From Psychrobacter coccoides (GTDB lineage: Bacteria > Pseudomonadota > Gammaproteobacteria > Pseudomonadales > Moraxellaceae), in NCBI RefSeq assembly GCF_017498085.1, contig NZ_JAGBKM010000008.1, positions 1 to 64,000 of the forward strand: 64,000 bases of DNA, written 5' to 3'. This document shows positions 1 through 64,000 of this stretch, piece after piece. Position 1 is the stretch's first letter, and each line of letters begins with the position of its first letter. Both the position numbers and the translations under genes were made by a program. The notes beneath the pieces are model-generated. The model was not told the origin of the DNA and did no database searches. It was given only the letters and a program-made list of their open reading frames with translations.

Positions 1-802
1 TAGCGCTGACGACGGTTGCGATATTTATGAGCCACGATTTTAAACAACTTGATTAAGCCTATTTTGTGTTCAACCACAATACGGAACTTTGCCAGATACT
101 GATTGGCTTGTTTGCATATCTCCAATAACTGACCACCACGAGGTTTCTTAAATGGTGTGAAAGTTTGGTTATGTCGCTTTGCTAACCCTTGATAACCACT
201 GTCTGCTAGATAGTTAGTGTTCTCAGGTAACCAATCAGGACAAGTATCTTTATACAGCTTAAAATCGTGGATGGACCCTTTACAGGTTTGCACATCAAGT
301 ATCAAACCGGTTTGCCAATGAACGATAACCTGCGCTTTTAAGGTGTGTTGTTTTTTCTTGCCGCTGTAGTAGTCTCTTTGGTTTTTTTTGGACGCTCAAT
401 TGGGGTTTCGGTGGCATCGACAATGACGACTGACCAATTGATGTCCTCATCGACACGACTAGGCAGCTTTTTGGGCAATTCAAACTTGCCAGAGTTAATC
501 AGTGTGTCTTCTACTTTACGAATGATACGGCTAGCAGAAGACTCATGAATACCAAAGTCCATACTGATATGATAAAGCGTGCGGTATTCACGCCAATAAG
601 TCAGGGCTAGTAGTATCTGCTCCTTAAGACTGAGCACACTTGGTCTACCTGATTTGGTCTTAGATGCTTCATGCTTTTGCATGGCCTCAAGCATGTCATA
701 AAAAGTGGCTTTATGAATGCCAGTGTAGCGTTTAAAACCAGCGTCACTTTGTTTGAGTAGCTTATCTATGTTTGGCATATCTATTAAGTAAGTAGAGTTC
801 AA
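1..802 (-). CDS. IS5-family (ISL2-like) transposase, -1 frameshift product, 3' end cut by window
   Basis: Transposase of an insertion sequence, cutting and joining DNA by DDE chemistry. Two overlapping frames are read together. The first (802 down to 338, 154 residues) carries an N-terminal helix-turn-helix region and the first catalytic Asp in VIVDATETP. The second, in the -1 frame, runs open from about position 349 to the window edge and holds the second Asp (LADSGYQGL) and the Glu (VVEHKIGLIK). The frames join at a canonical A-AAA-AAC slippery heptamer. All three acidic residues are present and I find no stop in the joined frame, so the element may be active. Only the last few residues and the left end of the element lie outside the window. 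Assignment to the ISL2 group is by overall character and is less certain than the IS5 family. Confidence 0.88.
350..356 (-). other. Programmed -1 frameshift heptamer in the transposase
   Basis: On the minus strand the first frame reads AGA AAA AAC before ending 4 codons later. A AAA AAC is the best-known -1 slippery heptamer, and slipping there enters the frame that continues KAQVIVHWQTG with the rest of the catalytic domain. This explains why the transposase appears as two open frames. Confidence 0.8.
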
Positions 803-822
803 TAATATACGTTGTGTCTGAC

Positions 823-842
823 AACTACTTTTGCAAGAGGTC
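823..842. repeat. Probable right terminal inverted repeat of the IS element
   Basis: About 20 bases beyond the transposase start lies AACTACTTTTGCAAGAGGTC, the kind of sequence expected for the outer end of an IS5-family element, read inward as GACCTCTTGCAAAAG. The matching left end lies outside the window, so the exact boundary and target duplication cannot be checked here. Confidence 0.5.
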
Positions 843-881
843 TATTTATTACTTTATTTAAAATCCACTTAAAAAAAGACT

Positions 882-2510
882 TTAATCACCTTGAACGACA
901 TCAGGTGGGCCTTCAAGCAGCTCTTCATCCGCAAACTCATTGGCCGTATTATGCTCAACCGATTCATCAGTAATAAATCGTTGTTCGGCACGATACAGTA
1001 TCAGCTCATCACGATTGAATCCTCGTATCATGGCATACAACATGATAAATACCACCATGGCAAAAGGGAAACCGGCGACGATAGCGGCAGCCTGTAACGC
1101 TCCTAAGCCACCAGCTGCCAATAAAATCGCAGCCACAAGACCTTGCATCACCGCCCAAAATAAGCGTTGAATCTTAGGTGGATTGGTCTCACCACCAGAG
1201 GTCAACATATCAATAACAAAGCTGGCTGAGTCTGATGAAGTCACAAACCACAGTACAATCATGATAACAATCAGCATCGTCGTGGCTTTGGTCAATGGAT
1301 AAAACTCCATCAGCTTAAAAATGGCGCTACCATAATCGTTTTGTACCACTTCGATAAATCCAGGATTACCGATCAGCTCCATGTCAACTGCGACACCACC
1401 AAAGGTTGTGAACCAGAAAAACAAAATAATCATCGGAATAAATAGCACGCCGAGCAAAAACTCACGAATGGTACGACCACGAGAGATACGGGCAATGAAT
1501 ACCCCGACAAATGGTGACCAGCTGATCCACCATGCCCAGTAAAATATCGTCCACGAAGACTGCCAATCACTTTTACTATAAGCCTCACTCCAAAAGCTCA
1601 GCTGCACGATGTTTTGTAGATAGTTACCGGTATTTTCGACCAAACTGTCCATGATATACTGCGTGGGGCCCATAATAAAAGCAAACCCTAACAACACAAA
1701 GGTCAATACGATGTTGGTATCACTTAGGCGTTTGATACCTTTATCCAAGCCCATCAACAATGAGCCACAGGCAAGCATGGTAATAAAGGCAATTAAGATC
1801 ACCTGCATGGTGACAGAGTTAGGTAGGCCAAATAATCCCTCAAGTCCAGAGTTAATCTGCAAGACACCAAAGCCTAATGTGGTGACCACACCAAACATAG
1901 TGCCAAAGACTGCTAGAGTATCGACCGTATGCCCCCACTTACCATAGATTTTCTGACCCAATATCGGATAGAGACTCGAGCGAATCGATAGTGGTAAGCC
2001 ACGGCGAAAGTGGAAGTAGGCCAAGGACAAGGCTACGATAGCGTAAATGGCCCAAGCGTGAATCCCATAATGTAAAAACGAGATGTTCATCGCTTGCTTG
2101 GCCGCCTCTACTGTCTCGGCCTCACCCAATGGCGGCGCCATAAAGTGATAGACGGGCTCTGCGGTGCCCCAGTACATGATACCGATACCGATACCTGCCG
2201 AAAAAAGCATACCTATCCAAGATGGTAGGCTGTATTGCGGTGTTTCAGTTTGATGACCTAGGCGGATATCACCATACTTACTAAAAATTAAATACAAACA
2301 CAACACCACGGCCACGTTCATCAGAATGATAAACATCCAGCCAAATCGGTTGGTAATAAAACCTTGTGCACTAGTGAATATAGTATCTGCCAACTCTTGA
2401 AACAGAGCACCAAATATAATAAACCCCACGATCAAGATCGCTGAAGCAATAAACACCGGTTTATTGACTCGCGGAAAAGGCCCTAATCGGCCTATTTTTA
2501 GTTCACTCAT
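882..2510 (-). CDS. BCCT-family glycine betaine/choline/carnitine transporter
   Basis: Inner-membrane secondary transporter of 542 residues, the usual family length, predicted to import a quaternary ammonium compatible solute with Na+ or H+. The sequence has about 12 hydrophobic segments. The family signature GIGIGIMYWGTAEPVYHF lies at about residues 106-123 and the tryptophan-rich WAWWISWSPFVGVF stretch at about 325-340, followed by a basic RISRGRTIREF loop. The C-terminal tail is acidic (DEELLEG), a region used for osmosensing in some relatives. It stands alone, between the IS element and a repeat-bearing spacer. The substrate cannot be told from sequence; betaine is most likely. Confidence 0.92.
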   Translation of the reverse strand: MSELKIGRLGPFPRVNKPVFIASAILIVGFIIFGALFQELADTIFTSAQGFITNRFGWMFIILMNVAVVLCLYLIFSKYGDIRLGHQTETPQYSLPSWIGMLFSAGIGIGIMYWGTAEPVYHFMAPPLGEAETVEAAKQAMNISFLHYGIHAWAIYAIVALSLAYFHFRRGLPLSIRSSLYPILGQKIYGKWGHTVDTLAVFGTMFGVVTTLGFGVLQINSGLEGLFGLPNSVTMQVILIAFITMLACGSLLMGLDKGIKRLSDTNIVLTFVLLGFAFIMGPTQYIMDSLVENTGNYLQNIVQLSFWSEAYSKSDWQSSWTIFYWAWWISWSPFVGVFIARISRGRTIREFLLGVLFIPMIILFFWFTTFGGVAVDMELIGNPGFIEVVQNDYGSAIFKLMEFYPLTKATTMLIVIMIVLWFVTSSDSASFVIDMLTSGGETNPPKIQRLFWAVMQGLVAAILLAAGGLGALQAAAIVAGFPFAMVVFIMLYAMIRGFNRDELILYRAEQRFITDESVEHNTANEFADEELLEGPPDVVQGD

Positions 2511-2763
2511 CTTAGTTATCCAATACTTTAGAGTGAATTACCTTAACAAGATGTTACTCAATTATCAAACTCAACACCCATATTCGTTATTTTTGATACA
2601 AAAAAATAGCCCTAGAATCTCAGAGCCATTTTTGATTGAACACCATTTATCTAAAACAACCTCCTAACGGTATCCTCTACAGACAGCCGTTGATCTCAGG
2701 TTACGACATAAAGTGAAACGGCTACAGACCTCTGTATAATGGATTCAACTTAAAAGTATTATG
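2511..2763. other. Intergenic spacer upstream of the BCCT transporter
   Basis: AT-rich stretch that presumably carries the transporter promoter on the minus strand. No convincing promoter or RNA gene was recognised. The part from 2764 onward is a dispersed repeat copy. Confidence 0.4.
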
Positions 2764-2833
2764 GCGTTACTGGTATAAATTTTGCGCCGCCTCTGTAGAT
2801 ACAGCACGCAAGAGAAATGCTATATCAGCCACA
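2764..2833 (+). repeat. Dispersed palindromic repeat, copy A
   Basis: Begins GTTACTGGTATAAA and ends GCTATATCAGCCAC, with the shared core TTTTGCGCCGCCTCTG and ACAGCACGCAAGAGAAA. It matches copies near 9.35, 15.53, 34.75 and 37.49 kb. The ends are more diverged than in the other copies. Confidence 0.7.
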
Positions 2834-2869
2834 CTTTAAAAGTTGTGACAGCTTTGTTTTTAGCCGTGA

Positions 2870-4111
2870 TTATTTAGGCTGTAATTGTAATAACTGAGCA
2901 CCCTCCCCATCTTCTACTAACCATACCTGTCCATCGACGGCCAAAACACTGCGTATCCGCTCGCCCATATCATAACGATATCGCTCATGAGTTGCGTCGT
3001 CAGCCAAATCTACCACTATCAAGGCTGTTGATGACAAACCACTGATTAGGGCGTTGCCCTGCCAAGCGGGGAAATCATCATAACGACCTGATGAGTAGAC
3101 GCTCATCGATGATGGCGAGATGACCGGTGTCCAAGTGATATAAGGCGCTGCAAATTCAGGTCGTGTGTCGTGGTCAGGAATATCAGTCCCAGAGTAGTTT
3201 CGACCATTTGACACCAGTGGCCACCCATAGTTTTTACCTTTTTCAATTAAGTTAAGCTCATCACCGCCTCTTGGCCCCATCTCATGCGCCCACAACATAC
3301 CTGACTGATCAAACACCATGCCCAAGACATTACGATGCCCTAGTGTCCAAAACTGAGCTGCCATACTGTCAATGCTGGTATCGCCTACAAACGGATTGTC
3401 ATTTGGGATTGAACCATCGAGGTTCAGTCGGATGATTTTGCCCAAGTTGACTGTCATGTCTTGAGCAGGGTCTTTTTTTTGTCTGTCACCTGAACTGATA
3501 TACAGATACTGATCATCGGGGGAGAGCAGCAGTCGATGGCTATAGTGACCTTGGCCACGTACCTTTGGAACTTGCTCCCAGATGGGCATCACCGCTTGCA
3601 AGCTTGGTGCATCAGTATCTAGCCCCATTAATGTGGCTCTAATGACTTTTGCCCCCAACTTACCCTTGTCGCTGCCTGTACCTGCTTCAGCATAGCTAAG
3701 ATATATGTGCTTGGACGTAGCAAAATCTGGTGCAAGAACAATGTCACCCAAACCGCCTTGCCCACCATAAGCGACTTTTGGCACACCTGTCACTGCTGTC
3801 TTAGTACCGGTACTCGTATCGACGACAAACAGCTCGCCAGTCTTTTGTGTCACTAAGAGCTTGGGGGGTGCATTATTAGCCGTTGGTAATGCCGTCATTG
3901 CCCAAGGCTCATCGAAGGTCGCAATCATCTTGGTACTAAAAGCAGGCTTTTCATTGCTTGCTGCCAAGTCTCTTGCGGCAGCTTGCCCTTCCTTATGTTC
4001 TGTGAGATCGGCATCGGTATTGACGGCTGCAGGATTGGAGCACGCAGAGGCACTAAACAATAGCATTAGTACAGTAATAGGTATGTTGATACGTTTGATA
4101 CACATTATCAT
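2870..4111 (-). CDS. PQQ-dependent aldose sugar dehydrogenase (soluble GDH/YliI type) lipoprotein
   Basis: Six-bladed propeller quinoprotein expected to oxidise aldose sugars in the periplasm with PQQ. Of its 413 residues the first 25 or so form a signal peptide ending in a lipobox-like SASAC, suggesting a lipid anchor. Family motifs include YSHRLLLSPDDQYLYISSGD (about residues 190-210), GHRNVLGMVFD, AHEMGPRGGDELN and GKNYGWP near the middle of the domain. The start is supported by AAAGGAG seven bases upstream. No pqq biosynthesis genes are nearby, so the cofactor would come from elsewhere in the genome or from outside. Enzyme specificity is inferred from the family. Confidence 0.88.
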   Translation of the reverse strand: MIMCIKRINIPITVLMLLFSASACSNPAAVNTDADLTEHKEGQAAARDLAASNEKPAFSTKMIATFDEPWAMTALPTANNAPPKLLVTQKTGELFVVDTSTGTKTAVTGVPKVAYGGQGGLGDIVLAPDFATSKHIYLSYAEAGTGSDKGKLGAKVIRATLMGLDTDAPSLQAVMPIWEQVPKVRGQGHYSHRLLLSPDDQYLYISSGDRQKKDPAQDMTVNLGKIIRLNLDGSIPNDNPFVGDTSIDSMAAQFWTLGHRNVLGMVFDQSGMLWAHEMGPRGGDELNLIEKGKNYGWPLVSNGRNYSGTDIPDHDTRPEFAAPYITWTPVISPSSMSVYSSGRYDDFPAWQGNALISGLSSTALIVVDLADDATHERYRYDMGERIRSVLAVDGQVWLVEDGEGAQLLQLQPK

Positions 4112-4181
4112 GACACGACTCCTTTAGCTTCACTACTTTACAATATAGCAAGCATTTGTCAGGCTCTGGTACTGATTGTGT

Positions 4182-4220
4182 TTAAAAAAACCCCTGACCT
4201 ACAATTGTAGGTCAGGGGTT
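4182..4220 (-). terminator. Rho-independent terminator of clpB
   Basis: A perfect 32-base palindrome (4189-4220) with arms AACCCCTGACCTACAA and their complement is followed on the minus strand by a run of seven Ts. It sits 28 bases past the clpB stop codon. Confidence 0.88.
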
Positions 4221-4247
4221 GGTTTATAGTCAGCTGAGTTGGTTTCC

Positions 4248-6845
4248 TTAGCTCATTCTAAGCTTATCAAAAATCAGCTTATCATCAGCACCGACATCGA
4301 CCTTGATGATGTCCCCTGCAACAAAGTCGCCAGCCAGCAGCTTGAGAGATAATGGGTTTTCGATCTCTTGCTGAATGGCACGCTTGAGTGGGCGTGCACC
4401 ATACACAGGATCATAGCCCACAGCGACTAGTTTATTCATCGCATCTGCTGATAGTTCGATATCCATCTCACGTTCTTGTAGACGCTGACGTAAGCGCTGC
4501 AACTGAATGTCAGCAATGCCTGCCATCTGCGACATACCCAGTGGATGGAATACCACGATTTCATCAATACGGTTGACGAACTCTGGGCGGAAGTGCTGCC
4601 CAACCGATTCCATAACCTCAGTTTTTATATCCTCGTAACTTTCACCGACCATTTCTTGAATCTTGTGTGAGCCTAAGTTACTGGTCATAATGATGACGGT
4701 GTTTTTGAAGTCTACCACGCGGCCCTGTGAGTCTGTCAGGCGCCCATCGTCTAACACTTGCAGCAAGATATTAAACACATCAGGATGCGCTTTTTCGACT
4801 TCATCAAACAACACTACGCTATATGGCTTACGGCGTACTGCCTCCGTTAAAGTACCACCCTCTTCATAACCGACATAGCCTGGAGGCGCACCGACCAAAC
4901 GACTGACGCTGTGCTTTTCCATGTATTCACTCATGTCAATACGCACCATGGCATCTTCACTATCAAACAAGAAGTTGGCGAGTGATTTGGTCAGCTCTGT
5001 CTTACCGACCCCTGTAGGCCCAAGAAACAAGAAAGAGCCTGAAGGACGATTGGGATCTGAGAGACCTGCACGGCTACGACGCACAGCGTTGGCAACAGAC
5101 TCAACGGCTTCATCTTGACCGATAACTCGCTCATGGAGCTTGTCTTCCATCGCCAGCATCTTGTCACGCTCGCCTTGCATCATCTTGCTGACAGGAATAC
5201 CCGTAGCAGCAGCGACCACTTCGGCGATCTCGTTATCAGTGACTTTGGTACGCAGTAGCTTACCACCTATCGCATCATCTGCTTGTTCTTCTTGCTCAGC
5301 CAAATCAGACTCAGCAATACGGCGCTCAAGCTGCGGAATGGTTTCGTACTGCAACTTACTCATGGTCTCATAGTCGCCTTCACGGCTGGCTTTGTCATAA
5401 GCGATACGGGCTTTGTCCAGCTCATCCTTTAGCTGCTGACTGCCTTTGACCAATGCTTTTTCTGCCTGCCAAATCTCGTTGAGGTCAGCATATTCTTTTT
5501 CTAGCGCTTCGATTTGCTCATCAAGCACTTTGCGTTCCGCTTGCGCTCCGGCATCTTCTTCATTTTTAAGCACTTCACGCTGCATCTTTAGCTGAATCAG
5601 ACGGCTATCAAGCTTACCTAGCGCTTCAGGCTTGCTGTCCATCTCCATCCGTAGACGGCTCGCCGCTTCATCGACAAGATCTATCGCCTTATCTGGCAGC
5701 TTGCGATCAGTAATATAACGATGGCTCATACGGGCGGCGGCAATAATGGCACTGTCCTGTATATCGACACCGTGATGCAGCTCATAGCGCTCTTTTAGAC
5801 CACGCAAGATAGCAATGGTGTCTTCAACGGTTGGCTCATCGACCAATACTTTTTGGAAGCGGCGCTCAAGGGCGGCGTCCTTTTCGATATATTGACGATA
5901 CTCATCAAGCGTCGTTGCGCCGACACAGTGTAGCTCACCACGAGCTAGGGCTGGCTTGAGCATATTACCAGCGTCCATTGAGCCCTCAGACTTGCCTGCA
6001 CCGACCATTGTATGTAGCTCATCGATAAACAAGATGACATTACCCTCTTGCTTCGCCAGATCACTCAGGACCCCTTTGAGTCGCTCTTCAAACTCACCAC
6101 GGAACTTAGCGCCTGCAATCAAAGCCCCTAAATCCAATGACAGTACCTCTTTACGGCGTAGACCTTCTGGCACATCACCGTTGACGATTTTTTGTGCTAG
6201 GCCTTCGACGATGGCTGTCTTACCGACACCTGGCTCACCGATAAGTACGGGGTTGTTTTTGGTACGGCGAGACAGTACTTGAATGGTGCGACGAATCTCT
6301 TCATCACGGCCAATCACTGGATCCAGCTTACCCATCTCCGCCTGTTCGGTCAGATTGATGGTGTATTTATTTAACGCATCACGCTGATCTTCAGCATTTT
6401 GATTGTCCACTGTCTCACTGCCTCTTAGTTGCTCAATCACAGTTTTTAATTTATCAGCAGTCACACCCGCACTTTCAAATATTTTTTTGGTGTCCCCTTG
6501 CTCAGCGAGTACTAAAATGACCCACTCAGTAGCGATAAACTCATCACCTGCTTTTTGTGCTTGCCGATCAGCAAGGTTTAAGACTTTTACTGAGTTTGGA
6601 TTTAGATTGACCTCACCTGTCGGCTCTGCAATCGTCGCTTGGTTGTCTAGTGCTTTTGCCACACCGTTTTTTAAGGCCGGAATAGACGCCCCTGCTTGTT
6701 GACAGATAGCCAAGTTAGACTCATCTTGTAGCAGTACAGCCAGCAGATGTACAGGGTCTATACCTGTATGATCACGACCCAATGCCAAGCTTTGCGCTTC
6801 TTGAATCGCAGATTGTAGTTTTTGAGTAAACTTCTCAAATCTCAT
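4248..6845 (-). CDS. clpB: ATP-dependent disaggregase ClpB
   Basis: Hexameric AAA+ chaperone that pulls proteins out of aggregates together with DnaK. The 865-residue length is typical. Order of parts: N-terminal Clp repeat domain (about 1-145), first ATPase domain with Walker A GEPGVGKT (about 205-212) and Walker [11 protein letters not shown], long coiled-coil middle domain (about 405-525, rich in E, K and L), second ATPase domain with [12 protein letters not shown] and [14 protein letters not shown], and the C-terminal D2 small domain. The middle domain and the lack of a ClpP-binding loop separate it from ClpA and ClpC. A heat-shock promoter lies upstream and a strong terminator downstream, so it is likely a single-gene unit. 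Confidence 0.97.
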
Positions 6846-6926
6846 ATTTTTTCCTTATATTTCAAGTATCAAGCAGCGCTTTTATTGTAGATATTGCCTC
6901 TTAGCGCTTACTCTTTGTTGCTATCT

Positions 6927-6955
6927 ATATAGGGTATGCTCAGTCGCTTTTCAAG
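6927..6955 (-). promoter_or_regulatory. Sigma-32 (heat-shock) promoter of clpB
   Basis: On the minus strand CTTGAAA is followed after 14 bases by CCCTATAT, close to the sigma-32 consensus CTTGAAA-N13/17-CCCCATNT. It lies about 80 bases upstream of the clpB start codon, as expected for this gene. Confidence 0.75.
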
Positions 6956-7095
6956 ATTTATTTTCTTGTTGTCAATGATGGCTACTGACTCACGAGTCTA
7001 GAGTAGCGTACGTAATAAATTAATCAGACTAGAGTCTGTTGAACGTGCAAACGTCATACTACTGACAACTACTTATTAACATATGATTTTGATAT

Positions 7096-9069
7096 TTAAT
7101 CAAGAGCTAACAGCACCGCTTTTAACTTCTCTTCAAAATTATCTTTTATAAAATGTGCATATTCAATACTGATGTGCTCGGCATCACGGTACATGATTTT
7201 TCCAGAAAAAGTCGTTGGACACTTTTCGGCTGTACAGAACATATCTGACATATCGATACTGGTAATAATATCTTGATATTCAGTAGCTGGATCAGTGGGT
7301 AATAAAATATCGCTACGATCTATAGTACAAGCGCCTGTCTCAGCAGAGTTTCTATTTCTGTGTATGCAGTCCGGCACATCAAAGTCAAAGCGTGGGTTGT
7401 CTCTAATGCCGATAACTTTGATGCCATTAGCATCAATCTGCCTCCAGCTATCAATATAAGTCTCAGGGATAAACTCTCCTTTGTCCAAGTCGGTTCTGGT
7501 CGAGTTGGTAATGACTGCGTAAGGATTGATGGCAACAATCTCTTTGAGCGCGCTTTCATTCCATTTGTAGCAAGAGTCGTTCGAGTCCTCGACAGGCCCT
7601 AGTGGACAAGCCGCTTTAGTCATGTTGATGACTTTAAAGTTATTGTTTTTTCCTATCTCGTCTAGCGCGGTGATCCATTGTACCGCATGCGAGCCGCCTG
7701 CTAGGACAATCTGTTTGTCGGCATTCGGATCGCCAAACTCACAAGTAGTCACCTCCTCGCCATCCATAGATTGGTTACAGCCGTCAGCATAGGCAGCAGG
7801 TACCCTCTTTTTGATGGTAAGCAGTCTATCACGCTCAGGGATAAAGCGTTGATCTTCTAAATAGAGGCGCTCGCCTGCAAAAGGCTCAGTAGGTGCCGCA
7901 GCTAACATCTCCATCGCTTTTGCGGTGGTAGAAACCACCTCATATCTAAAGGCAAAAGCGGCAGCGACCACGGGTAAAAAGAATAAAGCACCTATCGAGA
8001 AGTTCAGTATTACCTTTTCTCTAGGGATTTTTCTAAAGGGTGCTTCGATAAGCTTGCTGGTGAAATAAGCCAGAATAGTAGAGACAATCATGATGGCAAA
8101 GCCTGGTAGCAAGCCTACCGTATCATGACCAAAGTATTCTTTGTAAAATACCAATATCGGCCAGTGCCACAGATAAATGGTAAAAGAGATACCACCTAAA
8201 AACACTAAGAATTTATTCGACAAAAAGTTATTGACGACCCCTTTGCCCCCGATACCCGATACAATGATAGCCACTGCCCCAAGTACAGGTATCAAGGATA
8301 TTGGCCCTGAAAAGTTTGCGCCTCTGGGTATTAGGATTGCGCCGCCAATAATCAAAGCTATACCAACTATGCCTATTATTTGTCTGTGCCTAATTCTTTT
8401 GACATTGGCGATGACCAAATAAGAGAGCGAGCCAAAAAAGAACTCCCAAATTCTCGATAAAGGATTAAAGTAGCTCATCGCCGCATCACTTTGAACCAAT
8501 ACAGTAGCGTAGATAAAAGACGCTAAGATAATAGCGCCAACGCCTAAAAACAGTGGGGCAGAATTTTGCCTTTTTTTGGTCAAATAGGCTAAAGGGATCA
8601 AAACCAATGGGAAAACCACATAGAACTGCATCTGAATGGAGAGCGCCCAGAACTGCTGCACAGGGCTCGGTGGGGTGCCCGTCGCCAGATAATCAACCGA
8701 AAGCCTAATCAGCTGGATATTTTCAAGATGTAAAGCGCTGGCTATGATCTCATGTAACACACTGTAAATCTGCACAGGAGAAGTAATAAAATAGCTTGCG
8801 ACCAAGGTGGCTGCCAACACCAAATAAGCAGAAGGCGCTATCCTTTTGATAACGCCGCCCCAAAAAGGAAAAGGGCTGACAGTGCCTTTTGTAAAATAAC
8901 CTTTCAATACAATAGAGGCCATCAAAAACCCAGAGATGACAAAAAACACATCGACACCACCGGAGACTTTATTGAACCAGATATGAAATACCATAATAAT
9001 AATGGCACCTATGGCTCTCAACCCTTGGATATCATTCCTGTATTCTTGACGGGTATACTTTTCAAACAA
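7096..9069 (-). CDS. Acyltransferase-3/SGNH fusion protein (OafA-like O-acetyltransferase)
   Basis: Membrane enzyme of 657 residues that probably acetylates a surface polysaccharide or LPS. The N-terminal part (about 1-390) is an acyltransferase-3 domain with about 10 hydrophobic segments, starting with RNDIQGLRAIGAIIIMVFH, whose conserved R and H are typical, and GGVDVFFVISGFLM. The C-terminal part (about 440-657) is a periplasmic SGNH domain with the nucleophile Ser in LAGGSHAVQW and the catalytic Asp-His pair in DAEHIS. The first block reads GGSH rather than the more usual GDS. It stands alone without polysaccharide genes around it, so the acceptor is unknown. Confidence 0.88.
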   Translation of the reverse strand: MFEKYTRQEYRNDIQGLRAIGAIIIMVFHIWFNKVSGGVDVFFVISGFLMASIVLKGYFTKGTVSPFPFWGGVIKRIAPSAYLVLAATLVASYFITSPVQIYSVLHEIIASALHLENIQLIRLSVDYLATGTPPSPVQQFWALSIQMQFYVVFPLVLIPLAYLTKKRQNSAPLFLGVGAIILASFIYATVLVQSDAAMSYFNPLSRIWEFFFGSLSYLVIANVKRIRHRQIIGIVGIALIIGGAILIPRGANFSGPISLIPVLGAVAIIVSGIGGKGVVNNFLSNKFLVFLGGISFTIYLWHWPILVFYKEYFGHDTVGLLPGFAIMIVSTILAYFTSKLIEAPFRKIPREKVILNFSIGALFFLPVVAAAFAFRYEVVSTTAKAMEMLAAAPTEPFAGERLYLEDQRFIPERDRLLTIKKRVPAAYADGCNQSMDGEEVTTCEFGDPNADKQIVLAGGSHAVQWITALDEIGKNNNFKVINMTKAACPLGPVEDSNDSCYKWNESALKEIVAINPYAVITNSTRTDLDKGEFIPETYIDSWRQIDANGIKVIGIRDNPRFDFDVPDCIHRNRNSAETGACTIDRSDILLPTDPATEYQDIITSIDMSDMFCTAEKCPTTFSGKIMYRDAEHISIEYAHFIKDNFEEKLKAVLLALD

Positions 9070-9348
9070 AATTTATCCTTATCGGCTTGGCTTAACCGAA
9101 CAAATACAACTACAAGCAGCTTCCATATAAAAATAAAGAAACAGCTTGTTATTTGTGGATGCTTATCTAAAGCTTACTGACTACAGAATCATTTCATTAC
9201 ACAGAATAGAATGCAGAACTACTTGAGCAAGCATTATATTCTTAATATAGAATATAATTGTACTATACTTGCTAATAGTAAACTATAGTATAGTTTTTTA
9301 TATTTTATTTTACGACTGATATAGTCCATGCATTCTAAAAATATTACA
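9070..9348. other. AT-rich spacer upstream of the acyltransferase
   Basis: Very AT-rich DNA with no open frame worth calling. It presumably carries the minus-strand promoter for the acyltransferase. No clear promoter, RNA gene or mobile element was recognised. Confidence 0.4.
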
Positions 9349-9431
9349 GTGCTACTGGGATGAGTTTTGCGCAGTCCCTAGAATGACGAAGTCGCACAGT
9401 AAACACGAAAACTTTATACCAGTAGCAGCAC
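9349..9431 (+). repeat. Dispersed palindromic repeat, copy B
   Basis: Runs from GTGCTACTGGGAT to TTATACCAGTAGCAGCAC, so the ends are inverted repeats. The interior GAGTTTTGCGCAGTCC and AAGTCGCACAGTAAAC closely match copy D at 34753. A further 40 bases (9433-9473, TTATAATAGC to TTTATTTAGG and on) are also shared with the flank of copy D, so the repeated unit in these two places is longer, about 125 bases. Confidence 0.75.
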
Positions 9432-9473
9432 GTTATAATAGCTATACCCTTTTTATTTAGGGTTCACCATATA

Positions 9474-9716
9474 TAAGCAGCACTAATAAAGGTACCGATA
9501 ATCAGTACCAGACACAGTCCTATTACGATAAGTAGCCAATTGCAGTTTTACTCGACTCAATACGCAAAAAAACATAGGCTTCGATCCTTATAACCCACAT
9601 ACGACAGCAGAGAGTTATAAAACATCAAAACACTATGTCTATTTTTCTATTTTGTGCAAGCTTTATGAATTGAGCTTATAATCTTTTCATATCAAACTTA
9701 TTGAAGCCGTTAAACC
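9474..9716. other. Spacer between repeat copy B and the SDR gene
   Basis: Downstream of the minus-strand SDR gene. No gene, clear terminator or RNA was recognised. Confidence 0.35.
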
Positions 9717-10490
9717 CTAGACCATACGAATCGCACCATCTAAGCGTATAACCTCACCGTTTAAATAGGCATTATCGATAATATGAGTGACCAGTTTAGC
9801 AAACTCCTTTGGGTCGCCCATACGCTTAGGATAAGGAACACTCGCTTCTAACTGTCCACGAGCTTCTTCAGGAATACTATCCATCATAGGTGTGGCAAAG
9901 ACACCAGGCGCAATAGTCATCACTCGAATACCATGGCGACTCAGCTCACGTGCTAATGGTAGCGTGAGGCCCACGACCCCAGCTTTAGATGAGCCGTAGC
10001 TGCCTTGCCCGACTTGTCCATCAAATGCAGCAATAGATGCGGTATTAATAATGATACCATTATCTACATTTTTCTGGCTTGCATTTGTTATGCGCTTAGC
10101 GATGCTAGCCGCCACCAGCCGTGCTACATTAAACGAGCCAACCAGATTGATGTTGACGCCGCGGCTAAAAGTGTCTAGATCTGCAGGGTTATTCTCTCTA
10201 TCTAGCAGCTTTTGTACGACCACAATCCCTGCACAGTTGATTGACCCTTGCAGACCTCCAAACTCCTTTTCGGCCACATCAATAGCAGCCTGTACCTCAT
10301 CGCCACTGGTAACATCACAGCGCACAAAGCGTACATTGTCGCCCATTTCTTTTGCCAATGCCTCACCCGCCGCTGCATTAAGGTCAGCGATGACAACGTT
10401 GCCACCTTGACCAACAATCGCACGAACGACCGCCTCACCAAGCCCTGAGGCTCCGCCCGTTACCAAAAAACTGTGTCTCTCAATTTGCAT
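9717..10490 (-). CDS. SDR-family NAD(P)-dependent dehydrogenase, 3-hydroxyacyl-CoA dehydrogenase-like
   Basis: Cytoplasmic short-chain dehydrogenase of 257 residues. The Rossmann motif TGGASGLG is at residues 11-18, the NCAG motif at about 87-90, and the catalytic Ser and YxxxK in NTASIAAF and YGSSKAG at about 150-167. The segment GQGSYGSSKAGVVGLTLPLA resembles type II 3-hydroxyacyl-CoA dehydrogenases (HSD10 type), which oxidise short 3-hydroxyacyl-CoAs. It lies just downstream of an acyl-CoA synthetase on the same strand with a gap of about 96 bases, which fits a role in acyl-CoA oxidation. The specific substrate is inferred. Confidence 0.85.
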   Translation of the reverse strand: MQIERHSFLVTGGASGLGEAVVRAIVGQGGNVVIADLNAAAGEALAKEMGDNVRFVRCDVTSGDEVQAAIDVAEKEFGGLQGSINCAGIVVVQKLLDRENNPADLDTFSRGVNINLVGSFNVARLVAASIAKRITNASQKNVDNGIIINTASIAAFDGQVGQGSYGSSKAGVVGLTLPLARELSRHGIRVMTIAPGVFATPMMDSIPEEARGQLEASVPYPKRMGDPKEFAKLVTHIIDNAYLNGEVIRLDGAIRMV

Positions 10491-10586
10491 AACTTTTCCT
10501 TAATGCTTAGATTTTTAATTATTGGGTTTTTAATTATTAAGTTGTTAATTATTGGCTCATTAAAGCCTAAAATCACTTAAGTATCC

Positions 10587-12278
10587 TTACTCAGCGCTCA
10601 AACTCCGTAACAAAAAGCGTTGGATTTTACCGCTTGGTGTTTTTGGTAATGTAGCGACAAACTCAATCTCACGTGGAAAAGCATGTTTTGCGAGACGTTC
10701 ACGTACCAAGTCTTTAATCTGCTGCGCAATGTCGTCACTGCCTTCGATGCCCTCTTTAAGTACCACAAAGGATTTAATATTATGCCCACGTATCTCATCG
10801 GGCACACCAACAGCTGCTGATTCTGCAACTGCTGCATGCTCTAATACCGTGTTTTCAACATCCGTTGGCCCTACCCGATAACCGGCAGTGGTGATGATGT
10901 CGTCATCACGCCCTGAGAACCAATAAGTACCATCACTGTGACGCTCGACGACGTCACCGGTCAGGTAATAATCACCGGCAAAAGCATCTTTTTCGTTCCA
11001 GCTATAGCCCTGAAAGTAAAACGCTGGCGACTGACTGACCACTACAGCCAGCTGTCCTTGCTCACCATCGGGTAGTACCTGCATGTCATCATCCAACACC
11101 ACGAGGGTATGCCCTGGCAGCGCCATGCCCATTGAGCCGACTGGGCATTTATGCTCTAGAGCATGGTGCTCACAGCAGGTCATGCCCGTCTCTGTCTGTC
11201 CGTACTGATCACAAACACGGCAGCCCAAATGACTCTCAACCCAGCTTACCACTTCAGTATTTAAGGTCTCACCTGCTGAATTGGCACAGCGTAATGACAG
11301 CTTTGAAGGGCTGTTGGCAGTGATCTCTTCAAAGACACCACTGGACTTCATCATCCGAAAAGCGGTCGGCGAAGACGCTAAGTTGGTAATCTTATGGCGC
11401 ACCATAAAATCAAGTGTATTGGCAGCATCAAAGCCGGCTTCATTAAAATAAGTAGTGATACCCATCAGTAGAGGCCCTGTGATTGCATAATATAAACCAT
11501 AAGCCCAGCCCGGATCGGCCATATTCCAATAGTTATCATCTGTACGCAAATCAATAGCATAGCGCATATACAGATAAAACGTCGGTAATGCGGCGAGTGG
11601 CACACTCACACCTTTGGACTTACCGACTGTCCCTGAGGTAAACATTTGCAAAAATGGCGCATTACTGTCTAACAACACTGGGCTATATTCTTGAGATTGC
11701 AGTGCTTTTTTGTTGCTGTAATTGTCATCACCCCAGCTTTTAGCGTCTGCTTCACTGCCTATAAACACCATTTTGGTCTGTTGAGCTAAGTCCTCAAACT
11801 TATCACGGCTTGCTTGATTGGTAAAAACCACTTTAGTGTTGGCCTTATCCATTCGATACTTAATAGAGTCATAGCCAAAAGCAGTAAATAGTGGCTGATA
11901 AACGGCACCAATTCGCCAAGTTGCCAATACGATGGTGAGGAGCTCAGGGGTACGTGGCAGCATGGTCGCCACTTGGTCGCCTGCCTCTACGCCATAAGAC
12001 TGCAGTAGGTTTGCAACCTGTGCGCTGGATTTATCCAGTTCACGAAAGCTCATACGTGTGATATTACCAGCCGTGTCCTCATGAACCAGAGCAGTATGAT
12101 CGCCACGACCATCACGTACGTGACGTCCACAGCAAGCCATATAAGCGTTTAATCGATCGTCCATATGGGCACCAAATATTTCTTGCAATAACGCTTTCTT
12201 GTCAAAATTATTGTAATAATCAGCGTAGCTTATTGTGGTGCTTTTGGATGAGTTAGGGTTTGAAGATGAGAGAGTCAT
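10587..12278 (-). CDS. AMP-dependent acyl-CoA synthetase
   Basis: Activates a carboxylic acid to its acyl-CoA through an acyl-adenylate. The 563 residues show the phosphate-binding loop FTSGTVGKSKG (about 213-223), the central DQYGQTETG motif, the YWFSGRDDDIITTAGYR hinge region, and the C-terminal catalytic Lys in KTPSGKIQR about ten residues from the end. It resembles the acetyl-CoA and medium-chain (ACSM) synthetases more than long-chain ones. An AAAGGA ribosome site supports the start. Co-directional with the SDR dehydrogenase that follows, so probably one operon for short- or medium-chain acid use. Chain length specificity cannot be read from sequence. Confidence 0.88.
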   Translation of the reverse strand: MTLSSSNPNSSKSTTISYADYYNNFDKKALLQEIFGAHMDDRLNAYMACCGRHVRDGRGDHTALVHEDTAGNITRMSFRELDKSSAQVANLLQSYGVEAGDQVATMLPRTPELLTIVLATWRIGAVYQPLFTAFGYDSIKYRMDKANTKVVFTNQASRDKFEDLAQQTKMVFIGSEADAKSWGDDNYSNKKALQSQEYSPVLLDSNAPFLQMFTSGTVGKSKGVSVPLAALPTFYLYMRYAIDLRTDDNYWNMADPGWAYGLYYAITGPLLMGITTYFNEAGFDAANTLDFMVRHKITNLASSPTAFRMMKSSGVFEEITANSPSKLSLRCANSAGETLNTEVVSWVESHLGCRVCDQYGQTETGMTCCEHHALEHKCPVGSMGMALPGHTLVVLDDDMQVLPDGEQGQLAVVVSQSPAFYFQGYSWNEKDAFAGDYYLTGDVVERHSDGTYWFSGRDDDIITTAGYRVGPTDVENTVLEHAAVAESAAVGVPDEIRGHNIKSFVVLKEGIEGSDDIAQQIKDLVRERLAKHAFPREIEFVATLPKTPSGKIQRFLLRSLSAE

Positions 12279-12468
12279 GAGCTAATCCTTTAGCAATAAC
12301 GGGTGAATGATAAAGCAGCAAAAACAGCCCTATCCTATAAGCTGTTTGCTCGTATTGTTGGTATTTATCAAATATCCTATGTGCTAGTTGTAACGCATTT
12401 TTATATTTATTTCAATACATAGCGTATCATTTATATTATTTAACTGACTCTTATTTATTTAATAATAC

Positions 12469-13584
12469 TTACATTGAAGGCCTTAACAATCGCAGCAGCG
12501 CTTTTTCCTCTATGCTTTGGTATGTTTTAGTACGGCCTCGACGGGCATCTTTATAACGCTCAAAAAACCGTCCTGATAAAAACTGTTCGATAATGGTAGG
12601 GTGAATATACGAGGCACGGCAAACAGCAGGGGTGTTACCCAACTCTTCTGCGACGTTTTTTACCATAGCTGTGATGAGCTTTTGACGCGCATCGCTCTCA
12701 TGTTGACTGGCTAATATTTGCTTGCCTGCTGGCGTCTGCAGCTCATCGTACAGATAACTGGCTGCCAACACACTCCCCATCCATGTACGAAAGTCTTTGG
12801 CGCTATATGTCTGGCTTTTATCAGCATCGCCGCAAGTATGCATCCGGATATAGTCGTTGATATCTGCGCTATCGACGACTTGCTTATCGCCATCGCCATC
12901 TAAATATTTAAAAACCTGATAACCGGGCAACTCGCTACAGGATTGTACGATATCTATTAAACGCTCATCCTGTAGCTCAATATGGTGCTCCTTGGCGCTT
13001 TTTCCGATGAAATCAAATGCCAACCCATTATCGGTTTCGCTGACGTGCTTGCTACGTAATGTACTCAGCCCATAGCTTTTATTGAGCTTGGCATAACGAC
13101 TGTTACCGACTCGAATCAAAGTGGTTTCTAGTAGTTTGACCACTGCCGCTAAAACATTGTCACGTGACAATGGCTCTGACTCCAAGTCTTTTTCAACTTG
13201 CCCCCGTAGATTGGGTAATGCCTCAGCAAACCCAATCATGGCTATAAACTTGGCATGATCCCGGACACGATTCCATTCTGGATGGTACAAGTATTGTTTA
13301 CGGGACTTATCATCCCGCCCCGTCGATTGCAGGTGGCCTTTTTCGTCCTGACATATCCAAACCTCTGTCCATAGTGGCGGAATTACGAGCGCATCAAAAC
13401 GCTTGCGTAATGCCTTATCTTTTACCGTCTTGCCAGTAGCATCACGGTAAGTAAAGCCGCGCCCCCAACGTCTGCGTGTAAAACCAGGCTCATCATCACT
13501 GACGTAGCGCAGATTGGCACGCTGGGCAAGCCGCTCATAGTCATGGCGTAGATCATCTATCGGTTGCTCAGTGGTTTTTGCCAT
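12469..13584 (-). CDS. DNA topoisomerase IB (poxvirus/eukaryote-like)
   Basis: Relaxes supercoils by nicking one strand and forming a 3'-phosphotyrosyl link. Length 371 residues. The N-terminal part (RRRWGRGFTYRDATGK, VIPPLWTEVWIC) matches the bacterial/viral topoisomerase IB fold. The catalytic part holds RVGNSRYAK, the FRTWMGSVLAA helix with its active-site Arg, and the nucleophile Tyr326 in CRASYIHP. Bacterial TopIB is non-essential and patchily distributed, often considered horizontally acquired. Composition here does not stand out from its neighbours. Single gene between convergent and divergent neighbours. Confidence 0.9.
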   Translation of the reverse strand: MAKTTEQPIDDLRHDYERLAQRANLRYVSDDEPGFTRRRWGRGFTYRDATGKTVKDKALRKRFDALVIPPLWTEVWICQDEKGHLQSTGRDDKSRKQYLYHPEWNRVRDHAKFIAMIGFAEALPNLRGQVEKDLESEPLSRDNVLAAVVKLLETTLIRVGNSRYAKLNKSYGLSTLRSKHVSETDNGLAFDFIGKSAKEHHIELQDERLIDIVQSCSELPGYQVFKYLDGDGDKQVVDSADINDYIRMHTCGDADKSQTYSAKDFRTWMGSVLAASYLYDELQTPAGKQILASQHESDARQKLITAMVKNVAEELGNTPAVCRASYIHPTIIEQFLSGRFFERYKDARRGRTKTYQSIEEKALLRLLRPSM

Positions 13585-13762
13585 AAACTATTTTGCCTTT
13601 ATTATTGTTTGTTAAGGTTTTAAAAATTTAGAATTCTTAGCATAGATAAACTTGGCTGACTTTGCTGTTTATTTGGCACATATCATGTGTAAAGGTGTGT
13701 AAAATAGAGCCATAGTTCTATTTATATTTGAAATACAAATCACCCTTTAGGGCATCTAACCT

Positions 13763-14218
13763 ATGACTACAAACACCGACATTAAAATCACACCATTAGA
13801 TAAAGGCAATTACGATACTTGGTTGGCACTATGGCAACATTATCTGCAATTTTATGGAACCACTTTACCTCAAAATACTATAGAGGCAACATGGCAAAAT
13901 TTGCATAACGATGACGTACCTATCTACGGCTTTGGCGCTTGGCTAGACAATACATTAGTAGGATTCACTCACGTGGTGCTACATCCAAACACTTGGAATA
14001 CTACTGAATGTTGTTACTTAGAAGATTTGTATGTGAGTGAAAATATACGCAGGCAAGGGGTGGGACGAGCGCTTATTGAAAAGGTTTATGAGTTCGCTGC
14101 TAAAAAGCAGTGCAATCGCGTTTATTGGGTGACGCAAGAAGATAATACAGCGGCTCGAAAACTTTATGATACGCTAGCGACCAAGACAGATATGGTGCAA
14201 TATCGAAAGAGTTTATAA
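13763..14218 (+). CDS. GNAT-family N-acetyltransferase
   Basis: Acetyl-CoA-dependent N-acetyltransferase of 151 residues, a single compact domain. The acetyl-CoA loop RRQGVGRALIEKV (about residues 95-107) follows the strand LEDLYVSENI, and the C-terminal NTAARKLYDTL helix is typical. The sequence is similar in style to small acetyltransferases acting on amino acids, polyamines or peptides. The substrate is unknown. It is divergent from topoisomerase IB and convergent with prfB. Confidence 0.85.
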   Translation: MTTNTDIKITPLDKGNYDTWLALWQHYLQFYGTTLPQNTIEATWQNLHNDDVPIYGFGAWLDNTLVGFTHVVLHPNTWNTTECCYLEDLYVSENIRRQGVGRALIEKVYEFAAKKQCNRVYWVTQEDNTAARKLYDTLATKTDMVQYRKSL

Positions 14219-14250
14219 TTTAGAGTAACAGCTAATTAAAATAAAACCAT

Positions 14251-14280
14251 TAAAAAAACGCCAAGCGTCAAACGCTTGGC
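14251..14280 (-). terminator. Rho-independent terminator of prfB
   Basis: Stem GCCAAGCGT/ACGCTTGGC with a three-base loop (14260-14280) followed on the minus strand by seven Ts. It lies about 85 bases beyond the prfB stop; the plus strand lacks a T run after the stem. Confidence 0.78.
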
Positions 14281-14364
14281 ATGGTCTAAGTAGTCTTTTA
14301 AAAAAGTTAAATAGCTTAAAATGATATTTTATAACAATGTTTTATAGCGATATTTTATGATGAT

Positions 14365-15460
14365 TTACAGTCCTGCTTTTAGACTGGCCTCAATAAACGG
14401 ATCTAGGTCACCATCCAGTACGGCACTGGTATTTGAGGTTTCAACGCCAGTACGTAAATCCTTGATACGTGAGTCATCGAGCACATACGAGCGAATTTGG
14501 CTGCCCCAACCGATATCAGACTTATTGTCTTCGACCGCTTGCTGTTTCTCCATGCGTTTTTGCATTTCAAGCTCATACAGCTTAGCACGCAGCATCTTCA
14601 TCGCCGTGGCTTTGTTGCCGTGTTGGCTACGCTCATTTTGGCACGCCACCACCACGCCTGTCGGCTCATGAGTGATACGGACTGCAGAGTCCGTTGTATT
14701 GACGTGCTGGCCACCGGCGCCAGAAGAGCGATAGGTATCGATACGCAGATCGGCTGGATTGATATCAATCTCGACATCATCATCAATCTCAGGCGACACA
14801 AACACGGCAGCAAACGATGTGTGGCGACCATGGTTGCTATCAAAAGGAGACTTACGCACTAGGCGATGGACACCAATTTCGGTGCGCAACCAACCAAAAG
14901 CATAATCACCTTTAATCGCAATCGTTGCTGATTTGATGCCAGCGACGCCACCAGATGACACTTCAATCACTTCGACCTTAAACCCGTGCGACTCTGCCCA
15001 GCGTGTATACATACGCAGCAGCATCTCTGCCCAGTCTTGCGCCTCGGTACCACCGCTGCCTGACTGAATGTCCAAAAAGCAATTATTGGCATCCATCTCA
15101 CCGCTAAACATACGGCGAAACTCCAAGTCCGCCACCCTCTCTTCAGCACTGTCCAGCTCTGCTTGTACATCAGCCAGCAGGGCTTCATCTTCTGCTTCGA
15201 CGGCCAAGTCTAGCATCGCCGCAGCGTCTTCTAACGTCGTTTCGAGCGAGACAACCACATCGATGACACCATCAAGTTGGCTTTTTTCTTTATTAATCTT
15301 GGTCGCCCGCTCAGGATCATTCCACAGCTCAGGATTCTCTAGCTCTAAATTGACTTCTTCTAAGCGTTCTTGCTTACTATCGAAGTCAAAGATACCTCCT
15401 GAGGTCCTGTCCACGCTCGGATAAATCTTTGATTTTCTCTTGATACGGATTGATTTCCAT
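14365..15460 (-). CDS. prfB: Peptide chain release factor 2 with programmed +1 frameshift
   Basis: Class I release factor reading UGA and UAA stops. Translation starts at 15460 ([20 protein letters not shown]), meets an in-frame UGA at codon 25 and shifts +1 to continue [20 protein letters not shown], giving 364 residues, against 365 in Escherichia coli. The stop-recognition tripeptide SPF is in [10 protein letters not shown] and the hydrolysis motif GGQ is at about 249-251 ([10 protein letters not shown]). Annotating only the continuous frame from 15414 would lose the true N-terminus. Autoregulation follows: low RF2 means slow UGA reading and more shifting. Confidence 0.97.
15386..15400 (-). 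other. RF2 +1 recoding site
   Basis: On the minus strand the sequence reads AGGAGG TAT CTT TGA C. An internal Shine-Dalgarno-like AGGAGG sits three bases before CTT, then UGA followed by C, a poor termination context. This is the standard RF2 frameshift signal: CTT slips to TTT and reading resumes at GAC. Confidence 0.95.
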
Positions 15461-15532
15461 AAGTATTCCTAAAGTAATAAATGTCTGGCTAATATAGTTA
15501 ATCCTAAATAAAACTGGCATGCTTTATGTCAC

Positions 15533-15608
15533 GTGCTGCTAGTATCAATTTCTCTTGCGTGCTGTGCCTACGCCAACAGAGGCTGCGAAAAATTAATCCT
15601 AGCAGCAC
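15533..15608 (-). repeat. Dispersed palindromic repeat, copy C (inverted orientation)
   Basis: Ends GTGCTGCTAGTATCAATT and AATTAATCCTAGCAGCAC are inverted repeats. Read on the minus strand it contains TCGCAGCCTCTG and CAGCACGCAAGAGAAA, as in copy A. It lies just upstream of prfB on the promoter side. Confidence 0.72.
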
Positions 15609-15715
15609 TGTACTTATTTTAGAGTGTGTTAATCCTACTGCGCTATTTTAAAGGAGATTGACGCTAAAGAGTTGGCCAATTATCACTACATTTGCGTCAA
15701 ATTATTTTAAACCGT

Positions 15716-16417
15716 TTAAATCGACCAGTCTTCAACCGCCCAGCGATGCGCTAAAGCATGCGCATGCAGTGCATCATCAGGTGAGACACAAACTGCCACA
15801 TCTGCCCATTCAAGTAACGGAATATCATTTTTTGAATCTGAGTAAGCATAAGTTTTATTAAAGATAACATCTTGGGCCTTCTGTTTCTCGACCCACTTAT
15901 TCAAATGGTAGATTTTACCTTCTTTAAAGTTTGGCTTATCGGTGAGCTTACCGGTATAGCGGGCGTCTTTTATCTCAAGCGGCGTCGATAAGACGTTGGC
16001 TTCCTCGACCCCAAAACGCTTGGCGATAGCGGAGACCACGAAGTCATTGGTTGCTGAGATAATAACCACCTCGTGACCTTGTTCAATATGCTGGCACAGC
16101 ACCTCCATCGCTTTTGGACGAATATGGGGCTCAATCTCAGATTTGATATAATCCTCACGTAATTGATGCAGTCTATCCATAGGCAAGCTGCTCAAAAATT
16201 CGGCCACAAACTCATTATACTCGGTGGCATCCAGCGTCCCTTCGATATAGTCATTATAAAACTTCTGATTGGCGGTACGATATTCGGCCTCATCGACCAG
16301 ATCATGCTTGACGATATACTCGCCCCACAGATAATCGCTATCGACATCTAGAAGTGTATGATCTAAATCAAATAATGCCAGTTCTTTTTGCTCCATTTGT
16401 TGTTGTGTTGCCTGCAT
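15716..16417 (-). CDS. HAD-superfamily subfamily IB phosphatase (SerB-like)
   Basis: Cytoplasmic phosphohydrolase of 233 residues. The nucleophile motif FDLDHT places Asp17 and Asp19 near the N-terminus. Motif II is the VIISATNDFVV strand (about residues 117-127), and motif III/IV is the Lys region followed by AYSDSKNDIPLLEWAD. The helical cap lies between motifs I and II, as in the IB subfamily with phosphoserine phosphatase. This relative lacks obvious serine-specific features and is better called a HAD-IB hydrolase. AAGG seven bases upstream supports the start. Confidence 0.88.
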   Translation of the reverse strand: MQATQQQMEQKELALFDLDHTLLDVDSDYLWGEYIVKHDLVDEAEYRTANQKFYNDYIEGTLDATEYNEFVAEFLSSLPMDRLHQLREDYIKSEIEPHIRPKAMEVLCQHIEQGHEVVIISATNDFVVSAIAKRFGVEEANVLSTPLEIKDARYTGKLTDKPNFKEGKIYHLNKWVEKQKAQDVIFNKTYAYSDSKNDIPLLEWADVAVCVSPDDALHAHALAHRWAVEDWSI

Positions 16418-16601
16418 AATGAGACCTTAACTTTAATCATTGATGAATATAAATTATGTTGGATTTGGTTTTAAATTTGGCTTTAATATAAAAGCAATCT
16501 CATGTTTAAACGATCGCCATACTGCTTAACAACCGAAACTGTGCTAGCTTAACACAGGTACGCCGATCTTTAGAGTGCTGAATAAAAAAGTAAAAAACAC
16601 C

Positions 16602-17039
16602 ATGAAACCACCCGCTGACAAAACTTTTAAAAAAAACCGTCGCCCTGCGCGCTCAATCAAAGAGATTAGAAGACGCCAGTTGGGAGAGGCTTATCTGTCG
16701 CCTCTAGATCGTTTGGTCTACGCCCTACTAAGCGGCTTGATGTACGGCTTTGTCGGTTTAGTGATAGATATAGCAATCGTCATTATTCGATCGATATTAG
16801 ATATCGGTCATGGCGAGATGCTATGGTTATTTGCGCCTTTTTTGTTGTTGCTAGGCGCATTAATTGGTCTAATCTTTGGTAAAAATGTGGGTGCAGATAG
16901 TGTCAATGCGTTAAATAGCGACCCTATGGAACACCCTTATATCGATGCTTACACGGTGCGCCATGATATATTTCGTGGTATCGTCATCGGGGTTATCCTC
17001 TTTGGACTGATATGGCTGACGATGTTGCTGGTGATTTGA
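16602..17039 (+). CDS. Small inner-membrane protein of unknown function
   Basis: About 145 residues; an upstream GTG at 16575 would add nine. The N-terminus is strongly basic (KTFKKNRRPARSIKEIRRRQ), followed by three hydrophobic segments at about 40-62, 73-95 and 125-144. The arrangement suggests a cytoplasmic basic tail and three membrane spans. I do not recognise the family. It is divergent from the HAD phosphatase and convergent with the carbonic anhydrase-like gene, with only 24 bases between the two stops. Confidence 0.7.
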   Translation: MKPPADKTFKKNRRPARSIKEIRRRQLGEAYLSPLDRLVYALLSGLMYGFVGLVIDIAIVIIRSILDIGHGEMLWLFAPFLLLLGALIGLIFGKNVGADSVNALNSDPMEHPYIDAYTVRHDIFRGIVIGVILFGLIWLTMLLVI

Positions 17040-17063
17040 GGATGTTGGTCACGGGCGATGCTT

Positions 17064-17600
17064 TTAATCAGGCATAGCGATTTCTTTTAGGCCGCTTTTA
17101 AATTTCTGGCAACGGTCGCTATAATGTAGCGCTGATGCTTTTAGCATTGCTGCTTGCTCATCAGTCAAGGTTTTGACCACTTTGGCCGGTGCGCCCATAA
17201 CCAGTGAGTTGTCAGGTATCTCTTTACCTTCAGTCACCAAAGCCTTAGCACCGATGATACAGTTTTTACCAATTTTGGCGTTATTGAGCACCACAGCGCC
17301 AATACCAATCAAGCTGTTGTCACCGATCTCGCAACCGTGCAGCATCGCCAGATGCCCGATCGTCACATAATTACCGATATTGACTTCAATCCCAGCATCG
17401 GTATGAATGACGCTGTTTTCTTGTACATTACTATAGTCCCCGATATGGATACGCTCGTTATCCCCTCGAATGACCGCACCAAACCAGACACTGGCTTGAT
17501 GACCCAAATACACATCGCCTATCACTCGTGCACTGTCAGCCACCCAGCCGTTGAAAGGTACTGCAAACTCAGGTGCTTTATCCAAATATTGATAAATCAT
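17064..17600 (-). CDS. Gamma-carbonic anhydrase-like hexapeptide-repeat protein (YrdA/PaaY type)
   Basis: Left-handed beta-helix protein of 178 residues, expected to form trimers with a metal held by histidines from neighbouring subunits. Repeated hexapeptides run from about 15 to 150 (for example GDVYLG, IHIGDY, IGIGAV). The metal-binding histidines are in SVIHTD, TIGHLA and LHGCEI. The C-terminal [15 protein letters not shown] is typical. Some family members are thioesterases or have no known activity, so carbonic anhydrase activity is not assured. Confidence 0.88.
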
Positions 17601-17765
17601 AACAACTCCTTGTTCTATTGCTTATTATACGCATATTAGGTTTAATGAACGACACCCATTGTGACAAAGCCAACTGCTAAAATCTAGACGTTTTTAATTG
17701 GCTACCTTTAACGTGCAGTTGTGCGGCTATCAAAAAATCGTCTGGCTATCTGCGTTTATATTGTA

Positions 17766-17771
17766 TATAAT
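17766..17771 (+). promoter_or_regulatory. Candidate -10 element of the carA promoter
   Basis: TATAAT within TTGTATATAATGCGC, about 250 bases upstream of carA and about 18 bases before the 5' arm of the leader hairpin. No good -35 hexamer lies 17 bases upstream, so activator help is possible. Assigned by position and -10 match alone. Confidence 0.45.
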
Positions 17772-17788
17772 GCGCAAAATCTGTGCCT

Positions 17789-17871
17789 AAGCGAGCGGAC
17801 ATGATGCAAGTTACCTATTCACTACCCAGTGGGTTTTGTAGTTTCCATCGATAATGTCTTCTCGCTTTTTT
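17789..17871 (+). terminator. Putative attenuator hairpin in the carA leader
   Basis: The 5' arm (17789-17802, AAGCGAG then GACAT) pairs with the 3' arm (17854-17867, ATGTC then CTCGCTT) with a two-base mismatch between the paired blocks, and six Ts follow. The long loop holds a complete short reading frame whose start codon lies in one arm and stop codon touches the other. A translating ribosome would break the stem. Function is inferred from this geometry. Confidence 0.5.
17801..17854 (+). CDS. Possible carA leader peptide (17 residues)
   Basis: ATG ATG CAA ... CAT CGA TAA encodes MMQVTYSLPSGFCSFHR. It sits inside the leader hairpin of carA. The only arginine codon is the last before the stop, which is notable for an operon that supplies carbamoyl phosphate to arginine and pyrimidine synthesis. 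The ribosome site (GCGGAC) is weak, so translation is uncertain. Confidence 0.4.
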   Translation: MMQVTYSLPSGFCSFHR

Positions 17872-18019
17872 GTGGGCGTTTTTTGCCTTAAGCGCTTGAT
17901 ATAACTGCGTTTGAGGTGACTGAGACTGGGCTGTTTTTATCACGCAATAGTCAGTCTTTATAGGTAAATACCTGTAGCAATCACAGCACAGCACTCACCA
18001 ATAACAGCGGAGGCAACCC

Positions 18020-19267
18020 TTGAATTCATCGGCAAATATACAAGCAATTTTGGCACTAGCAGACGGTACGATCTTTCGCGGTGTGAGTATCGGTAGCCTT
18101 GGCCATCGTGTTGGTGAGGTGGTGTTTAATACAGCCATGACAGGCTACCAAGAGATTCTAACCGACCCAAGTTATGCCCGTCAGCTGGTCACCCTAACTT
18201 ACCCTCATATCGGCAATACTGGTACCAATAGCGAAGACACCGAATCTGGCAACAGCCATAAAATCTGGGCTGAGGGTTTAATCATTCGTGATGCGACCAT
18301 GTGCACGTCCAGTTTCCGTAACGCTGAACCACTCACTGACTATCTAAAACGCCACGATACTGTCGCTATCGCAGAGATTGACACCCGCCAGCTCACTCGT
18401 TTGTTACGAGATAAGGGCAATCAAAACGGTTGTATCATGACTGCTTCAAATGGCGAGACCATTAGCAGCGCAGACGAGCAACAAGCCATTACATTGGCAC
18501 AAGAATTCGCTGGTATCAAAGGTATGGACTTGGCAAAAGAGTGCTGTACACCAACGACATTTGAATGGACTGAGGGCACGTGGGAGCTGTCAGATACCCT
18601 ACTCAACCGTGAGGTCTCTGGTAGTCATGACAGTGACACGGGTGGCTTCTTTAAGCAGCTCGGTACTCATATCGACAAAAAATTCAATGTTGTGGCTTAT
18701 GATTTTGGTGTAAAAACCAACCTACTGCGTTTGTTGGTCGATCGTGGCTGCCATGTCACAGTGGTGCCTGCGCAAACGCCGATTGCAGATGTATTGGCCA
18801 TGAACCCAGACGGTATCTTTTTATCCAATGGCCCTGGCGATCCATCAGCCTGCGACTATGCCATCGATAACGTCCGTCATATCATTGAGCAAACCGACAT
18901 TCCAGCCTTTGGTATTTGCTTAGGGCATCAAATCATTGCCCTTGCTAGTGGCGCAAAAACCTTAAAGATGAAAACCGGTCATCACGGTGCCAACCATCCA
19001 GTACAAGATCTGGACTCTGGTAAAGTCATGATCACCAGTCAAAACCATGGCTTTGCGGTCGACGAGGACTCGCTACCTAAACACATAACATCTACCCATC
19101 GCTCATTATTTGATGGCACCAACCAAGGGCTTGAATTGGCAGATAAACCTGTGTTTAGTTTTCAAGGACACCCTGAAGCCAGCCCAGGGCCACATGAGTC
19201 TGCGGCATTGTTCGATAAGTTTGCAGAAATGATGGCAGCCGCTCAAGCAGAAACCATAGAATCATAA
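18020..19267 (+). CDS. carA: Carbamoyl-phosphate synthase small (glutaminase) subunit
   Basis: Releases ammonia from glutamine and passes it to CarB for carbamoyl phosphate, the precursor of arginine and pyrimidines. The 415 residues comprise an N-terminal CPSase domain (about 8-150, with [15 protein letters not shown]) and a C-terminal class I glutaminase with nucleophile Cys300 in FGICLGHQ and His384/Glu386 in [10 protein letters not shown]. Translation begins at TTG, supported by GGAGG six bases upstream and by alignment with the family N-terminus; no in-frame ATG gives a complete domain. It is somewhat longer than the E. coli protein (382), with a mid-protein extension around 185-210. Confidence 0.95.
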
Positions 19268-19283
19268 GTAAATACAAATACGA

Positions 19284-19312
19284 TGCTTGAATCACTGATA
19301 GTGATTCAAGCA
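19284..19312 (+). other. Stem-loop between carA and carB
   Basis: Perfect 13-base-pair stem TGCTTGAATCACT/AGTGATTCAAGCA with a three-base loop. No T run follows, so it is not a standard terminator. It could protect or process the carA message or adjust the carA to carB ratio. Confidence 0.7.
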
Positions 19313-19384
19313 ACACCATTCGCAACAAAACTGATTTAAAGACAGACTTATTAAAATATCATTCAAACGAAGGTAGCCCTAACT

Positions 19385-22300
19385 ATGCCAAAACGTACCG
19401 ACATAAAAAGCATTCTTATCATTGGCGCAGGCCCCATCGTCATCGGCCAAGCATGTGAGTTTGACTACTCAGGCGCGCAGGCGTGTAAAGCGCTAAAAGA
19501 AGAAGGCTACCGTGTCATCTTAGTCAACTCAAACCCTGCGACCATCATGACGGACCCTGTCATGGCCGATGCCACCTATATCGAGCCGATTACTTGGCAG
19601 ACAGTCGAGCAAATCATTGCCAAAGAGCGTCCTGACGCTATTTTGCCGACGATGGGTGGCCAGACGGCGCTGAACTGTGCACTAGATTTGGATAAGCACG
19701 GCATCCTAACCAAATACAACTGCGAGCTGATTGGTGCCACCAAAGACGCAATTGAGATGGCAGAAGACCGTGAGCTGTTTGACCAAGCCATGAAGCGTAT
19801 CGGCCTTGAATGTCCACGTGCCGAAACTGCTGAGACCATGGAAGAAGCTTTTGCCACTCAAGAAAAAATGGGCTATCCCTGCATCATTCGTCCGTCATTT
19901 ACCATGGGCGGCTCAGGCGGCGGTATCGCTTATAACCGTGACGAGTTTATCGAAATCTGTGAACGCGGATTTGACTTATCACCGAATCACCAACTGTTGA
20001 TCGATGAGTCACTTATCGGCTGGAAAGAGTATGAGATGGAAGTGGTGCGTGACAAAAACGACAACTGCATCATCATCTGCGCCATTGAAAACTTCGATCC
20101 CATGGGCGTACACACAGGCGACTCCATCACCGTCGCCCCTGCGCAGACTTTGACCGATAAAGAATATCAAATCATGCGTAACGCATCACTGGCGGTACTG
20201 CGTGAGATTGGCGTCGAAACTGGCGGCTCAAACGTCCAGTTCGGCATCAACCCAGATACGGGCCGCATGGTCGTCATTGAGATGAACCCACGGGTATCAC
20301 GCTCATCAGCATTGGCCTCAAAAGCCACGGGATTCCCGATTGCCAAAATCGCGGCCAAACTGGCGGTTGGTTATACCCTAGATGAATTGCAAAATGACAT
20401 CACAGGTGGCAAAACGCCAGCCAGCTTTGAGCCTGCGCTTGATTACGTGGTTACTAAGATACCAAGATTTAACTTCGAAAAATTCCCGCAAGCAGACAAC
20501 ATCCTATCAACACAGATGAAGTCAGTCGGTGAAGTCATGGCCATCGGCCGTAACTTCCAAGAATCCATGCAAAAAGCGCTACGTGGTATGGAAACAGGCT
20601 CAGACGGCTTTGATGAGCAAATCGACTTTAATGCCATCAAAGACGGCAAGCTTAGCACCGATAAAGCCCGTAGCGAGATTGTCAATCATTTGACTATTCC
20701 AACGCCAGAGCGTATTTATTACGTCGCTGATGCCTTCCGCATCGGTATGAGCGTCGATGACGTCTTTAATTACACCAAAATTGACCCCTGGTTTTTGGTA
20801 CAAATCGAAGATATCGTCAACACCGAGGCTGAGGTCAAAGCCTTAGGCTTTGGCGGTATCACCGAACAAAACCTACGTGGCTTTAAGCGCAAAGGCTTAT
20901 CAGATTTACGTCTGGCCAAACTGCTTGGCGTGTCGCAAAAACAGCTGCGCAAAAAACGTTGGGATCTAGGTGTGTATCCTGTTTATAAGCGTGTCGATAC
21001 CTGTGCGGCAGAGTTTGCCACCAGCACCGCTTATATGTACTCAACCTATGACAGCGAATGCGAAGCCAACCCAACCGACAAGAAAAAAATCATGGTCATC
21101 GGTGGTGGTCCTAACCGTATTGGCCAAGGTATTGAGTTTGACTATTGTTGTGTCCATGCTGCCCTAGCGATGCGTGCAGACGGCTACGAGACCATTATGG
21201 TCAACTGTAATCCTGAGACGGTTTCGACCGATTATGACACCTCAGATCGTCTTTACTTTGAGCCCATCACCCTAGAGGATGTGCTTGAAATCGTCCGTAT
21301 CGAAAACCCGGATGGCGTCATCGTGCAGTTCGGTGGTCAAACCCCACTAAAACTGGCTCGTGCTTTAGAGTCTGCTGGGGTAAAAATCATTGGTACTAGT
21401 CCTGACGCCATTGACCGTGCTGAAGACCGTGAACGTTTCCAACATATGATTCAGCAGCTTGATCTTGTACAGCCGTCCAATGCGCTTGCGACCAGCTTAG
21501 AGGATGGACTGATCAAAGCCAAAGATGTTGGCTACCCGCTAGTCGTTCGCCCCTCTTATGTACTCGGTGGCCGTGCGATGGAAATCGTCTATAACGAAGC
21601 AGAGCTCAAACACTACTTACGCACCGCTGTACAAGCGTCTAATGAAGCACCTGTGCTCCTTGATCGCTTCTTAGACGATGCTGTCGAAGTCGATGTCGAC
21701 TGTGTCTGTGACGGTACTGATGTAGTCATCGGTGGTATCATGCAGCATATCGAGCAAGCTGGCGTTCACTCTGGCGACTCAGCATGCTCACTACCGCCGT
21801 ACTCATTATCAGATGAGCTTTGCGATAAAATGCGTGCGCAAACAGTCGCTATGGCAAAAGAGCTTGGCGTAGTAGGTCTGATGAACGTCCAGTTTGCAGT
21901 CAAAGGCGACACCGTTTATATCCTTGAGGTCAACCCACGTGCCGCTCGTACCGTGCCGTTTGTCTCTAAGTGTATCGGCACGTCGCTGGCACAAGTGGCA
22001 GCACGCTGTATGGCTGGCACGTCATTAAAAGATCAAGGCTTTACTACCGAGATTGTGCCCTCATTTTATGCGGTCAAAGAAGCGGTCTTCCCCTTTGCCA
22101 AATTCCCAGGCGTTGATCCTATCTTGAGCCCTGAGATGAAATCAACGGGCGAGGTAATGGGTGTTGGCAAAACCTTTGGTGAGGCCTTCTATAAAGCCGT
22201 TATCGGTAGTAATGAGCGTCTGCCAGGTCTGCCGACTGCAGGCGAGACCAAAACCGTCTTTATCTCAGTGCGTGATAGCGACAAAGAGCAAGTAGCGCCT

Positions 22301-22663
22301 ATCGCTCGCCAACTCTTAGACTTTGGTTTTGAGATCGTTGCTACTACTGGCACCCAAAAAGTACTGAGTGATAATGGCATCGAGTGCAAACAAATCAACA
22401 AGGTTACTGAAGGTCGCCCACACATCGTTGATGCCTTGAAAAACGGCAAAATCGACCTTATTATCAATACCACTGAAGGCAAACAGGCACAAGAGGATTC
22501 GTTTTCTATCCGTCGTAGTGCCCTGCAAGGCAAGGTGTTTTATGTCACTACCTTAGGTGCAGCGGATGCGGTTTGTAAATCTTATGCCATTGACCTACCG
22601 TTTGATGTGTATAAGTTACAAGATTTGCATCAGCAAGCAAAGGTGGTTGACGCGGCTGAATAA
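19385..22663 (+). CDS. carB: Carbamoyl-phosphate synthase large subunit
   Basis: Synthetase subunit of 1092 residues, slightly longer than the usual 1070-1075. Two homologous ATP-grasp halves: the first (about 1-400) phosphorylates bicarbonate, with [20 protein letters not shown] at the start; the second (about 560-940) phosphorylates carbamate, with [20 protein letters not shown]. An oligomerisation domain lies between them. The C-terminal MGS-like domain (about 945-1080, [30 protein letters not shown]) is the allosteric region binding UMP and ornithine in relatives. It follows carA by 117 bases and is likely in one transcript with it. Confidence 0.97.
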
Positions 22664-22780
22664 ATTCAGTAGATTAAGTATCATTGTAATGACAGCGTAA
22701 GCTATGGTTTTTTGAAATCGTACTCATAGCCTTAATATTATGATCACTTAAAAAGCATCACTTAAAAAAGCAGTTATTTT

Positions 22781-22816
22781 AAAAAGCATAGTGGCCTACT
22801 CGCGACTATGCTTTTT
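22781..22816 (+). terminator. Rho-independent terminator of carAB
   Basis: AAAAAGCATAGT pairs with ACTATGCTTTTT around a 12-base loop, ending in five Ts, about 120 bases beyond carB. The A run on the other side could let it work in both directions. Confidence 0.75.
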
Positions 22817-22929
22817 ATTACGTAAACTTATTGTCAGATGCTGAATAAACCAATACATTATTGAAAATTTAAAGATTTCACAGCGCCAATTTACCTTTTT
22901 TATATTTCAAACCCATTGCAACAACACAG

Positions 22930-22961
22930 ACACCATCTCACTATTTACTAGGAGATGGTGT
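22930..22961 (+). other. Stem-loop in the greA 5' leader
   Basis: ACACCATCTC pairs with GAGATGGTGT around a 12-base loop, ending 25 bases before the greA start codon and just before the AAGGA ribosome site (22976-22980). It may affect greA translation or early termination. No T run follows. Confidence 0.6.
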
Positions 22962-22986
22962 GGTGTTATTGGTTTAAGGAAAAAAT

Positions 22987-23463
22987 ATGCAACGTTATCC
23001 CATGACTCCACAAGGACATGCGGCTCTTGAAGCCGAATTAAAGCAACTAAAAACCATCGAACGACCACGTATTACTGCTGCTATCGCTGACGCTCGTGAA
23101 CATGGCGACCTAAAAGAAAACGCCGAGTATCACGCTGCTCGTGAGCAGCAGGGATTCTGTGAGGCTCGTATCCGTGATATTGAAGCCAAGCTTAGCGCCG
23201 CTCAGGTTATTGATCCGTCGACCTTACCAAAAGAAGGGCGTGTGGTATTTGGCGTGACTGTCGTCATCGAAAATATGGACACTGAAGAAGAAACCCGTTA
23301 TCAGATCGTTGGTGATGACGAAGCGGACTTTAAAGTGGGCAAAATTTCAGTCAACTCGCCCATCGCTCGTGGTCTTATCGGTAAATCAGAAGGTGATGAA
23401 GCCCGTATCGAAACACCAAAGGGTGTGGTGGAATATGAGGTAATGGAAGTCATTTACGACTAG
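22987..23463 (+). CDS. greA: Transcription elongation factor GreA
   Basis: Rescues backtracked RNA polymerase by stimulating transcript cleavage through the secondary channel. The 158-residue length is standard. The N-terminal coiled coil (about 1-75) carries the acidic tip in [17 protein letters not shown], with Asp and Glu residues that hold the catalytic Mg2+. The C-terminal FKBP-like domain (about 80-158) includes [17 protein letters not shown]. Preceded by an AAGGA site and followed by a strong terminator, it seems to be transcribed alone or by read-through from carB. Confidence 0.97.
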
Positions 23464-23534
23464 GGTCTGTAGAGTACTTACCAAGACTTTCTATCAGTCG
23501 TTAAACCAACGCTTTCGCTACTATCCTCGTATAT

Positions 23535-23568
23535 GCCCCAAGTATTTCACAATACTTGGGGCGTTTTT
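23535..23568 (+). terminator. Rho-independent terminator of greA
   Basis: Stem GCCCCAAGTATT/AATACTTGGGGC (12 pairs) with loop TCAC, then GTTTTT. It lies 72 bases after the greA stop. Confidence 0.9.
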
Positions 23569-23685
23569 GTATTCATAGTACGACAGTAGTTGTCGTGTAT
23601 CATGCTATTTTTATTAGCGAATACAATAACTTAAGCATAATTTTGATAAGATAGTCTTTCATTAATTCATTGGTAATTACCACTT

Positions 23686-24954
23686 ATGGCAACCATCAAT
23701 TATGAACGACTACAAGGCAAGCTCAATATTTTGGCCGATGCGGCGAAGTATGATGTCTCCTGCTCCTCTTCCGCTGGCACTCGCAAAAACCAAGGCGGCG
23801 GTCTCGGCGATGCCTCAGCGACCGGTATCTGTCATAGCTATACCGAAGATGGTCGCTGTGTCAGCTTGCTCAAAATCCTACTGACCAATCATTGTATTTA
23901 TGACTGTGCGTACTGTACCTCACGTAAAAGTAACGACACCCCGCGTGCTGCCTTTACGGTTGAGGAAGTGGTTGATTTGACCATGCAATTTTATCGCCGT
24001 AACTATATCGAAGGGCTATTTTTGAGCTCAGGTATTTTTAAGAGTGGCGACTACACCATGGAGCGCTTAGTTGAAGTGGCAAAGATATTGCGTACTCGTG
24101 AGCGTTTTAATGGTTATATTCATCTGAAGACTATTCCTGGGGCGTCAAAAGAGCTGCTATTAGAAGCGGGACTCTATGCCGATCGCTTGAGCGTCAATAT
24201 TGAAATTCCAACTAAGTCAGGGCTTGCACTACTGGCTCCTGAGAAGTCGCACGACGAGTTAAAAGCGCCGATGGAAACGGTGAAAGAAGAGATTATCACC
24301 ATCCGTGAGAGCCGTAAAAGCCATAAAAAAGCGCCAAAATTCACCCCAGCGGGTCAGACCAGTCAAATGATCGTCGGCGCAAGTAATGAGACCGATCTGC
24401 AGGTGATTCAACTCTCAAGTCACTTTTATAAAACCTATGATCTCAAGCGGGTGTATTACTCCGGGTATGTGCCGATGCTCTCTGATAATCGTCTGCCCGT
24501 TATCGGCACGCCAGTACCCATGGTGCGTGAAAACCGACTGTACCAAGCCGACTGGCTCATGCGTTTTTATGGCTTTAGTGCTGATGAAATCGTGGAGCCG
24601 GAGTCGCCATTTTTGGACTTAGACTGCGACCCAAAGCTCGCTTGGGCGATTCGTCATCGTGAGCATTTCCCCGTCAATATTCAAACGGCCAGTTACGAGA
24701 TGATCGTGCGTATCCCTGGTATTGGTACCAAAACGGCTAAAAAGATAATAAAAGCACGTAAGTTCAACCAATTGACGCTTTATCATCTCAAAAAAATGGG
24801 CGCTGCCGTCAATCGGGCCAAATACTTCATTGCCACCACAGGCAAAAACGAGCATTTAGCACATCTCACTCGTGATAACTTTCGTCAATATGTGCTGGCA
24901 CAAACGCAGACAAAATTTAAAGACCAGCGTCATGGTCAGTTGGCATTATTTTAA
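23686..24954 (+). CDS. Radical SAM protein with helix-hairpin-helix, predicted DNA repair or modification
   Basis: 422 residues. The radical SAM cluster motif CxxxCxxC is Cys70, Cys74 and Cys77 in NHCIYDCAYC, preceded by a conserved GLGDASATGICHSY stretch that brings extra cysteines. A helix-hairpin-helix, IPGIGTKTAKKI at about 343-354, suggests DNA binding near the C-terminus. This matches the family described as putative DNA modification/repair radical SAM proteins, usually found next to a DUF4130 protein, as here (next gene after 19 bases). The reaction is unknown; a link to uracil-DNA glycosylase-like enzymes is known from gene context only. Confidence 0.88.
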   Translation: MATINYERLQGKLNILADAAKYDVSCSSSAGTRKNQGGGLGDASATGICHSYTEDGRCVSLLKILLTNHCIYDCAYCTSRKSNDTPRAAFTVEEVVDLTMQFYRRNYIEGLFLSSGIFKSGDYTMERLVEVAKILRTRERFNGYIHLKTIPGASKELLLEAGLYADRLSVNIEIPTKSGLALLAPEKSHDELKAPMETVKEEIITIRESRKSHKKAPKFTPAGQTSQMIVGASNETDLQVIQLSSHFYKTYDLKRVYYSGYVPMLSDNRLPVIGTPVPMVRENRLYQADWLMRFYGFSADEIVEPESPFLDLDCDPKLAWAIRHREHFPVNIQTASYEMIVRIPGIGTKTAKKIIKARKFNQLTLYHLKKMGAAVNRAKYFIATTGKNEHLAHLTRDNFRQYVLAQTQTKFKDQRHGQLALF

Positions 24955-24973
24955 ACACGTCATAAGGACTACC

Positions 24974-25846
24974 ATGTCACAGCTTCAGCTCCAAAGTATG
25001 TTTGATGTCAATCGATCCACACCTAGTATCATTACGCATGAAGCCAGTTTTGAGGGTTGGCTGAGCGCTGTTTTTTATGTGTATGCCAATCGATTACAAA
25101 GTGATGAAGCACTGCAGCTGACTGCACGAGATCGCTACGTGCCATCATTAATAGATCAAGCTATCAATGTAGACACTGATACCGACCATGCTGACAGAGT
25201 GATGATTAAATTAACGCAACTATTGGGGCGCTCTGGCATGCGTCAGTTACTTTGGGGATTTTTGTCCGAAAAAGATAACATCGGTACGACTTTATTTCAG
25301 GTGGTCAAGTATGCCATCAATTTTCCTAATCGTGACATTATGCAAGATTTGGGAGATTTGAACGTACTTGAACTGGTACAGACAGTGAAGTCTGTCGGCC
25401 GTGAGAAGCATCGGATGGAAGCCTTTGTGCGCTTTGAGCATACCACTGATGATATTTATTTTGCTCGTATTGCGCCTGACTTTAATGTGTTGCCGCTCAT
25501 TGGTGAGCACTTTCGTCAGCGCTATCAAGATCAGTACTGGGCGATTTACGACTTGGTCCGTGGATTTGGTATATATTATGATAAAAGTAACAGCACGCCC
25601 AAACGCCCTGCTGCATTGCAAACCATTACTGACTTAGATGAGACCGTGATACGCAATCCTGCTAGCATTCATAGCAAGGATGAGCAGCGTTATCAAAAGT
25701 TTTGGCAAGGCTACTTTACCAACGTTAATATTAAAGACCGTAAAAACCCACGCTTACACAAACAATATCTGCCGCAGCGCTACTGGAAGTACTTGAGTGA
25801 AAAACAAGTACTGCCTAATGCTGAGCATCTGCATAAACGACGTTAA
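24974..25846 (+). CDS. DUF4130-family protein, partner of the radical SAM protein
   Basis: 290 residues from the ATG at 24974, chosen because AAGGA precedes it and the longer frame would overlap the upstream gene. The family is described as a probable DNA metabolism protein and often occurs fused or adjacent to uracil-DNA glycosylase-like domains. Visible features are SFEGWLSAVFYVYANRLQ near the N-terminus, FVRFEHTTDDIYFARIAPDF in the middle and a C-terminal YLPQRYWKYLSEKQ. No glycosylase domain is fused here. The gene directly follows the radical SAM gene, so the two are probably cotranscribed and act together. Function unproven. Confidence 0.85.
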   Translation: MSQLQLQSMFDVNRSTPSIITHEASFEGWLSAVFYVYANRLQSDEALQLTARDRYVPSLIDQAINVDTDTDHADRVMIKLTQLLGRSGMRQLLWGFLSEKDNIGTTLFQVVKYAINFPNRDIMQDLGDLNVLELVQTVKSVGREKHRMEAFVRFEHTTDDIYFARIAPDFNVLPLIGEHFRQRYQDQYWAIYDLVRGFGIYYDKSNSTPKRPAALQTITDLDETVIRNPASIHSKDEQRYQKFWQGYFTNVNIKDRKNPRLHKQYLPQRYWKYLSEKQVLPNAEHLHKRR

Positions 25847-25957
25847 AGCTGATTTGTGTCTTCTGATTTTACAATCAATCAAGCCAGACGGTTGAGTTTT
25901 AGTGGCTTTTGACTGACAATAGCAGCTTGATGTTATTAATCGGTGATCAACGCTCTT

Positions 25958-27232
25958 ATGAAAGTTATGCGCTTACTGTCGTCTTTAAAGCATGATGAAT
26001 CCGAACGTGGTATTTTTCATCTTGGACGGGCACTGGTCAAAAACGGACATACCTCCATTATCGTCTCTAGTGCCAATGACGATGATGACTTGGTCAAGCG
26101 TTTAGAGCGTGATGGCAATATATATCATCAACTGCACATGTATAAAAAGTCGTGGTTGTCATTGCTACAAGTGGCGCCCCTGCGTCATCTCATTGAGCAG
26201 CATAGCCCTGATATTATCCATGTGCATTCACGCACACCTGCTTGGGTGCTGCACTTAGCCTTACGTCGTACTCGAGTCAAGCCTCGGCCTAAGCTGGTAT
26301 CGACCATGTATGGCTTTTATTCTATAAATAAGTACTCCCAAGCCCTGCTCGATGTCGATACTGTCATCACAGTTTCTGATAGCGTAATGAACTACCTGAA
26401 AAAAAACATACATCGTATGGATGTTGGCGCCAACGTCATTAAACGTATTTATCGCGGCGTCGATACTCGGCGCTACCCTTATCGGCACAACCCTTCAGTA
26501 TACTGGCTTAGACGTACGTTTGCAGAGTATCCCGAGCTTGAGCATAAAAAATGGTTGGTGTTTCCCACTATTATAGGCAATGAGTATGGTCAAGAATGGC
26601 TGATCGACATCTTAGGCAACTTACAAGAACAATATCCTAATATCCATGCCATCATCATGGATGAAGACCTACGCTATGGTGATGTGGCGCATGAGGATTT
26701 TCGCCAACGCACCAATACTTTAGGACTCTCCGAGCGTATCACCTATGTTGGGCAAAAACGCAACGATATGCGTGAGTGGCTGTCTGCGGCAAACATCGTA
26801 CTGGCACTGGCAAATCAGCCCGAGTCTATCGGTATCACCGCCCTGCAAGCGATTCACTTGGGCACGCCAGTGGTTGGCTGGGATCAAGCCGCATTTAGTG
26901 AAATACTACAACCGCTTTACCCCCAAGGCCTGGTCAAAAAATACAACGCCAAAGCTTTGTGTAAAGTGGTCAAAAGCCAGCTAGAAAGTGTCACTCGTCC
27001 TGAAATGACTGATAAATTCACCATACGTGAGATGATCACAGAAACACTAAAAGTCTATGAAGCCTTGTATGCAGAGGCACAAGCAGAGCAGCAAGCTCAA
27101 GCAGATGCAGAAGCCATACGCAGAGTTAAGAAGCACCTCAAAGCTACAGACAAGCGCACCGAACCAGTTAATCTTAAGAAAAAAACATTCAAACTGCCCA
27201 GCCTAAAAAAACAAAAACCGCCCAAAAAATAA
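25958..27232 (+). CDS. Glycosyltransferase family 4 protein
   Basis: GT-B fold sugar transferase of about 424 residues from the ATG at 25958; a GTG 15 bases upstream is an alternative. The N-terminal half binds the acceptor, with VMRLLSSLKHDESERGIFHL and PDIIHVHSRTPAW. The C-terminal half binds the nucleotide sugar, with VYRGVD-like IYRGVDTRRY and the ESIGITALQAIHLGTPVVGW motif containing the conserved acidic residue (about 285-305). The last 60 residues are low in complexity: an Ala/Gln/Glu coil and then a Lys/Pro-rich tail. Probably acts on LPS or another surface glycan; no glycan cluster is present, so the product is unknown. Confidence 0.85.
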   Translation: MKVMRLLSSLKHDESERGIFHLGRALVKNGHTSIIVSSANDDDDLVKRLERDGNIYHQLHMYKKSWLSLLQVAPLRHLIEQHSPDIIHVHSRTPAWVLHLALRRTRVKPRPKLVSTMYGFYSINKYSQALLDVDTVITVSDSVMNYLKKNIHRMDVGANVIKRIYRGVDTRRYPYRHNPSVYWLRRTFAEYPELEHKKWLVFPTIIGNEYGQEWLIDILGNLQEQYPNIHAIIMDEDLRYGDVAHEDFRQRTNTLGLSERITYVGQKRNDMREWLSAANIVLALANQPESIGITALQAIHLGTPVVGWDQAAFSEILQPLYPQGLVKKYNAKALCKVVKSQLESVTRPEMTDKFTIREMITETLKVYEALYAEAQAEQQAQADAEAIRRVKKHLKATDKRTEPVNLKKKTFKLPSLKKQKPPKK

Positions 27233-27246
27233 AGTCTTTCGCCCTC

Positions 27247-27975
27247 TCAATAAGTGGTCGGCGTATGAGCACTGACAATACGAGTGATGCTATCTGTAGG
27301 GTTTATAAACGTATGCGGATGACTGGTATCGATCACATAGCTGTCACCTTTGCTCAATAGGTAGGTACTATCCTCGATTCGTATGACGATCTTGCCTTCT
27401 ATCACCGTGCCAATCTCTTCACCTTCATGGGTAATCTTCTCTTCTGTAGCGCTATTGGGCTGATAAGTCTCTATCAAAAACCCTAGGTTTTTTGTCGTGC
27501 TACAGTTATATACCTGCTTTAGGGACACTCTACTGTTAGGCTCACTCAGCTCCAATAAATCTTGCGGTGTCACCACCACTCTTGGTTTGCGCTCTTTCCA
27601 TTCATCACTAAAAAATGTCGTTAGATCAGAGTCTAAAACTTGCAATATGGCTTTTAAAGTATTGATGGCGGGACTGACTTTGTTGCGCTCAATAGAGCTG
27701 ATCGCTGTGTTGGTCAGCCCTGCCATTCTTGCCAGCTTACGTTGGGAGTAGCCTTTATCCAGACGCATTTGATTGATTTTTTTGCCGATATCTTCTTCTG
27801 CCAGCTCGGCCTTCTTAGATATGGGTGCCGAGTCGGCTATCGTCTCACTCCCTTCGTCGCTACTGACCTCTGCCCCCTCAAGACAACGGTTATCAGGGTC
27901 TTGAGAGTCGGTATGGTCAGAGGCATCAGCATCGGTAGTAACCATGTCTTTATTGTGCTTGGTTTTGGCTGGCAT
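27247..27975 (-). CDS. XRE-family regulator with C-terminal cupin (PuuR-like)
   Basis: 242 residues from the ATG at 27975 (MPAKTKHNKD). An acidic N-terminal stretch is followed by a Cro/CI helix-turn-helix (KGYSQRKLARMAGLTNTAIS, about residues 78-97 onward) and a cupin domain near the C-terminus (GEEIGTVIEGKIVIRIEDST, SYVIDTSHPHTF). This is the layout of PuuR, the repressor of putrescine use in E. coli. Its start overlaps the end of puuD by 26 bases, so the two are one operon. The N-terminal extension of about 65 residues before the helix-turn-helix is longer than in E. coli PuuR (185 residues in total). Confidence 0.85.
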   Translation of the reverse strand: MPAKTKHNKDMVTTDADASDHTDSQDPDNRCLEGAEVSSDEGSETIADSAPISKKAELAEEDIGKKINQMRLDKGYSQRKLARMAGLTNTAISSIERNKVSPAINTLKAILQVLDSDLTTFFSDEWKERKPRVVVTPQDLLELSEPNSRVSLKQVYNCSTTKNLGFLIETYQPNSATEEKITHEGEEIGTVIEGKIVIRIEDSTYLLSKGDSYVIDTSHPHTFINPTDSITRIVSAHTPTTY

Positions 27976-28690
27976 AATGAATGAATTCCGTAAATAGAAA
28001 TTTGGACAAATCATCTTGAGCATAATTCAACTCAGGATGCCATTGTACACCAATCATAAACGGATGTTCTAGCAGGCTTATGCCCTCTACTAGCCCATCA
28101 GGTGCAAGCGCTTCAACAAATAAACGCTTGCCGACCTGATTGATGGCTTGCTTATGTAGAGAATTCACATGCCATTTATCGCCAAACGCCTTTAATCGCC
28201 CACCAGCTTGGATGATGACGTCATGTACTGGCTGATATTGGACTTCAAGTGGTTGGCTGGCGTCTTCTAAGTGTGGCTCATAAAACCCCTCAACTTCACG
28301 CCAATCTGGATATAACGTCCCTTCAAAATACACGTTCATCTCTTGCAGGCCCCGACAGATGGCCAACAAAGGTACGCCCTGCTTATCAGCATATGCCAAT
28401 AACTTAAAGCTTAATTCATCACGGCCCAAATCCTCTTTTTCTTCGATATGCGCTGCGCCATAACGTGTTGGCGCTACATTGCTATAGCTGCCCGTCAATA
28501 AAATACCATCGACAGCAGCAACTAATGCTTCAAAGTTCCCTTCTGCAGCAGCAGTATTTGGCAGCAATATTGGATTACCACCATAAAAATGTACCGCATC
28601 GATATATTTTTGATATACCGCTTGACCCGATTGTCCATCAATCATTTTGTGACAAGCGACAATGGCAATAATAGGTTTACGATTTTGCAT
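27950..28690 (-). CDS. puuD: Gamma-glutamyl-gamma-aminobutyrate hydrolase
   Basis: Class I glutamine amidotransferase-like hydrolase that frees GABA and glutamate in the last step of the gamma-glutamylated putrescine pathway. 246 residues. Nucleophile Cys in LLAICRGLQEMNV (about residue 112), then the His-Glu pair in GVQWHPELN near the C-terminus. The GSYSNVAPTRYG segment near 68-80 is typical of the PuuD group. It is divergent from puuA across a 514-base control region and overlaps the PuuR-like gene downstream. Confidence 0.92.
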   Translation of the reverse strand: MQNRKPIIAIVACHKMIDGQSGQAVYQKYIDAVHFYGGNPILLPNTAAAEGNFEALVAAVDGILLTGSYSNVAPTRYGAAHIEEKEDLGRDELSFKLLAYADKQGVPLLAICRGLQEMNVYFEGTLYPDWREVEGFYEPHLEDASQPLEVQYQPVHDVIIQAGGRLKAFGDKWHVNSLHKQAINQVGKRLFVEALAPDGLVEGISLLEHPFMIGVQWHPELNYAQDDLSKFLFTEFIHYASQNQAQ

Positions 28691-28881
28691 ATTATTCTTC
28701 CTTGAATGTTACAACCACGGTTAAAAACTTGGCTAACAGCATGATAGCAGATGAGATAAGTGTCTATATCAAGCTAAAATCTATCATAACGCCTGAGTAA
28801 ATGTAAACTATAAAACCCAACATAATCTTAAATGACTTAAAATGACTTATTTAAGTTTCGAAATGTTATTTAAAATTGTAA

Positions 28882-28910
28882 TTGACATATAAAGATTTCA
28901 CTTATATATT
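28882..28910 (+). promoter_or_regulatory. Sigma-70 promoter of the puuA operon
   Basis: TTGACA, 17-base spacer, TATATT. This would give a leader of about 290 bases ahead of puuA, containing the TGACGTCA pair, so repression could act on elongation or there may be a second promoter nearer the gene. Confidence 0.6.
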
Positions 28911-29027
28911 AAATGTCATTAGCAACATAAAAGAAACAACTTATATGGCAATAAAGTTGGTTTTTTATTAAATAAAGTCTAATCAAGCTGTGGCTGTTAA
29001 GACTAAAAAACCTGCTATATACCTTTA

Positions 29028-29072
29028 AATGACGTCACAAACAATCAAGGAAGCTGTGTCAGTGACGTCATT
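29028..29072. promoter_or_regulatory. Paired TGACGTCA operator-like sites
   Basis: AATGACGTCAC (29028-29038) and its exact reverse complement GTGACGTCATT (29062-29072) lie with start points 34 bases apart, about three helical turns. Each half contains the palindrome TGACGTCA. Likely binding site for a regulator of putrescine catabolism such as the PuuR-like protein; inferred from position. Confidence 0.55.
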
Positions 29073-29204
29073 GTAAATCCTGGTTTTTTTAAACCAGCTA
29101 ACATTTATCACAGATAATGCAGCTTAAGTTTGTAACCCTCACTTTATAAGTTAAAAAACTGACAGCCTAAAACCAATAGTCTAAAACCGATAGGAAGCGT
29201 AGAC

Positions 29205-30548
29205 ATGACGACAACCAATGGAATGGTCGAATCTGAAAACAACACCGAGTATGTATATATTGCAGCAGGTGATATCAATGGCTTATTTCGCGGTAAGCGT
29301 ATCCCATTTAGTCAAATGACCAAGGCACAAAACGGCGATGTGCGCTTGCCTTTATCGATTTTGGGTGTCGATATTTGGGGGGCGGATGTTATCGAGTCCT
29401 CACAAAGTAATGGCGATATTGATGCTATCGCTCGTCCGACTGGCCGAGCACCATATCCACTTCTCAATACCAGCTCACCTTCATCCCTGCTGCCTGTTTG
29501 GCTCTATACTGAAGACAACAAACCTTATTATGGTGATGCCAGACACGTACTGGACCATATCAGCAAACAATTCAAAGCGATGGGGCTGACGCCTGTCATG
29601 GCAACCGAGCTAGAGTTTTATTTGGTGGACTATACTGAGGGCGAGACTCCTAGACCCCCTATTCGTCCCAAAAGCGGACTGCGACTGAATAAGACCTCTA
29701 TTTTAAGTATCAATGATCTATTGCAGTTTGACGAGTTTTTGGATGAAATCTACGAACAGTGTCATAAGCTTGATATTCCAGTCGATGCGGCTTTGGCCGA
29801 AAACGGCTGCGGTCAATTTGAGATCAACCTACTACACGTCGACGACCCCTTAAAAGCTGCGGACGATGCGATCTTATTTAAGCAAGTCGTTAAGTCTGTA
29901 GCAGCTCGCCGCAAGCTAACGGCGACTTTTATGGCCAAGCCTTTTGGCACTCAATCAGGCAATGGCTTTCATGTGCACTGTAGTTTATTAGACAAAGATG
30001 GTAACAACATCTTTGATGATGGCACAGAAGCAGGGTCTGATGCCTTACGTCACGCTGTCGCAGGACTACTGGCGACCATGTCGGACTGCTCTTTGCTCTT
30101 TGCACCTCACGTTAACTCTTATCGCAGATTTACCCCTGGCACACTGGCGCCAAACAATATCTCTTGGGGTTATGAGAACCGTACGGCTGCTGTCCGTATC
30201 CCTGGTGGAGATCATAAAGCACGTCGTATCGAGCACCGTGTATCTGGTGCAGATGCCAACCCCTATCTGGTCTGTAGCGCTGTACTATCAGGCATGCTGT
30301 ATGGCATCAAAAACAAACTAGAAGCGCCAGAACCAATCAACAGCATTACTTATGACGAGACAGATCTAAAGACCCTACCTTTAGATTGGCTGTCTGCCAT
30401 ACGTGAATTTGAGAACAGTGACTTGATGAGCTCACTATTTCCAAGCGAGATGATTGAGCTGCTTATTGCTGTCAAAAAACAAGAAGCCAAGCGCTTTGCC
30501 TTACAAGTGACCAATCTTGAGTACCTCACCTATTTACAGGATGTTTGA
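29205..30548 (+). CDS. puuA: Gamma-glutamylputrescine synthetase (glutamine synthetase family)
   Basis: Joins glutamate to putrescine with ATP, the first step of the gamma-glutamyl route. The 447 residues follow the glutamine synthetase fold: a short N-terminal beta-grasp domain (VYIAAGDINGLFRGKRIP), then the catalytic domain with the metal-binding VMATELEFYL (about 128-137), ENGCGQFEINL (about 202-212), NGFHVHCSLLD (about 248-258) and RRIEHRVSGADANPY (about 342-356). It is shorter than true GlnA and lacks the adenylylation loop. Followed at once by puuB. Confidence 0.9.
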   Translation: MTTTNGMVESENNTEYVYIAAGDINGLFRGKRIPFSQMTKAQNGDVRLPLSILGVDIWGADVIESSQSNGDIDAIARPTGRAPYPLLNTSSPSSLLPVWLYTEDNKPYYGDARHVLDHISKQFKAMGLTPVMATELEFYLVDYTEGETPRPPIRPKSGLRLNKTSILSINDLLQFDEFLDEIYEQCHKLDIPVDAALAENGCGQFEINLLHVDDPLKAADDAILFKQVVKSVAARRKLTATFMAKPFGTQSGNGFHVHCSLLDKDGNNIFDDGTEAGSDALRHAVAGLLATMSDCSLLFAPHVNSYRRFTPGTLAPNNISWGYENRTAAVRIPGGDHKARRIEHRVSGADANPYLVCSAVLSGMLYGIKNKLEAPEPINSITYDETDLKTLPLDWLSAIREFENSDLMSSLFPSEMIELLIAVKKQEAKRFALQVTNLEYLTYLQDV

Positions 30549-30549
30549 T

Positions 30550-31908
30550 ATGTCAAATAGCAATGCTACATCACCTACAAACCCAAACCGTCAGTCCAAT
30601 AATAAGCGTAATATTCCGCACTATTCAGACCAAGGACAATATCCTGATAGCTATTATGCTGCTAGTCGCAACCCTAAGCCTGATCGACCTACTCTCGAAA
30701 ATGACATTCAAACTGAGATTTGTGTGGTAGGGGGTGGCTATAGTGGCTTATCGGCAGCCCTGCATCTGATTGAGACAGATCACGAGGTTGTGGTACTAGA
30801 AGGGGCACAAATTGGTTGGGGTGCATCAGGCCGCAATGGTGGTCAGATCGTGAATGGCCTCAATGCCAGCTTACAAAAAATCAAGAAGTCTTACGGTCAA
30901 GACAATGCAGACTTCGTCGGTCAGCTGGTTACCCGTGGTGGTAAGATCATTCGCCGCTTTATTAGCGACTATAATATTGATTGCGACCTGAAAGAAAAAA
31001 ACATCTTTGCAGCCCTGAATAAAGGTCAATTACGTGACCTACAAGAAACCCATGCCCTATGGGAAAGTCACGGTATGCATGATCGAGAGATGCTGGACAA
31101 AGCTGGCATTCAAGAGCACGTCAAAACCGATGCCTATGTCGGCGGCGTGATAGATCATTCGGGTGGGCACTTTCACCCACTCAATCTAGCACTTGGTGAA
31201 GCAGCGGCTGTCGAACAAGGCGGTGGCACTATTTATGAAAACACTTTAGTCGTCGATATCGAATATGCTGATGATGCCATCAAAGTAATTACTGAGTTCG
31301 GTAGTGTCACTTGTAAGCAAGCTGTCATCTGTGGTAATGCCTATCTGAACAAGGTCATCCCCAAGCTTACCGATCGGGTGATGCCAGTATCTACTCAGAT
31401 TATCGCTACTGAGCCCTTGGGTGAGCTGGCAGATCAGCTGCTTCCGACCGATGTCTGTGTCGAGGACGTGCGCTATATTCTTGATTACTATCGTCTTTCT
31501 GCAGACAAACGCATGTTGTTTGGCGGCGGCACTGTCTATGGTGGCCAAGACCCAGCAGATATCACTGCTAAAATTCGTCCCAATATGAACAAGATTTTCC
31601 CAGAGCTGCGTGACGTCAAGATTGACTATGCGTGGAGTGGTAATTTTGCCTTGTCTTTTTCTCGTGTACCGCAAATGGGCAAACTCCATGACAGAGTATA
31701 CTTCGCTCATGGTTATAGTGGGCATGGTGTGACAGGTTCACATTTATTTGGACAAATAATCGCCAATGCTATTAATGGCAATACTGCCGAGTTTGATACT
31801 TTTGCAAAAATTCCATGGATTCCTTTCCCAGGAGGCCGAGCTTTACGGGTGCCCTATTCTATGATGGGGTCATGGTGGTATGCATTAAAAGATCGTACCG
31901 GAATGTAG
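30550..31908 (+). CDS. puuB: Gamma-glutamylputrescine oxidase (FAD-dependent)
   Basis: Flavin amine oxidase of the DAO family, converting gamma-glutamylputrescine to gamma-glutamyl-gamma-aminobutyraldehyde with peroxide and ammonia. From the ATG at 30550 it has 452 residues; an in-frame ATG at 30541 is possible and would overlap puuA. The FAD dinucleotide motif CVVGGGYSGLSAALHL lies at about 58-73, followed by GWGASGRNGGQIVNGL. The C-terminal FAD segment is GYSGHGVTGSHLFG. The gap to the puuA stop is one base, indicating translational coupling. Confidence 0.9.
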   Translation: MSNSNATSPTNPNRQSNNKRNIPHYSDQGQYPDSYYAASRNPKPDRPTLENDIQTEICVVGGGYSGLSAALHLIETDHEVVVLEGAQIGWGASGRNGGQIVNGLNASLQKIKKSYGQDNADFVGQLVTRGGKIIRRFISDYNIDCDLKEKNIFAALNKGQLRDLQETHALWESHGMHDREMLDKAGIQEHVKTDAYVGGVIDHSGGHFHPLNLALGEAAAVEQGGGTIYENTLVVDIEYADDAIKVITEFGSVTCKQAVICGNAYLNKVIPKLTDRVMPVSTQIIATEPLGELADQLLPTDVCVEDVRYILDYYRLSADKRMLFGGGTVYGGQDPADITAKIRPNMNKIFPELRDVKIDYAWSGNFALSFSRVPQMGKLHDRVYFAHGYSGHGVTGSHLFGQIIANAINGNTAEFDTFAKIPWIPFPGGRALRVPYSMMGSWWYALKDRTGM

Positions 31909-31991
31909 CTGGCTACTGGCTGCGTCGCTTTATTTAGTCAATACGACATGACTAGATACAAACTTATTGGAGAAAACTTTACTTTGAGGAT

Positions 31992-32070
31992 AGGCGTAAG
32001 ATGACGCCTTCACAACAATGGATTGTTGTATTAAGCGCCTGCTAGGCAGCTCAATGGTTACTGCCTAGCA
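31992..32070 (+). other. Three successive stem-loops between puuB and the NhaC-type gene
   Basis: Stem 1 AGGCGT/ACGCCT (31992-32009), stem 2 ACAACAAT/ATTGTTGT with a two-base gap (32012-32029) and stem 3 TGCTAGGCAG/CTGCCTAGCA with an 11-base loop (32040-32070) follow one another closely. No T run follows. They lie 55 bases before the next start codon and may process the message or sense a ligand. Confidence 0.6.
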
Positions 32071-32125
32071 AGCCATAATCTAAAAAAGCCTGATTTCTAA
32101 AAATAGTACTACAAGGAATGTAACT

Positions 32126-33619
32126 ATGAATATGAAACTCACTGATGCTGTCAAAGGTCAGTATGACAACAAGCGAGTATTTCTAACCCTAATAGTCGGC
32201 GTAGCGATCTATTTTTCCTTTACTTGGTTATCCTTAAGTCGTGCTGACAGTGAGTCTTGGGGTGCTTGGTCATTACTACCCACCTTACTGGTCTTGGTCA
32301 CTGCTGTTATTTCCAGAAGACCGTTTGAGTCCATGATAGCCGGCTGTGTTGCCGGCTTAGTCATGCTCAACCCCTTTGATCTTATCTCTCCTTTTGCAGA
32401 TAACATGTCCATGGTTTTGGGCAATGAGACCATTATCTGGATTGTCTTAGTTTGTGGTCTGATGGGCGGCCTTATTCAGCTCCTTGAGATCAGTGGCTGT
32501 TTAGACGGTTTTAGTGAATGGCTACAAAACATTATTAAGTCACGGCGCCAGTCATTATTAGCCACTTTTGGATTGGGTGTGATTGTCTTTATTGATGATT
32601 ATCTCAATTGTCTGGCGGTATCTACTTCGGTAAAAAAGCTCACTGATGTCTATCAGGTCTCACGTGAAAAACTTGCCTATATCGTTGATTCAACCGCTGC
32701 ACCCATGTGTATTCTGGTGCCGATCTCTACGTGGGCCGTTTATTTTGCTGGCTTATTAGAAGAAAATGGCGTCGCAGGTGATGGTGAAGGCATAGGCTTA
32801 TATATCACTGCTATTCCTTTTATGGCTTACGCTTGGTTTGCACTGCTTATCGTGTTTTTGGTGGCTTATGGCATCTTGGGTGACTGGGGTCCAATGAAAA
32901 AAGCGGAAGCACGTGCCAAAGCAGGTCACCCTGTGCCTGAGGCGTTTGTAGAAGAGCAACTGATATCAAATGTCAAAGCCAAGCGTAAACTGTCATTTAA
33001 AGCCAATATTCTAAACTTTGCCTTTCCTATGATCCTACTGATTATCTCGACGGTTTATTTTGAGGTTGATCTGCTACGTGGCGCACTACTCACGTGTTTT
33101 GTGACTGTTATTTTGTACTGGGCACAAGGTATCTTGGGCTTTGAGACCCAAGTAGAAGCCATTTTCAAAGGCTTTAAAGTGATGTTATATCCACTCTCAA
33201 CGGTAGTTGGCGGGTTTTTCCTAAAAGCAATCAATGATGAGCTAGGTATGACGTCTTATGTTATCGAAACCATCACCCCTCATATGACAGTGATGATCTT
33301 CCCTGCAGTCATTTTTGCGGTTATGGCATTTTTGACCTTTGCAACGTCATCAAGTTGGGGGCTGTATGTTCTGGCTATGCCGATTGTATTTCCAATCTCA
33401 TTAGCTCTAGGCGTCAGTACGCCACTTATGATCGGCGCTTTGCTGTCCGCTTCTTCATTTGGTAGTCATGCGTGTTTCTTTAGTGACTCGTCATTACTGG
33501 CGGCGCAAGGTGCGGGCTGCTCCCCTATGCAACATGCCTTTACCCAGTTCCCCTACGCATTGTTGGGGGCTGCGCTGTCCGTTGTGGCGTTCTTAGGACT
33601 CGGCTTTATGATGGCTTAA
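32126..33619 (+). CDS. NhaC-family transporter, probable polyamine or GABA-related permease
   Basis: Inner-membrane protein of 497 residues with about 12 hydrophobic segments. The family core is seen in IVFIDDYLNCLAVSTSVKK (about 152-171), DSTAAPMCILVPISTW and, near the C-terminus, SASSFGSHACFFSDSSLLAA. Such proteins are classed as Na+/H+ antiporters, but several relatives carry organic substrates. Its place between puuB and aguB suggests import of putrescine or agmatine, or exchange with a product. AAGGA precedes the start. The substrate is inferred from context. Confidence 0.8.
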   Translation: MNMKLTDAVKGQYDNKRVFLTLIVGVAIYFSFTWLSLSRADSESWGAWSLLPTLLVLVTAVISRRPFESMIAGCVAGLVMLNPFDLISPFADNMSMVLGNETIIWIVLVCGLMGGLIQLLEISGCLDGFSEWLQNIIKSRRQSLLATFGLGVIVFIDDYLNCLAVSTSVKKLTDVYQVSREKLAYIVDSTAAPMCILVPISTWAVYFAGLLEENGVAGDGEGIGLYITAIPFMAYAWFALLIVFLVAYGILGDWGPMKKAEARAKAGHPVPEAFVEEQLISNVKAKRKLSFKANILNFAFPMILLIISTVYFEVDLLRGALLTCFVTVILYWAQGILGFETQVEAIFKGFKVMLYPLSTVVGGFFLKAINDELGMTSYVIETITPHMTVMIFPAVIFAVMAFLTFATSSSWGLYVLAMPIVFPISLALGVSTPLMIGALLSASSFGSHACFFSDSSLLAAQGAGCSPMQHAFTQFPYALLGAALSVVAFLGLGFMMA

Positions 33620-33647
33620 GGCAAGCTGCGCTCTACGATTGCGTATG

Positions 33648-33685
33648 AATGATGGGTAGTTACCGCTTGGTAATTACCCATCATT
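33648..33685 (+). other. Strong stem-loop between the NhaC-type gene and aguB
   Basis: AATGATGGGTAGTTACC pairs with GGTAATTACCCATCATT over 17 positions with one G-U, loop GCTT. A T tract does not follow, so it is more likely an RNA-stability or processing element than a full terminator. Confidence 0.7.
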
Positions 33686-33766
33686 AACAATAATCAATAC
33701 AACCCCCTATTCTTCCCATTCAAGTTTACTTGATACCTCTTATCCATATCTAAAAGGAGTTAGATA

Positions 33767-34636
33767 ATGCGAAATGTCACTATTGCGACCACTCAGATGA
33801 CGTGTGGCTGGAACAAAACACAAAATATCGACAACGCAACCGACCTGATTACTCAAGCGGCTCAAGCAGGGGCCAATATTATCTTGCTACAAGAGCTGTT
33901 TGAAACGCCTTATTTTTGCCAAGTTCATGATTTTGATTATTTTAAGCTTGCCACTACAGTAGCAGACAATGCGGCCATTACTCATTTCAAAGCGCTCGCC
34001 AAAGCGCTTGAGGTTGTAATCCCTATCAGCTTTTATGAAAAGTCAGGCAATACGTTTTTTAACAGCGTGACTGTGATTGATGCTGATGGTGAGATATTGG
34101 GTACTTATCGTAAAACCCATATCCCTGATGGCATTCCTTATGCTGAAAAATTTTACTTTACCCCAGGAGACACGGGATTTAAGGTTTGGGATACTAAATA
34201 CGCCAAGATAGGTGTGGGTATCTGCTGGGATCAGTGGTTCCCTGAGTGCGCGCGCAGTATGGCGTTGATGGGTGCAGAGATACTGTTTTATCCGACTGCT
34301 ATTGGTGATGAGCCAACATTAGGCATCGACTCAAAAGCGCATTGGCAGCGCTGTATGCAAGGCCATGCAGCCGCCAACCTAATGCCCGTCGTGGCTGCTA
34401 ATCGTATTGGCACAGAGACCATCACCCATCAGGGCCATGATAGTTCAGTGAAGTTCTATGGCGGCTCTTTTATCACCGATGGTCGCGGCGAAATTATGAC
34501 AGAAGCTTCAGCAGATAAGCATGAGTTTATAAGTGCTACTTTTGACTTAGATCAGCTTGCTATAGAGCGTCGTCAATGGGGTGTCTTTCGTGATCGTCGC
34601 CCATTCATGTATGGCACCTTACTGACGCATGGCTGA
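33767..34636 (+). CDS. aguB: N-carbamoylputrescine amidase
   Basis: Nitrilase-superfamily amidase turning N-carbamoylputrescine into putrescine, CO2 and ammonia. 289 residues. The catalytic triad is complete: Glu43 in LLQELFETPYF, Lys116 in YRKTHIPDG and Cys153 in GVGICWDQWFPE. The ELFETPYFCQ segment is characteristic of the AguB group. It precedes aguA, its metabolic partner. AAGGAG upstream supports the start. Confidence 0.93.
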   Translation: MRNVTIATTQMTCGWNKTQNIDNATDLITQAAQAGANIILLQELFETPYFCQVHDFDYFKLATTVADNAAITHFKALAKALEVVIPISFYEKSGNTFFNSVTVIDADGEILGTYRKTHIPDGIPYAEKFYFTPGDTGFKVWDTKYAKIGVGICWDQWFPECARSMALMGAEILFYPTAIGDEPTLGIDSKAHWQRCMQGHAAANLMPVVAANRIGTETITHQGHDSSVKFYGGSFITDGRGEIMTEASADKHEFISATFDLDQLAIERRQWGVFRDRRPFMYGTLLTHG

Positions 34637-34752
34637 TATACAGCTAAGTCCTAAATACTACTTATGCATACTATTGTTTAGTAAACCCGACTCTCAGCTT
34701 AGTACGCAATATCGCAGCCAACATATGACCAATCCACTATAAAGTAAATAAA

Positions 34753-34832
34753 GTGCTACTGGAATGAATTTTGCGCTGCCTCTGGAGTGACAAAGTCGCA
34801 CAGCAAGCAAGGAAAATCTATACCAGTAGCAC
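34753..34832 (+). repeat. Dispersed palindromic repeat, copy D
   Basis: GTGCTACTGGAATGAATTTTGC at the left and CTATACCAGTAGCAC at the right form inverted ends. The interior CGCTGCCTCTGGAGTGACAA matches the family. The adjoining bases 34834-34872 are shared with the flank of copy B. It lies between aguB and aguA. Confidence 0.78.
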
Positions 34833-34911
34833 ACTATAATAGCTGCACTCTTTTTATTTAGGATTCACTATACTTAAATAGTTGAGAGTGAGGTTTAATA
34901 AGGTTATTTTT

Positions 34912-36063
34912 ATGATGCTATCAGATGAACAAAACCCACTAGAAACATCTAAAAACTTAATCACCAACTCAACACCGGCAGATGACGGCTTTTATATGCC
35001 AGCAGAGTTTGCACCGATAGAAAAAATCTGGATGATATGGCCCTATCGGACTGATAACTGGCGACAAAATGCCATACCTGCCAAGCACACCTATGCTGCA
35101 GTAGCGACGACGATAAGTCGCTTTTGTAAGGTTGCAGTATTGGTGACACCTGATGACTATCAAGCTTGCCGTGATAGCTTGCATGACACTATAGAAGTCA
35201 CCGCTATGCCGAGCAATGATGCATGGGCACGTGACATTGTGCCGACGTTTTTGATTAATGATAGCGGCGAGCTACGTGCTTGTGATTGGACGTTTAATGC
35301 TTGGGGCGGAGACTATGACGGTCTTTACTCGCCTTGGAATGACGATGACAAACTGGCTGAGCGTTTGTGCGAGCATTTAGGTATCAAGCGCTACCGTACA
35401 GATGGCTTTGTCATGGAAGGAGGGGCTTTTCATGTCGACGGTGAGGGCACAGTACTAACCACACGTATGTGTCTACTCAGCCCTGGACGTAATCCACATC
35501 TTGACGAGAATCAAATTGAAGATACGCTAAAAGCCTATCTCAATGCCAAAAAGGTACTGTGGATTGATTATGGTATTGACCCTGATGAAACGACTGGTCA
35601 TATTGATGATCTCGCTTGCTTTGCACGTCCCGGTGAAGTGGTTTGCTTATACACTAATGATCCTGAGCATCCCTTTTTCGCTGCGACTCAAAACGCTTAT
35701 CAGCAGCTCTTAAATATGACAGATGCAAAAGGGAGACGTCTGACCGTCCACAAGCTCTGCTGTACTAAGTATCCAGTGACCTTACCTGATAACTATGACA
35801 TCGTGCAATCAAATGATACCAAGGCTCGCCTTCCTGGAGACATTTGTATCGCCTCTTACGCTAATTTTTTGATTTGTAATGACGCTATCATCGTGCCACA
35901 GTACGATGATATAAATGATGATTTAGCGATCAAGCAGCTTGAAAAAGTCTTCCCTAAACATCAAGTAGTTGGGGTGCGTACCAAAGAGATTGTCTTTGGC
36001 GGTGGCAATATTCATTGCATCACTCAGCAACAACCAGCAGTGAAAAAACTCACTACTGTATGA
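34912..36063 (+). CDS. aguA: Agmatine deiminase
   Basis: Hydrolyses agmatine to N-carbamoylputrescine and ammonia. From the ATG at 34912, which has AAGG eight bases upstream, it has 383 residues; the frame is open 30 bases further. Guanidine-modifying-enzyme fold with DAWARDIVPTFL (about 90-101), FNAWGG, VMEGGAFHVDGEGT, ETTGHIDDLACFA (catalytic His and Asp) and the nucleophile Cys in FGGGNIHCIT near the C-terminus. All active residues of the family are present. Repeat copy D separates it from aguB, so it may have its own promoter. Confidence 0.94.
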   Translation: MMLSDEQNPLETSKNLITNSTPADDGFYMPAEFAPIEKIWMIWPYRTDNWRQNAIPAKHTYAAVATTISRFCKVAVLVTPDDYQACRDSLHDTIEVTAMPSNDAWARDIVPTFLINDSGELRACDWTFNAWGGDYDGLYSPWNDDDKLAERLCEHLGIKRYRTDGFVMEGGAFHVDGEGTVLTTRMCLLSPGRNPHLDENQIEDTLKAYLNAKKVLWIDYGIDPDETTGHIDDLACFARPGEVVCLYTNDPEHPFFAATQNAYQQLLNMTDAKGRRLTVHKLCCTKYPVTLPDNYDIVQSNDTKARLPGDICIASYANFLICNDAIIVPQYDDINDDLAIKQLEKVFPKHQVVGVRTKEIVFGGGNIHCITQQQPAVKKLTTV

Positions 36064-36119
36064 AACCATAGAGCCTATTAAGCCCAATCAAAAACGGATT
36101 TTGAACCCAAGGATTATTT

Positions 36120-37493
36120 ATGAGCGATTATCAAGTTACTAACCCAGCTACTGGCGAAGTAGAAGCGACCTACCCCACCGCCACTGAACAAGACATCCAG
36201 CAAACCATCGAGCAAGCAGAGTCAGCCTATCAAGACTGGCGTCAGGTAGCACTGAGTGAGCGTAGTGCGATACTACACAAGATTGCTGATATCTATCTTG
36301 AGCGCAAAGATGAGCTGGCACGTATTATGACTGCAGAGATGGGTAAGCCCGTTGCAGAAGGCAAAGGCGAGATTGGTCTGGTTGCTGAGATTTTTCGCTA
36401 TTATGCGGACAATGCTGAGGAGCTACTGGCACCTGACAAAATCGATGTTGACTCAGGGTCTGCATCAGTTCACAAGCTTCCAGTTGGCGTCTTGCTAGGC
36501 ATCATGCCATGGAACTACCCCCATTACCAAGTCGCTCGCTTTGTTGCGCCAAACTTTATGGCAGGTAACACCATCATCCTAAAGCATGCGCCGCAGTGCC
36601 CTAAAACCGCTGAGATTATCGTTGAGCTCTTCCAAGCAGCCGGACTGCCTGACGGTGTCTATAATAATATCTTTGCGACCAATGAGCAGTCAGCGACCAT
36701 CATCAATGACGCTAGAGTTCAAGGCGTGTCACTGACAGGCTCAGAGCGTGCTGGACAAGCTGTCGCAAAAGTAGCCGGCGATGCCCTCAAAAAGGTCGTT
36801 TTAGAGCTGGGTGGCTCTGATGCTTTTATCGTCACTGAAGATGCAGATATCGACCTGGCTATTAAAGGGGCGATCTCAGGTCGTTTTGGTAACACAGGAC
36901 AAGCCTGTAATGCAGCCAAACGTCTGATTATCGTTGAGTCTGTTTATGACAAGTTCGTCGCAGGTTTCACTGATGCGGTACGTTCGATGACTTTAGCTGA
37001 TCCATTAGATGAAAACACAAGAATAGGACCTATGTCATCGACAGCAGCGGCACAAGGTTTGCAGCAGCAACTTGATAGCGCAATACAAGCTGGCGCTACT
37101 GTCTTGGTAGAGGGTGGTAGACTCAAAGACAAGCCTGGCGCTTGGTTTGCACCTGCCGTACTGGCTGATGTCGATGATTCAATGGATGTCTATCGTGAAG
37201 AGCTATTCGGCCCTGTGGCTGTTGTTTATAAGGCTCGTGATGTGGATCATGCGGTTAAGATTGCCAACGACGTGCCTTATGGTCTTGGTGCATCGATTCA
37301 AACTCAAAGTGCAGAGTTAGCAACAGAAATTGCCAACAAGCTAGAAGTTGGTATGGTCACTATTAACGCTCCGTCTGGCTCAGAGGCCAATACGCCATTT
37401 GGTGGCGTTAAATGCTCAGGGTTTGGACGTGAGCTTGGTACTCTTGGCATCACTGAGTTTTTAAACCATAAACTCATTCGCGATATGTCTTAA
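36120..37493 (+). CDS. NAD(P)-dependent aldehyde dehydrogenase, succinate-semialdehyde dehydrogenase (Sad) type
   Basis: 457 residues, without the N-terminal extension of longer aldehyde dehydrogenases, which fits the Sad/YneI group. Catalytic Cys263 in GNTGQACNAAKR and the general-base Glu in LELGGSDAF. It ends the agu run, 56 bases after aguA. A separate PuuC gene is not seen in the window, so this enzyme may oxidise gamma-glutamyl-gamma-aminobutyraldehyde as well as or instead of succinate semialdehyde. This is inference from the missing step. Confidence 0.88.
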   Translation: MSDYQVTNPATGEVEATYPTATEQDIQQTIEQAESAYQDWRQVALSERSAILHKIADIYLERKDELARIMTAEMGKPVAEGKGEIGLVAEIFRYYADNAEELLAPDKIDVDSGSASVHKLPVGVLLGIMPWNYPHYQVARFVAPNFMAGNTIILKHAPQCPKTAEIIVELFQAAGLPDGVYNNIFATNEQSATIINDARVQGVSLTGSERAGQAVAKVAGDALKKVVLELGGSDAFIVTEDADIDLAIKGAISGRFGNTGQACNAAKRLIIVESVYDKFVAGFTDAVRSMTLADPLDENTRIGPMSSTAAAQGLQQQLDSAIQAGATVLVEGGRLKDKPGAWFAPAVLADVDDSMDVYREELFGPVAVVYKARDVDHAVKIANDVPYGLGASIQTQSAELATEIANKLEVGMVTINAPSGSEANTPFGGVKCSGFGRELGTLGITEFLNHKLIRDMS

Positions 37494-37577
37494 TTGCACT
37501 GGGATACTTTCTTTTAAAGTATCCGTTGTGCAACCTCTGTAAATACAGCATGCGAGCAAAACTTATACCAGTAGCAC
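37494..37577 (+). repeat. Dispersed palindromic repeat, copy E
   Basis: Right end TTATACCAGTAGCAC is perfect for the family; the left end (TGCACTGGGATAC) is diverged and followed by an insertion. The interior GCAACCTCTGTAAATACAGC and GCGAGCAAAA match copies A and C. It begins right after the aldehyde dehydrogenase stop. Confidence 0.7.
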
Positions 37578-37598
37578 GTCTGGATTTGTACTTTAATC

Positions 37599-37629
37599 AA
37601 TAAAGCCTAACGAATCGTTAGGCTTTATT
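37599..37629. terminator. Bidirectional terminator between convergent genes
   Basis: AATAAAGCCTAACGA and its exact complement are separated by one base, giving a symmetric hairpin between the aldehyde dehydrogenase and the APC permease, which converge here. T-rich TTTATT follows on both strands. Confidence 0.75.
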
Positions 37630-37649
37630 TGTTAGCAAACCCTTTAGAC

Positions 37650-39107
37650 CTAAGGCTTATATGGATTATCTTTTACCCATTGCTGATTGACGACCTTAAG
37701 CTCCTCTAACTCTTCTCCCATGACTTTCTTGCTCATACCCGGGTTTTTCATGGATTCGTAAGCAAAAAACAAGATTCCTAATACCGTCCAACCAAGGAAG
37801 ATTGACCACTCAAGGCCGCTCAGTGCCGCTGGCATACCAGGTAAATACAACACAAATAAACCCAAACCAAGTATGATAGCTATCACCCCAACGATCTTGC
37901 CTTGCGGTATTCTAAAAGGACGTACCATCTCAGGCTCACGATAGCGCAGTACTAAGAATGATACGGCAACTAAAGTATAGGCAATGACCACCCCAAACCC
38001 GCCAGCAGTGACGATCCAAACCAACATTTTACGACCAAATAACGGGGCAATTGTTGCCAGTCCACCAATGAATAAAATAGCATTGATCGGGGTTTTGTGC
38101 TTAGGATGCAGCTTACCTAAAAACGCTGGTAACATGTGCGTTTTGGACATGGCGTATAGCAGACGACTACCTCCAATCAAAAAGGCATTCCAGCTCGACA
38201 TGATACCAAGTACCCCACCGATAACCAATAAGACACCTGCCCACTTGCCTTGCCATGCACTTTCCATCGCATCAGCAGTGGCCAAAGTAGAGGTTTCCGC
38301 CAGCGCTATAGGCAACGTCACCCCCACACTCCAGATAACGCCCACATACCATATCACAGCAACGATTAGGGCGATAATCAGAAACTTACCGATATTGGGA
38401 CGGGTAAGGTCTATCTCTTCAGCCGCTTGCGGTATCACGTCAAAGCCGACAAACATAAAGGGCACCATGACAATGACCCCTGTAATAGCAGCAGCTGTAG
38501 TAGAAAAGTTATCACCAATAAATGCTGGTGACAGCTCAGTATTGGTAGCCTCAGGATTAAATAACACTGCACCGATAAACAATAAGGTCCCGACGAATAA
38601 AATTCCAGCAACAGCTGTTTTTTGGAACCATGCGCTGACTTCCATGCCTCGTGTATTGAGCCAAGTGACTAAGATGGAGCCTGCCATACCGACTGCCGCC
38701 CAAGTGGCGTAAACCTCGTATCCTGCAACCGTCCATAACAACCCTTGATTATAGTTGGGTATCAAGTACTCAACCACCGTTGGCAATGCTACTGCTTCAA
38801 AAGCCACCACCGACAAGTAGCCGAATAGCATGCTCCATGAGCAGATAAAGGAGGCATTCACTCCCAGTGCGCGGTGGGTATAAGTATGCTCACCACCGGT
38901 AATGGGCATGGATGCGATCAGCTCAGCATAAGTGACACCAATCATGACTACAACCATACCGCCTATAAAGAACGCCGTCATAGCGCCCCAAGTACCAGCC
39001 GTTGCCACCCAGCCACCAGCCAATACTACCCAGCCCCAGCCTACCATTGCACCAAACGCTAAGGCGATAATATCGACAACCCCTAGCGACTTTTTCATTA
39101 CAGACAT
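37650..39107 (-). CDS. APC-family amino acid/polyamine permease
   Basis: Inner-membrane transporter of 485 residues with about 12 hydrophobic segments. The N-terminal FGAMVGWGWVVLAGGW (about 17-32) is the first-helix glycine motif of the family, and ITGGEHTYTHRALG follows the second helix. The GFDVIPQAAEEIDL stretch in the middle is shared with amino acid permeases of this superfamily. Placed between the agu operon and gabT, it likely imports GABA, putrescine or a related compound. AGGAG upstream fixes the start. Confidence 0.88.
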   Translation of the reverse strand: MSVMKKSLGVVDIIALAFGAMVGWGWVVLAGGWVATAGTWGAMTAFFIGGMVVVMIGVTYAELIASMPITGGEHTYTHRALGVNASFICSWSMLFGYLSVVAFEAVALPTVVEYLIPNYNQGLLWTVAGYEVYATWAAVGMAGSILVTWLNTRGMEVSAWFQKTAVAGILFVGTLLFIGAVLFNPEATNTELSPAFIGDNFSTTAAAITGVIVMVPFMFVGFDVIPQAAEEIDLTRPNIGKFLIIALIVAVIWYVGVIWSVGVTLPIALAETSTLATADAMESAWQGKWAGVLLVIGGVLGIMSSWNAFLIGGSRLLYAMSKTHMLPAFLGKLHPKHKTPINAILFIGGLATIAPLFGRKMLVWIVTAGGFGVVIAYTLVAVSFLVLRYREPEMVRPFRIPQGKIVGVIAIILGLGLFVLYLPGMPAALSGLEWSIFLGWTVLGILFFAYESMKNPGMSKKVMGEELEELKVVNQQWVKDNPYKP

Positions 39108-39437
39108 AACGCTCTCCTTGTCCTTGTTTCATCCATGTTAATCCTCTCTTCAGATTAAGCTGGTCTTTACTCACTTTAGTTTCTACGATGGTTTTTGACT
39201 GCTTAACATGCTTTTTATATCGCACTCATATCTGTACTTTTGTCCCCACCGTATAGTGTTTTACGTTACTATCAACATGTGTTAACCAAAACTGATATCA
39301 CATAGAGTAAACCGATAAACGTCTTTATACCACTTATATTGAACATTAATTCAGTAATTTATGCTCATGGCTCTAAAATATAAAACCCAAAACCCCACCT
39401 TAGCCTCGTAATATTTTTACAGAGGTATCAAACGCTA
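39108..39437. other. Spacer upstream of the APC permease and downstream of gabT
   Basis: AT-rich. It must hold the permease promoter on the minus strand. No clear promoter hexamers, RNA gene or repeat copy was recognised. Confidence 0.35.
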
Positions 39438-39473
39438 CAAAAAAAACGGCGCCCTGTGATACAAGGCGCCGTT
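39438..39473 (-). terminator. Rho-independent terminator of gabT
   Basis: AACGGCGCC pairs with GGCGCCGTT around an 11-base loop, and on the minus strand eight Ts follow. Confidence 0.85.
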
Positions 39474-39556
39474 GTCTATTATTCACTTAAGGCGAGTGGC
39501 ATAAAAGCAGCCTTGCTGTTAGATAATAACTTTTAATAAAAGCGATATTTAAAAAG

Positions 39557-40819
39557 CTAAGCCGTTAAAATGCCTTCGATGATATCAAGACCTTCTTGTA
39601 GCACCTCATCTTGAACCGTCAATGGCACCATCACACGAATGGCATTACCATACATACCGCAAGAGGCAAGCAGCAGGCCTTGCTCAAACGCTTTCGCTTT
39701 GAGGTTCGCAGTCGCCTCTGTGTCAGGCTTACCTTCGCTATCGATGAGCTCAAACGCTAACATCGCACCCTTATGGCGAATGTGACCAATACTGCTTAGA
39801 TTTAGACCTTTTAAAAACGAGGCAATCTTGTCACCAATCTCAGTACTACGCTCAAGTAGGTTTTCTTCTTCAATCACTTCCATTACTGCTAGTGCAGCCA
39901 CACAAGCCATTGGGTTTCCAGAATAAGTACCGCCCAAACCGCCAACTTGTGGCGCATCCATGATTTCAGCACGGCCGATTACTGCAGAGATTGGATAGCC
40001 CCCTGCCAAACTCTTAGCACTGGTCATTAAGTCTGGCTCAACCCCCAACTGCTCACTGGCAAATAAAGTACCTGTACGAGCAAAGCCACACTGTACTTCA
40101 TCAAAAATAAGGACGATGCCATGCTCATCACAGATGGCACGCAACGCCTTAGCAAATGAGGGGGTCACTTGATGGAAACCACCCTCGCCTTGTACAGGCT
40201 CGATGATCATCGCTGCCACTTCACTTGGATCGATATCCGCTTGGAAGATCATCTCCAGACTGTGCAGGGCTTGCTCTTCGGTGACATTGAGCTCTTCAGC
40301 AGGGAACAGTGCATGAAAAACAGGACCCGGCATAGGGCCGAAGTTCTTTTTGTAAGGAATCACTTTGCCAGTCAGGCTCATGCACATCAAGGTGCGACCA
40401 TGCCAACCACCTACGAAAGAGATGACACCAGGACGGCCTGTCTTTGCACGTGCAATCTTGATGCAGTTTTCGACTGCTTCAGCGCCAGTGGTCAAGAAAA
40501 ACGCTTTTTTATCACCGCTGATGGGCGCTTTTTCACACAGTTTTTCTGCAAGATCTACGTAGCATTCGTAGTTGATCATTTGTGCAGCAGTATGGGTGAA
40601 CTTATCAAGCTGCTCATGCACACGCTGTGTAATCTTTGGGTGGCTGTGGCCGGTGTTCAATACTGAAATACCGCCAACAAAGTCGATATAACGATTGCCT
40701 TCTACGTCCCAAACTTCTGAGTTTTTTGCTTTGTCTGCGAAGATAGGAAAGGCAACACCAAGTCCTGTTGGTAAGACGGCTTTGCGACGCTCGAGTAATG
40801 ATGAATTGTTAGTAGTCAT
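39557..40819 (-). CDS. gabT: 4-aminobutyrate aminotransferase
   Basis: PLP enzyme moving the amino group of GABA to 2-oxoglutarate, giving succinate semialdehyde. From the ATG at 40819, supported by AAAGGA upstream, it has 420 residues. Class III motifs: FVGGISVLNTGHSHPKI, TTGAEAVENCIKIARA, the PLP-binding LIFDEVQCGFARTG and the Schiff-base Lys in TSAKSLAGGYPIS. Related enzymes also accept 5-aminovalerate (DavT), which fits the glutarate genes nearby. It lies downstream of gabD on the same strand, 127 bases apart. Confidence 0.93.
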   Translation of the reverse strand: MTTNNSSLLERRKAVLPTGLGVAFPIFADKAKNSEVWDVEGNRYIDFVGGISVLNTGHSHPKITQRVHEQLDKFTHTAAQMINYECYVDLAEKLCEKAPISGDKKAFFLTTGAEAVENCIKIARAKTGRPGVISFVGGWHGRTLMCMSLTGKVIPYKKNFGPMPGPVFHALFPAEELNVTEEQALHSLEMIFQADIDPSEVAAMIIEPVQGEGGFHQVTPSFAKALRAICDEHGIVLIFDEVQCGFARTGTLFASEQLGVEPDLMTSAKSLAGGYPISAVIGRAEIMDAPQVGGLGGTYSGNPMACVAALAVMEVIEEENLLERSTEIGDKIASFLKGLNLSSIGHIRHKGAMLAFELIDSEGKPDTEATANLKAKAFEQGLLLASCGMYGNAIRVMVPLTVQDEVLQEGLDIIEGILTA

Positions 40820-40946
40820 AAGGATGTCCTTTTCTCTTTTTAACATAAGTGCCAGCTATGACGTGGCGGTTTATCTAATAAGTACTAGACGATTAGGGTA
40901 TTGGGTGTATTTCATTAAAAATAAAACTGTATGCCGAGCATAAATA

Positions 40947-42401
40947 CTAGCTGATGTCTGAGCACCAGTACTTGGTCACGACATACTCTTCGATACCGTA
41001 CTTTGAGCCTTCACGACCAAATCCTGATTGCTTGACACCGCCAAACGGCGCAACCTCTGTAGAGATCAAGCCGGTGTTGTGACCTATGATGCCATACTCA
41101 AGGCCTTCAGAAACGCGCCATGAGCGTGCATAATCGCCACTATAGAAGTAAGCAGCTAAGCCATAGATGGTATCATTGGCTCGGCGAATGACGTCCGCTT
41201 CGTCTTTAAAGGTAAATATGGTCGCAATAGGGCCAAATATTTCTTCATGAGCAATATCCATATCGCTGCTAATATCAGTAATGACAGTTGGGTTATATGT
41301 CAGTGCTGATGCGTCATTGGTGCTACCACCAGCCACCAGATTGGCGCCTTTATCCAGCGCATCTTTTAATAAATCTTGCACTTTTTCTAGGGCTTTTTGG
41401 TTGATAAGTGGACCGATATCGACCCCTTCTTCTAAGCCATTACCCACATTTAATTCAGCCACCTTTTTGACAAAGACCTCTAAAAAAGCGTCTTTGATAC
41501 TGTCTTGCACATAGACTCGATTGGCACAAACACAGGTCTGGCCTGCATTACGGTATTTAGAAGCGATTAAACCTTCAGCCGCTTTTTCGAGGTCGGCATC
41601 ATCAAAGACGATAAATGGCGCATTGCCGCCGAGCTCTAATGACAGCTTTTTAATGGTCGGTGCACATTGAGCCATCAAAGTACGGCCCACTTCTGTAGAG
41701 CCTGTGAATGACAGTTTTTGAATGCGAGCATCGCCCGTGAGGATGTCGCCAATGACCGATGATTTGCCAGTCACCACTTGGATAACACCTGCAGGGATAC
41801 CCGCCTCTTCGGCCAGTGCAGCCAATGCTAAGGCAGAAAAAGGCGTCTCGGTCGCAGGCTTGATAATCATCGTACAGCCTGCCGCCAGCGCTGGAGCCGC
41901 TTTACGGGTAATCATGGCTGATGGGAAGTTCCAAGGCGTGATGGCGGCACAAACACCAACTGGCTGCTTCAGAATGACGTGACGCAGTTGTGATTTGTTG
42001 GCCGGGATAACATCACCGTAGACGCGCTTACCCTCTTCGGCAAACCAGCGGATAAAGCTATTGGCATAAGCAATCTCACCACGCGACTCACCCAAAGGCT
42101 TGCCTTGCTCAGCCGTCATGATGATAGCAAGATCTTCTTTATTGGCATCGATGAGGTCAGCCCATTTTTGCAATAGACCAGCACGCTCTTGGGCAGTGGT
42201 AGCGGCCCAAGATGCCTGTACTTCATGGGCATAGGCGACAGCGTCATCGACGTCCTGTTTGGTCAGACTGGGTACCGTACCAATAACATCGCCATTAAAC
42301 GGGTTACTCACGTCAATGGTCACACCATCACTGGCAGCATGCCAGCCATCTTTGATAAAGCATTGCTGTTTGATGAGATCTTGATTTGATAGCTTTAGCA
42401 T
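40947..42401 (-). CDS. gabD: NADP-dependent succinate-semialdehyde dehydrogenase
   Basis: 484-residue aldehyde dehydrogenase completing GABA breakdown to succinate. The Rossmann region has TPWNFPSAMITRKAAPALAA and FTGSTEVGR, the general base is in LELGGNAPFIV, and the nucleophile is Cys290 in GQTCVCANRVY; a second Cys two residues on is the redox-switch position seen in E. coli GabD. It may also act on glutarate semialdehyde (DavD role). It precedes gabT in the likely gabDT operon. Confidence 0.93.
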   Translation of the reverse strand: MLKLSNQDLIKQQCFIKDGWHAASDGVTIDVSNPFNGDVIGTVPSLTKQDVDDAVAYAHEVQASWAATTAQERAGLLQKWADLIDANKEDLAIIMTAEQGKPLGESRGEIAYANSFIRWFAEEGKRVYGDVIPANKSQLRHVILKQPVGVCAAITPWNFPSAMITRKAAPALAAGCTMIIKPATETPFSALALAALAEEAGIPAGVIQVVTGKSSVIGDILTGDARIQKLSFTGSTEVGRTLMAQCAPTIKKLSLELGGNAPFIVFDDADLEKAAEGLIASKYRNAGQTCVCANRVYVQDSIKDAFLEVFVKKVAELNVGNGLEEGVDIGPLINQKALEKVQDLLKDALDKGANLVAGGSTNDASALTYNPTVITDISSDMDIAHEEIFGPIATIFTFKDEADVIRRANDTIYGLAAYFYSGDYARSWRVSEGLEYGIIGHNTGLISTEVAPFGGVKQSGFGREGSKYGIEEYVVTKYWCSDIS

Positions 42402-42601
42402 ATCAACACTCCTTGTCGGTAAGCTGCTCGTCGGTAAGCTTGATAATAGTTATAAGAGTCTTAGGAATTAATAAGAAAGTCAGCAAATAAGGTAGATTTA
42501 ATCGTTTATAAGTGGTCATTAATCACAGGCATCTCCGTCATTATTATCAACAACGTTAATAAAACCAGCCATTCATAAACCACTATTGATAATCACCACC
42601 C

Positions 42602-42619
42602 TGTTCAATATAATGAACA
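42602..42619. promoter_or_regulatory. Palindromic operator-like site between gabD and the IclR gene
   Basis: TGTTCA-ATATAA-TGAACA, a dyad of six-base arms about 200 bases upstream of gabD and 130 bases upstream of the divergent IclR-family gene. Size and place fit an IclR dimer site controlling both. The remaining spacer (42402-42748) shows nothing else definite. Confidence 0.5.
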
Positions 42620-42748
42620 CTAATTCCATATAAGAAACATCATTATAGGAATGATGTGCTACTATTTGCAACCTTTATTATGGATTTATTTGTGTTTTGG
42701 TGCTTTATTTTGCACTTTACGTTTTTCATCCTTCTTTGTAGGTAAATT

Positions 42749-43519
42749 ATGACTGCGACTACCGTACCCGCTTTGGACAAAACCTTCCAAATTTTAGACT
42801 TGATTACTGCATCAGCGCAGCCATTAACAGCCGCCCAGATCGCCAAAACACTAGAGCTACCACGCAGCTCGACCCATAACATCTTGCAAAGCCTATTGGC
42901 AAAGCATGTTATTTACAAAGACAATGAAGGACGGTTTCATTTGGGCTCATACTTACTGTACTGGGCGGGTGAATATGAGCGTCAGCAAGGGGTGATACAG
43001 TTATTTAAAGATCTGATTTTGCAATACCCTGTCCTGCTTCAGCATACGGTGACTTTATCGAAGTTGGATTTGGGCGAGGTGGTGTTTTTGGCCTGTCATG
43101 AAGCCCCTGCGCCACTTGGCTTCACGTTCCGTGCCGGTGTGCGGGTGCCTGCCGTGTTTTCTGCCACAGGCAAAGCCATGCTCTCTACTTTGTCTAACCA
43201 CACCATCGAATCCTTGTACGAAGGTGAGTTTCCTGAGCCTATCACCTCTAATGGCGTCAACAGTTTTGCAGACTTGGCTGATGAACTAAGTGCAATTCAT
43301 GATAGCCGTATCTCGCTCGATGACGGACAGCTGCGTGATGGCATGTATTGCTTAGGCACTTATATACGTAACGCTTCAGGCAATGCGATTGCAGGCATGG
43401 CAGTTAGTTTTTTGCAGGCAGAATACGAGTCTAAATATGATGAAGTCAGTACCGCTCTTATCGAGCTTGCAGAACAGATCGAGCAGCGTTTGGGCTTTAT
43501 TACCGTACAGTCTGCTTAG
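42749..43519 (+). CDS. IclR-family transcriptional regulator, probable regulator of gabDT
   Basis: 256 residues. N-terminal winged helix-turn-helix (LTAAQIAKTLELPRSSTHNI, about residues 27-46) and C-terminal effector-binding domain (about 80-250) with RAGVRVPAVFSATGKAML, the typical IclR pocket segment. Divergent from gabD across 347 bases with a palindrome between them, so a local regulator of GABA genes is likely. The effector is unknown. Confidence 0.87.
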   Translation: MTATTVPALDKTFQILDLITASAQPLTAAQIAKTLELPRSSTHNILQSLLAKHVIYKDNEGRFHLGSYLLYWAGEYERQQGVIQLFKDLILQYPVLLQHTVTLSKLDLGEVVFLACHEAPAPLGFTFRAGVRVPAVFSATGKAMLSTLSNHTIESLYEGEFPEPITSNGVNSFADLADELSAIHDSRISLDDGQLRDGMYCLGTYIRNASGNAIAGMAVSFLQAEYESKYDEVSTALIELAEQIEQRLGFITVQSA

Positions 43520-43661
43520 CATCATTGACAAGCCGTTCAATTCAAACACTGCAAATCAAACGGCTTACGAATGCTTAGGGTATATTGACTGTATCGCCAA
43601 CGTCACATTTAGACCAAGCCACCCTAAGATCAGTCGAAACATAAATCAGTGCAAGCTTAAA

Positions 43662-44867
43662 TCAAACAATGCCATCCGCCTTTAGTTTGGCAATCGTTGC
43701 ACTATCATAACCAAGATCAGACAAGGTGCTGTCGGTATGCTCACTGAGACGTGGCGGCGGCGTACGATAAGTCACAGGTGACGCAGATAGCTTGATCGGA
43801 CTGCCCAGTGCTTTTACCGGGCTACCTTGCGCCGCAAAATCAACCACCATCTCACGAGCGACCGCTTGTGGCATGGCCAGCGCTTCACTGATGTTATGAA
43901 TAGCGCCGCAAGGGATACCCGCCTCATGCAATACCGCCAACCAATGCGCCCGTGGGTATTCAGCAAACTTCTCTACCAGCCTATCGCACAACAGCTGACG
44001 ATGAGCCACCCGTGCTGGGTTGGTCGCAAAACGCTCATCTGTATGCCAATCCGTATCCATAAGCTGACAGAGCTTCGCAAACTGGCTGTCATTGCCGCAG
44101 GCCAATATAAAATGCTGATCCCCTGCGCCAGCAAATACTTGATAAGGCACGATATTAGGATGTTGATTGCCCAGTCTTGGCGGTACTTGACCTGATGCCA
44201 AGTGATTCATACCGACATTTGCTAGCATGGCCAAGGCACTGTCAAGCAGTGCCACATCGACATGCTGACCCAGACCTGTGCTTTGCCGTGCAATCAGCGC
44301 TGCTTGGATGCCAATGGTGAGCTGCAATCCTGCAAACAAGTCCACCACTGCGACACCAACCTTGTGCGGCTCGCCATCACTTGGGCCAGTGATACTCATC
44401 AATCCTGACAGGCCTTGAATAATATAGTCATAACCTGGTAATGCTGCGTCTGGTCCTGTCTGACCAAAACCGGTTAAAGAGGCATAGATAAGACGGGGAT
44501 TGTCTTGTTTTAGGCTCTCGTAATCCAAGCCGTACTTTTTTAGACCACCGACCTTAAAGTTTTCTACCACGATGTCGCTTTCAGCGGCCAGTTTTTTGAT
44601 AATATCTTGCCCTGTAGCAGTCGTAATATCGACCGTCAGTGATTTTTTATTGCGATTGATGGTGGCATAGTACGCAGAAGTGTCGTCACTAAAGGCAGGC
44701 GGCGCCCAATGCCGTGTCTCATCGCCAATACTCGGGCGCTCGACCTTGATGACTTCGGCTCCCAAGTCTGCAAGTATTTGCGTAGATGAAGGCCCCGCCA
44801 ACACTCTTGATAAATCAAGCACCTTAATACCCTGTAATGCTCCTTTTGGTATGTCAGTCATAGTCAT
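43662..44867 (-). CDS. Class III (CaiB/BaiF) CoA-transferase, probable glutarate CoA-transferase
   Basis: 401 residues. N-terminal GIKVLDLSRVLAGPSSTQILADLGAEVIKVE is the family signature region, with the NRNKKSLTVDI motif at about 71-81 and the catalytic Asp expected in DVALLDSALAML. The gene follows glutaryl-CoA dehydrogenase on the same strand, the arrangement known for glutarate catabolism in Pseudomonas (gcdH with gcdG), so succinyl-CoA:glutarate CoA transfer is the likely reaction. The spacing of 212 bases leaves room for a separate promoter. Confidence 0.85.
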   Translation of the reverse strand: MTMTDIPKGALQGIKVLDLSRVLAGPSSTQILADLGAEVIKVERPSIGDETRHWAPPAFSDDTSAYYATINRNKKSLTVDITTATGQDIIKKLAAESDIVVENFKVGGLKKYGLDYESLKQDNPRLIYASLTGFGQTGPDAALPGYDYIIQGLSGLMSITGPSDGEPHKVGVAVVDLFAGLQLTIGIQAALIARQSTGLGQHVDVALLDSALAMLANVGMNHLASGQVPPRLGNQHPNIVPYQVFAGAGDQHFILACGNDSQFAKLCQLMDTDWHTDERFATNPARVAHRQLLCDRLVEKFAEYPRAHWLAVLHEAGIPCGAIHNISEALAMPQAVAREMVVDFAAQGSPVKALGSPIKLSASPVTYRTPPPRLSEHTDSTLSDLGYDSATIAKLKADGIV

Positions 44868-45079
44868 CCCTTATTGTCTCACTCACTTTGTATTGCTATA
44901 AGAAGTATTGAATAAAAAATTGTCATTCATCATTTAGCTGTAGCAGCATAGATGAGGAATCACAATTAAAAAACGTACGCTACTACCTATAAAGCGCTAA
45001 ACAATAGCCCAAACAGTAACGTACGTTAGTGATCTAACTGTTTCTTAGTCGAACAACTGACTTAAGTTGTTGACCGGTA

Positions 45080-46264
45080 TCAATAAAACGCTTGAATGCC
45101 CGTCTGTGCCCGACCCAAGATAAGCGCATGAATATCATGCGTACCTTCATAAGTATTGACCGCCTCTAGATTCATCACATGACGAATGATATGGAACTCA
45201 TCTGAGATACCATTACCACCATGCATATCACGAGAAACACGGGCAATATCAAGTGCCTTACCGCAGTTATTACGCTTGATCAGTGAGATCATCTCCGGCG
45301 CGGCATTGTCTTCATCCATTAAACGTCCAACACGTAGTGCTGCTTGTAGGCCAAGGGCAATTTCAGTCTGCATATTGGCAAGTTTTAGCTGCACAAGCTG
45401 CGTCGCTGCCAGTGGACGACCAAACTGCTTACGATCAAGCGTGTACTGACGAGCGCCTTTCCAACAAAACTCAGCGGCACCCATTGCGCCCCATGCGATA
45501 CCGTAGCGGGCTTTATTTAAGCAGCCAAACGGACCTTTTAGACCACGAATATCTGGGAAAGCGTTGGCTTCAGGGACAAACACCTTGTCCATAACAATCT
45601 CACCGGTGATCGAAGCACGCAAAGAAAACTTACCTTCAATTTTTGGCGCCGATAAGCCCTTCATGCCTTTATCAAGGATAAAGCCACGAATTTGCTCTTC
45701 GTCGTCTTTGGCCCAGACCACGAACACATCGGCGATAGGACTGTTGGTGATCCACATCTTGGTACCGGTCAGCTCATAACCACCATCGACACTACGAGCA
45801 CGAGTCGACATCGATGCGGGATCTGAGCCTGAATCTGGCTCAGTCAAACCAAAGCAGCCGACATATTCGCCTGATGCCAGCTTAGGCAAGTATTTTTCTC
45901 TTTGCTCTTCCGTACCATAAGCATGAATGGGGTGCATGACCAGACTCGACTGCACACTCATCGCTGAACGATAGCCTGAGTCTACTGCCTCAATCTCTTT
46001 GGCAATCAAACCATAAGCCACACTTGATAGACCCGCACAGTCATAGCCATCGATCGTCACACCAAGCAAGCCCATTTCGCCCATCTGACGCATGATGTTG
46101 CGATCAAAGTTTTCGTTGCGGTTGGCTTCAATAATGCCAGGCATCAGCTCTTTTTGAAAAAACTGACGAGCGCTATCACTAACCATACGCTCTTCATCAG
46201 TAATCTGGTCACGTAATAAAAACGGGTCTTCCCAATCAAAACTTGGGACAGTGTAATTTGACAT
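45080..46264 (-). CDS. gcdH: Glutaryl-CoA dehydrogenase
   Basis: Flavoprotein that oxidises and decarboxylates glutaryl-CoA to crotonyl-CoA, passing electrons to ETF. From the ATG at 46264, with AAGGAG upstream, it has 394 residues. Acyl-CoA dehydrogenase domains with [13 protein letters not shown] and [16 protein letters not shown] in the middle, and the catalytic Glu in [17 protein letters not shown] near the C-terminus, which is the glutaryl-CoA dehydrogenase form of this motif. Ends the lysine, 5-aminovalerate or glutarate route. Confidence 0.93.
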
Positions 46265-46484
46265 ATCGTACTCCTTGGCATCGGTCTCCCTGACCGACAG
46301 ATGGTGGTTGAGTAGGCTCAATGATTTGAGCCATATCAATTTATTACCGTTACTAATTATCGCAGTATGAACTGCTCATTGACTTATTAGTTCCGCTGTG
46401 CAAAACTTAGTTTCACAATATACATCTATTTAAGCAAAATTTATCCAAGCTGTAAACCTTTATCCACCATTATGGTCATAAAAA

Positions 46485-47312
46485 ATGAAAAAACAGTCAT
46501 CAAGAGTAGCGCCACTGTTAGAGCGCATGCAAGCAACACTGACCAAAAGTAAAGAGAATGACGACAGACAATTTGTCAACGCTCTTGGGCGTGGGCTGAC
46601 CTTACTTGCTGCTTTTGAACACAGTGATGAGCTGAGTCATCAGCAGCTGTGTCAAATGAGTGGCTTGCCAAAGGCGACCGTCACCCGTCTGATTTATACC
46701 CTAACCACCCTTGGTTTTTTGCGCATAACGACACACGGCTTGTATCAATTGGGCAGTAATGCGGTACGTCTAAGCACCATCGCTTGGAGTCGTCATGATG
46801 TGGTCGCATTTGCTGAGCCGCTGCTACGACAGTTTGCTGATCAAAACGAAGTGTCAGTGAACTTAGCCACCGAAGTCGAAGGTGAGATGCGGTATTTGGC
46901 GTGTTGTCGCAGCCCTGCCCGCTTATCCGTCAATTTGCAAGCTGGCTCAGCCGTTCCTATCGCCCGAACAGCCATAGGTCGAGCGTTTTATGCTGCCAGC
47001 GCACCCCATCGGCAAAAGGTGATTGATACCAATTTGCAAACACATCTATCTACTGCTGACTATCAACAAGCGAAGCGCTCATTGACGCAAGCGGCAACCT
47101 ATTATCAGACCCATGGTTATACGCTATCAGATGGTGAATTCTCGCCCGATATTTTGGCGGTGGCAGTTGGGGTATTTGATGTGGCGACGGGGCAATACGC
47201 CTACTCACTTAATGCCAGTGTACCAAGTGCCAATTGGCAGGCGGAGGATTATGCGGCGATGATTGTGCCAAAACTACAAGCGCTGGCTGAGCGGATTGGC
47301 CATGGCGACTGA
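46485..47312 (+). CDS. IclR-family regulator, probable regulator of glutarate catabolism
   Basis: 275 residues. Helix-turn-helix SHQQLCQMSGLPKATVTRLI at about 51-70, then the IclR effector domain with LQAGSAVPIARTAIGRAFYA (about 152-171). The organisation is closer to the PcaR/PobR branch than the other IclR gene here. It is divergent from gcdH across 220 bases, which suggests that it controls gcdH and the CoA-transferase. Effector unknown; in Pseudomonas the comparable regulator is of the LysR type. Confidence 0.85.
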   Translation: MKKQSSRVAPLLERMQATLTKSKENDDRQFVNALGRGLTLLAAFEHSDELSHQQLCQMSGLPKATVTRLIYTLTTLGFLRITTHGLYQLGSNAVRLSTIAWSRHDVVAFAEPLLRQFADQNEVSVNLATEVEGEMRYLACCRSPARLSVNLQAGSAVPIARTAIGRAFYAASAPHRQKVIDTNLQTHLSTADYQQAKRSLTQAATYYQTHGYTLSDGEFSPDILAVAVGVFDVATGQYAYSLNASVPSANWQAEDYAAMIVPKLQALAERIGHGD

Positions 47313-47537
47313 ATGCTTGGCAGCACAGATAATCGCTGATAACGCTACCCTCGATTTTTCATGACTTATGCATTGATTATAACCATAAAAATACCCTTTA
47401 ATATCAAATATTTATGGCTATTATGATATAATGTCAGTTTTTGGTATGTTTAGCGCTCTATAACCTCACACTATAAAACGATAGCGACTAACCCATTGCC
47501 AAAAGCACATATCTTGTTGAAAAATTAGGAATCCATT

Positions 47538-48770
47538 ATGCAACCGACCACTCATAACATCATACAAGACGGCGGCGCTCCCATCAGACTTTGGACCAAG
47601 GGCGTTCCTGTCGATCCAAAAGCCCATGACCAGCTGATAAAGGCCTCGCAAATGCCATTTATCTATAAATGGCTGGCAGTAATGCCCGATGTGCATGTTG
47701 GCATGGGCGCCACTATCGGTACGGTACTGCCGACCAAAGAGGCCATTATCCCAGCAGCCGTCGGCGTCGATATCGGCTGCGGTATGATGGCAGTACAAAC
47801 CACCTTAACTGCTGATGATCTACCTGACAATCTGCGTGGTCTACGCAGTGAGCTTGAAAGAGCCATTCCGCATGGACGTAGCAAGACGCGCGGGCGGGGT
47901 TCACGCCGCGATGTCGGCGCCTGGTCAAACCCTGATAGCAGGGTAAAAGACGGCTGGGCAACGTTGGTCGATGATTTTAACTATATCACTCAAAAACACC
48001 CTAAGCTTAAAAACACCAATAACCTCAATCACTTAGGGACGCTGGGCACAGGCAACCATTTTGTAGAAGTGTGTTTGGACGAGACCAATCAGGTGTGGAT
48101 TATGCTGCACTCTGGCTCGCGCGGGGTCGGCAATGCCATCGGTCGATACTTTATTGAGCTGGCACGTGAAGATATGCGCAAGTGGTTTATCAACTTACCA
48201 GATAAGGACTTGGCCTATCTTGCCGAAGGTACAGCGCATTTTGACGATTATTGGTTTGCGGTGGGCTGGGCACAGCGTTTTGCTTTTAAAAATCGTGAAG
48301 TCATGATGGAAAATGCCATCAAAGCGCTACGCAGCGTCATCAGCAAGCCGTTTAATGCCAAAATGAAAGCAGTAAACTGCCATCACAACTACGTAGAAAA
48401 AGAAGAGCACTACGGTGAAGAGGTCTTTGTGACTCGTAAGGGTGCGGTGCGTGCCCGGGTCGGTGAATACGGCATTATTCCTGGCTCAATGGGGGCCAAA
48501 TCCTTTATCGTGCGTGGCAAAGGTAATGCAGAGTCATTTCATTCTTGCTCGCATGGCGCAGGCCGTATCATGTCACGTACTGAGGCCAAAAAAACCTTTA
48601 CGGTAGATGACCAAGTCGCGCAAACAGTCGGTGTGGAATGCCGAAAAGATGCTGCGGTCATCGATGAGATTCCAGCAGCGTACAAAAATATCGATGATGT
48701 GATGCAGGCACAACGTGATCTAGTAGAAGTGGTCCATACCCTGCGGCAGGTGGTTTGTGTCAAAGGATAA
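47538..48770 (+). CDS. rtcB: RtcB-family RNA ligase
   Basis: GTP- and Mn-dependent ligase joining RNA 2',3'-cyclic phosphate (or 3'-phosphate) ends to 5'-OH ends. 410 residues, the shorter bacterial form. Metal and catalytic motifs are present: VGVDIGCGMMAV (Asp and Cys), GTLGTGNHFVEV (Asn-His), MLHSGSRGVGN, CHHNYVEKEE and the guanylylated His in HSCSHGAGRIMSR. No RtcA cyclase or RtcR regulator is next to it. Role could be RNA repair after toxin or stress cleavage. Confidence 0.92.
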   Translation: MQPTTHNIIQDGGAPIRLWTKGVPVDPKAHDQLIKASQMPFIYKWLAVMPDVHVGMGATIGTVLPTKEAIIPAAVGVDIGCGMMAVQTTLTADDLPDNLRGLRSELERAIPHGRSKTRGRGSRRDVGAWSNPDSRVKDGWATLVDDFNYITQKHPKLKNTNNLNHLGTLGTGNHFVEVCLDETNQVWIMLHSGSRGVGNAIGRYFIELAREDMRKWFINLPDKDLAYLAEGTAHFDDYWFAVGWAQRFAFKNREVMMENAIKALRSVISKPFNAKMKAVNCHHNYVEKEEHYGEEVFVTRKGAVRARVGEYGIIPGSMGAKSFIVRGKGNAESFHSCSHGAGRIMSRTEAKKTFTVDDQVAQTVGVECRKDAAVIDEIPAAYKNIDDVMQAQRDLVEVVHTLRQVVCVKG

Positions 48771-48924
48771 GCAATACGAGCGATTATGTGGTCATCCGCT
48801 ACTTTAAGTTATTCATACCTAATGACCACCAACTATCTTATAATAGTCATGTGTTCACTTTTGCCTTATCATGCGTTTAATTTTTACGTTTAATCATTTT
48901 TACGTTTAACTATTGAGTGTTGCT

Positions 48925-50730
48925 ATGCCTGAATCCCGTACCAATTTAAACCCTAAACCTGAAGACAGCTCTCCGTATCTTACCGGTGTCATGCTGCGTT
49001 ACAGTACCTTTGCCGCAGTGGTACTGCTCTTTTTTGCAGGACTGCTATTAATCAACTGGTGGCTGATTATTATCGGTGGTTTAGGGGTCGCCTTAGGTAT
49101 CTATGACTTAGCCCAGTCTAGGCACTCGATTTTGAGAAACTACCCTATCGCAGGTCATATCCGTTATGTGCTTGAGGATTTCCGTCCTGAGATTCGTCAG
49201 TATTTATTAGAAGATGATAAAGAACAAGTACCCTTCTCACGCCAACAGCGAGCGCTGGTCTACCAACGTGCCAAAAACGTCAGCGATACCAATGCGTTTG
49301 GTACTTTAGACAATCTATATACCCAAGGCAAAGAGTGGTTTTTGCAATCCTCTGTCAGTCATCCGCTAAAAAACAAAGACTTCCGTATCGTCGTCGGTGG
49401 CGAGCGGTGCAAGCAGCCCCATGATATGTCGGTATTTAACATCTCAGCGATGAGCTTCGGTAGCTTATCAGCCAATGCTATTTTGGCGCTCAATCATGGC
49501 GCCAAAATGGGCGGCTTCACGCATGACACAGGTGAAGGAGCGATCAGCCCTTATCATCGTAAGTTTGGCGGTGATTTGATTTGGGAGCTTGGCACCGGTT
49601 ATTTCGGTTGCCGTAATGATGATGGCAGCTTTGACCCTGTCTCTTTCGCTGAAAAAGCGGTCGATCCGCAAGTAAAAATGATTGAAATCAAACTTTCACA
49701 AGGGGCCAAACCCGGTCAAGGCGGAGTACTTCCAAGCGAAAAAATAACTGAAGAGATTGCTCTCACTCGTGAGGTACCCATGGGTCAGGACTGTGTCTCG
49801 CCGTCCTCACACTCAGCCTTTAGCACACCCCGTGAGCTGGTGACATTTTGGCAGCAGCTGCGTGAGCTGTCAGGTGGCAAACCTGTCGGCTTTAAACTCT
49901 GTATTGGTCAGCCTTGGCAGTTTATGGCAATCGTCAAAGCCATGATAGAAATGGATAACTATCCTGACTTTATTGTGATTGATGGTGCCGAAGGCGGTAC
50001 GGGCGCAGCACCTGTCGAGTTTATGGACAGTGTCGGCATGCCGATGGTGGATGGGTTTTTGTTGGTGCACAATACTTTAGTGGGCGCAGGAATCCGTGAC
50101 AAGATTAAGCTTGGCGTCAGTGGCAAGATTGTCTCAGGTTTTGATATTGCTCGGCTCATTGCGCTGGGTGCAGACTGGTGTAACTCAGCTCGTGGCTTTA
50201 TGTTTGCCGTTGGCTGTATCCAATCACGCTCATGCCACACCAATACCTGCCCAACCGGTGTTGCTACCCAAGACCCTTATCGCCAAAAAGCGCTTGATGT
50301 CCCAAGTAAAGCGCAGCGAGTAGCAAACTATCACAGAAACACCCTCAGCTCACTGGCAAGTATCGTCGCTGCTGTCGGTCTACAGCACCCAAGCCAGCTG
50401 CAGCCGTATCATATCGCCAGACGTCTGGACGATGGACAAATCAAACTACTGTCGAAGTTCTTTTACTTTACAGACAAAGGAGCTCTGCTCGATAATAGTG
50501 CTCGCTCCGACGTCTTTAACCAGATGTGGGTCATGGCAAATCCAGATAGCTTCCTAGCGGACAATGACGCCTTGATTGCTTACAACAAAGACTCACGAGA
50601 TATGGGCAAAGAAACCAATGCGCCAACTGAACAAACGGTTGATGGCCCATATTTTGATGACATTGATGGTGGTCAATTGATTGGCAATGTCAACAATACC
50701 TTTCGTGACTTTCAGCCGAATGATCAGTGA
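48925..50730 (+). CDS. FMN-binding glutamate synthase-like membrane protein
   Basis: About 601 residues from the ATG at 48925; an in-frame TTG four codons earlier is possible. Two hydrophobic segments at about 25-65 are followed by a glutamate-synthase central/FMN domain (SAMSFGSLSANAI, DTGEGAISPYHRKFGGDLIW, KPGQGGVLPSEKI, DGAEGGTGAAPVEF). Cysteines for a 3Fe-4S cluster appear in GCIQSRSCHTNTCPTGVATQ. It lacks the glutaminase domain, so it is not GltB. Its substrate in such stand-alone proteins is unknown. It shares one base with the next gene. Confidence 0.87.
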   Translation: MPESRTNLNPKPEDSSPYLTGVMLRYSTFAAVVLLFFAGLLLINWWLIIIGGLGVALGIYDLAQSRHSILRNYPIAGHIRYVLEDFRPEIRQYLLEDDKEQVPFSRQQRALVYQRAKNVSDTNAFGTLDNLYTQGKEWFLQSSVSHPLKNKDFRIVVGGERCKQPHDMSVFNISAMSFGSLSANAILALNHGAKMGGFTHDTGEGAISPYHRKFGGDLIWELGTGYFGCRNDDGSFDPVSFAEKAVDPQVKMIEIKLSQGAKPGQGGVLPSEKITEEIALTREVPMGQDCVSPSSHSAFSTPRELVTFWQQLRELSGGKPVGFKLCIGQPWQFMAIVKAMIEMDNYPDFIVIDGAEGGTGAAPVEFMDSVGMPMVDGFLLVHNTLVGAGIRDKIKLGVSGKIVSGFDIARLIALGADWCNSARGFMFAVGCIQSRSCHTNTCPTGVATQDPYRQKALDVPSKAQRVANYHRNTLSSLASIVAAVGLQHPSQLQPYHIARRLDDGQIKLLSKFFYFTDKGALLDNSARSDVFNQMWVMANPDSFLADNDALIAYNKDSRDMGKETNAPTEQTVDGPYFDDIDGGQLIGNVNNTFRDFQPNDQ

Positions 50731-51602
50731 TGAGTAAGACAGGCGCAACACTCGCACGGCTATGGGTATTTAAAAACAAAGCCCCTAAGCTACGTTCCAC
50801 GCCTTTACTGGCAGGTTTTTTTGCGCTTAGCATAAGTGCCTGCCAGCCGGCGGCTACAGATGCGCATAGCACTACAAATAGCAGTTGGTCGTGCCAAACG
50901 CAGGACCAACCCTTTAGCTATAGCGCCTGTCAGATAGCGACCAAAACCGTCACTCAATCAGCAGACTCGCCCTACTCGTTACAGCTTTTTTGGCAGCAGG
51001 CTGAGCGCTCACAGCCTCTACTTACGTTCGACACGCTGATCGATACCTTGCCCGCTGAGCAGCATCTCATCTTTGCGATGAACGCTGGCATGTATAACGA
51101 GGCGTATGCGCCGATAGGCTATACCGTCATTGCAGGGGAAGAGCGGCGTGCCTTAAATACCAAAGAAGGTGGCGGTAACTTTCATTTGTTGCCCAATGGC
51201 GTGCTGTGGTGGGATAAGGCTGGTAAGATACACATCACCGAAAGCAAGGCGCTAAAAAATCAGCTCAAAACAGGTCAGGCACAGCCTTGGTATGCGACAC
51301 AGTCAGGACCGATGTTGGTCATTGATGGAGACATCCACCCACAGTTTAACCCAGACAGCCGCTCATTAAAGCAGCGTAATGGTGTGGGTATCTGTGCAGA
51401 TGGCAGCATACAGTTTGTCAATAGTGATGAGCCTGTGAGCTTTTATGACTTTGCCACGTTGTTTAAAAATGACTTAGGTTGTGCTAACGCCTTGTTTTTA
51501 GATGGTGGTATTGCCTCAGCACTTTATGCGCCTAATATAGACAAGCACGACAAAAAACAAATGGGCGTGATGATTGGGGTAATTGAGACGAAGGATAATT
51601 AA
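50730..51602 (+). CDS. Phosphodiester glycosidase (NAGPA/DUF2233) family lipoprotein
   Basis: 290 residues; the ATG at 50730 overlaps the previous stop by one base, and a GTG at 50727 is the alternative. A hydrophobic stretch ending in LSISAC (about residue 37) looks like a lipoprotein signal, though with a long basic lead. The domain holds FAMNAGMYNEAYAPIGY, GGGNFHLLPNGV, ATQSGPMLVIDG and the conserved FLDGGIASALYAP, as in phosphodiester glycosidase relatives. Probably a periplasmic sugar-phosphodiester hydrolase; target unknown. Confidence 0.84.
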   Translation: MSKTGATLARLWVFKNKAPKLRSTPLLAGFFALSISACQPAATDAHSTTNSSWSCQTQDQPFSYSACQIATKTVTQSADSPYSLQLFWQQAERSQPLLTFDTLIDTLPAEQHLIFAMNAGMYNEAYAPIGYTVIAGEERRALNTKEGGGNFHLLPNGVLWWDKAGKIHITESKALKNQLKTGQAQPWYATQSGPMLVIDGDIHPQFNPDSRSLKQRNGVGICADGSIQFVNSDEPVSFYDFATLFKNDLGCANALFLDGGIASALYAPNIDKHDKKQMGVMIGVIETKDN

Positions 51603-51689
51603 GACATCCAAGCACCCCTTATCTACCAAACTTTGCTACAATACGCCCAATTTTGTAGTCATATTTTATTTAATTATTGAGAGATCACT

Positions 51690-52781
51690 ATGGGTTTTAA
51701 CTGCGGCATCGTCGGCTTACCAAATGTGGGTAAATCCACTTTATTTAACGCCCTAACCAAAGCAGGTATTGCGGCCGAAAACTTTCCTTTTTGTACCAAA
51801 GATCCCAATACAGGTATCGTACCTGTTCCTGATCCACGCCTAAAAGCATTGGCCGACATCGTCAAGCCTGAACGTGTACTGCCGACCACTATGGAGTTTG
51901 TCGATATCGCTGGGCTAGTTGCTGGCGCCTCACAAGGTGAAGGCATGGGCAACCAGTTCTTAGCTAATATTCGTGAAACTGATGCCATTGCTCATGTGGT
52001 ACGCTGCTTTGATGATGACAACGTGGTACATGTCGATGGTCGTGTCAGCCCTATCGATGATATTGAGACCATCAATACTGAGTTGGCACTGGCCGACTTA
52101 GAGGCAGTTGAGCGGGCAATCACCAACCTCTCCAAAAAAGCCAAAGGCGGCGATAAAGACGCCACTGCAATGCTTGAGGTATTCAAAAAAATCGAGCCTC
52201 TACTGGCTGATGGCAAAGCTGCCCGTGCTGCCAGCTTAGATGACGACGAAAAGAAACTCATCAGAAGCTATGGTTTGATTACTTTAAAGCCTACCATGTA
52301 TATCGCCAACGTCAGTGAAGACGGTTTTGAAAACAACCCCTACCTTGACGCTGTTCGTGACTATGCGACTGGTGAAGACTCTATCGTCATTGCGCTCTGC
52401 AATCAAATCGAGTCTGAAATCGCTCAGCTTGATGAAGCAGACAAAAAAGACTTCTTAGAAGACATGGGTATGGATGAAGCGGGTCTTGATCAAGTCATTC
52501 GTGGGGGTTATGACTTACTCGATATGCAAACCTACTTTACCGCTGGCGTGAAAGAGGTACGTGCATGGACAGTAAAAGTCGGTGCCACGGCCCCTGAAGC
52601 GGCAGGTGTGATTCATACTGACTTTGAACGTGGCTTTATCCGTGCTGAAGTCATCAGCTATGAAGATTTTATAGAGTACAATGGCGAAAAAGGCGCTGCT
52701 GCCGCTGGTAAATCACGCCTAGAAGGCAAAACCTACATCGTACAAGATGGTGATGTGATGCACTTTAGATTCAACGTATAA
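51690..52781 (+). CDS. ychF: Ribosome-associated ATPase/GTPase YchF
   Basis: Obg-family P-loop protein (OLA1 homologue) of 363 residues binding ATP rather than GTP in studied members. P-loop GLPNVGKS at residues 9-16, [17 protein letters not shown] switch region, a helical insertion (about 130-190) and a C-terminal TGS domain ([13 protein letters not shown] onward, ending MHFRFNV). Single gene with its own terminator. Confidence 0.96.
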
Positions 52782-52836
52782 ACACGTTGACCACTGTATA
52801 GCATGTAGACTTATCAAGCCTTGGTGTATGACTACC

Positions 52837-52864
52837 AAAAGCCAGCCGTGATGCTGGCTTTTTT
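52837..52864 (+). terminator. Rho-independent terminator of ychF
   Basis: AAAAGCCAGC/GCTGGCTTTT with a six-base loop, ending in six Ts, 56 bases after the ychF stop. Confidence 0.88.
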
Positions 52865-52912
52865 AGCGATACGAGACTCGTAGTCAAAATAATCGATAAG
52901 GAAATATAGTTT

Positions 52913-54322
52913 ATGACCACTCAATTTGATAAGCCCAAACGTGCCAGTGAACATTGGGGACGACTACTCAATGCCCAGCGCTTGGGGAGTAATAAACTAC
53001 CACCCACTCAAGATAGTGCTCGCACCTCGTTTCATAAGGACTATGATCGTTTGGTGTTTTCGCACTCGTTTCGTCAGCTCAATCAAAAAACCCAAGTACA
53101 CCCCCTCACCAATCAGTTGGGTATTCGCACCCGTTTGACTCACTCGTTAGAAGTGTCCTGTATAGGGCGCTCGCTTGGCATGATGGCTGCAGAAAAGCTC
53201 CACAACAAGCTAGATGATGGACTGCCTGCCAATGTCACGCCGGCAGATGTTGGTGTCATCGTACAAGCCGCTTGTCTGGCGCACGATATAGGCAACCCAC
53301 CCTTTGGTCATGCAGGTGAGTATGCCATTCGAGACTGGTTTGGTCACCCTGAGCGTCAGCCCTTCTTACAACAATTAAGTGCCAGTGCGCGTTTGGATCT
53401 ATTGGCCTTTGAGGGCAATGCGCAAGGGTTTAGATTACTGGTGCGCAATGAGCACCATCCGGATAAGGGCGGAATGCGTTTGACCTGTGCCACCTTAGGT
53501 ACCTTTATGAAGTATCCTTGGTTGGCCACGCATAGCAATACTGCTGATAGCATCAAGTCAGTTGATCAGGTACAAAAATTCGGCTGTTTTTACAGTGAGG
53601 CGCAGCAGCTTGAAGCGTTGGCAGCTTGTTTGTGTCTGCCACCCTCACAGCAGCACGATGGCTTTTCTCGCCACCCCTTGGCCTATTTATTGGAAGCAGC
53701 AGACGATATTTGTTATGCCCTAATAGATCTAGAAGATGGCATCCATCTCAACATGCTCAGTTATACAGAAGTGGCTGCTATATTTTATCAGTTGATTGGT
53801 GAGCGACCAGACAGCATCACCCTGCCAGCACAAATGTCGACCCGCCAACAGCTGGCAGCCCTGCGGGCTCGGGCTATGATGCGCTTGGTCAATGCTGTCA
53901 CTGACGCTTTTGTGGCAAACAGCGACGATTTGCTGGCAGGCACCCTCACTGGCAGTTTGTTTGCGCACTGTGATCCAGCGATAAAGAGCGGCATCAACCA
54001 AGCCAAAGCGTTGGCCCGTGAAAAAATCTTTAATCATCCCAGTAAAGTGCGTATGGAACTGATGGCCAATCAGTGTCTGCATCGCTTGCTAGATGCCTTT
54101 ATGCCGCTGGCATGGACAGCTCAGAGCGGTGCAGCACAATCATTTGAGCAGCAGCGCCTACTGAGTTTAATACAACCCTCTCTTGATGAGCATCGCCGGT
54201 TTTTGACAGAAGATATGTATCACAACAGCCTTAATATTTTAGACTTCATTACTGGCATGAATGATCATGAGGCTTATCGATTGGCGCAAGAATTGCAAGG
54301 ACACTTAGGAACCATTATCTAA
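52913..54322 (+). CDS. dgt: Deoxyguanosinetriphosphate triphosphohydrolase (dGTPase) family protein
   Basis: HD-domain enzyme of 469 residues that splits dGTP or other dNTPs into nucleoside and tripolyphosphate, keeping dNTP pools in check and sometimes limiting phage. The metal-binding HD residues are in RTRLTHSLEVS and CLAHDIGNPPFGHAGE (about 77-87 and 121-136), with the later Asp in EAADDICYALIDLED (about 262-276). N-terminal RTSFHKDYDRLVFSHSFRQL matches the dGTPase family. Substrate preference is not certain. Confidence 0.9.
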   Translation: MTTQFDKPKRASEHWGRLLNAQRLGSNKLPPTQDSARTSFHKDYDRLVFSHSFRQLNQKTQVHPLTNQLGIRTRLTHSLEVSCIGRSLGMMAAEKLHNKLDDGLPANVTPADVGVIVQAACLAHDIGNPPFGHAGEYAIRDWFGHPERQPFLQQLSASARLDLLAFEGNAQGFRLLVRNEHHPDKGGMRLTCATLGTFMKYPWLATHSNTADSIKSVDQVQKFGCFYSEAQQLEALAACLCLPPSQQHDGFSRHPLAYLLEAADDICYALIDLEDGIHLNMLSYTEVAAIFYQLIGERPDSITLPAQMSTRQQLAALRARAMMRLVNAVTDAFVANSDDLLAGTLTGSLFAHCDPAIKSGINQAKALAREKIFNHPSKVRMELMANQCLHRLLDAFMPLAWTAQSGAAQSFEQQRLLSLIQPSLDEHRRFLTEDMYHNSLNILDFITGMNDHEAYRLAQELQGHLGTII

Positions 54323-54424
54323 GGCTTATTAACTGTCAAAACATCCTACATGCCTTAGAATTTAATTCGTATTTTTGTATTAAAATGAGTATGATAAACC
54401 TCTATCGGATAAGATTAAAACACT

Positions 54425-55105
54425 ATGAGCAGTCGCGAAAAAAAGAAACTTCAAACCCGGCACGCCTTTTTTAGTGCCGTATTAGATTTGTGTATGACTG
54501 GGCAGTCTTTTAGCTCTATCAGCTTACGGCAGGTCACCCGTGAAGTGGGCGTCGTACCAACAGCTTTTTACCGTCATTTTGACGATATGGAGTCTCTAGG
54601 CGAAGCGCTGGTGGTTGAAGAGCTTGGTAGTACGCTTGCCATCTTGCGTGACGGCTTACAAATTGGCCGCAAACGCAGTTTTGATCGCCAAATTGCCAAA
54701 AGTATTCAGCTTTTTTTGCATACTGTCAGTGCGCAGCCCCAATATTGGCAGTTTTTGGTCAGCGAGCGTTTCGGTGGCTCAGAGTCAGTGCGCAAAGCCA
54801 TTAGTAACTTAGTCAAAATGCATGGAAAGATTTTGGGAGAGGATTTGGCGCTACAGCCTGCCTTTGCGCATATCAATGATTATGATCGCAGACTATTGGC
54901 TGAAGCTGGGGTGAATTTGTTTTTTTCTTGGATTATTGATTGGTTAGAGCTGACTTACTCTGAGCAGCATGATGATGAGGCGGACTCAGCAGAGATTGAA
55001 GCAAAAAAACAGCTGATGCTACATAACTGTACCCGTCAAGCGCAGATGCTGTTTTATGGCGCTTACAACTGGAAGTCGAGCGAAGAGACACACTTGAGTG
55101 ATTAA
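54425..55105 (+). CDS. TetR/AcrR-family regulator, FabR-like
   Basis: 226 residues. N-terminal helix-turn-helix ISLRQVTREVGVVPTAFYRHF (about residues 34-54) is very like FabR, the repressor of unsaturated fatty acid synthesis. The rest is an all-helical ligand domain. No fab gene is adjacent. The role in fatty acid control is therefore inferred from the DNA-binding helix only. Confidence 0.83.
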   Translation: MSSREKKKLQTRHAFFSAVLDLCMTGQSFSSISLRQVTREVGVVPTAFYRHFDDMESLGEALVVEELGSTLAILRDGLQIGRKRSFDRQIAKSIQLFLHTVSAQPQYWQFLVSERFGGSESVRKAISNLVKMHGKILGEDLALQPAFAHINDYDRRLLAEAGVNLFFSWIIDWLELTYSEQHDDEADSAEIEAKKQLMLHNCTRQAQMLFYGAYNWKSSEETHLSD

Positions 55106-55128
55106 GACGCTTTTAGATCGAACCTAAC

Positions 55129-56247
55129 TTAAAAAACAGGACGAAATGCCCATAAGCGCTGCGACACTATTTTTATCGTTTTAGGCTGATTCGCCTCCTC
55201 ATTGGCGGTGCTATTGGCACTACTCATGCCATTATTATCGGCGTTGCTGCCGTTATTATTGTCACTACTGCTTATATCAGGCACTTTACTTATTAGTACC
55301 GTCGCAAACTTCTGCCGTGGCGCTGTATCATGGTCATGGCTATTATCACTGGCCGTAATTAATGCCATAAACGCTTGGCTTTCTACTGCCAATAGCGGCT
55401 TCAGCGCTTGACGCTGTTCAGTATTCAAGATGCTTAACGGTGGTACCTGCCACAATTCATCGATGGTAGTCAAACCTTGCTGCTCGCGCAGTTTTATCAG
55501 CGTTTGCATTTGCTCTGGGGTCGCTTCCTCTATTAGTGCTGCGAGTAACACTGGACTTGCCGTATTGACGTTGATGGGCAAAAAATAAGGCACTGCGGTT
55601 ATATAGGGCCTTAAGGCCGCAAGCACCTCGGCACTCACACCCTGTACATCTTGTAGCTGCTCGATACTGACCAACGGTTGATTGGGTATCGTCTGAATGC
55701 TGTTATCGTTTTGCTGACGGTAGACCATATCTTCGTCGCCGCCATCGCCATAGACTTCGTTATCGGCATCTTGCCAATCCAGCACAGCAACAGCAATTTC
55801 AGGCTCTAGATTCAGCTGTGTTAGTAGCCTTTGAAATACGGCTAGGGCGACGGTATCAACCTTGCCATTATAATATAGGTTATTGATATTAAAACGGCTG
55901 GCCTCATCCCGCAGCTCGGCAGTGACACTGTGGTTATCTAGGGCATAAGGCGGGAGCGGCTGCGCCCAAATGTCTTGGATACTATCCGTATCATTGAGCT
56001 GACTATCAGCTCGTATCACGGTCAACGCCAACTGTTGACCTGCCTGAATACCTTGCAACAGCTGATTTTGATCAAACAATAACGCATGACGGCGTATGGC
56101 TGTTTTTTGACTGGCCAGCATCGCTCCTGCGACGATGGTAATACTGACTACCAATAATAATATGGTCAGCAGAGCCACACCTCGCTGAGAGCCTGACGGT
56201 AGATTTTTTGACGGTTTTAAGCTCGATGCAGACGGTAGTGACGTCAT
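55129..56247 (-). CDS. gspK: Type II secretion minor pseudopilin GspK
   Basis: 372 residues from the ATG at 56247, with AAAGG upstream. It forms the tip of the T2SS pseudopilus with GspI and GspJ. A prepilin-like N-terminus (SQRGVALLTILLLVV, cleavage after Gly at about 27) has V in place of the common F after the cut, usual for GspK. Paired helix-hairpin-helix-like segments follow (VLDWQDADNEVYGDGGDEDM, SIEQLQDVQGVS, NVNTASPVLLAALI). The C-terminal third contains an Asn/Ser-rich run (about 320-350) that looks like a linker expansion. Confidence 0.9.
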   Translation of the reverse strand: MTSLPSASSLKPSKNLPSGSQRGVALLTILLLVVSITIVAGAMLASQKTAIRRHALLFDQNQLLQGIQAGQQLALTVIRADSQLNDTDSIQDIWAQPLPPYALDNHSVTAELRDEASRFNINNLYYNGKVDTVALAVFQRLLTQLNLEPEIAVAVLDWQDADNEVYGDGGDEDMVYRQQNDNSIQTIPNQPLVSIEQLQDVQGVSAEVLAALRPYITAVPYFLPINVNTASPVLLAALIEEATPEQMQTLIKLREQQGLTTIDELWQVPPLSILNTEQRQALKPLLAVESQAFMALITASDNSHDHDTAPRQKFATVLISKVPDISSSDNNNGSNADNNGMSSANSTANEEANQPKTIKIVSQRLWAFRPVF

Positions 56248-56324
56248 CAAAAGCACCTTTTATTATTGATCTGTTACCAGTTTTTAAGACTATTATTATG
56301 GCGGCTATTTTCAGAGTCGCTGCG

Positions 56325-57113
56325 TTATGAATTGCTATTCTTAGAGCTGGTATGAGGTACAGCTTGCGGACTAAGCGCCCACTGCCACGTGATTGGTAAG
56401 CCTTGATAGGTAAAGCTGACACCAATCCCCTTTGGGAGCAGTTGCGGCAAAGCAATCTGCTCCTGATTGCTGTTATTGGTGTTTATGACATTGTCTTTTT
56501 TGCCCTGCAGATTGTCCTTATTAGGAAAGGTGCTACTCTCTTCAGGCAAATAGGCTCGCCAAGCACCTGGCGTTACCTCATCTAGCAGTACCGTATCTAA
56601 GCTGACACTCTCAGGCCCTCCTGCGATATCATGATAATGCCGACGAATAAGACGCTCGTCTGCAAAGATATAGTCTACACGTTGCAAGGTAGGACTGGTT
56701 TGATAGCGTGGATCGGGATCAGCAAAACGCACAAAACTAACTTGCTCGTTATTTAAACTCATAAACGGCGCAGCAGCAACTTGACCTGTTCGTTGGTTAT
56801 CACTGCTATTGTCATTGTTTTTGACGTTACTGTTTTCGGTATTATTGGTGTTTAAGCTTGGGGCAGCCGTCATCTCCATCTCTGTCACGACATTTTGAGT
56901 CGGTGGCGCTTGATAAGCAATCATCTGTCCCATGTCGTGTTGTAGCTGTAGATAAGCGTACTGCAGCTGAGCTAAATTATTAGCATGCACCTGCGCCCGT
57001 TCATGGGCACGGTTAACGCTATCAAACACTTGCCAGCCTGCAACAGCAAGCATGGCAAATATCGCCATCGCCACCATCAGCTCAAGTAGGGTAAAACCGA
57101 TCTGCTGCCTCAC
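56325..57113 (-). CDS. gspJ: Type II secretion minor pseudopilin GspJ
   Basis: 262 residues. Prepilin signal MRQQIGFTLLELMVAMAIFA, cut after Gly6, with Glu at mature position 5. The globular part has LQYAYLQLQHDMGQMIAY and a typical C-terminal VSFTYQGLPITWQWALS. Two Asn/Ser-rich inserts (about 88-105 and 200-217) are not seen in most GspJ proteins. Its start overlaps the gspI end by four bases (ATGA), so they are translationally coupled. Confidence 0.9.
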   Translation of the reverse strand: MRQQIGFTLLELMVAMAIFAMLAVAGWQVFDSVNRAHERAQVHANNLAQLQYAYLQLQHDMGQMIAYQAPPTQNVVTEMEMTAAPSLNTNNTENSNVKNNDNSSDNQRTGQVAAAPFMSLNNEQVSFVRFADPDPRYQTSPTLQRVDYIFADERLIRRHYHDIAGGPESVSLDTVLLDEVTPGAWRAYLPEESSTFPNKDNLQGKKDNVINTNNSNQEQIALPQLLPKGIGVSFTYQGLPITWQWALSPQAVPHTSSKNSNS

Positions 57114-57595
57114 AGATTACCCCCCGACTGTCCTGTGCTATGTTGGCCAACCTCTTGAGCCAAGCCACTTAAGTCAAGGCTAGCAATATCCTGCTGCTCA
57201 TTGCTGATAAGCACGTTTATATCCGTTACTGCTGAGCGTGGCTGGCCTTCGACAATAGGCGCAACACTGATATTGACTGTTTTTGATGCTGGGGTGATGC
57301 TGTCTGAGACCGTCATAATCACTTGCCACTCACCACCTTGCGCCTTGACAGTTTGCGTGCGATTGGCCGTAAGCCAAGTCTGTTGTATGCGCAGCTCAGC
57401 CGCTGCATTTTGCGCCACGAAGTGCGCAAGCGTTTGCGTACGCAGCACATCTACCGAGCGCAGATAAGCGCTGCTGGCACGGCTGGCAGCCACTGCAACC
57501 ACTGCCAAAATCGCCAGTGCCACCATCACTTCTATCAAGGTAAACCCACTTTCGCTCTTAGATGGCAGCGCAGTATCGCTGGTAAGACTCATCAT
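57110..57595 (-). CDS. gspI: Type II secretion minor pseudopilin GspI
   Basis: 161 residues from the ATG at 57595; a TTG and another ATG lie one codon either side. Prepilin cleavage SESGFTLIEVMVALAILA with Gly at about 17, then AAASRASSAYLRSVDVLRTQ and a C-terminal globular domain. With GspJ and GspK it initiates the pseudopilus tip. It follows gspH by 22 bases. Confidence 0.88.
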   Translation of the reverse strand: MMSLTSDTALPSKSESGFTLIEVMVALAILAVVAVAASRASSAYLRSVDVLRTQTLAHFVAQNAAAELRIQQTWLTANRTQTVKAQGGEWQVIMTVSDSITPASKTVNISVAPIVEGQPRSAVTDINVLISNEQQDIASLDLSGLAQEVGQHSTGQSGGNL

Positions 57596-57617
57596 CAAGG
57601 TACACCTATCCTATGTG

Positions 57618-58388
57618 CTAATGCCCTGTCTTAATACTGCCATCAGGCATGATAGTAATGACTTCTCCAACCAAGCGCGAATGATGACGCACTGCGATCG
57701 TCACTGGCGTGGCTTGCCCATTACCAAACCATAAAGCTTGTGGCACCGTCTGCGTTCTAAACCAAGGCTGTAGCGTTTGCGCTTGTTGGTTTGGCGACAG
57801 GCCAGTCTCCAAACTCTCGATACTCAGACTCATCCCAGTCGGCATATCTGGCAAAGACACCTCAGACTCGAGCACCCAGCTCGGGAGCGCTGCCTGATGA
57901 TCAACAGTGCCGGACATCCCAGACAAATCTGCTGATAACTCCATCGCATTTTTGGGCATACTGTCACCTGCATTTGCTGTGAGCGCTGGCGTTTGATAAG
58001 CGCTATAAGGCGTCGACAAAGACACAATCACGGGGGTTATCTGACCTTGTTTGTCCGCTTGCAGACTAAGCCCCATGGGCTGCATACGTTCAGCCGCCAA
58101 CAGTCTGACATAGCTGAGCGAGTCTGTCAGATGCTCATAAAACGCACGGTTTTTACGAGACTCACTACTGCCGACAGACAGACTTATCATGCCAGCAAAT
58201 ATAGACAAGATAACCACAACCACCACAATCTCAACCAAGCTAAAGCCTGATTGAGTAGACGTGAGCAAGCGTGAAGACGGTATACTAGGAGGTCTCTGCT
58301 TAAAAAAAGGCGCAGACAACGGTGGATCCATAAATAAAGCAGATGGATGAGGTGCGAGGCTGGACTGAGTTTTGACAGTAACCGGCAT
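57618..58388 (-). CDS. gspH: Type II secretion minor pseudopilin GspH
   Basis: 256 residues from the ATG at 58388, chosen for AGGTG upstream. Prepilin motif TQSGFSLVEIVVVVVILSIFAG lies at about 43-64, giving an unusually long leader of about 46 residues. A TTG at 58268 would give a normal leader (MLTSTQSG), but lacks a visible ribosome site. The rest includes SVGSSESRKNRAFYEHLTDS and RLLAAERMQPMG, typical of GspH. First gene of the gspHIJK run; no gspG is seen beside it. Confidence 0.84.
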   Translation of the reverse strand: MPVTVKTQSSLAPHPSALFMDPPLSAPFFKQRPPSIPSSRLLTSTQSGFSLVEIVVVVVILSIFAGMISLSVGSSESRKNRAFYEHLTDSLSYVRLLAAERMQPMGLSLQADKQGQITPVIVSLSTPYSAYQTPALTANAGDSMPKNAMELSADLSGMSGTVDHQAALPSWVLESEVSLPDMPTGMSLSIESLETGLSPNQQAQTLQPWFRTQTVPQALWFGNGQATPVTIAVRHHSRLVGEVITIMPDGSIKTGH

Positions 58389-58468
58389 AAAACACCTAAA
58401 ACTATAAATAGTAGCGACAAAAAAGCCATTTAAACCATCAAAGCTCAAAGACTATCGACAGCAGATCA

Positions 58469-59158
58469 TCAATAAGTCGTATTGCGATGTGCCTCTGATT
58501 CTGTATCGATCTGATCTACAAGCTCCTGCATATCGACATCCATCATCTCTTCATCATCAATATACAGCGGATATTGACTGGGCAAGGCCAGCATTTGCTG
58601 CACAAACGCATAGCGCAGAGTGTCACGACGACCAAGATAGCGCTGATAAAAACTTGAATTCAAAAGTCCAGCACCACCTTGACCCATCGCCCATAGAGAA
58701 GACAAATAATCACGGGTGGTCATACGGCTACGCTCGTCTTTTAGATAGGCACTGATGATATCAATCACCCGTTTCATACGCTGGCGACGGATATCATAAA
58801 GCTCGCCAAATAAACGATTCAGACCTGTCGCTGACGCTGCCAAACGCTCTTCGATTTGATTAAGCAACATGGCTTTTTGTGGCTTAAGCAGCTGTTGCAG
58901 GAGCATACGTGTAATCCCTGCCGCAGGCGTATCATCGATACGATTGATCTCAAACAGCTGCTCTTCATAACGTATGATAATACGCAAATACAGCTCGTCC
59001 TTGCTAGAGAAATGCTTATACAGAGTGCCTTTCGCCAAATCAAGTTGGTCAGCCAAGCTATCTAAAGTAATATCACCATCGCCAGATTCAAGTAGTAAAC
59101 GTTCAGCCATCGCCAAAATGTTTTCTTCTCGTGCTTTAAATTGTTGTTGACGGCTCAT
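58469..59158 (-). CDS. TetR-family transcriptional regulator
   Basis: 229 residues. Helix-turn-helix ITLDSLADQLDLAKGTLYKHFSSK, about residues 30-53, of the common TetR type, and a helical C-terminal domain. The acidic tail (DDEEMMDVDMQEL) is notable. It lies upstream of gspH on the same strand with an 80-base gap, so it may share a transcript with the secretion genes or be unrelated. Target unknown. Confidence 0.87.
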   Translation of the reverse strand: MSRQQQFKAREENILAMAERLLLESGDGDITLDSLADQLDLAKGTLYKHFSSKDELYLRIIIRYEEQLFEINRIDDTPAAGITRMLLQQLLKPQKAMLLNQIEERLAASATGLNRLFGELYDIRRQRMKRVIDIISAYLKDERSRMTTRDYLSSLWAMGQGGAGLLNSSFYQRYLGRRDTLRYAFVQQMLALPSQYPLYIDDEEMMDVDMQELVDQIDTESEAHRNTTY

Positions 59159-59381
59159 AATATCTCCTAAAACTTGACCAGATGACGCATATGATTAACG
59201 CTGTCACGGCTCGCTATCACCCCAAACGTGAATACCTCTTAACGGCCAGACAATAACTATAAAGAATGATAGTCCTTATATTCTATTAATAGTCATTAAT
59301 AATCATACGGTTAGCACTATAAACAATGACGCAGCATTCAAATGATTTAATGAATGACTGACTGGTCATAGCATACCTACT

Positions 59382-60170
59382 TTAGTGGTACTGTGCCAGC
59401 AGATTTTCAAAGTTTTTTGCCGTCAGTGTGCCGACCTCCTCACTACTGCATCCATACATATCTGCCAAGTAGCTTGCGACATAAGGTACATAAGCTGGCT
59501 CGTTCGGTCGACCACGCTTGGGCACTGGGGCCAGATAAGGACTGTCAGTTTCGATGAGTATTCTATCTTTTGGCATGCGTCTGGCAGCATCTTGAATCAT
59601 CTGCGCGCTCTTAAAGCTCACAATACCTGAAAATGAGATATAAAACCCTAAATCTAGCGCCCGTTTGGCTGTCTCCCAGTCTTCAGTAAAACAGTGAATA
59701 ATGCCATGCTCAGCACCCTCTGCCTTTAAAATATCGATGGTGTCTTCTTTGGCATCACGCATATGCACGACAAGTGGTTTTTTGAGCTGCTGACTGGCAT
59801 GAATATGACGGGCAAAGCTCTCACGCTGCTCGTGTGCGTTTTCAGTTGACCAGTAATAATCCAGCCCCGTCTCCCCAATGGCCCAGACCTGCTCGGCATT
59901 AGCCGTTTCTACCAAGCGCTCGACGGTCGCTGACTGTAATGTATTGATGTCTTCACAAGGATGAATCCCTACGCTCATACCAAGATTTAGAGTTTCATCG
60001 CTATACGTTCTAATGATATTGGCAATATCATCATATTCAGCAAAATCACACATAATGGCCATGGCACGCATCACTTGCGCCTCTTTCATGGCTGCAATCG
60101 CACCTTCTAACTTGCCATCATATTTGGCTAGGTCCAAACGGTTTAGATGACAATGGGTATCGGTAAACAT
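59382..60170 (-). CDS. TatD-family metal-dependent hydrolase/DNase
   Basis: 262 residues from the ATG at 60170 (MFTDTHCHLN); the frame is open two codons further through a TTG. TIM-barrel amidohydrolase with HxH at residues 6-8, metal-binding Glu in AIGETGLDYYWS, His in LVVHMRDA and IIHCFTEDW, and Asp in LIETDSPYLAP. Members act as 3'-5' DNases or in DNA repair. It is the YcfH/TatD type; the precise paralogue is uncertain. Confidence 0.93.
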   Translation of the reverse strand: MFTDTHCHLNRLDLAKYDGKLEGAIAAMKEAQVMRAMAIMCDFAEYDDIANIIRTYSDETLNLGMSVGIHPCEDINTLQSATVERLVETANAEQVWAIGETGLDYYWSTENAHEQRESFARHIHASQQLKKPLVVHMRDAKEDTIDILKAEGAEHGIIHCFTEDWETAKRALDLGFYISFSGIVSFKSAQMIQDAARRMPKDRILIETDSPYLAPVPKRGRPNEPAYVPYVASYLADMYGCSSEEVGTLTAKNFENLLAQYH

Positions 60171-60334
60171 AAACAATCTCGTTAATAAACATTAAGAAAT
60201 AATAAGCGTTAAAAATAGAGTGTGGTCAGTTCAAAATAAAAAAGCATAAGCCTCTTAACCCATGACTGCTATACCTTTTAAATTGAAGCACCCCTACTGT
60301 TTATTGCTCTAAGTAGGTCTGTTTTCAAGTCCAA

Positions 60335-62122
60335 TTAATGCAAAGGCACTACCCGCATCACCTCTTCTATACTCGTCAACCCCTCACTGATGCGCTTGGC
60401 CCCTGACAGACGCAGCGGTTGTACGCCTTCACGATAGGCTTGCTGTTTCAATATGTCCAAGCTGGCATCAGCGCTCACCAGTTTTTTGAGCTCATTCGAT
60501 AGTGGCATAATCTCGTACAGTCCGACTCGGCCTTGATAACCGGTATGGCGACAGTGCTCACAGCCTTGAGCTGTATAAACTTGAGCAGGCAATGCCGCAC
60601 GCCAAGGCTGTACCAGCTCCTGCCATTGTATAGCCACCTCACTATCTGCAATCACCGCCACAGCTTGCTTACAGTAAGAGCATAAAGTCCGTAGCAATCT
60701 TTGTGCCATCACGCCCAATATAGTCGCTGATGTCAAAAACGGCTGAACACCCAGATCATGCAAACGAGTGATCGAACTGGGTGCATCATTGGTATGCAGC
60801 GTCGAGAGCACCAAATGTCCGGTGAGTGACGCTTGCACCGCCATGTTGGCAGTTTCGGCATCACGAATCTCACCGACCATAATGATGTCTGGGTCTTGGC
60901 GCATTAAAGAGCGAATACCGTCAGCGAAAAGCAAATCCACGCCTGGATTGACTTGCATCTGATTAAAAGCCGGCTCAATCATCTCAATAGGGTCTTCGAT
61001 GGTACAGACGTTTACCTGCTCAGTGGCCAGCTGCTTGAGCGTACTGTATAACGTCGTTGTTTTACCAGAGCCGGTCGGACCTGTAACCAGAATAATACCG
61101 TTTGGATGCGCAGTCAGCTCTTGCCACCTCTCGAGCTGACTGCCTGACAGGCCAAGCTGAGCAAAAGAGCGCACCAACACTTCAGGGTCAAACACTCGCA
61201 TCACCAGCTTTTCACCAAAGGCAGTCGGCATGGTAGACAGGCGCAGCTCAGTCTCCATGCCATTATGAGTACGGGTCTTTAGACGCCCGTCTTGCGGTTT
61301 GCGTTTTTCTGCAACATTGAGCCGCCCTAAGATTTTGATGCGCGCCGTCACTGCTACTACAATCGCCAGTGGCATCTCATAAACCGTATGCAGCACGCCA
61401 TCGATACGAAAGCGCACCTTGCCTGTCTCACGCCGTGGCTCTAGATGGATATCACTGGCACGCTGCTCAAAGGCGTATTGCAGTAGCCAATCGACGACTT
61501 TGACGATATGTTGGTCATTGGCATCGGGATTATTGTTGTCACCCAGCTGTAATAACGCCTCGACGTTGGTTACATCCGCAGCGGCGCGTTTATGGATGGA
61601 GTTGGCACCTGCAATCGCTTGCGTGACTTGATAGAACTCTTGCCGATAGCGATTGATCTGTTCAGGATTGATATAGACGGTGCGATAAGTTTTGGATTTA
61701 ATCAGCTTTTCTATATTAGCGTGCCAATCCGTATAAAACGGCTGATCAGTACCAATGACCACTTCATCCATCGTGACTTCAATCGGCAAAATGTGCTGCG
61801 AGCGCGCGTATTCAAACGACATCAGCTGCGTCACGGCGGGCACATCGATCTTTAGCGGATCAATACGTACGAGCGCCATATCTGCTTTGGCTGCTAGCCA
61901 CTGATTGAGCCATGCCAGCGTCAATGTTTGCTCTGAGTCGCTACCAAAGGCGTGGCCATTCGGCAGCCCAAACTCACTGATGGTCAACAGTGGATGCTGA
62001 TCTTTATCACGGCGACTGGTCATCACCAAATTATAGCCGCGCTGATCAATGACTCTATCCGCTAGTAGCTCATCTAAGCACCAACGCAGATCAATCATTA
62101 TCGAATACTTCTGAGCAGACAT
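60335..62122 (-). CDS. gspE: Type II secretion ATPase GspE
   Basis: Hexameric cytoplasmic ATPase driving pseudopilus assembly. 595 residues, with an N-terminal GspE/MshE-type region (about 1-190), then the ATPase domain: Walker A GPTGSGKTTT at about 346-355, Asp box IEDPIE, Walker B DPDIIMVGEIRDAET and the His box TGHLVLSTLHTNDA. The tetracysteine zinc module is present (LCSYC and CEHC, about 480-525). It is separated from gspHIJK by tatD and a TetR gene, so the T2SS genes are split. A PilB-like role is possible but GspE fits the neighbourhood better. Confidence 0.9.
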   Translation of the reverse strand: MSAQKYSIMIDLRWCLDELLADRVIDQRGYNLVMTSRRDKDQHPLLTISEFGLPNGHAFGSDSEQTLTLAWLNQWLAAKADMALVRIDPLKIDVPAVTQLMSFEYARSQHILPIEVTMDEVVIGTDQPFYTDWHANIEKLIKSKTYRTVYINPEQINRYRQEFYQVTQAIAGANSIHKRAAADVTNVEALLQLGDNNNPDANDQHIVKVVDWLLQYAFEQRASDIHLEPRRETGKVRFRIDGVLHTVYEMPLAIVVAVTARIKILGRLNVAEKRKPQDGRLKTRTHNGMETELRLSTMPTAFGEKLVMRVFDPEVLVRSFAQLGLSGSQLERWQELTAHPNGIILVTGPTGSGKTTTLYSTLKQLATEQVNVCTIEDPIEMIEPAFNQMQVNPGVDLLFADGIRSLMRQDPDIIMVGEIRDAETANMAVQASLTGHLVLSTLHTNDAPSSITRLHDLGVQPFLTSATILGVMAQRLLRTLCSYCKQAVAVIADSEVAIQWQELVQPWRAALPAQVYTAQGCEHCRHTGYQGRVGLYEIMPLSNELKKLVSADASLDILKQQAYREGVQPLRLSGAKRISEGLTSIEEVMRVVPLH

Positions 62123-62195
62123 ATTTTTCTTCTTTTATAATGGTCAAATATAATTTGTATAGTAGATTCAACAACTTAAAAATCAGCCTGCAATA

Positions 62196-63113
62196 CTATA
62201 AGGCATCCTTAACCTCTACAACAGCCGTTATCTGCAACTGCCCCGACTCTATGAGCTGAAAACTCACATCGACCGACTTATAACGCATGATAAAAGTGGT
62301 ATTCATCTCATCACGGCGATAAGCAGGGCGCGGATCATAGGCGATGAGGTCTTTAATACGCTCAATATCTGCATCTATCAAGCGGCTTTGTAGATGGTAG
62401 AGCACGCTGTCATGCGTTGATGGTTGTTTGTCAGCGTTTTGCTGAGCCTGCTGTTGCTCATGAGCTATTTGCATAAACTGCTGCTTGGCTGTGTCAGTCA
62501 TCTGCACTACTAACTTCTCAAGCGCAGCGGTCGCAAAGCCACTCTTAGCGTCAGCCACAGCATCGCTGTAAGCGATATAAGGCTTAATATCGATAATCGG
62601 TGTACCATCGATCATATCAGCGCCGCTAATCATCAGTAACACGCGTCCTTCGATCACCTCAATGCGCTCAAGCTTGACCACAGACAGTCCCAGAGCTGAC
62701 GGTCGATACATACTACGACTGGCAAACACGCCAACCTTTTGATTACCGCCGAGTCTTGGCGGACGGACTTGCGGACGAAACGTAGTTCTATTTGCATTTG
62801 CTGTGTCCGACTGATCGTTATGGCGCTCGTTAGAATGGCCTTTAGTTTCATTTTGCTTAGCTTTAGCTTGTTTAATATAGTTATGATGAAACTGCCAACT
62901 GAGCCACAGATGGCTAAAATGCTCTAAACCGACAAACGCCTCTGGCACGTCATAAGGCGCAATCATCTCAATCACGCTCATCAACGGTACCAAGTTTGGC
63001 TGTCTTGGTGCCCCAAACTTTTGTGATAGCGGTGCTCGGTGATAGCCTATAATCGGTGCTCTATGACAGCGCTCCGGCTGGTATGTCTCGAAAGATGCCG
63101 TAGCAGCAGTCAT
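62196..63113 (-). CDS. trmO: tRNA (N6-threonylcarbamoyladenosine-N6)-methyltransferase TrmO
   Basis: SAM-dependent tRNA methyltransferase of the TsaA/UPF0066 beta-barrel type, methylating t6A37 of tRNA-Thr. From the ATG at 63113, supported by GGAG upstream, it has 305 residues; TrmO of E. coli has 235. Core motifs are PQRQP-like GAPRQPNLVPL, FSHLWLSWQFH, ASRSMYRPSALGLSVVKL and ISGADMIDGTPIIDIKPYI. Extra length comes from a hydrophilic insertion (about 95-125) and from a Gln-rich helix (about 215-235). The C-terminal DPRPAYRR is typical. Confidence 0.9.
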   Translation of the reverse strand: MTAATASFETYQPERCHRAPIIGYHRAPLSQKFGAPRQPNLVPLMSVIEMIAPYDVPEAFVGLEHFSHLWLSWQFHHNYIKQAKAKQNETKGHSNERHNDQSDTANANRTTFRPQVRPPRLGGNQKVGVFASRSMYRPSALGLSVVKLERIEVIEGRVLLMISGADMIDGTPIIDIKPYIAYSDAVADAKSGFATAALEKLVVQMTDTAKQQFMQIAHEQQQAQQNADKQPSTHDSVLYHLQSRLIDADIERIKDLIAYDPRPAYRRDEMNTTFIMRYKSVDVSFQLIESGQLQITAVVEVKDAL

Positions 63114-63155
63114 AACTTTCTCCAAACGCTGTAAAAACCTATGCAAACGTAACAA

Positions 63156-63345
63156 ACCGCCTCAAGTAAAGCGGATAGACATGAGAATACAAAATTACTC
63201 ACTAACGATATTCCATTTTATCATGGCGCATGACTGCCGCCAGACGGATTTTTATTTTAAAGTTTGTTATGATGAGCGATAAATTCAGTGCAGCCTTTTA
63301 AGCGCTTGGTTTACGTTATGTCCAAAACGCTATAGACACCCTTAC
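63156..63345. other. Intergenic region before the fpr control region
   Basis: Divergent spacer between trmO and the reductase gene. It should hold the minus-strand promoter of trmO. No feature was pinned down apart from the dyad described at 63346. Confidence 0.35.
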
Positions 63346-63365
63346 TTATGTCTCATGCGACATAA
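63346..63365. promoter_or_regulatory. Dyad operator-like site upstream of the reductase gene
   Basis: TTATGTC-TCATGC-GACATAA, perfect seven-base arms, followed eight bases later by a -10-like TAGAAT (63374-63379). Position suggests a regulator site for the reductase gene. The protein binding it cannot be told. Confidence 0.45.
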
Positions 63366-63580
63366 AAAATGTTAGAATAGCCAGCCATAATATAGTGGAC
63401 ACGCACACCGTGTTATTGCGCTACGCATTCGTATTAAAAAAATAAGCATGGTCCACAACCATCTGAGCGCTAGAGTGTACTTCACTCACTACTAATCTTG
63501 CAAAAGATTAAACACTTTAATCAGTATTTAAAAACACTTAAACCTACTAACGCAGACAGCAATTTACCAACGAGGACTTT

Positions 63581-64000
63581 ATGTCAAAACTTCGCACCGA
63601 AACGGTCACAGAGGTTCATCACTGGAACGACTCTCTATTTAGCATCAAAACCACGCGCGACGACGGCTTACGCTTTCGCAATGGCGAGTTTGCGATGATA
63701 GGCCTCGTTGTCGATGGCAGGCCACTGCTGCGTGCTTACTCACTTGCAAGTCCTAATTATGAAGAGCACTTAGAGTTCTTTTCGATCAAAGTTCAAGACG
63801 GCCCGCTTACCTCACGCTTGCAGCACATCAAGGTCGGCGACGAGCTACTGGTCAGCAAAAAGCCCACAGGCACGCTGGTATTAGACGATCTATTACCGGG
63901 CAAAAACCTATACATGCTCTCAAGCGGTACAGGGCTTGCGCCCTTCTTGTCTTTGTCACGTGACCCTGAGGTCTATGAGCGCTTTGATAAAGTCATCTTG
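63581..64000 (+). CDS. fpr: Ferredoxin-NADP+ reductase, 5' part
   Basis: First 140 residues; the gene runs past the window edge. FAD-binding domain with RAYSLASPNY (Arg51 to Ser54, the RxYS flavin motif) and the start of the NADP domain in YMLSSGTGLAPFLSL. This fits bacterial Fpr, which transfers electrons between NADPH and ferredoxin or flavodoxin and helps in oxidative stress. CGAGGA upstream supports the start. The complete length cannot be judged. Confidence 0.9.
   Translation, partial: MSKLRTETVTEVHHWNDSLFSIKTTRDDGLRFRNGEFAMIGLVVDGRPLLRAYSLASPNYEEHLEFFSIKVQDGPLTSRLQHIKVGDELLVSKKPTGTLVLDDLLPGKNLYMLSSGTGLAPFLSLSRDPEVYERFDKVIL

Follow-up and report, generated by a model that had tools for sequence, protein, structure and literature searches.

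The carAB-greA operon of Psychrobacter coccoides is preceded by what its sequence marks as a real attenuator-type element, this lineage's version of the carAB attenuator known from Pseudomonas. It consists of a long imperfect hairpin that runs into a T tract and that carries a start codon in its 5' arm. We regard the chances as about even that this leader terminator is opened by a ribosome that begins or ends translation of the leader frame, with UTP setting the timing, and that it represents the local form of an attenuator found throughout the order. A link to the pyrimidines is likely, by homology with Pseudomonas.

In the window, the whole stretch of 64,000 nucleotides that was analysed, carA lies on the + strand at 18020..19267, with a TTG start and a match of 463.7 bits to TIGR01368 (cut-off 307). 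On the same strand it is followed by carB, encoding the large subunit (19385..22663; TIGR01369, 1556.8 bits), and by greA (22987..23463; NF001264, 261.9 bits), which is the order of the carAB-greA operon of Pseudomonas as given in the accessible portion of PMC4997734. The upstream neighbour (17064-17600) is found on the opposite strand, and the last gene-like frame on the + strand ends at 17039. A -10 hexamer, TATAAT (17766..17771, + strand), is fixed at 19 nt before the GCGAG of the hairpin; among the 90 same-genus leaders the sequence is TATAAT in 83, TACAAT in 5 and a one-off variant in 2. The probable -35 region (17743..17748, + strand), 17 nt before the -10 hexamer, has the form TRGCYN in most relatives and is a weak match to the consensus, with TGGCTA (28 of the 90), TAGCCC (18), TAGCTA (17) and TAGCCA (15) as the variants at this place. 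Going by the position of the -10 hexamer, the transcript would start near 17778, about 10 nt before the hairpin. Its conserved 5' end, CAAAATCTGTGCC (17775..17790, + strand), has AAAATCT just before the hairpin in 86/90 leaders, and the region 17775-17787, despite its position outside the hairpin, hardly varies in the genus. On the other side, a GTG directly after the T tract (17872-17875) is kept in 82/90 genus leaders.

The hairpin itself (17789..17867, + strand), identified from folds, conservation and covariation, begins 17 nt past the conserved TATAAT and ends some 150 nt before carA. At its base AAGCGAG (17789-17795) pairs with CTCGCTT (17861-17867), both on the + strand, and the T6 tract of the intrinsic terminator follows at 17866..17871 (+ strand), with at least six Ts present in 90/90 leaders. 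The outer helix joins 17789-17802 to 17854-17867 with a single C-U mismatch (17796/17860), and the first two Ts of the T6 take part in its pairs. A stem followed by six Ts, as described in an earlier note made from the sequence, was thus confirmed, and so was the spacing of 50 bases between its arms; these 50 nt form further helices instead of an open loop, and the leader is therefore one long hairpin. Folding of the RNA from 17780 to 17880 gave -33.1 kcal/mol, compared with an average of -22.9 for shuffled sequences (z -3.2; a value reached by 2 of 200 shuffles). As for an alternative antiterminator hairpin, the fold left once the 5' arm was blocked was weak (-5.2 kcal/mol). Two overlapping terminator sites were listed at 17861-17878, and the region holds 4 sites versus 2.3 in shuffles. 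No known RNA family was matched: Rfam gave no match in the window above the gathering threshold, and at E up to 5 it gave just mir-14 (17919-17961), outside the hairpin and below the cut-off. A second copy, sought as GCGAG-N(50-80)-CTCGCTTTTT, was not found in the genome, where the motif matched at carA only and a backward-read control also gave one match; a short form of the motif has one further occurrence, at C45.

The leader start codon ATG (17801..17803, + strand) sits in the 5' arm of the hairpin, 5 nt past GCGAG, and is directly followed by a second ATG (17804-17806). It opens a frame of 17 codons, MMQVTYSLPSGFCSFHR (17801..17854, + strand), which ends with TAA (17852-17854) at the foot of the 3' arm. 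The A and the U of the start codon pair with 17855 and 17854, and the stop codon therefore touches the other arm; the earlier note had described the frame, with its start in one arm and its stop touching the other, just as the sequence has it.

Of the 105 genomes in the same-genus set, 100 match the leader as DNA; 90 of these were read, all with carA downstream (90/90), and 10 matching genomes were left unfetched. Four of the five genomes without a DNA match had carA and their leaders were read too, while the fifth, 77% complete, gave no carA at E 1e-40. The hairpin is kept in 94/94 same-genus carA leaders (90/90 fetched and 4/4 without a DNA match), counts that stand for non-independent events, as the genomes are related; the latter four keep hairpin and ATG in an altered sequence. 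A carAB operon kept while the frame and the pairing are both lost, which the earlier note had named as evidence against its proposal, occurs in 0/94 same-genus leaders, and the hairpin is lost in two leaders of another genus of the family (L147 and L152). For the covariation analysis an alignment was used of 64 distinct hairpins, out of 102 from Psychrobacter and two sister genera; it omits two of the 14 sister-genus leaders (L129 and L140), and the four leaders without a DNA match joined only the start-codon set of 68. Across the 64 hairpins there is no variation in GCGAG, ATGA or the T tract. Changes on both sides of a pair were found in 19 cells versus 2.7 in shuffles, and 97.0% of the cells are paired, versus 93.7% in shuffles and 47-68% when the structure was slid. 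The pairs changed on both sides are four in number and all lie in the outer helix, a figure not above that for a one-column slide, which gave five pairs and 12 cells with just 48% of the cells paired.

The start codon behaves differently from the frame that it opens. It lies exactly 5 nt past GCGAG in 68/68 distinct hairpins, in 13 different 5-nt contexts, and at its fixed place in 94/94 same-genus leaders (90/90 and 4/4). Its partners in the fold vary, and in 20/68 the minimum free energy fold leaves one or more of its three bases without a partner. A fixed ATG with changing partners is the behaviour expected of a start codon, unlike that of a mere stem. A strong Shine-Dalgarno sequence was not seen before the leader ATG, only the GAG in GCGAG. 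The leader frame stops 14-17 nt before the T tract in 63/90 leaders, consists of ATGATG and then TAA or TGA (a stop at codon 3) in 15/90, runs beyond the T tract in 8/90 and ends elsewhere in 4/90; it has exactly 17 codons in 55/90. In 21 seventeen-codon frames from distinct hairpins, pN/pS amounts to 0.70 in frame and to 0.80 and 0.62 in the other frames, and a function of the peptide was rejected for want of an in-frame purifying signal. The fixed ATG, the variable frame and a pN/pS similar to that in the other frames therefore point to initiation, and not to the peptide or its arginine, as the signal that could be read. The earlier note had suggested a possible translation-coupled attenuator and had named conservation of frame and stem in relatives as a check. 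Its terminator-like stem and its ATG are indeed conserved (94/94), whereas the frame of 17 codons does not stand as a unit (55/90): its length varies, and 15/90 leaders stop after two codons.

To follow the element beyond the genus, its stem base was sought in a strict form (GCGRG/CYCGC-T6 within 300 bp of carA) in a family set of 40 leaders chosen for spread from 126 matching genomes of other genera, an order set in which 30 of 76 genomes were read, those with the best protein scores, and a named set of 80 of 585 relatives, those among the matches listed. The named loci were placed in the taxa to which we take them to belong. The strict stem base is present in 90/90 genus leaders, 36/40 family leaders and 25/30 order leaders (the best 30 of 76). 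Among the matches listed it is present in 32/34 named Pseudomonadaceae, 16/19 other named members, 4/4 named Acinetobacter, 4/5 unplaced gammaproteobacterial assemblies and 2/18 outgroups. Shuffled sets gave averages of 0.05 to 0.65, with at most 2 per set. The opposite strand also scored in the strict search (10/30, 12/34, 1/40 and 1/19), we think because the A tract before the hairpin makes the motif read both ways. A relaxed search gave 26/30 for the order, 38/40 for the family and 62/80 for the named set, but outgroups matched too and the strict figures are therefore quoted. Two of the strict misses, L139 (a changed base) and L140 (further upstream), do have a hairpin in the relaxed search, and in L147 and L152 it is absent; the other strict misses outside the outgroups are L168, L174, L182, L184, L188, L241, L253, L257, L272, L286 and L289. 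In a hand comparison spanning all 76 order genomes, AGCGAG-N(10-40)-CTCGCTTTTT was found within 250 bp upstream of carA in 33/76; the 76 genomes together have 21 further occurrences elsewhere, one of them (G298) with no full carA for comparison. The stem base occurs before carA across the order, and the element is therefore taken to be old and tied to carA. The predicted terminator hairpin of the carA leader is older than the genus and order-wide, Pseudomonas included.

The ATG has a narrower distribution, being at the same place in 14/14 leaders of the sister genera g7 and g10 and in 0/26 leaders of the family's other genera. For the count outside the family 78 leaders were used, after dropping L273, L285, L300 and L301, which belong to Psychrobacter's own family, and L267, L278, L281, L287, L291 and L299, with doubtful hairpins. 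In these 78 leaders, among the matches listed and many of them from close Pseudomonas relatives and thus non-independent, the stem base is GCGGG in 44 and GCGAG in 27. A frame that opens with ATG and passes through the terminator is present in 38/78 of them, versus 43.3 in shuffles (among the matches listed), and with GTG allowed as well the figures are 59 versus 62.8 in the same 78. With ATG frames not exceeding the shuffled expectation, an order-wide leader frame was rejected.

Among known systems, one of the closest to the element is the carAB leader attenuator of P. aeruginosa and P. stutzeri, described by Kwon et al. 1994 as cited in PMC4997734, of which the accessible portion is the source for all that follows on Pseudomonas experiments. 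For P. syringae, a mapped 3' end lies immediately past the terminator, 45 bp before carA, and the carA fusions go up when the stem-loop is broken or deleted. The full fusion is lowered by uracil and arginine raises fusions, the two together having little effect; qRT-PCR gave no change with arginine plus uracil together. A short RNA, P32, arises at the homologous place in P. syringae and P. aeruginosa; in P. syringae carA RNA is still made without it, and its deletion has little phenotype. In P. aeruginosa the pyrimidine response needs the stem-loop, as reviewed in PMC4997734, where a leader peptide is also given as reported for this species; in the P. syringae leader the authors of that paper, in the portion available, saw no start codon. 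A single promoter and a stem-loop before carA are common to the Pseudomonas attenuator (PMC4997734) and the leader studied here. In Stutzerimonas stutzeri (L228), GCGGG/CCCGC next to T6 forms the same stem base as in Psychrobacter. In P. tremae (L236), which we take to be a close relative of P. syringae, the hairpin's T tract comes to an end 45 bp upstream of carA, at the distance of the mapped P. syringae 3' end, and the two are therefore treated as the same element. The Pseudomonas hairpins examined measure about 28-30 nt, compared to 79 nt here, and in Psychrobacter, unlike Pseudomonas, a start codon lies 5 nt beyond GCGAG and the frame is folded inside the hairpin. P32 is a short RNA that ends at the terminator before carA, as the RNA predicted for the present leader would. 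The carA gene of P. aeruginosa is also under an ArgR site, and in Psychrobacter the check was for the E. coli-type ArgR (PF01316), for which the genome gave no match; the ArgR of Pseudomonas belongs to a family other than the E. coli type.

The pyrBI attenuator of E. coli has a long leader frame that runs through its terminator. The likeness to our proposal is that UTP would be sensed via the speed of RNA polymerase relative to a ribosome on the leader frame; the difference is that the frame goes through the terminator in just 8/90 leaders here and that the start codon itself lies in the stem. By base composition the leader is not specially T-rich (T fraction 0.31, versus 0.33 and 0.27 in the flanks), and so gives no hint of a U-rich pause region of the pyrBI type. 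In the betaproteobacterial genus Polynucleobacter, the carA motif SRC-12-1 is likewise an extended imperfect hairpin before carA; it lies directly before the ribosome-binding site and is a riboswitch candidate according to the accessible portion of PMC8632094. Among the matches listed, titles and opening lines of abstracts gave no literature on the carA leader in Psychrobacter or Acinetobacter. The text of PMC8297930 does not contain carA, and the single match in the accessible portion of PMC2965389 seems to be the name of an author in the reference list.

We infer that the ribosome is the opener and UTP the signal, the latter because of the pyrimidine response of the homologous Pseudomonas stem-loop. 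The carAB-greA transcript would halt at the predicted terminator unless the hairpin is held open. A ribosome starting on the leader ATG would cover the 5' arm and one ending on the 17-codon frame would cover the other arm; either would prevent the terminator from forming and let transcription continue to carA. At an ample supply of UTP, RNA polymerase would arrive at the T tract before a ribosome loads and the RNA would stop at about 95 nt, whereas at short UTP the polymerase would pause, the ribosome would load and carAB would be expressed. The peptide and its codons would carry no signal. In constrained folds with an assumed ribosome footprint of -15 to +14, the base stem has a probability of 0.00 when the P site is at codon 1, 2 or 3 and of 0.01 when it is at codon 17; the terminator is thus blocked at the places where a ribosome is slow, namely at start and stop. 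For a P site at codon 5, 9, 13 or 16 the probability remains 0.86-0.93, and a ribosome in mid-frame would therefore block it only if its bulk counts. In the ATGATG-stop forms start and stop both fall on the 5' arm. In these models the blocking pattern agrees with a switch governed solely by which comes first, the loading of a ribosome or the arrival of RNA polymerase at the T tract. Since leader frames are not in excess outside the family and a start codon was not seen in P. syringae, the old element does not have to rely on translation. It appears possible, though we would put it forward only tentatively, that an order-wide attenuator, unmatched in Rfam, has been turned in one lineage into a switch in which the initiating ribosome is the antiterminator, with the start codon in the 5' arm of the terminator and the slow start and stop on its arms, and with neither a regulatory codon nor an antiterminator hairpin.

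The main rival is a reading in which the old, order-wide element senses pyrimidines without translation, its stem base being recognised by a protein or by RNA polymerase, and in which the ATG of the lineage only tunes the response. The stem base is nearly fixed as a sequence outside the family (GCGGG or GCGAG as counted above), which seems more than pairing needs, the exact motif lies upstream of carA in 33/76 order genomes versus 21 places elsewhere, and leader frames are not in excess outside the family. However, sensing free of translation leaves the invariant ATG of the lineage without explanation, and we consider this reading rather doubtful. It is unlikely that the leader is a fixed-rate brake or a source of small RNA, in which most transcripts are always stopped and the 95-nt RNA may act elsewhere without any sensing: such a role would agree with the P32 RNA from the homologous place in P. 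syringae and P. aeruginosa, but not with the uracil effect on the full P. syringae fusion, the need for the stem-loop in the P. aeruginosa response and the near absence of a phenotype upon P32 deletion in Pseudomonas (accessible portion of PMC4997734).

Two further readings have very little left in their favour. That the hairpin is the terminator of an upstream gene, and not an attenuator, would suit its intrinsic terminator form (sites 17861-17878), but with the upstream neighbour on the other strand, the last + strand frame ending at 17039 and the conserved -10 hexamer lying in between, this is highly improbable, and gene order together with the place of the promoter led to its rejection. 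Attenuation by arginine, on the pattern of the trp/his leaders, with a ribosome stalled at an arginine codon deciding the fold, might be suspected from CGA as the last codon in the window and from the role of carAB in feeding arginine synthesis, and a link to arginine through this codon had been suggested in the earlier note. The last codon is arginine in 8/90 leaders, however, and the glutamine codon CAA in 44/90, any arginine codon is found in the leader frame in 29/90, and 15/90 encode only Met-Met. On these counts from the 90 leaders stalling at an arginine codon was rejected, the suggested link falls with it, and we see next to no chance for this reading. Neither the short peptide nor its arginine codon is conserved, and both are probably of no consequence.

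If opening by the ribosome, the reading that we prefer, is true, a leader with its frame cut to ATGATGTAA would still be responsive. In the literature covered, the pyrimidine link of Pseudomonas-type carAB rests on stem-loop deletions, with the sensor left open. The natural variants on one stem base (no start codon, a start followed by a stop, 17 codons, and a frame through the terminator) make sensing by the ribosome versus a protein or the polymerase directly testable, and the element could join RNA family libraries.

Finally, several other forms of the leader were observed in relatives. In L147 and L152 (genus g15), with an Acinetobacter-like leader, the promoter-like part is kept and the hairpin is gone, so that they represent natural losses. 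The Acinetobacter form (L148-L151, L153 and L154, and the named L273, L285, L300 and L301) has an AAGGAGG-like ribosome site in the hairpin, sometimes followed by ATG or GTG TTT TTT TAA, and, immediately ahead of the 3' arm, a run of T6-T8; it is possible that this form is another design for the same switch, one with a U-rich pause. Neither the ribosome site nor the T run is present in L155 and L156, which come from the same genus as Acinetobacter-form leaders. In A. amyesii and A. indicus (L273 and L285) ATGTAA and ATGTGA, a start and then an immediate stop, lie in the 5' arm and resemble the ATGATG-stop forms of 15/90 genus leaders. In L131, L132 and L158 (genus g9) a GTG frame in the hairpin, accompanied by a ribosome-site-like AAGGAG, runs through the terminator and in frame into carA. 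In the Pseudomonas leaders L222, L228, L234 and L238 a perfect inverted repeat, TTTAGTG-TGTC-CACTAAA, lies near the carA promoter, upstream of the hairpin.
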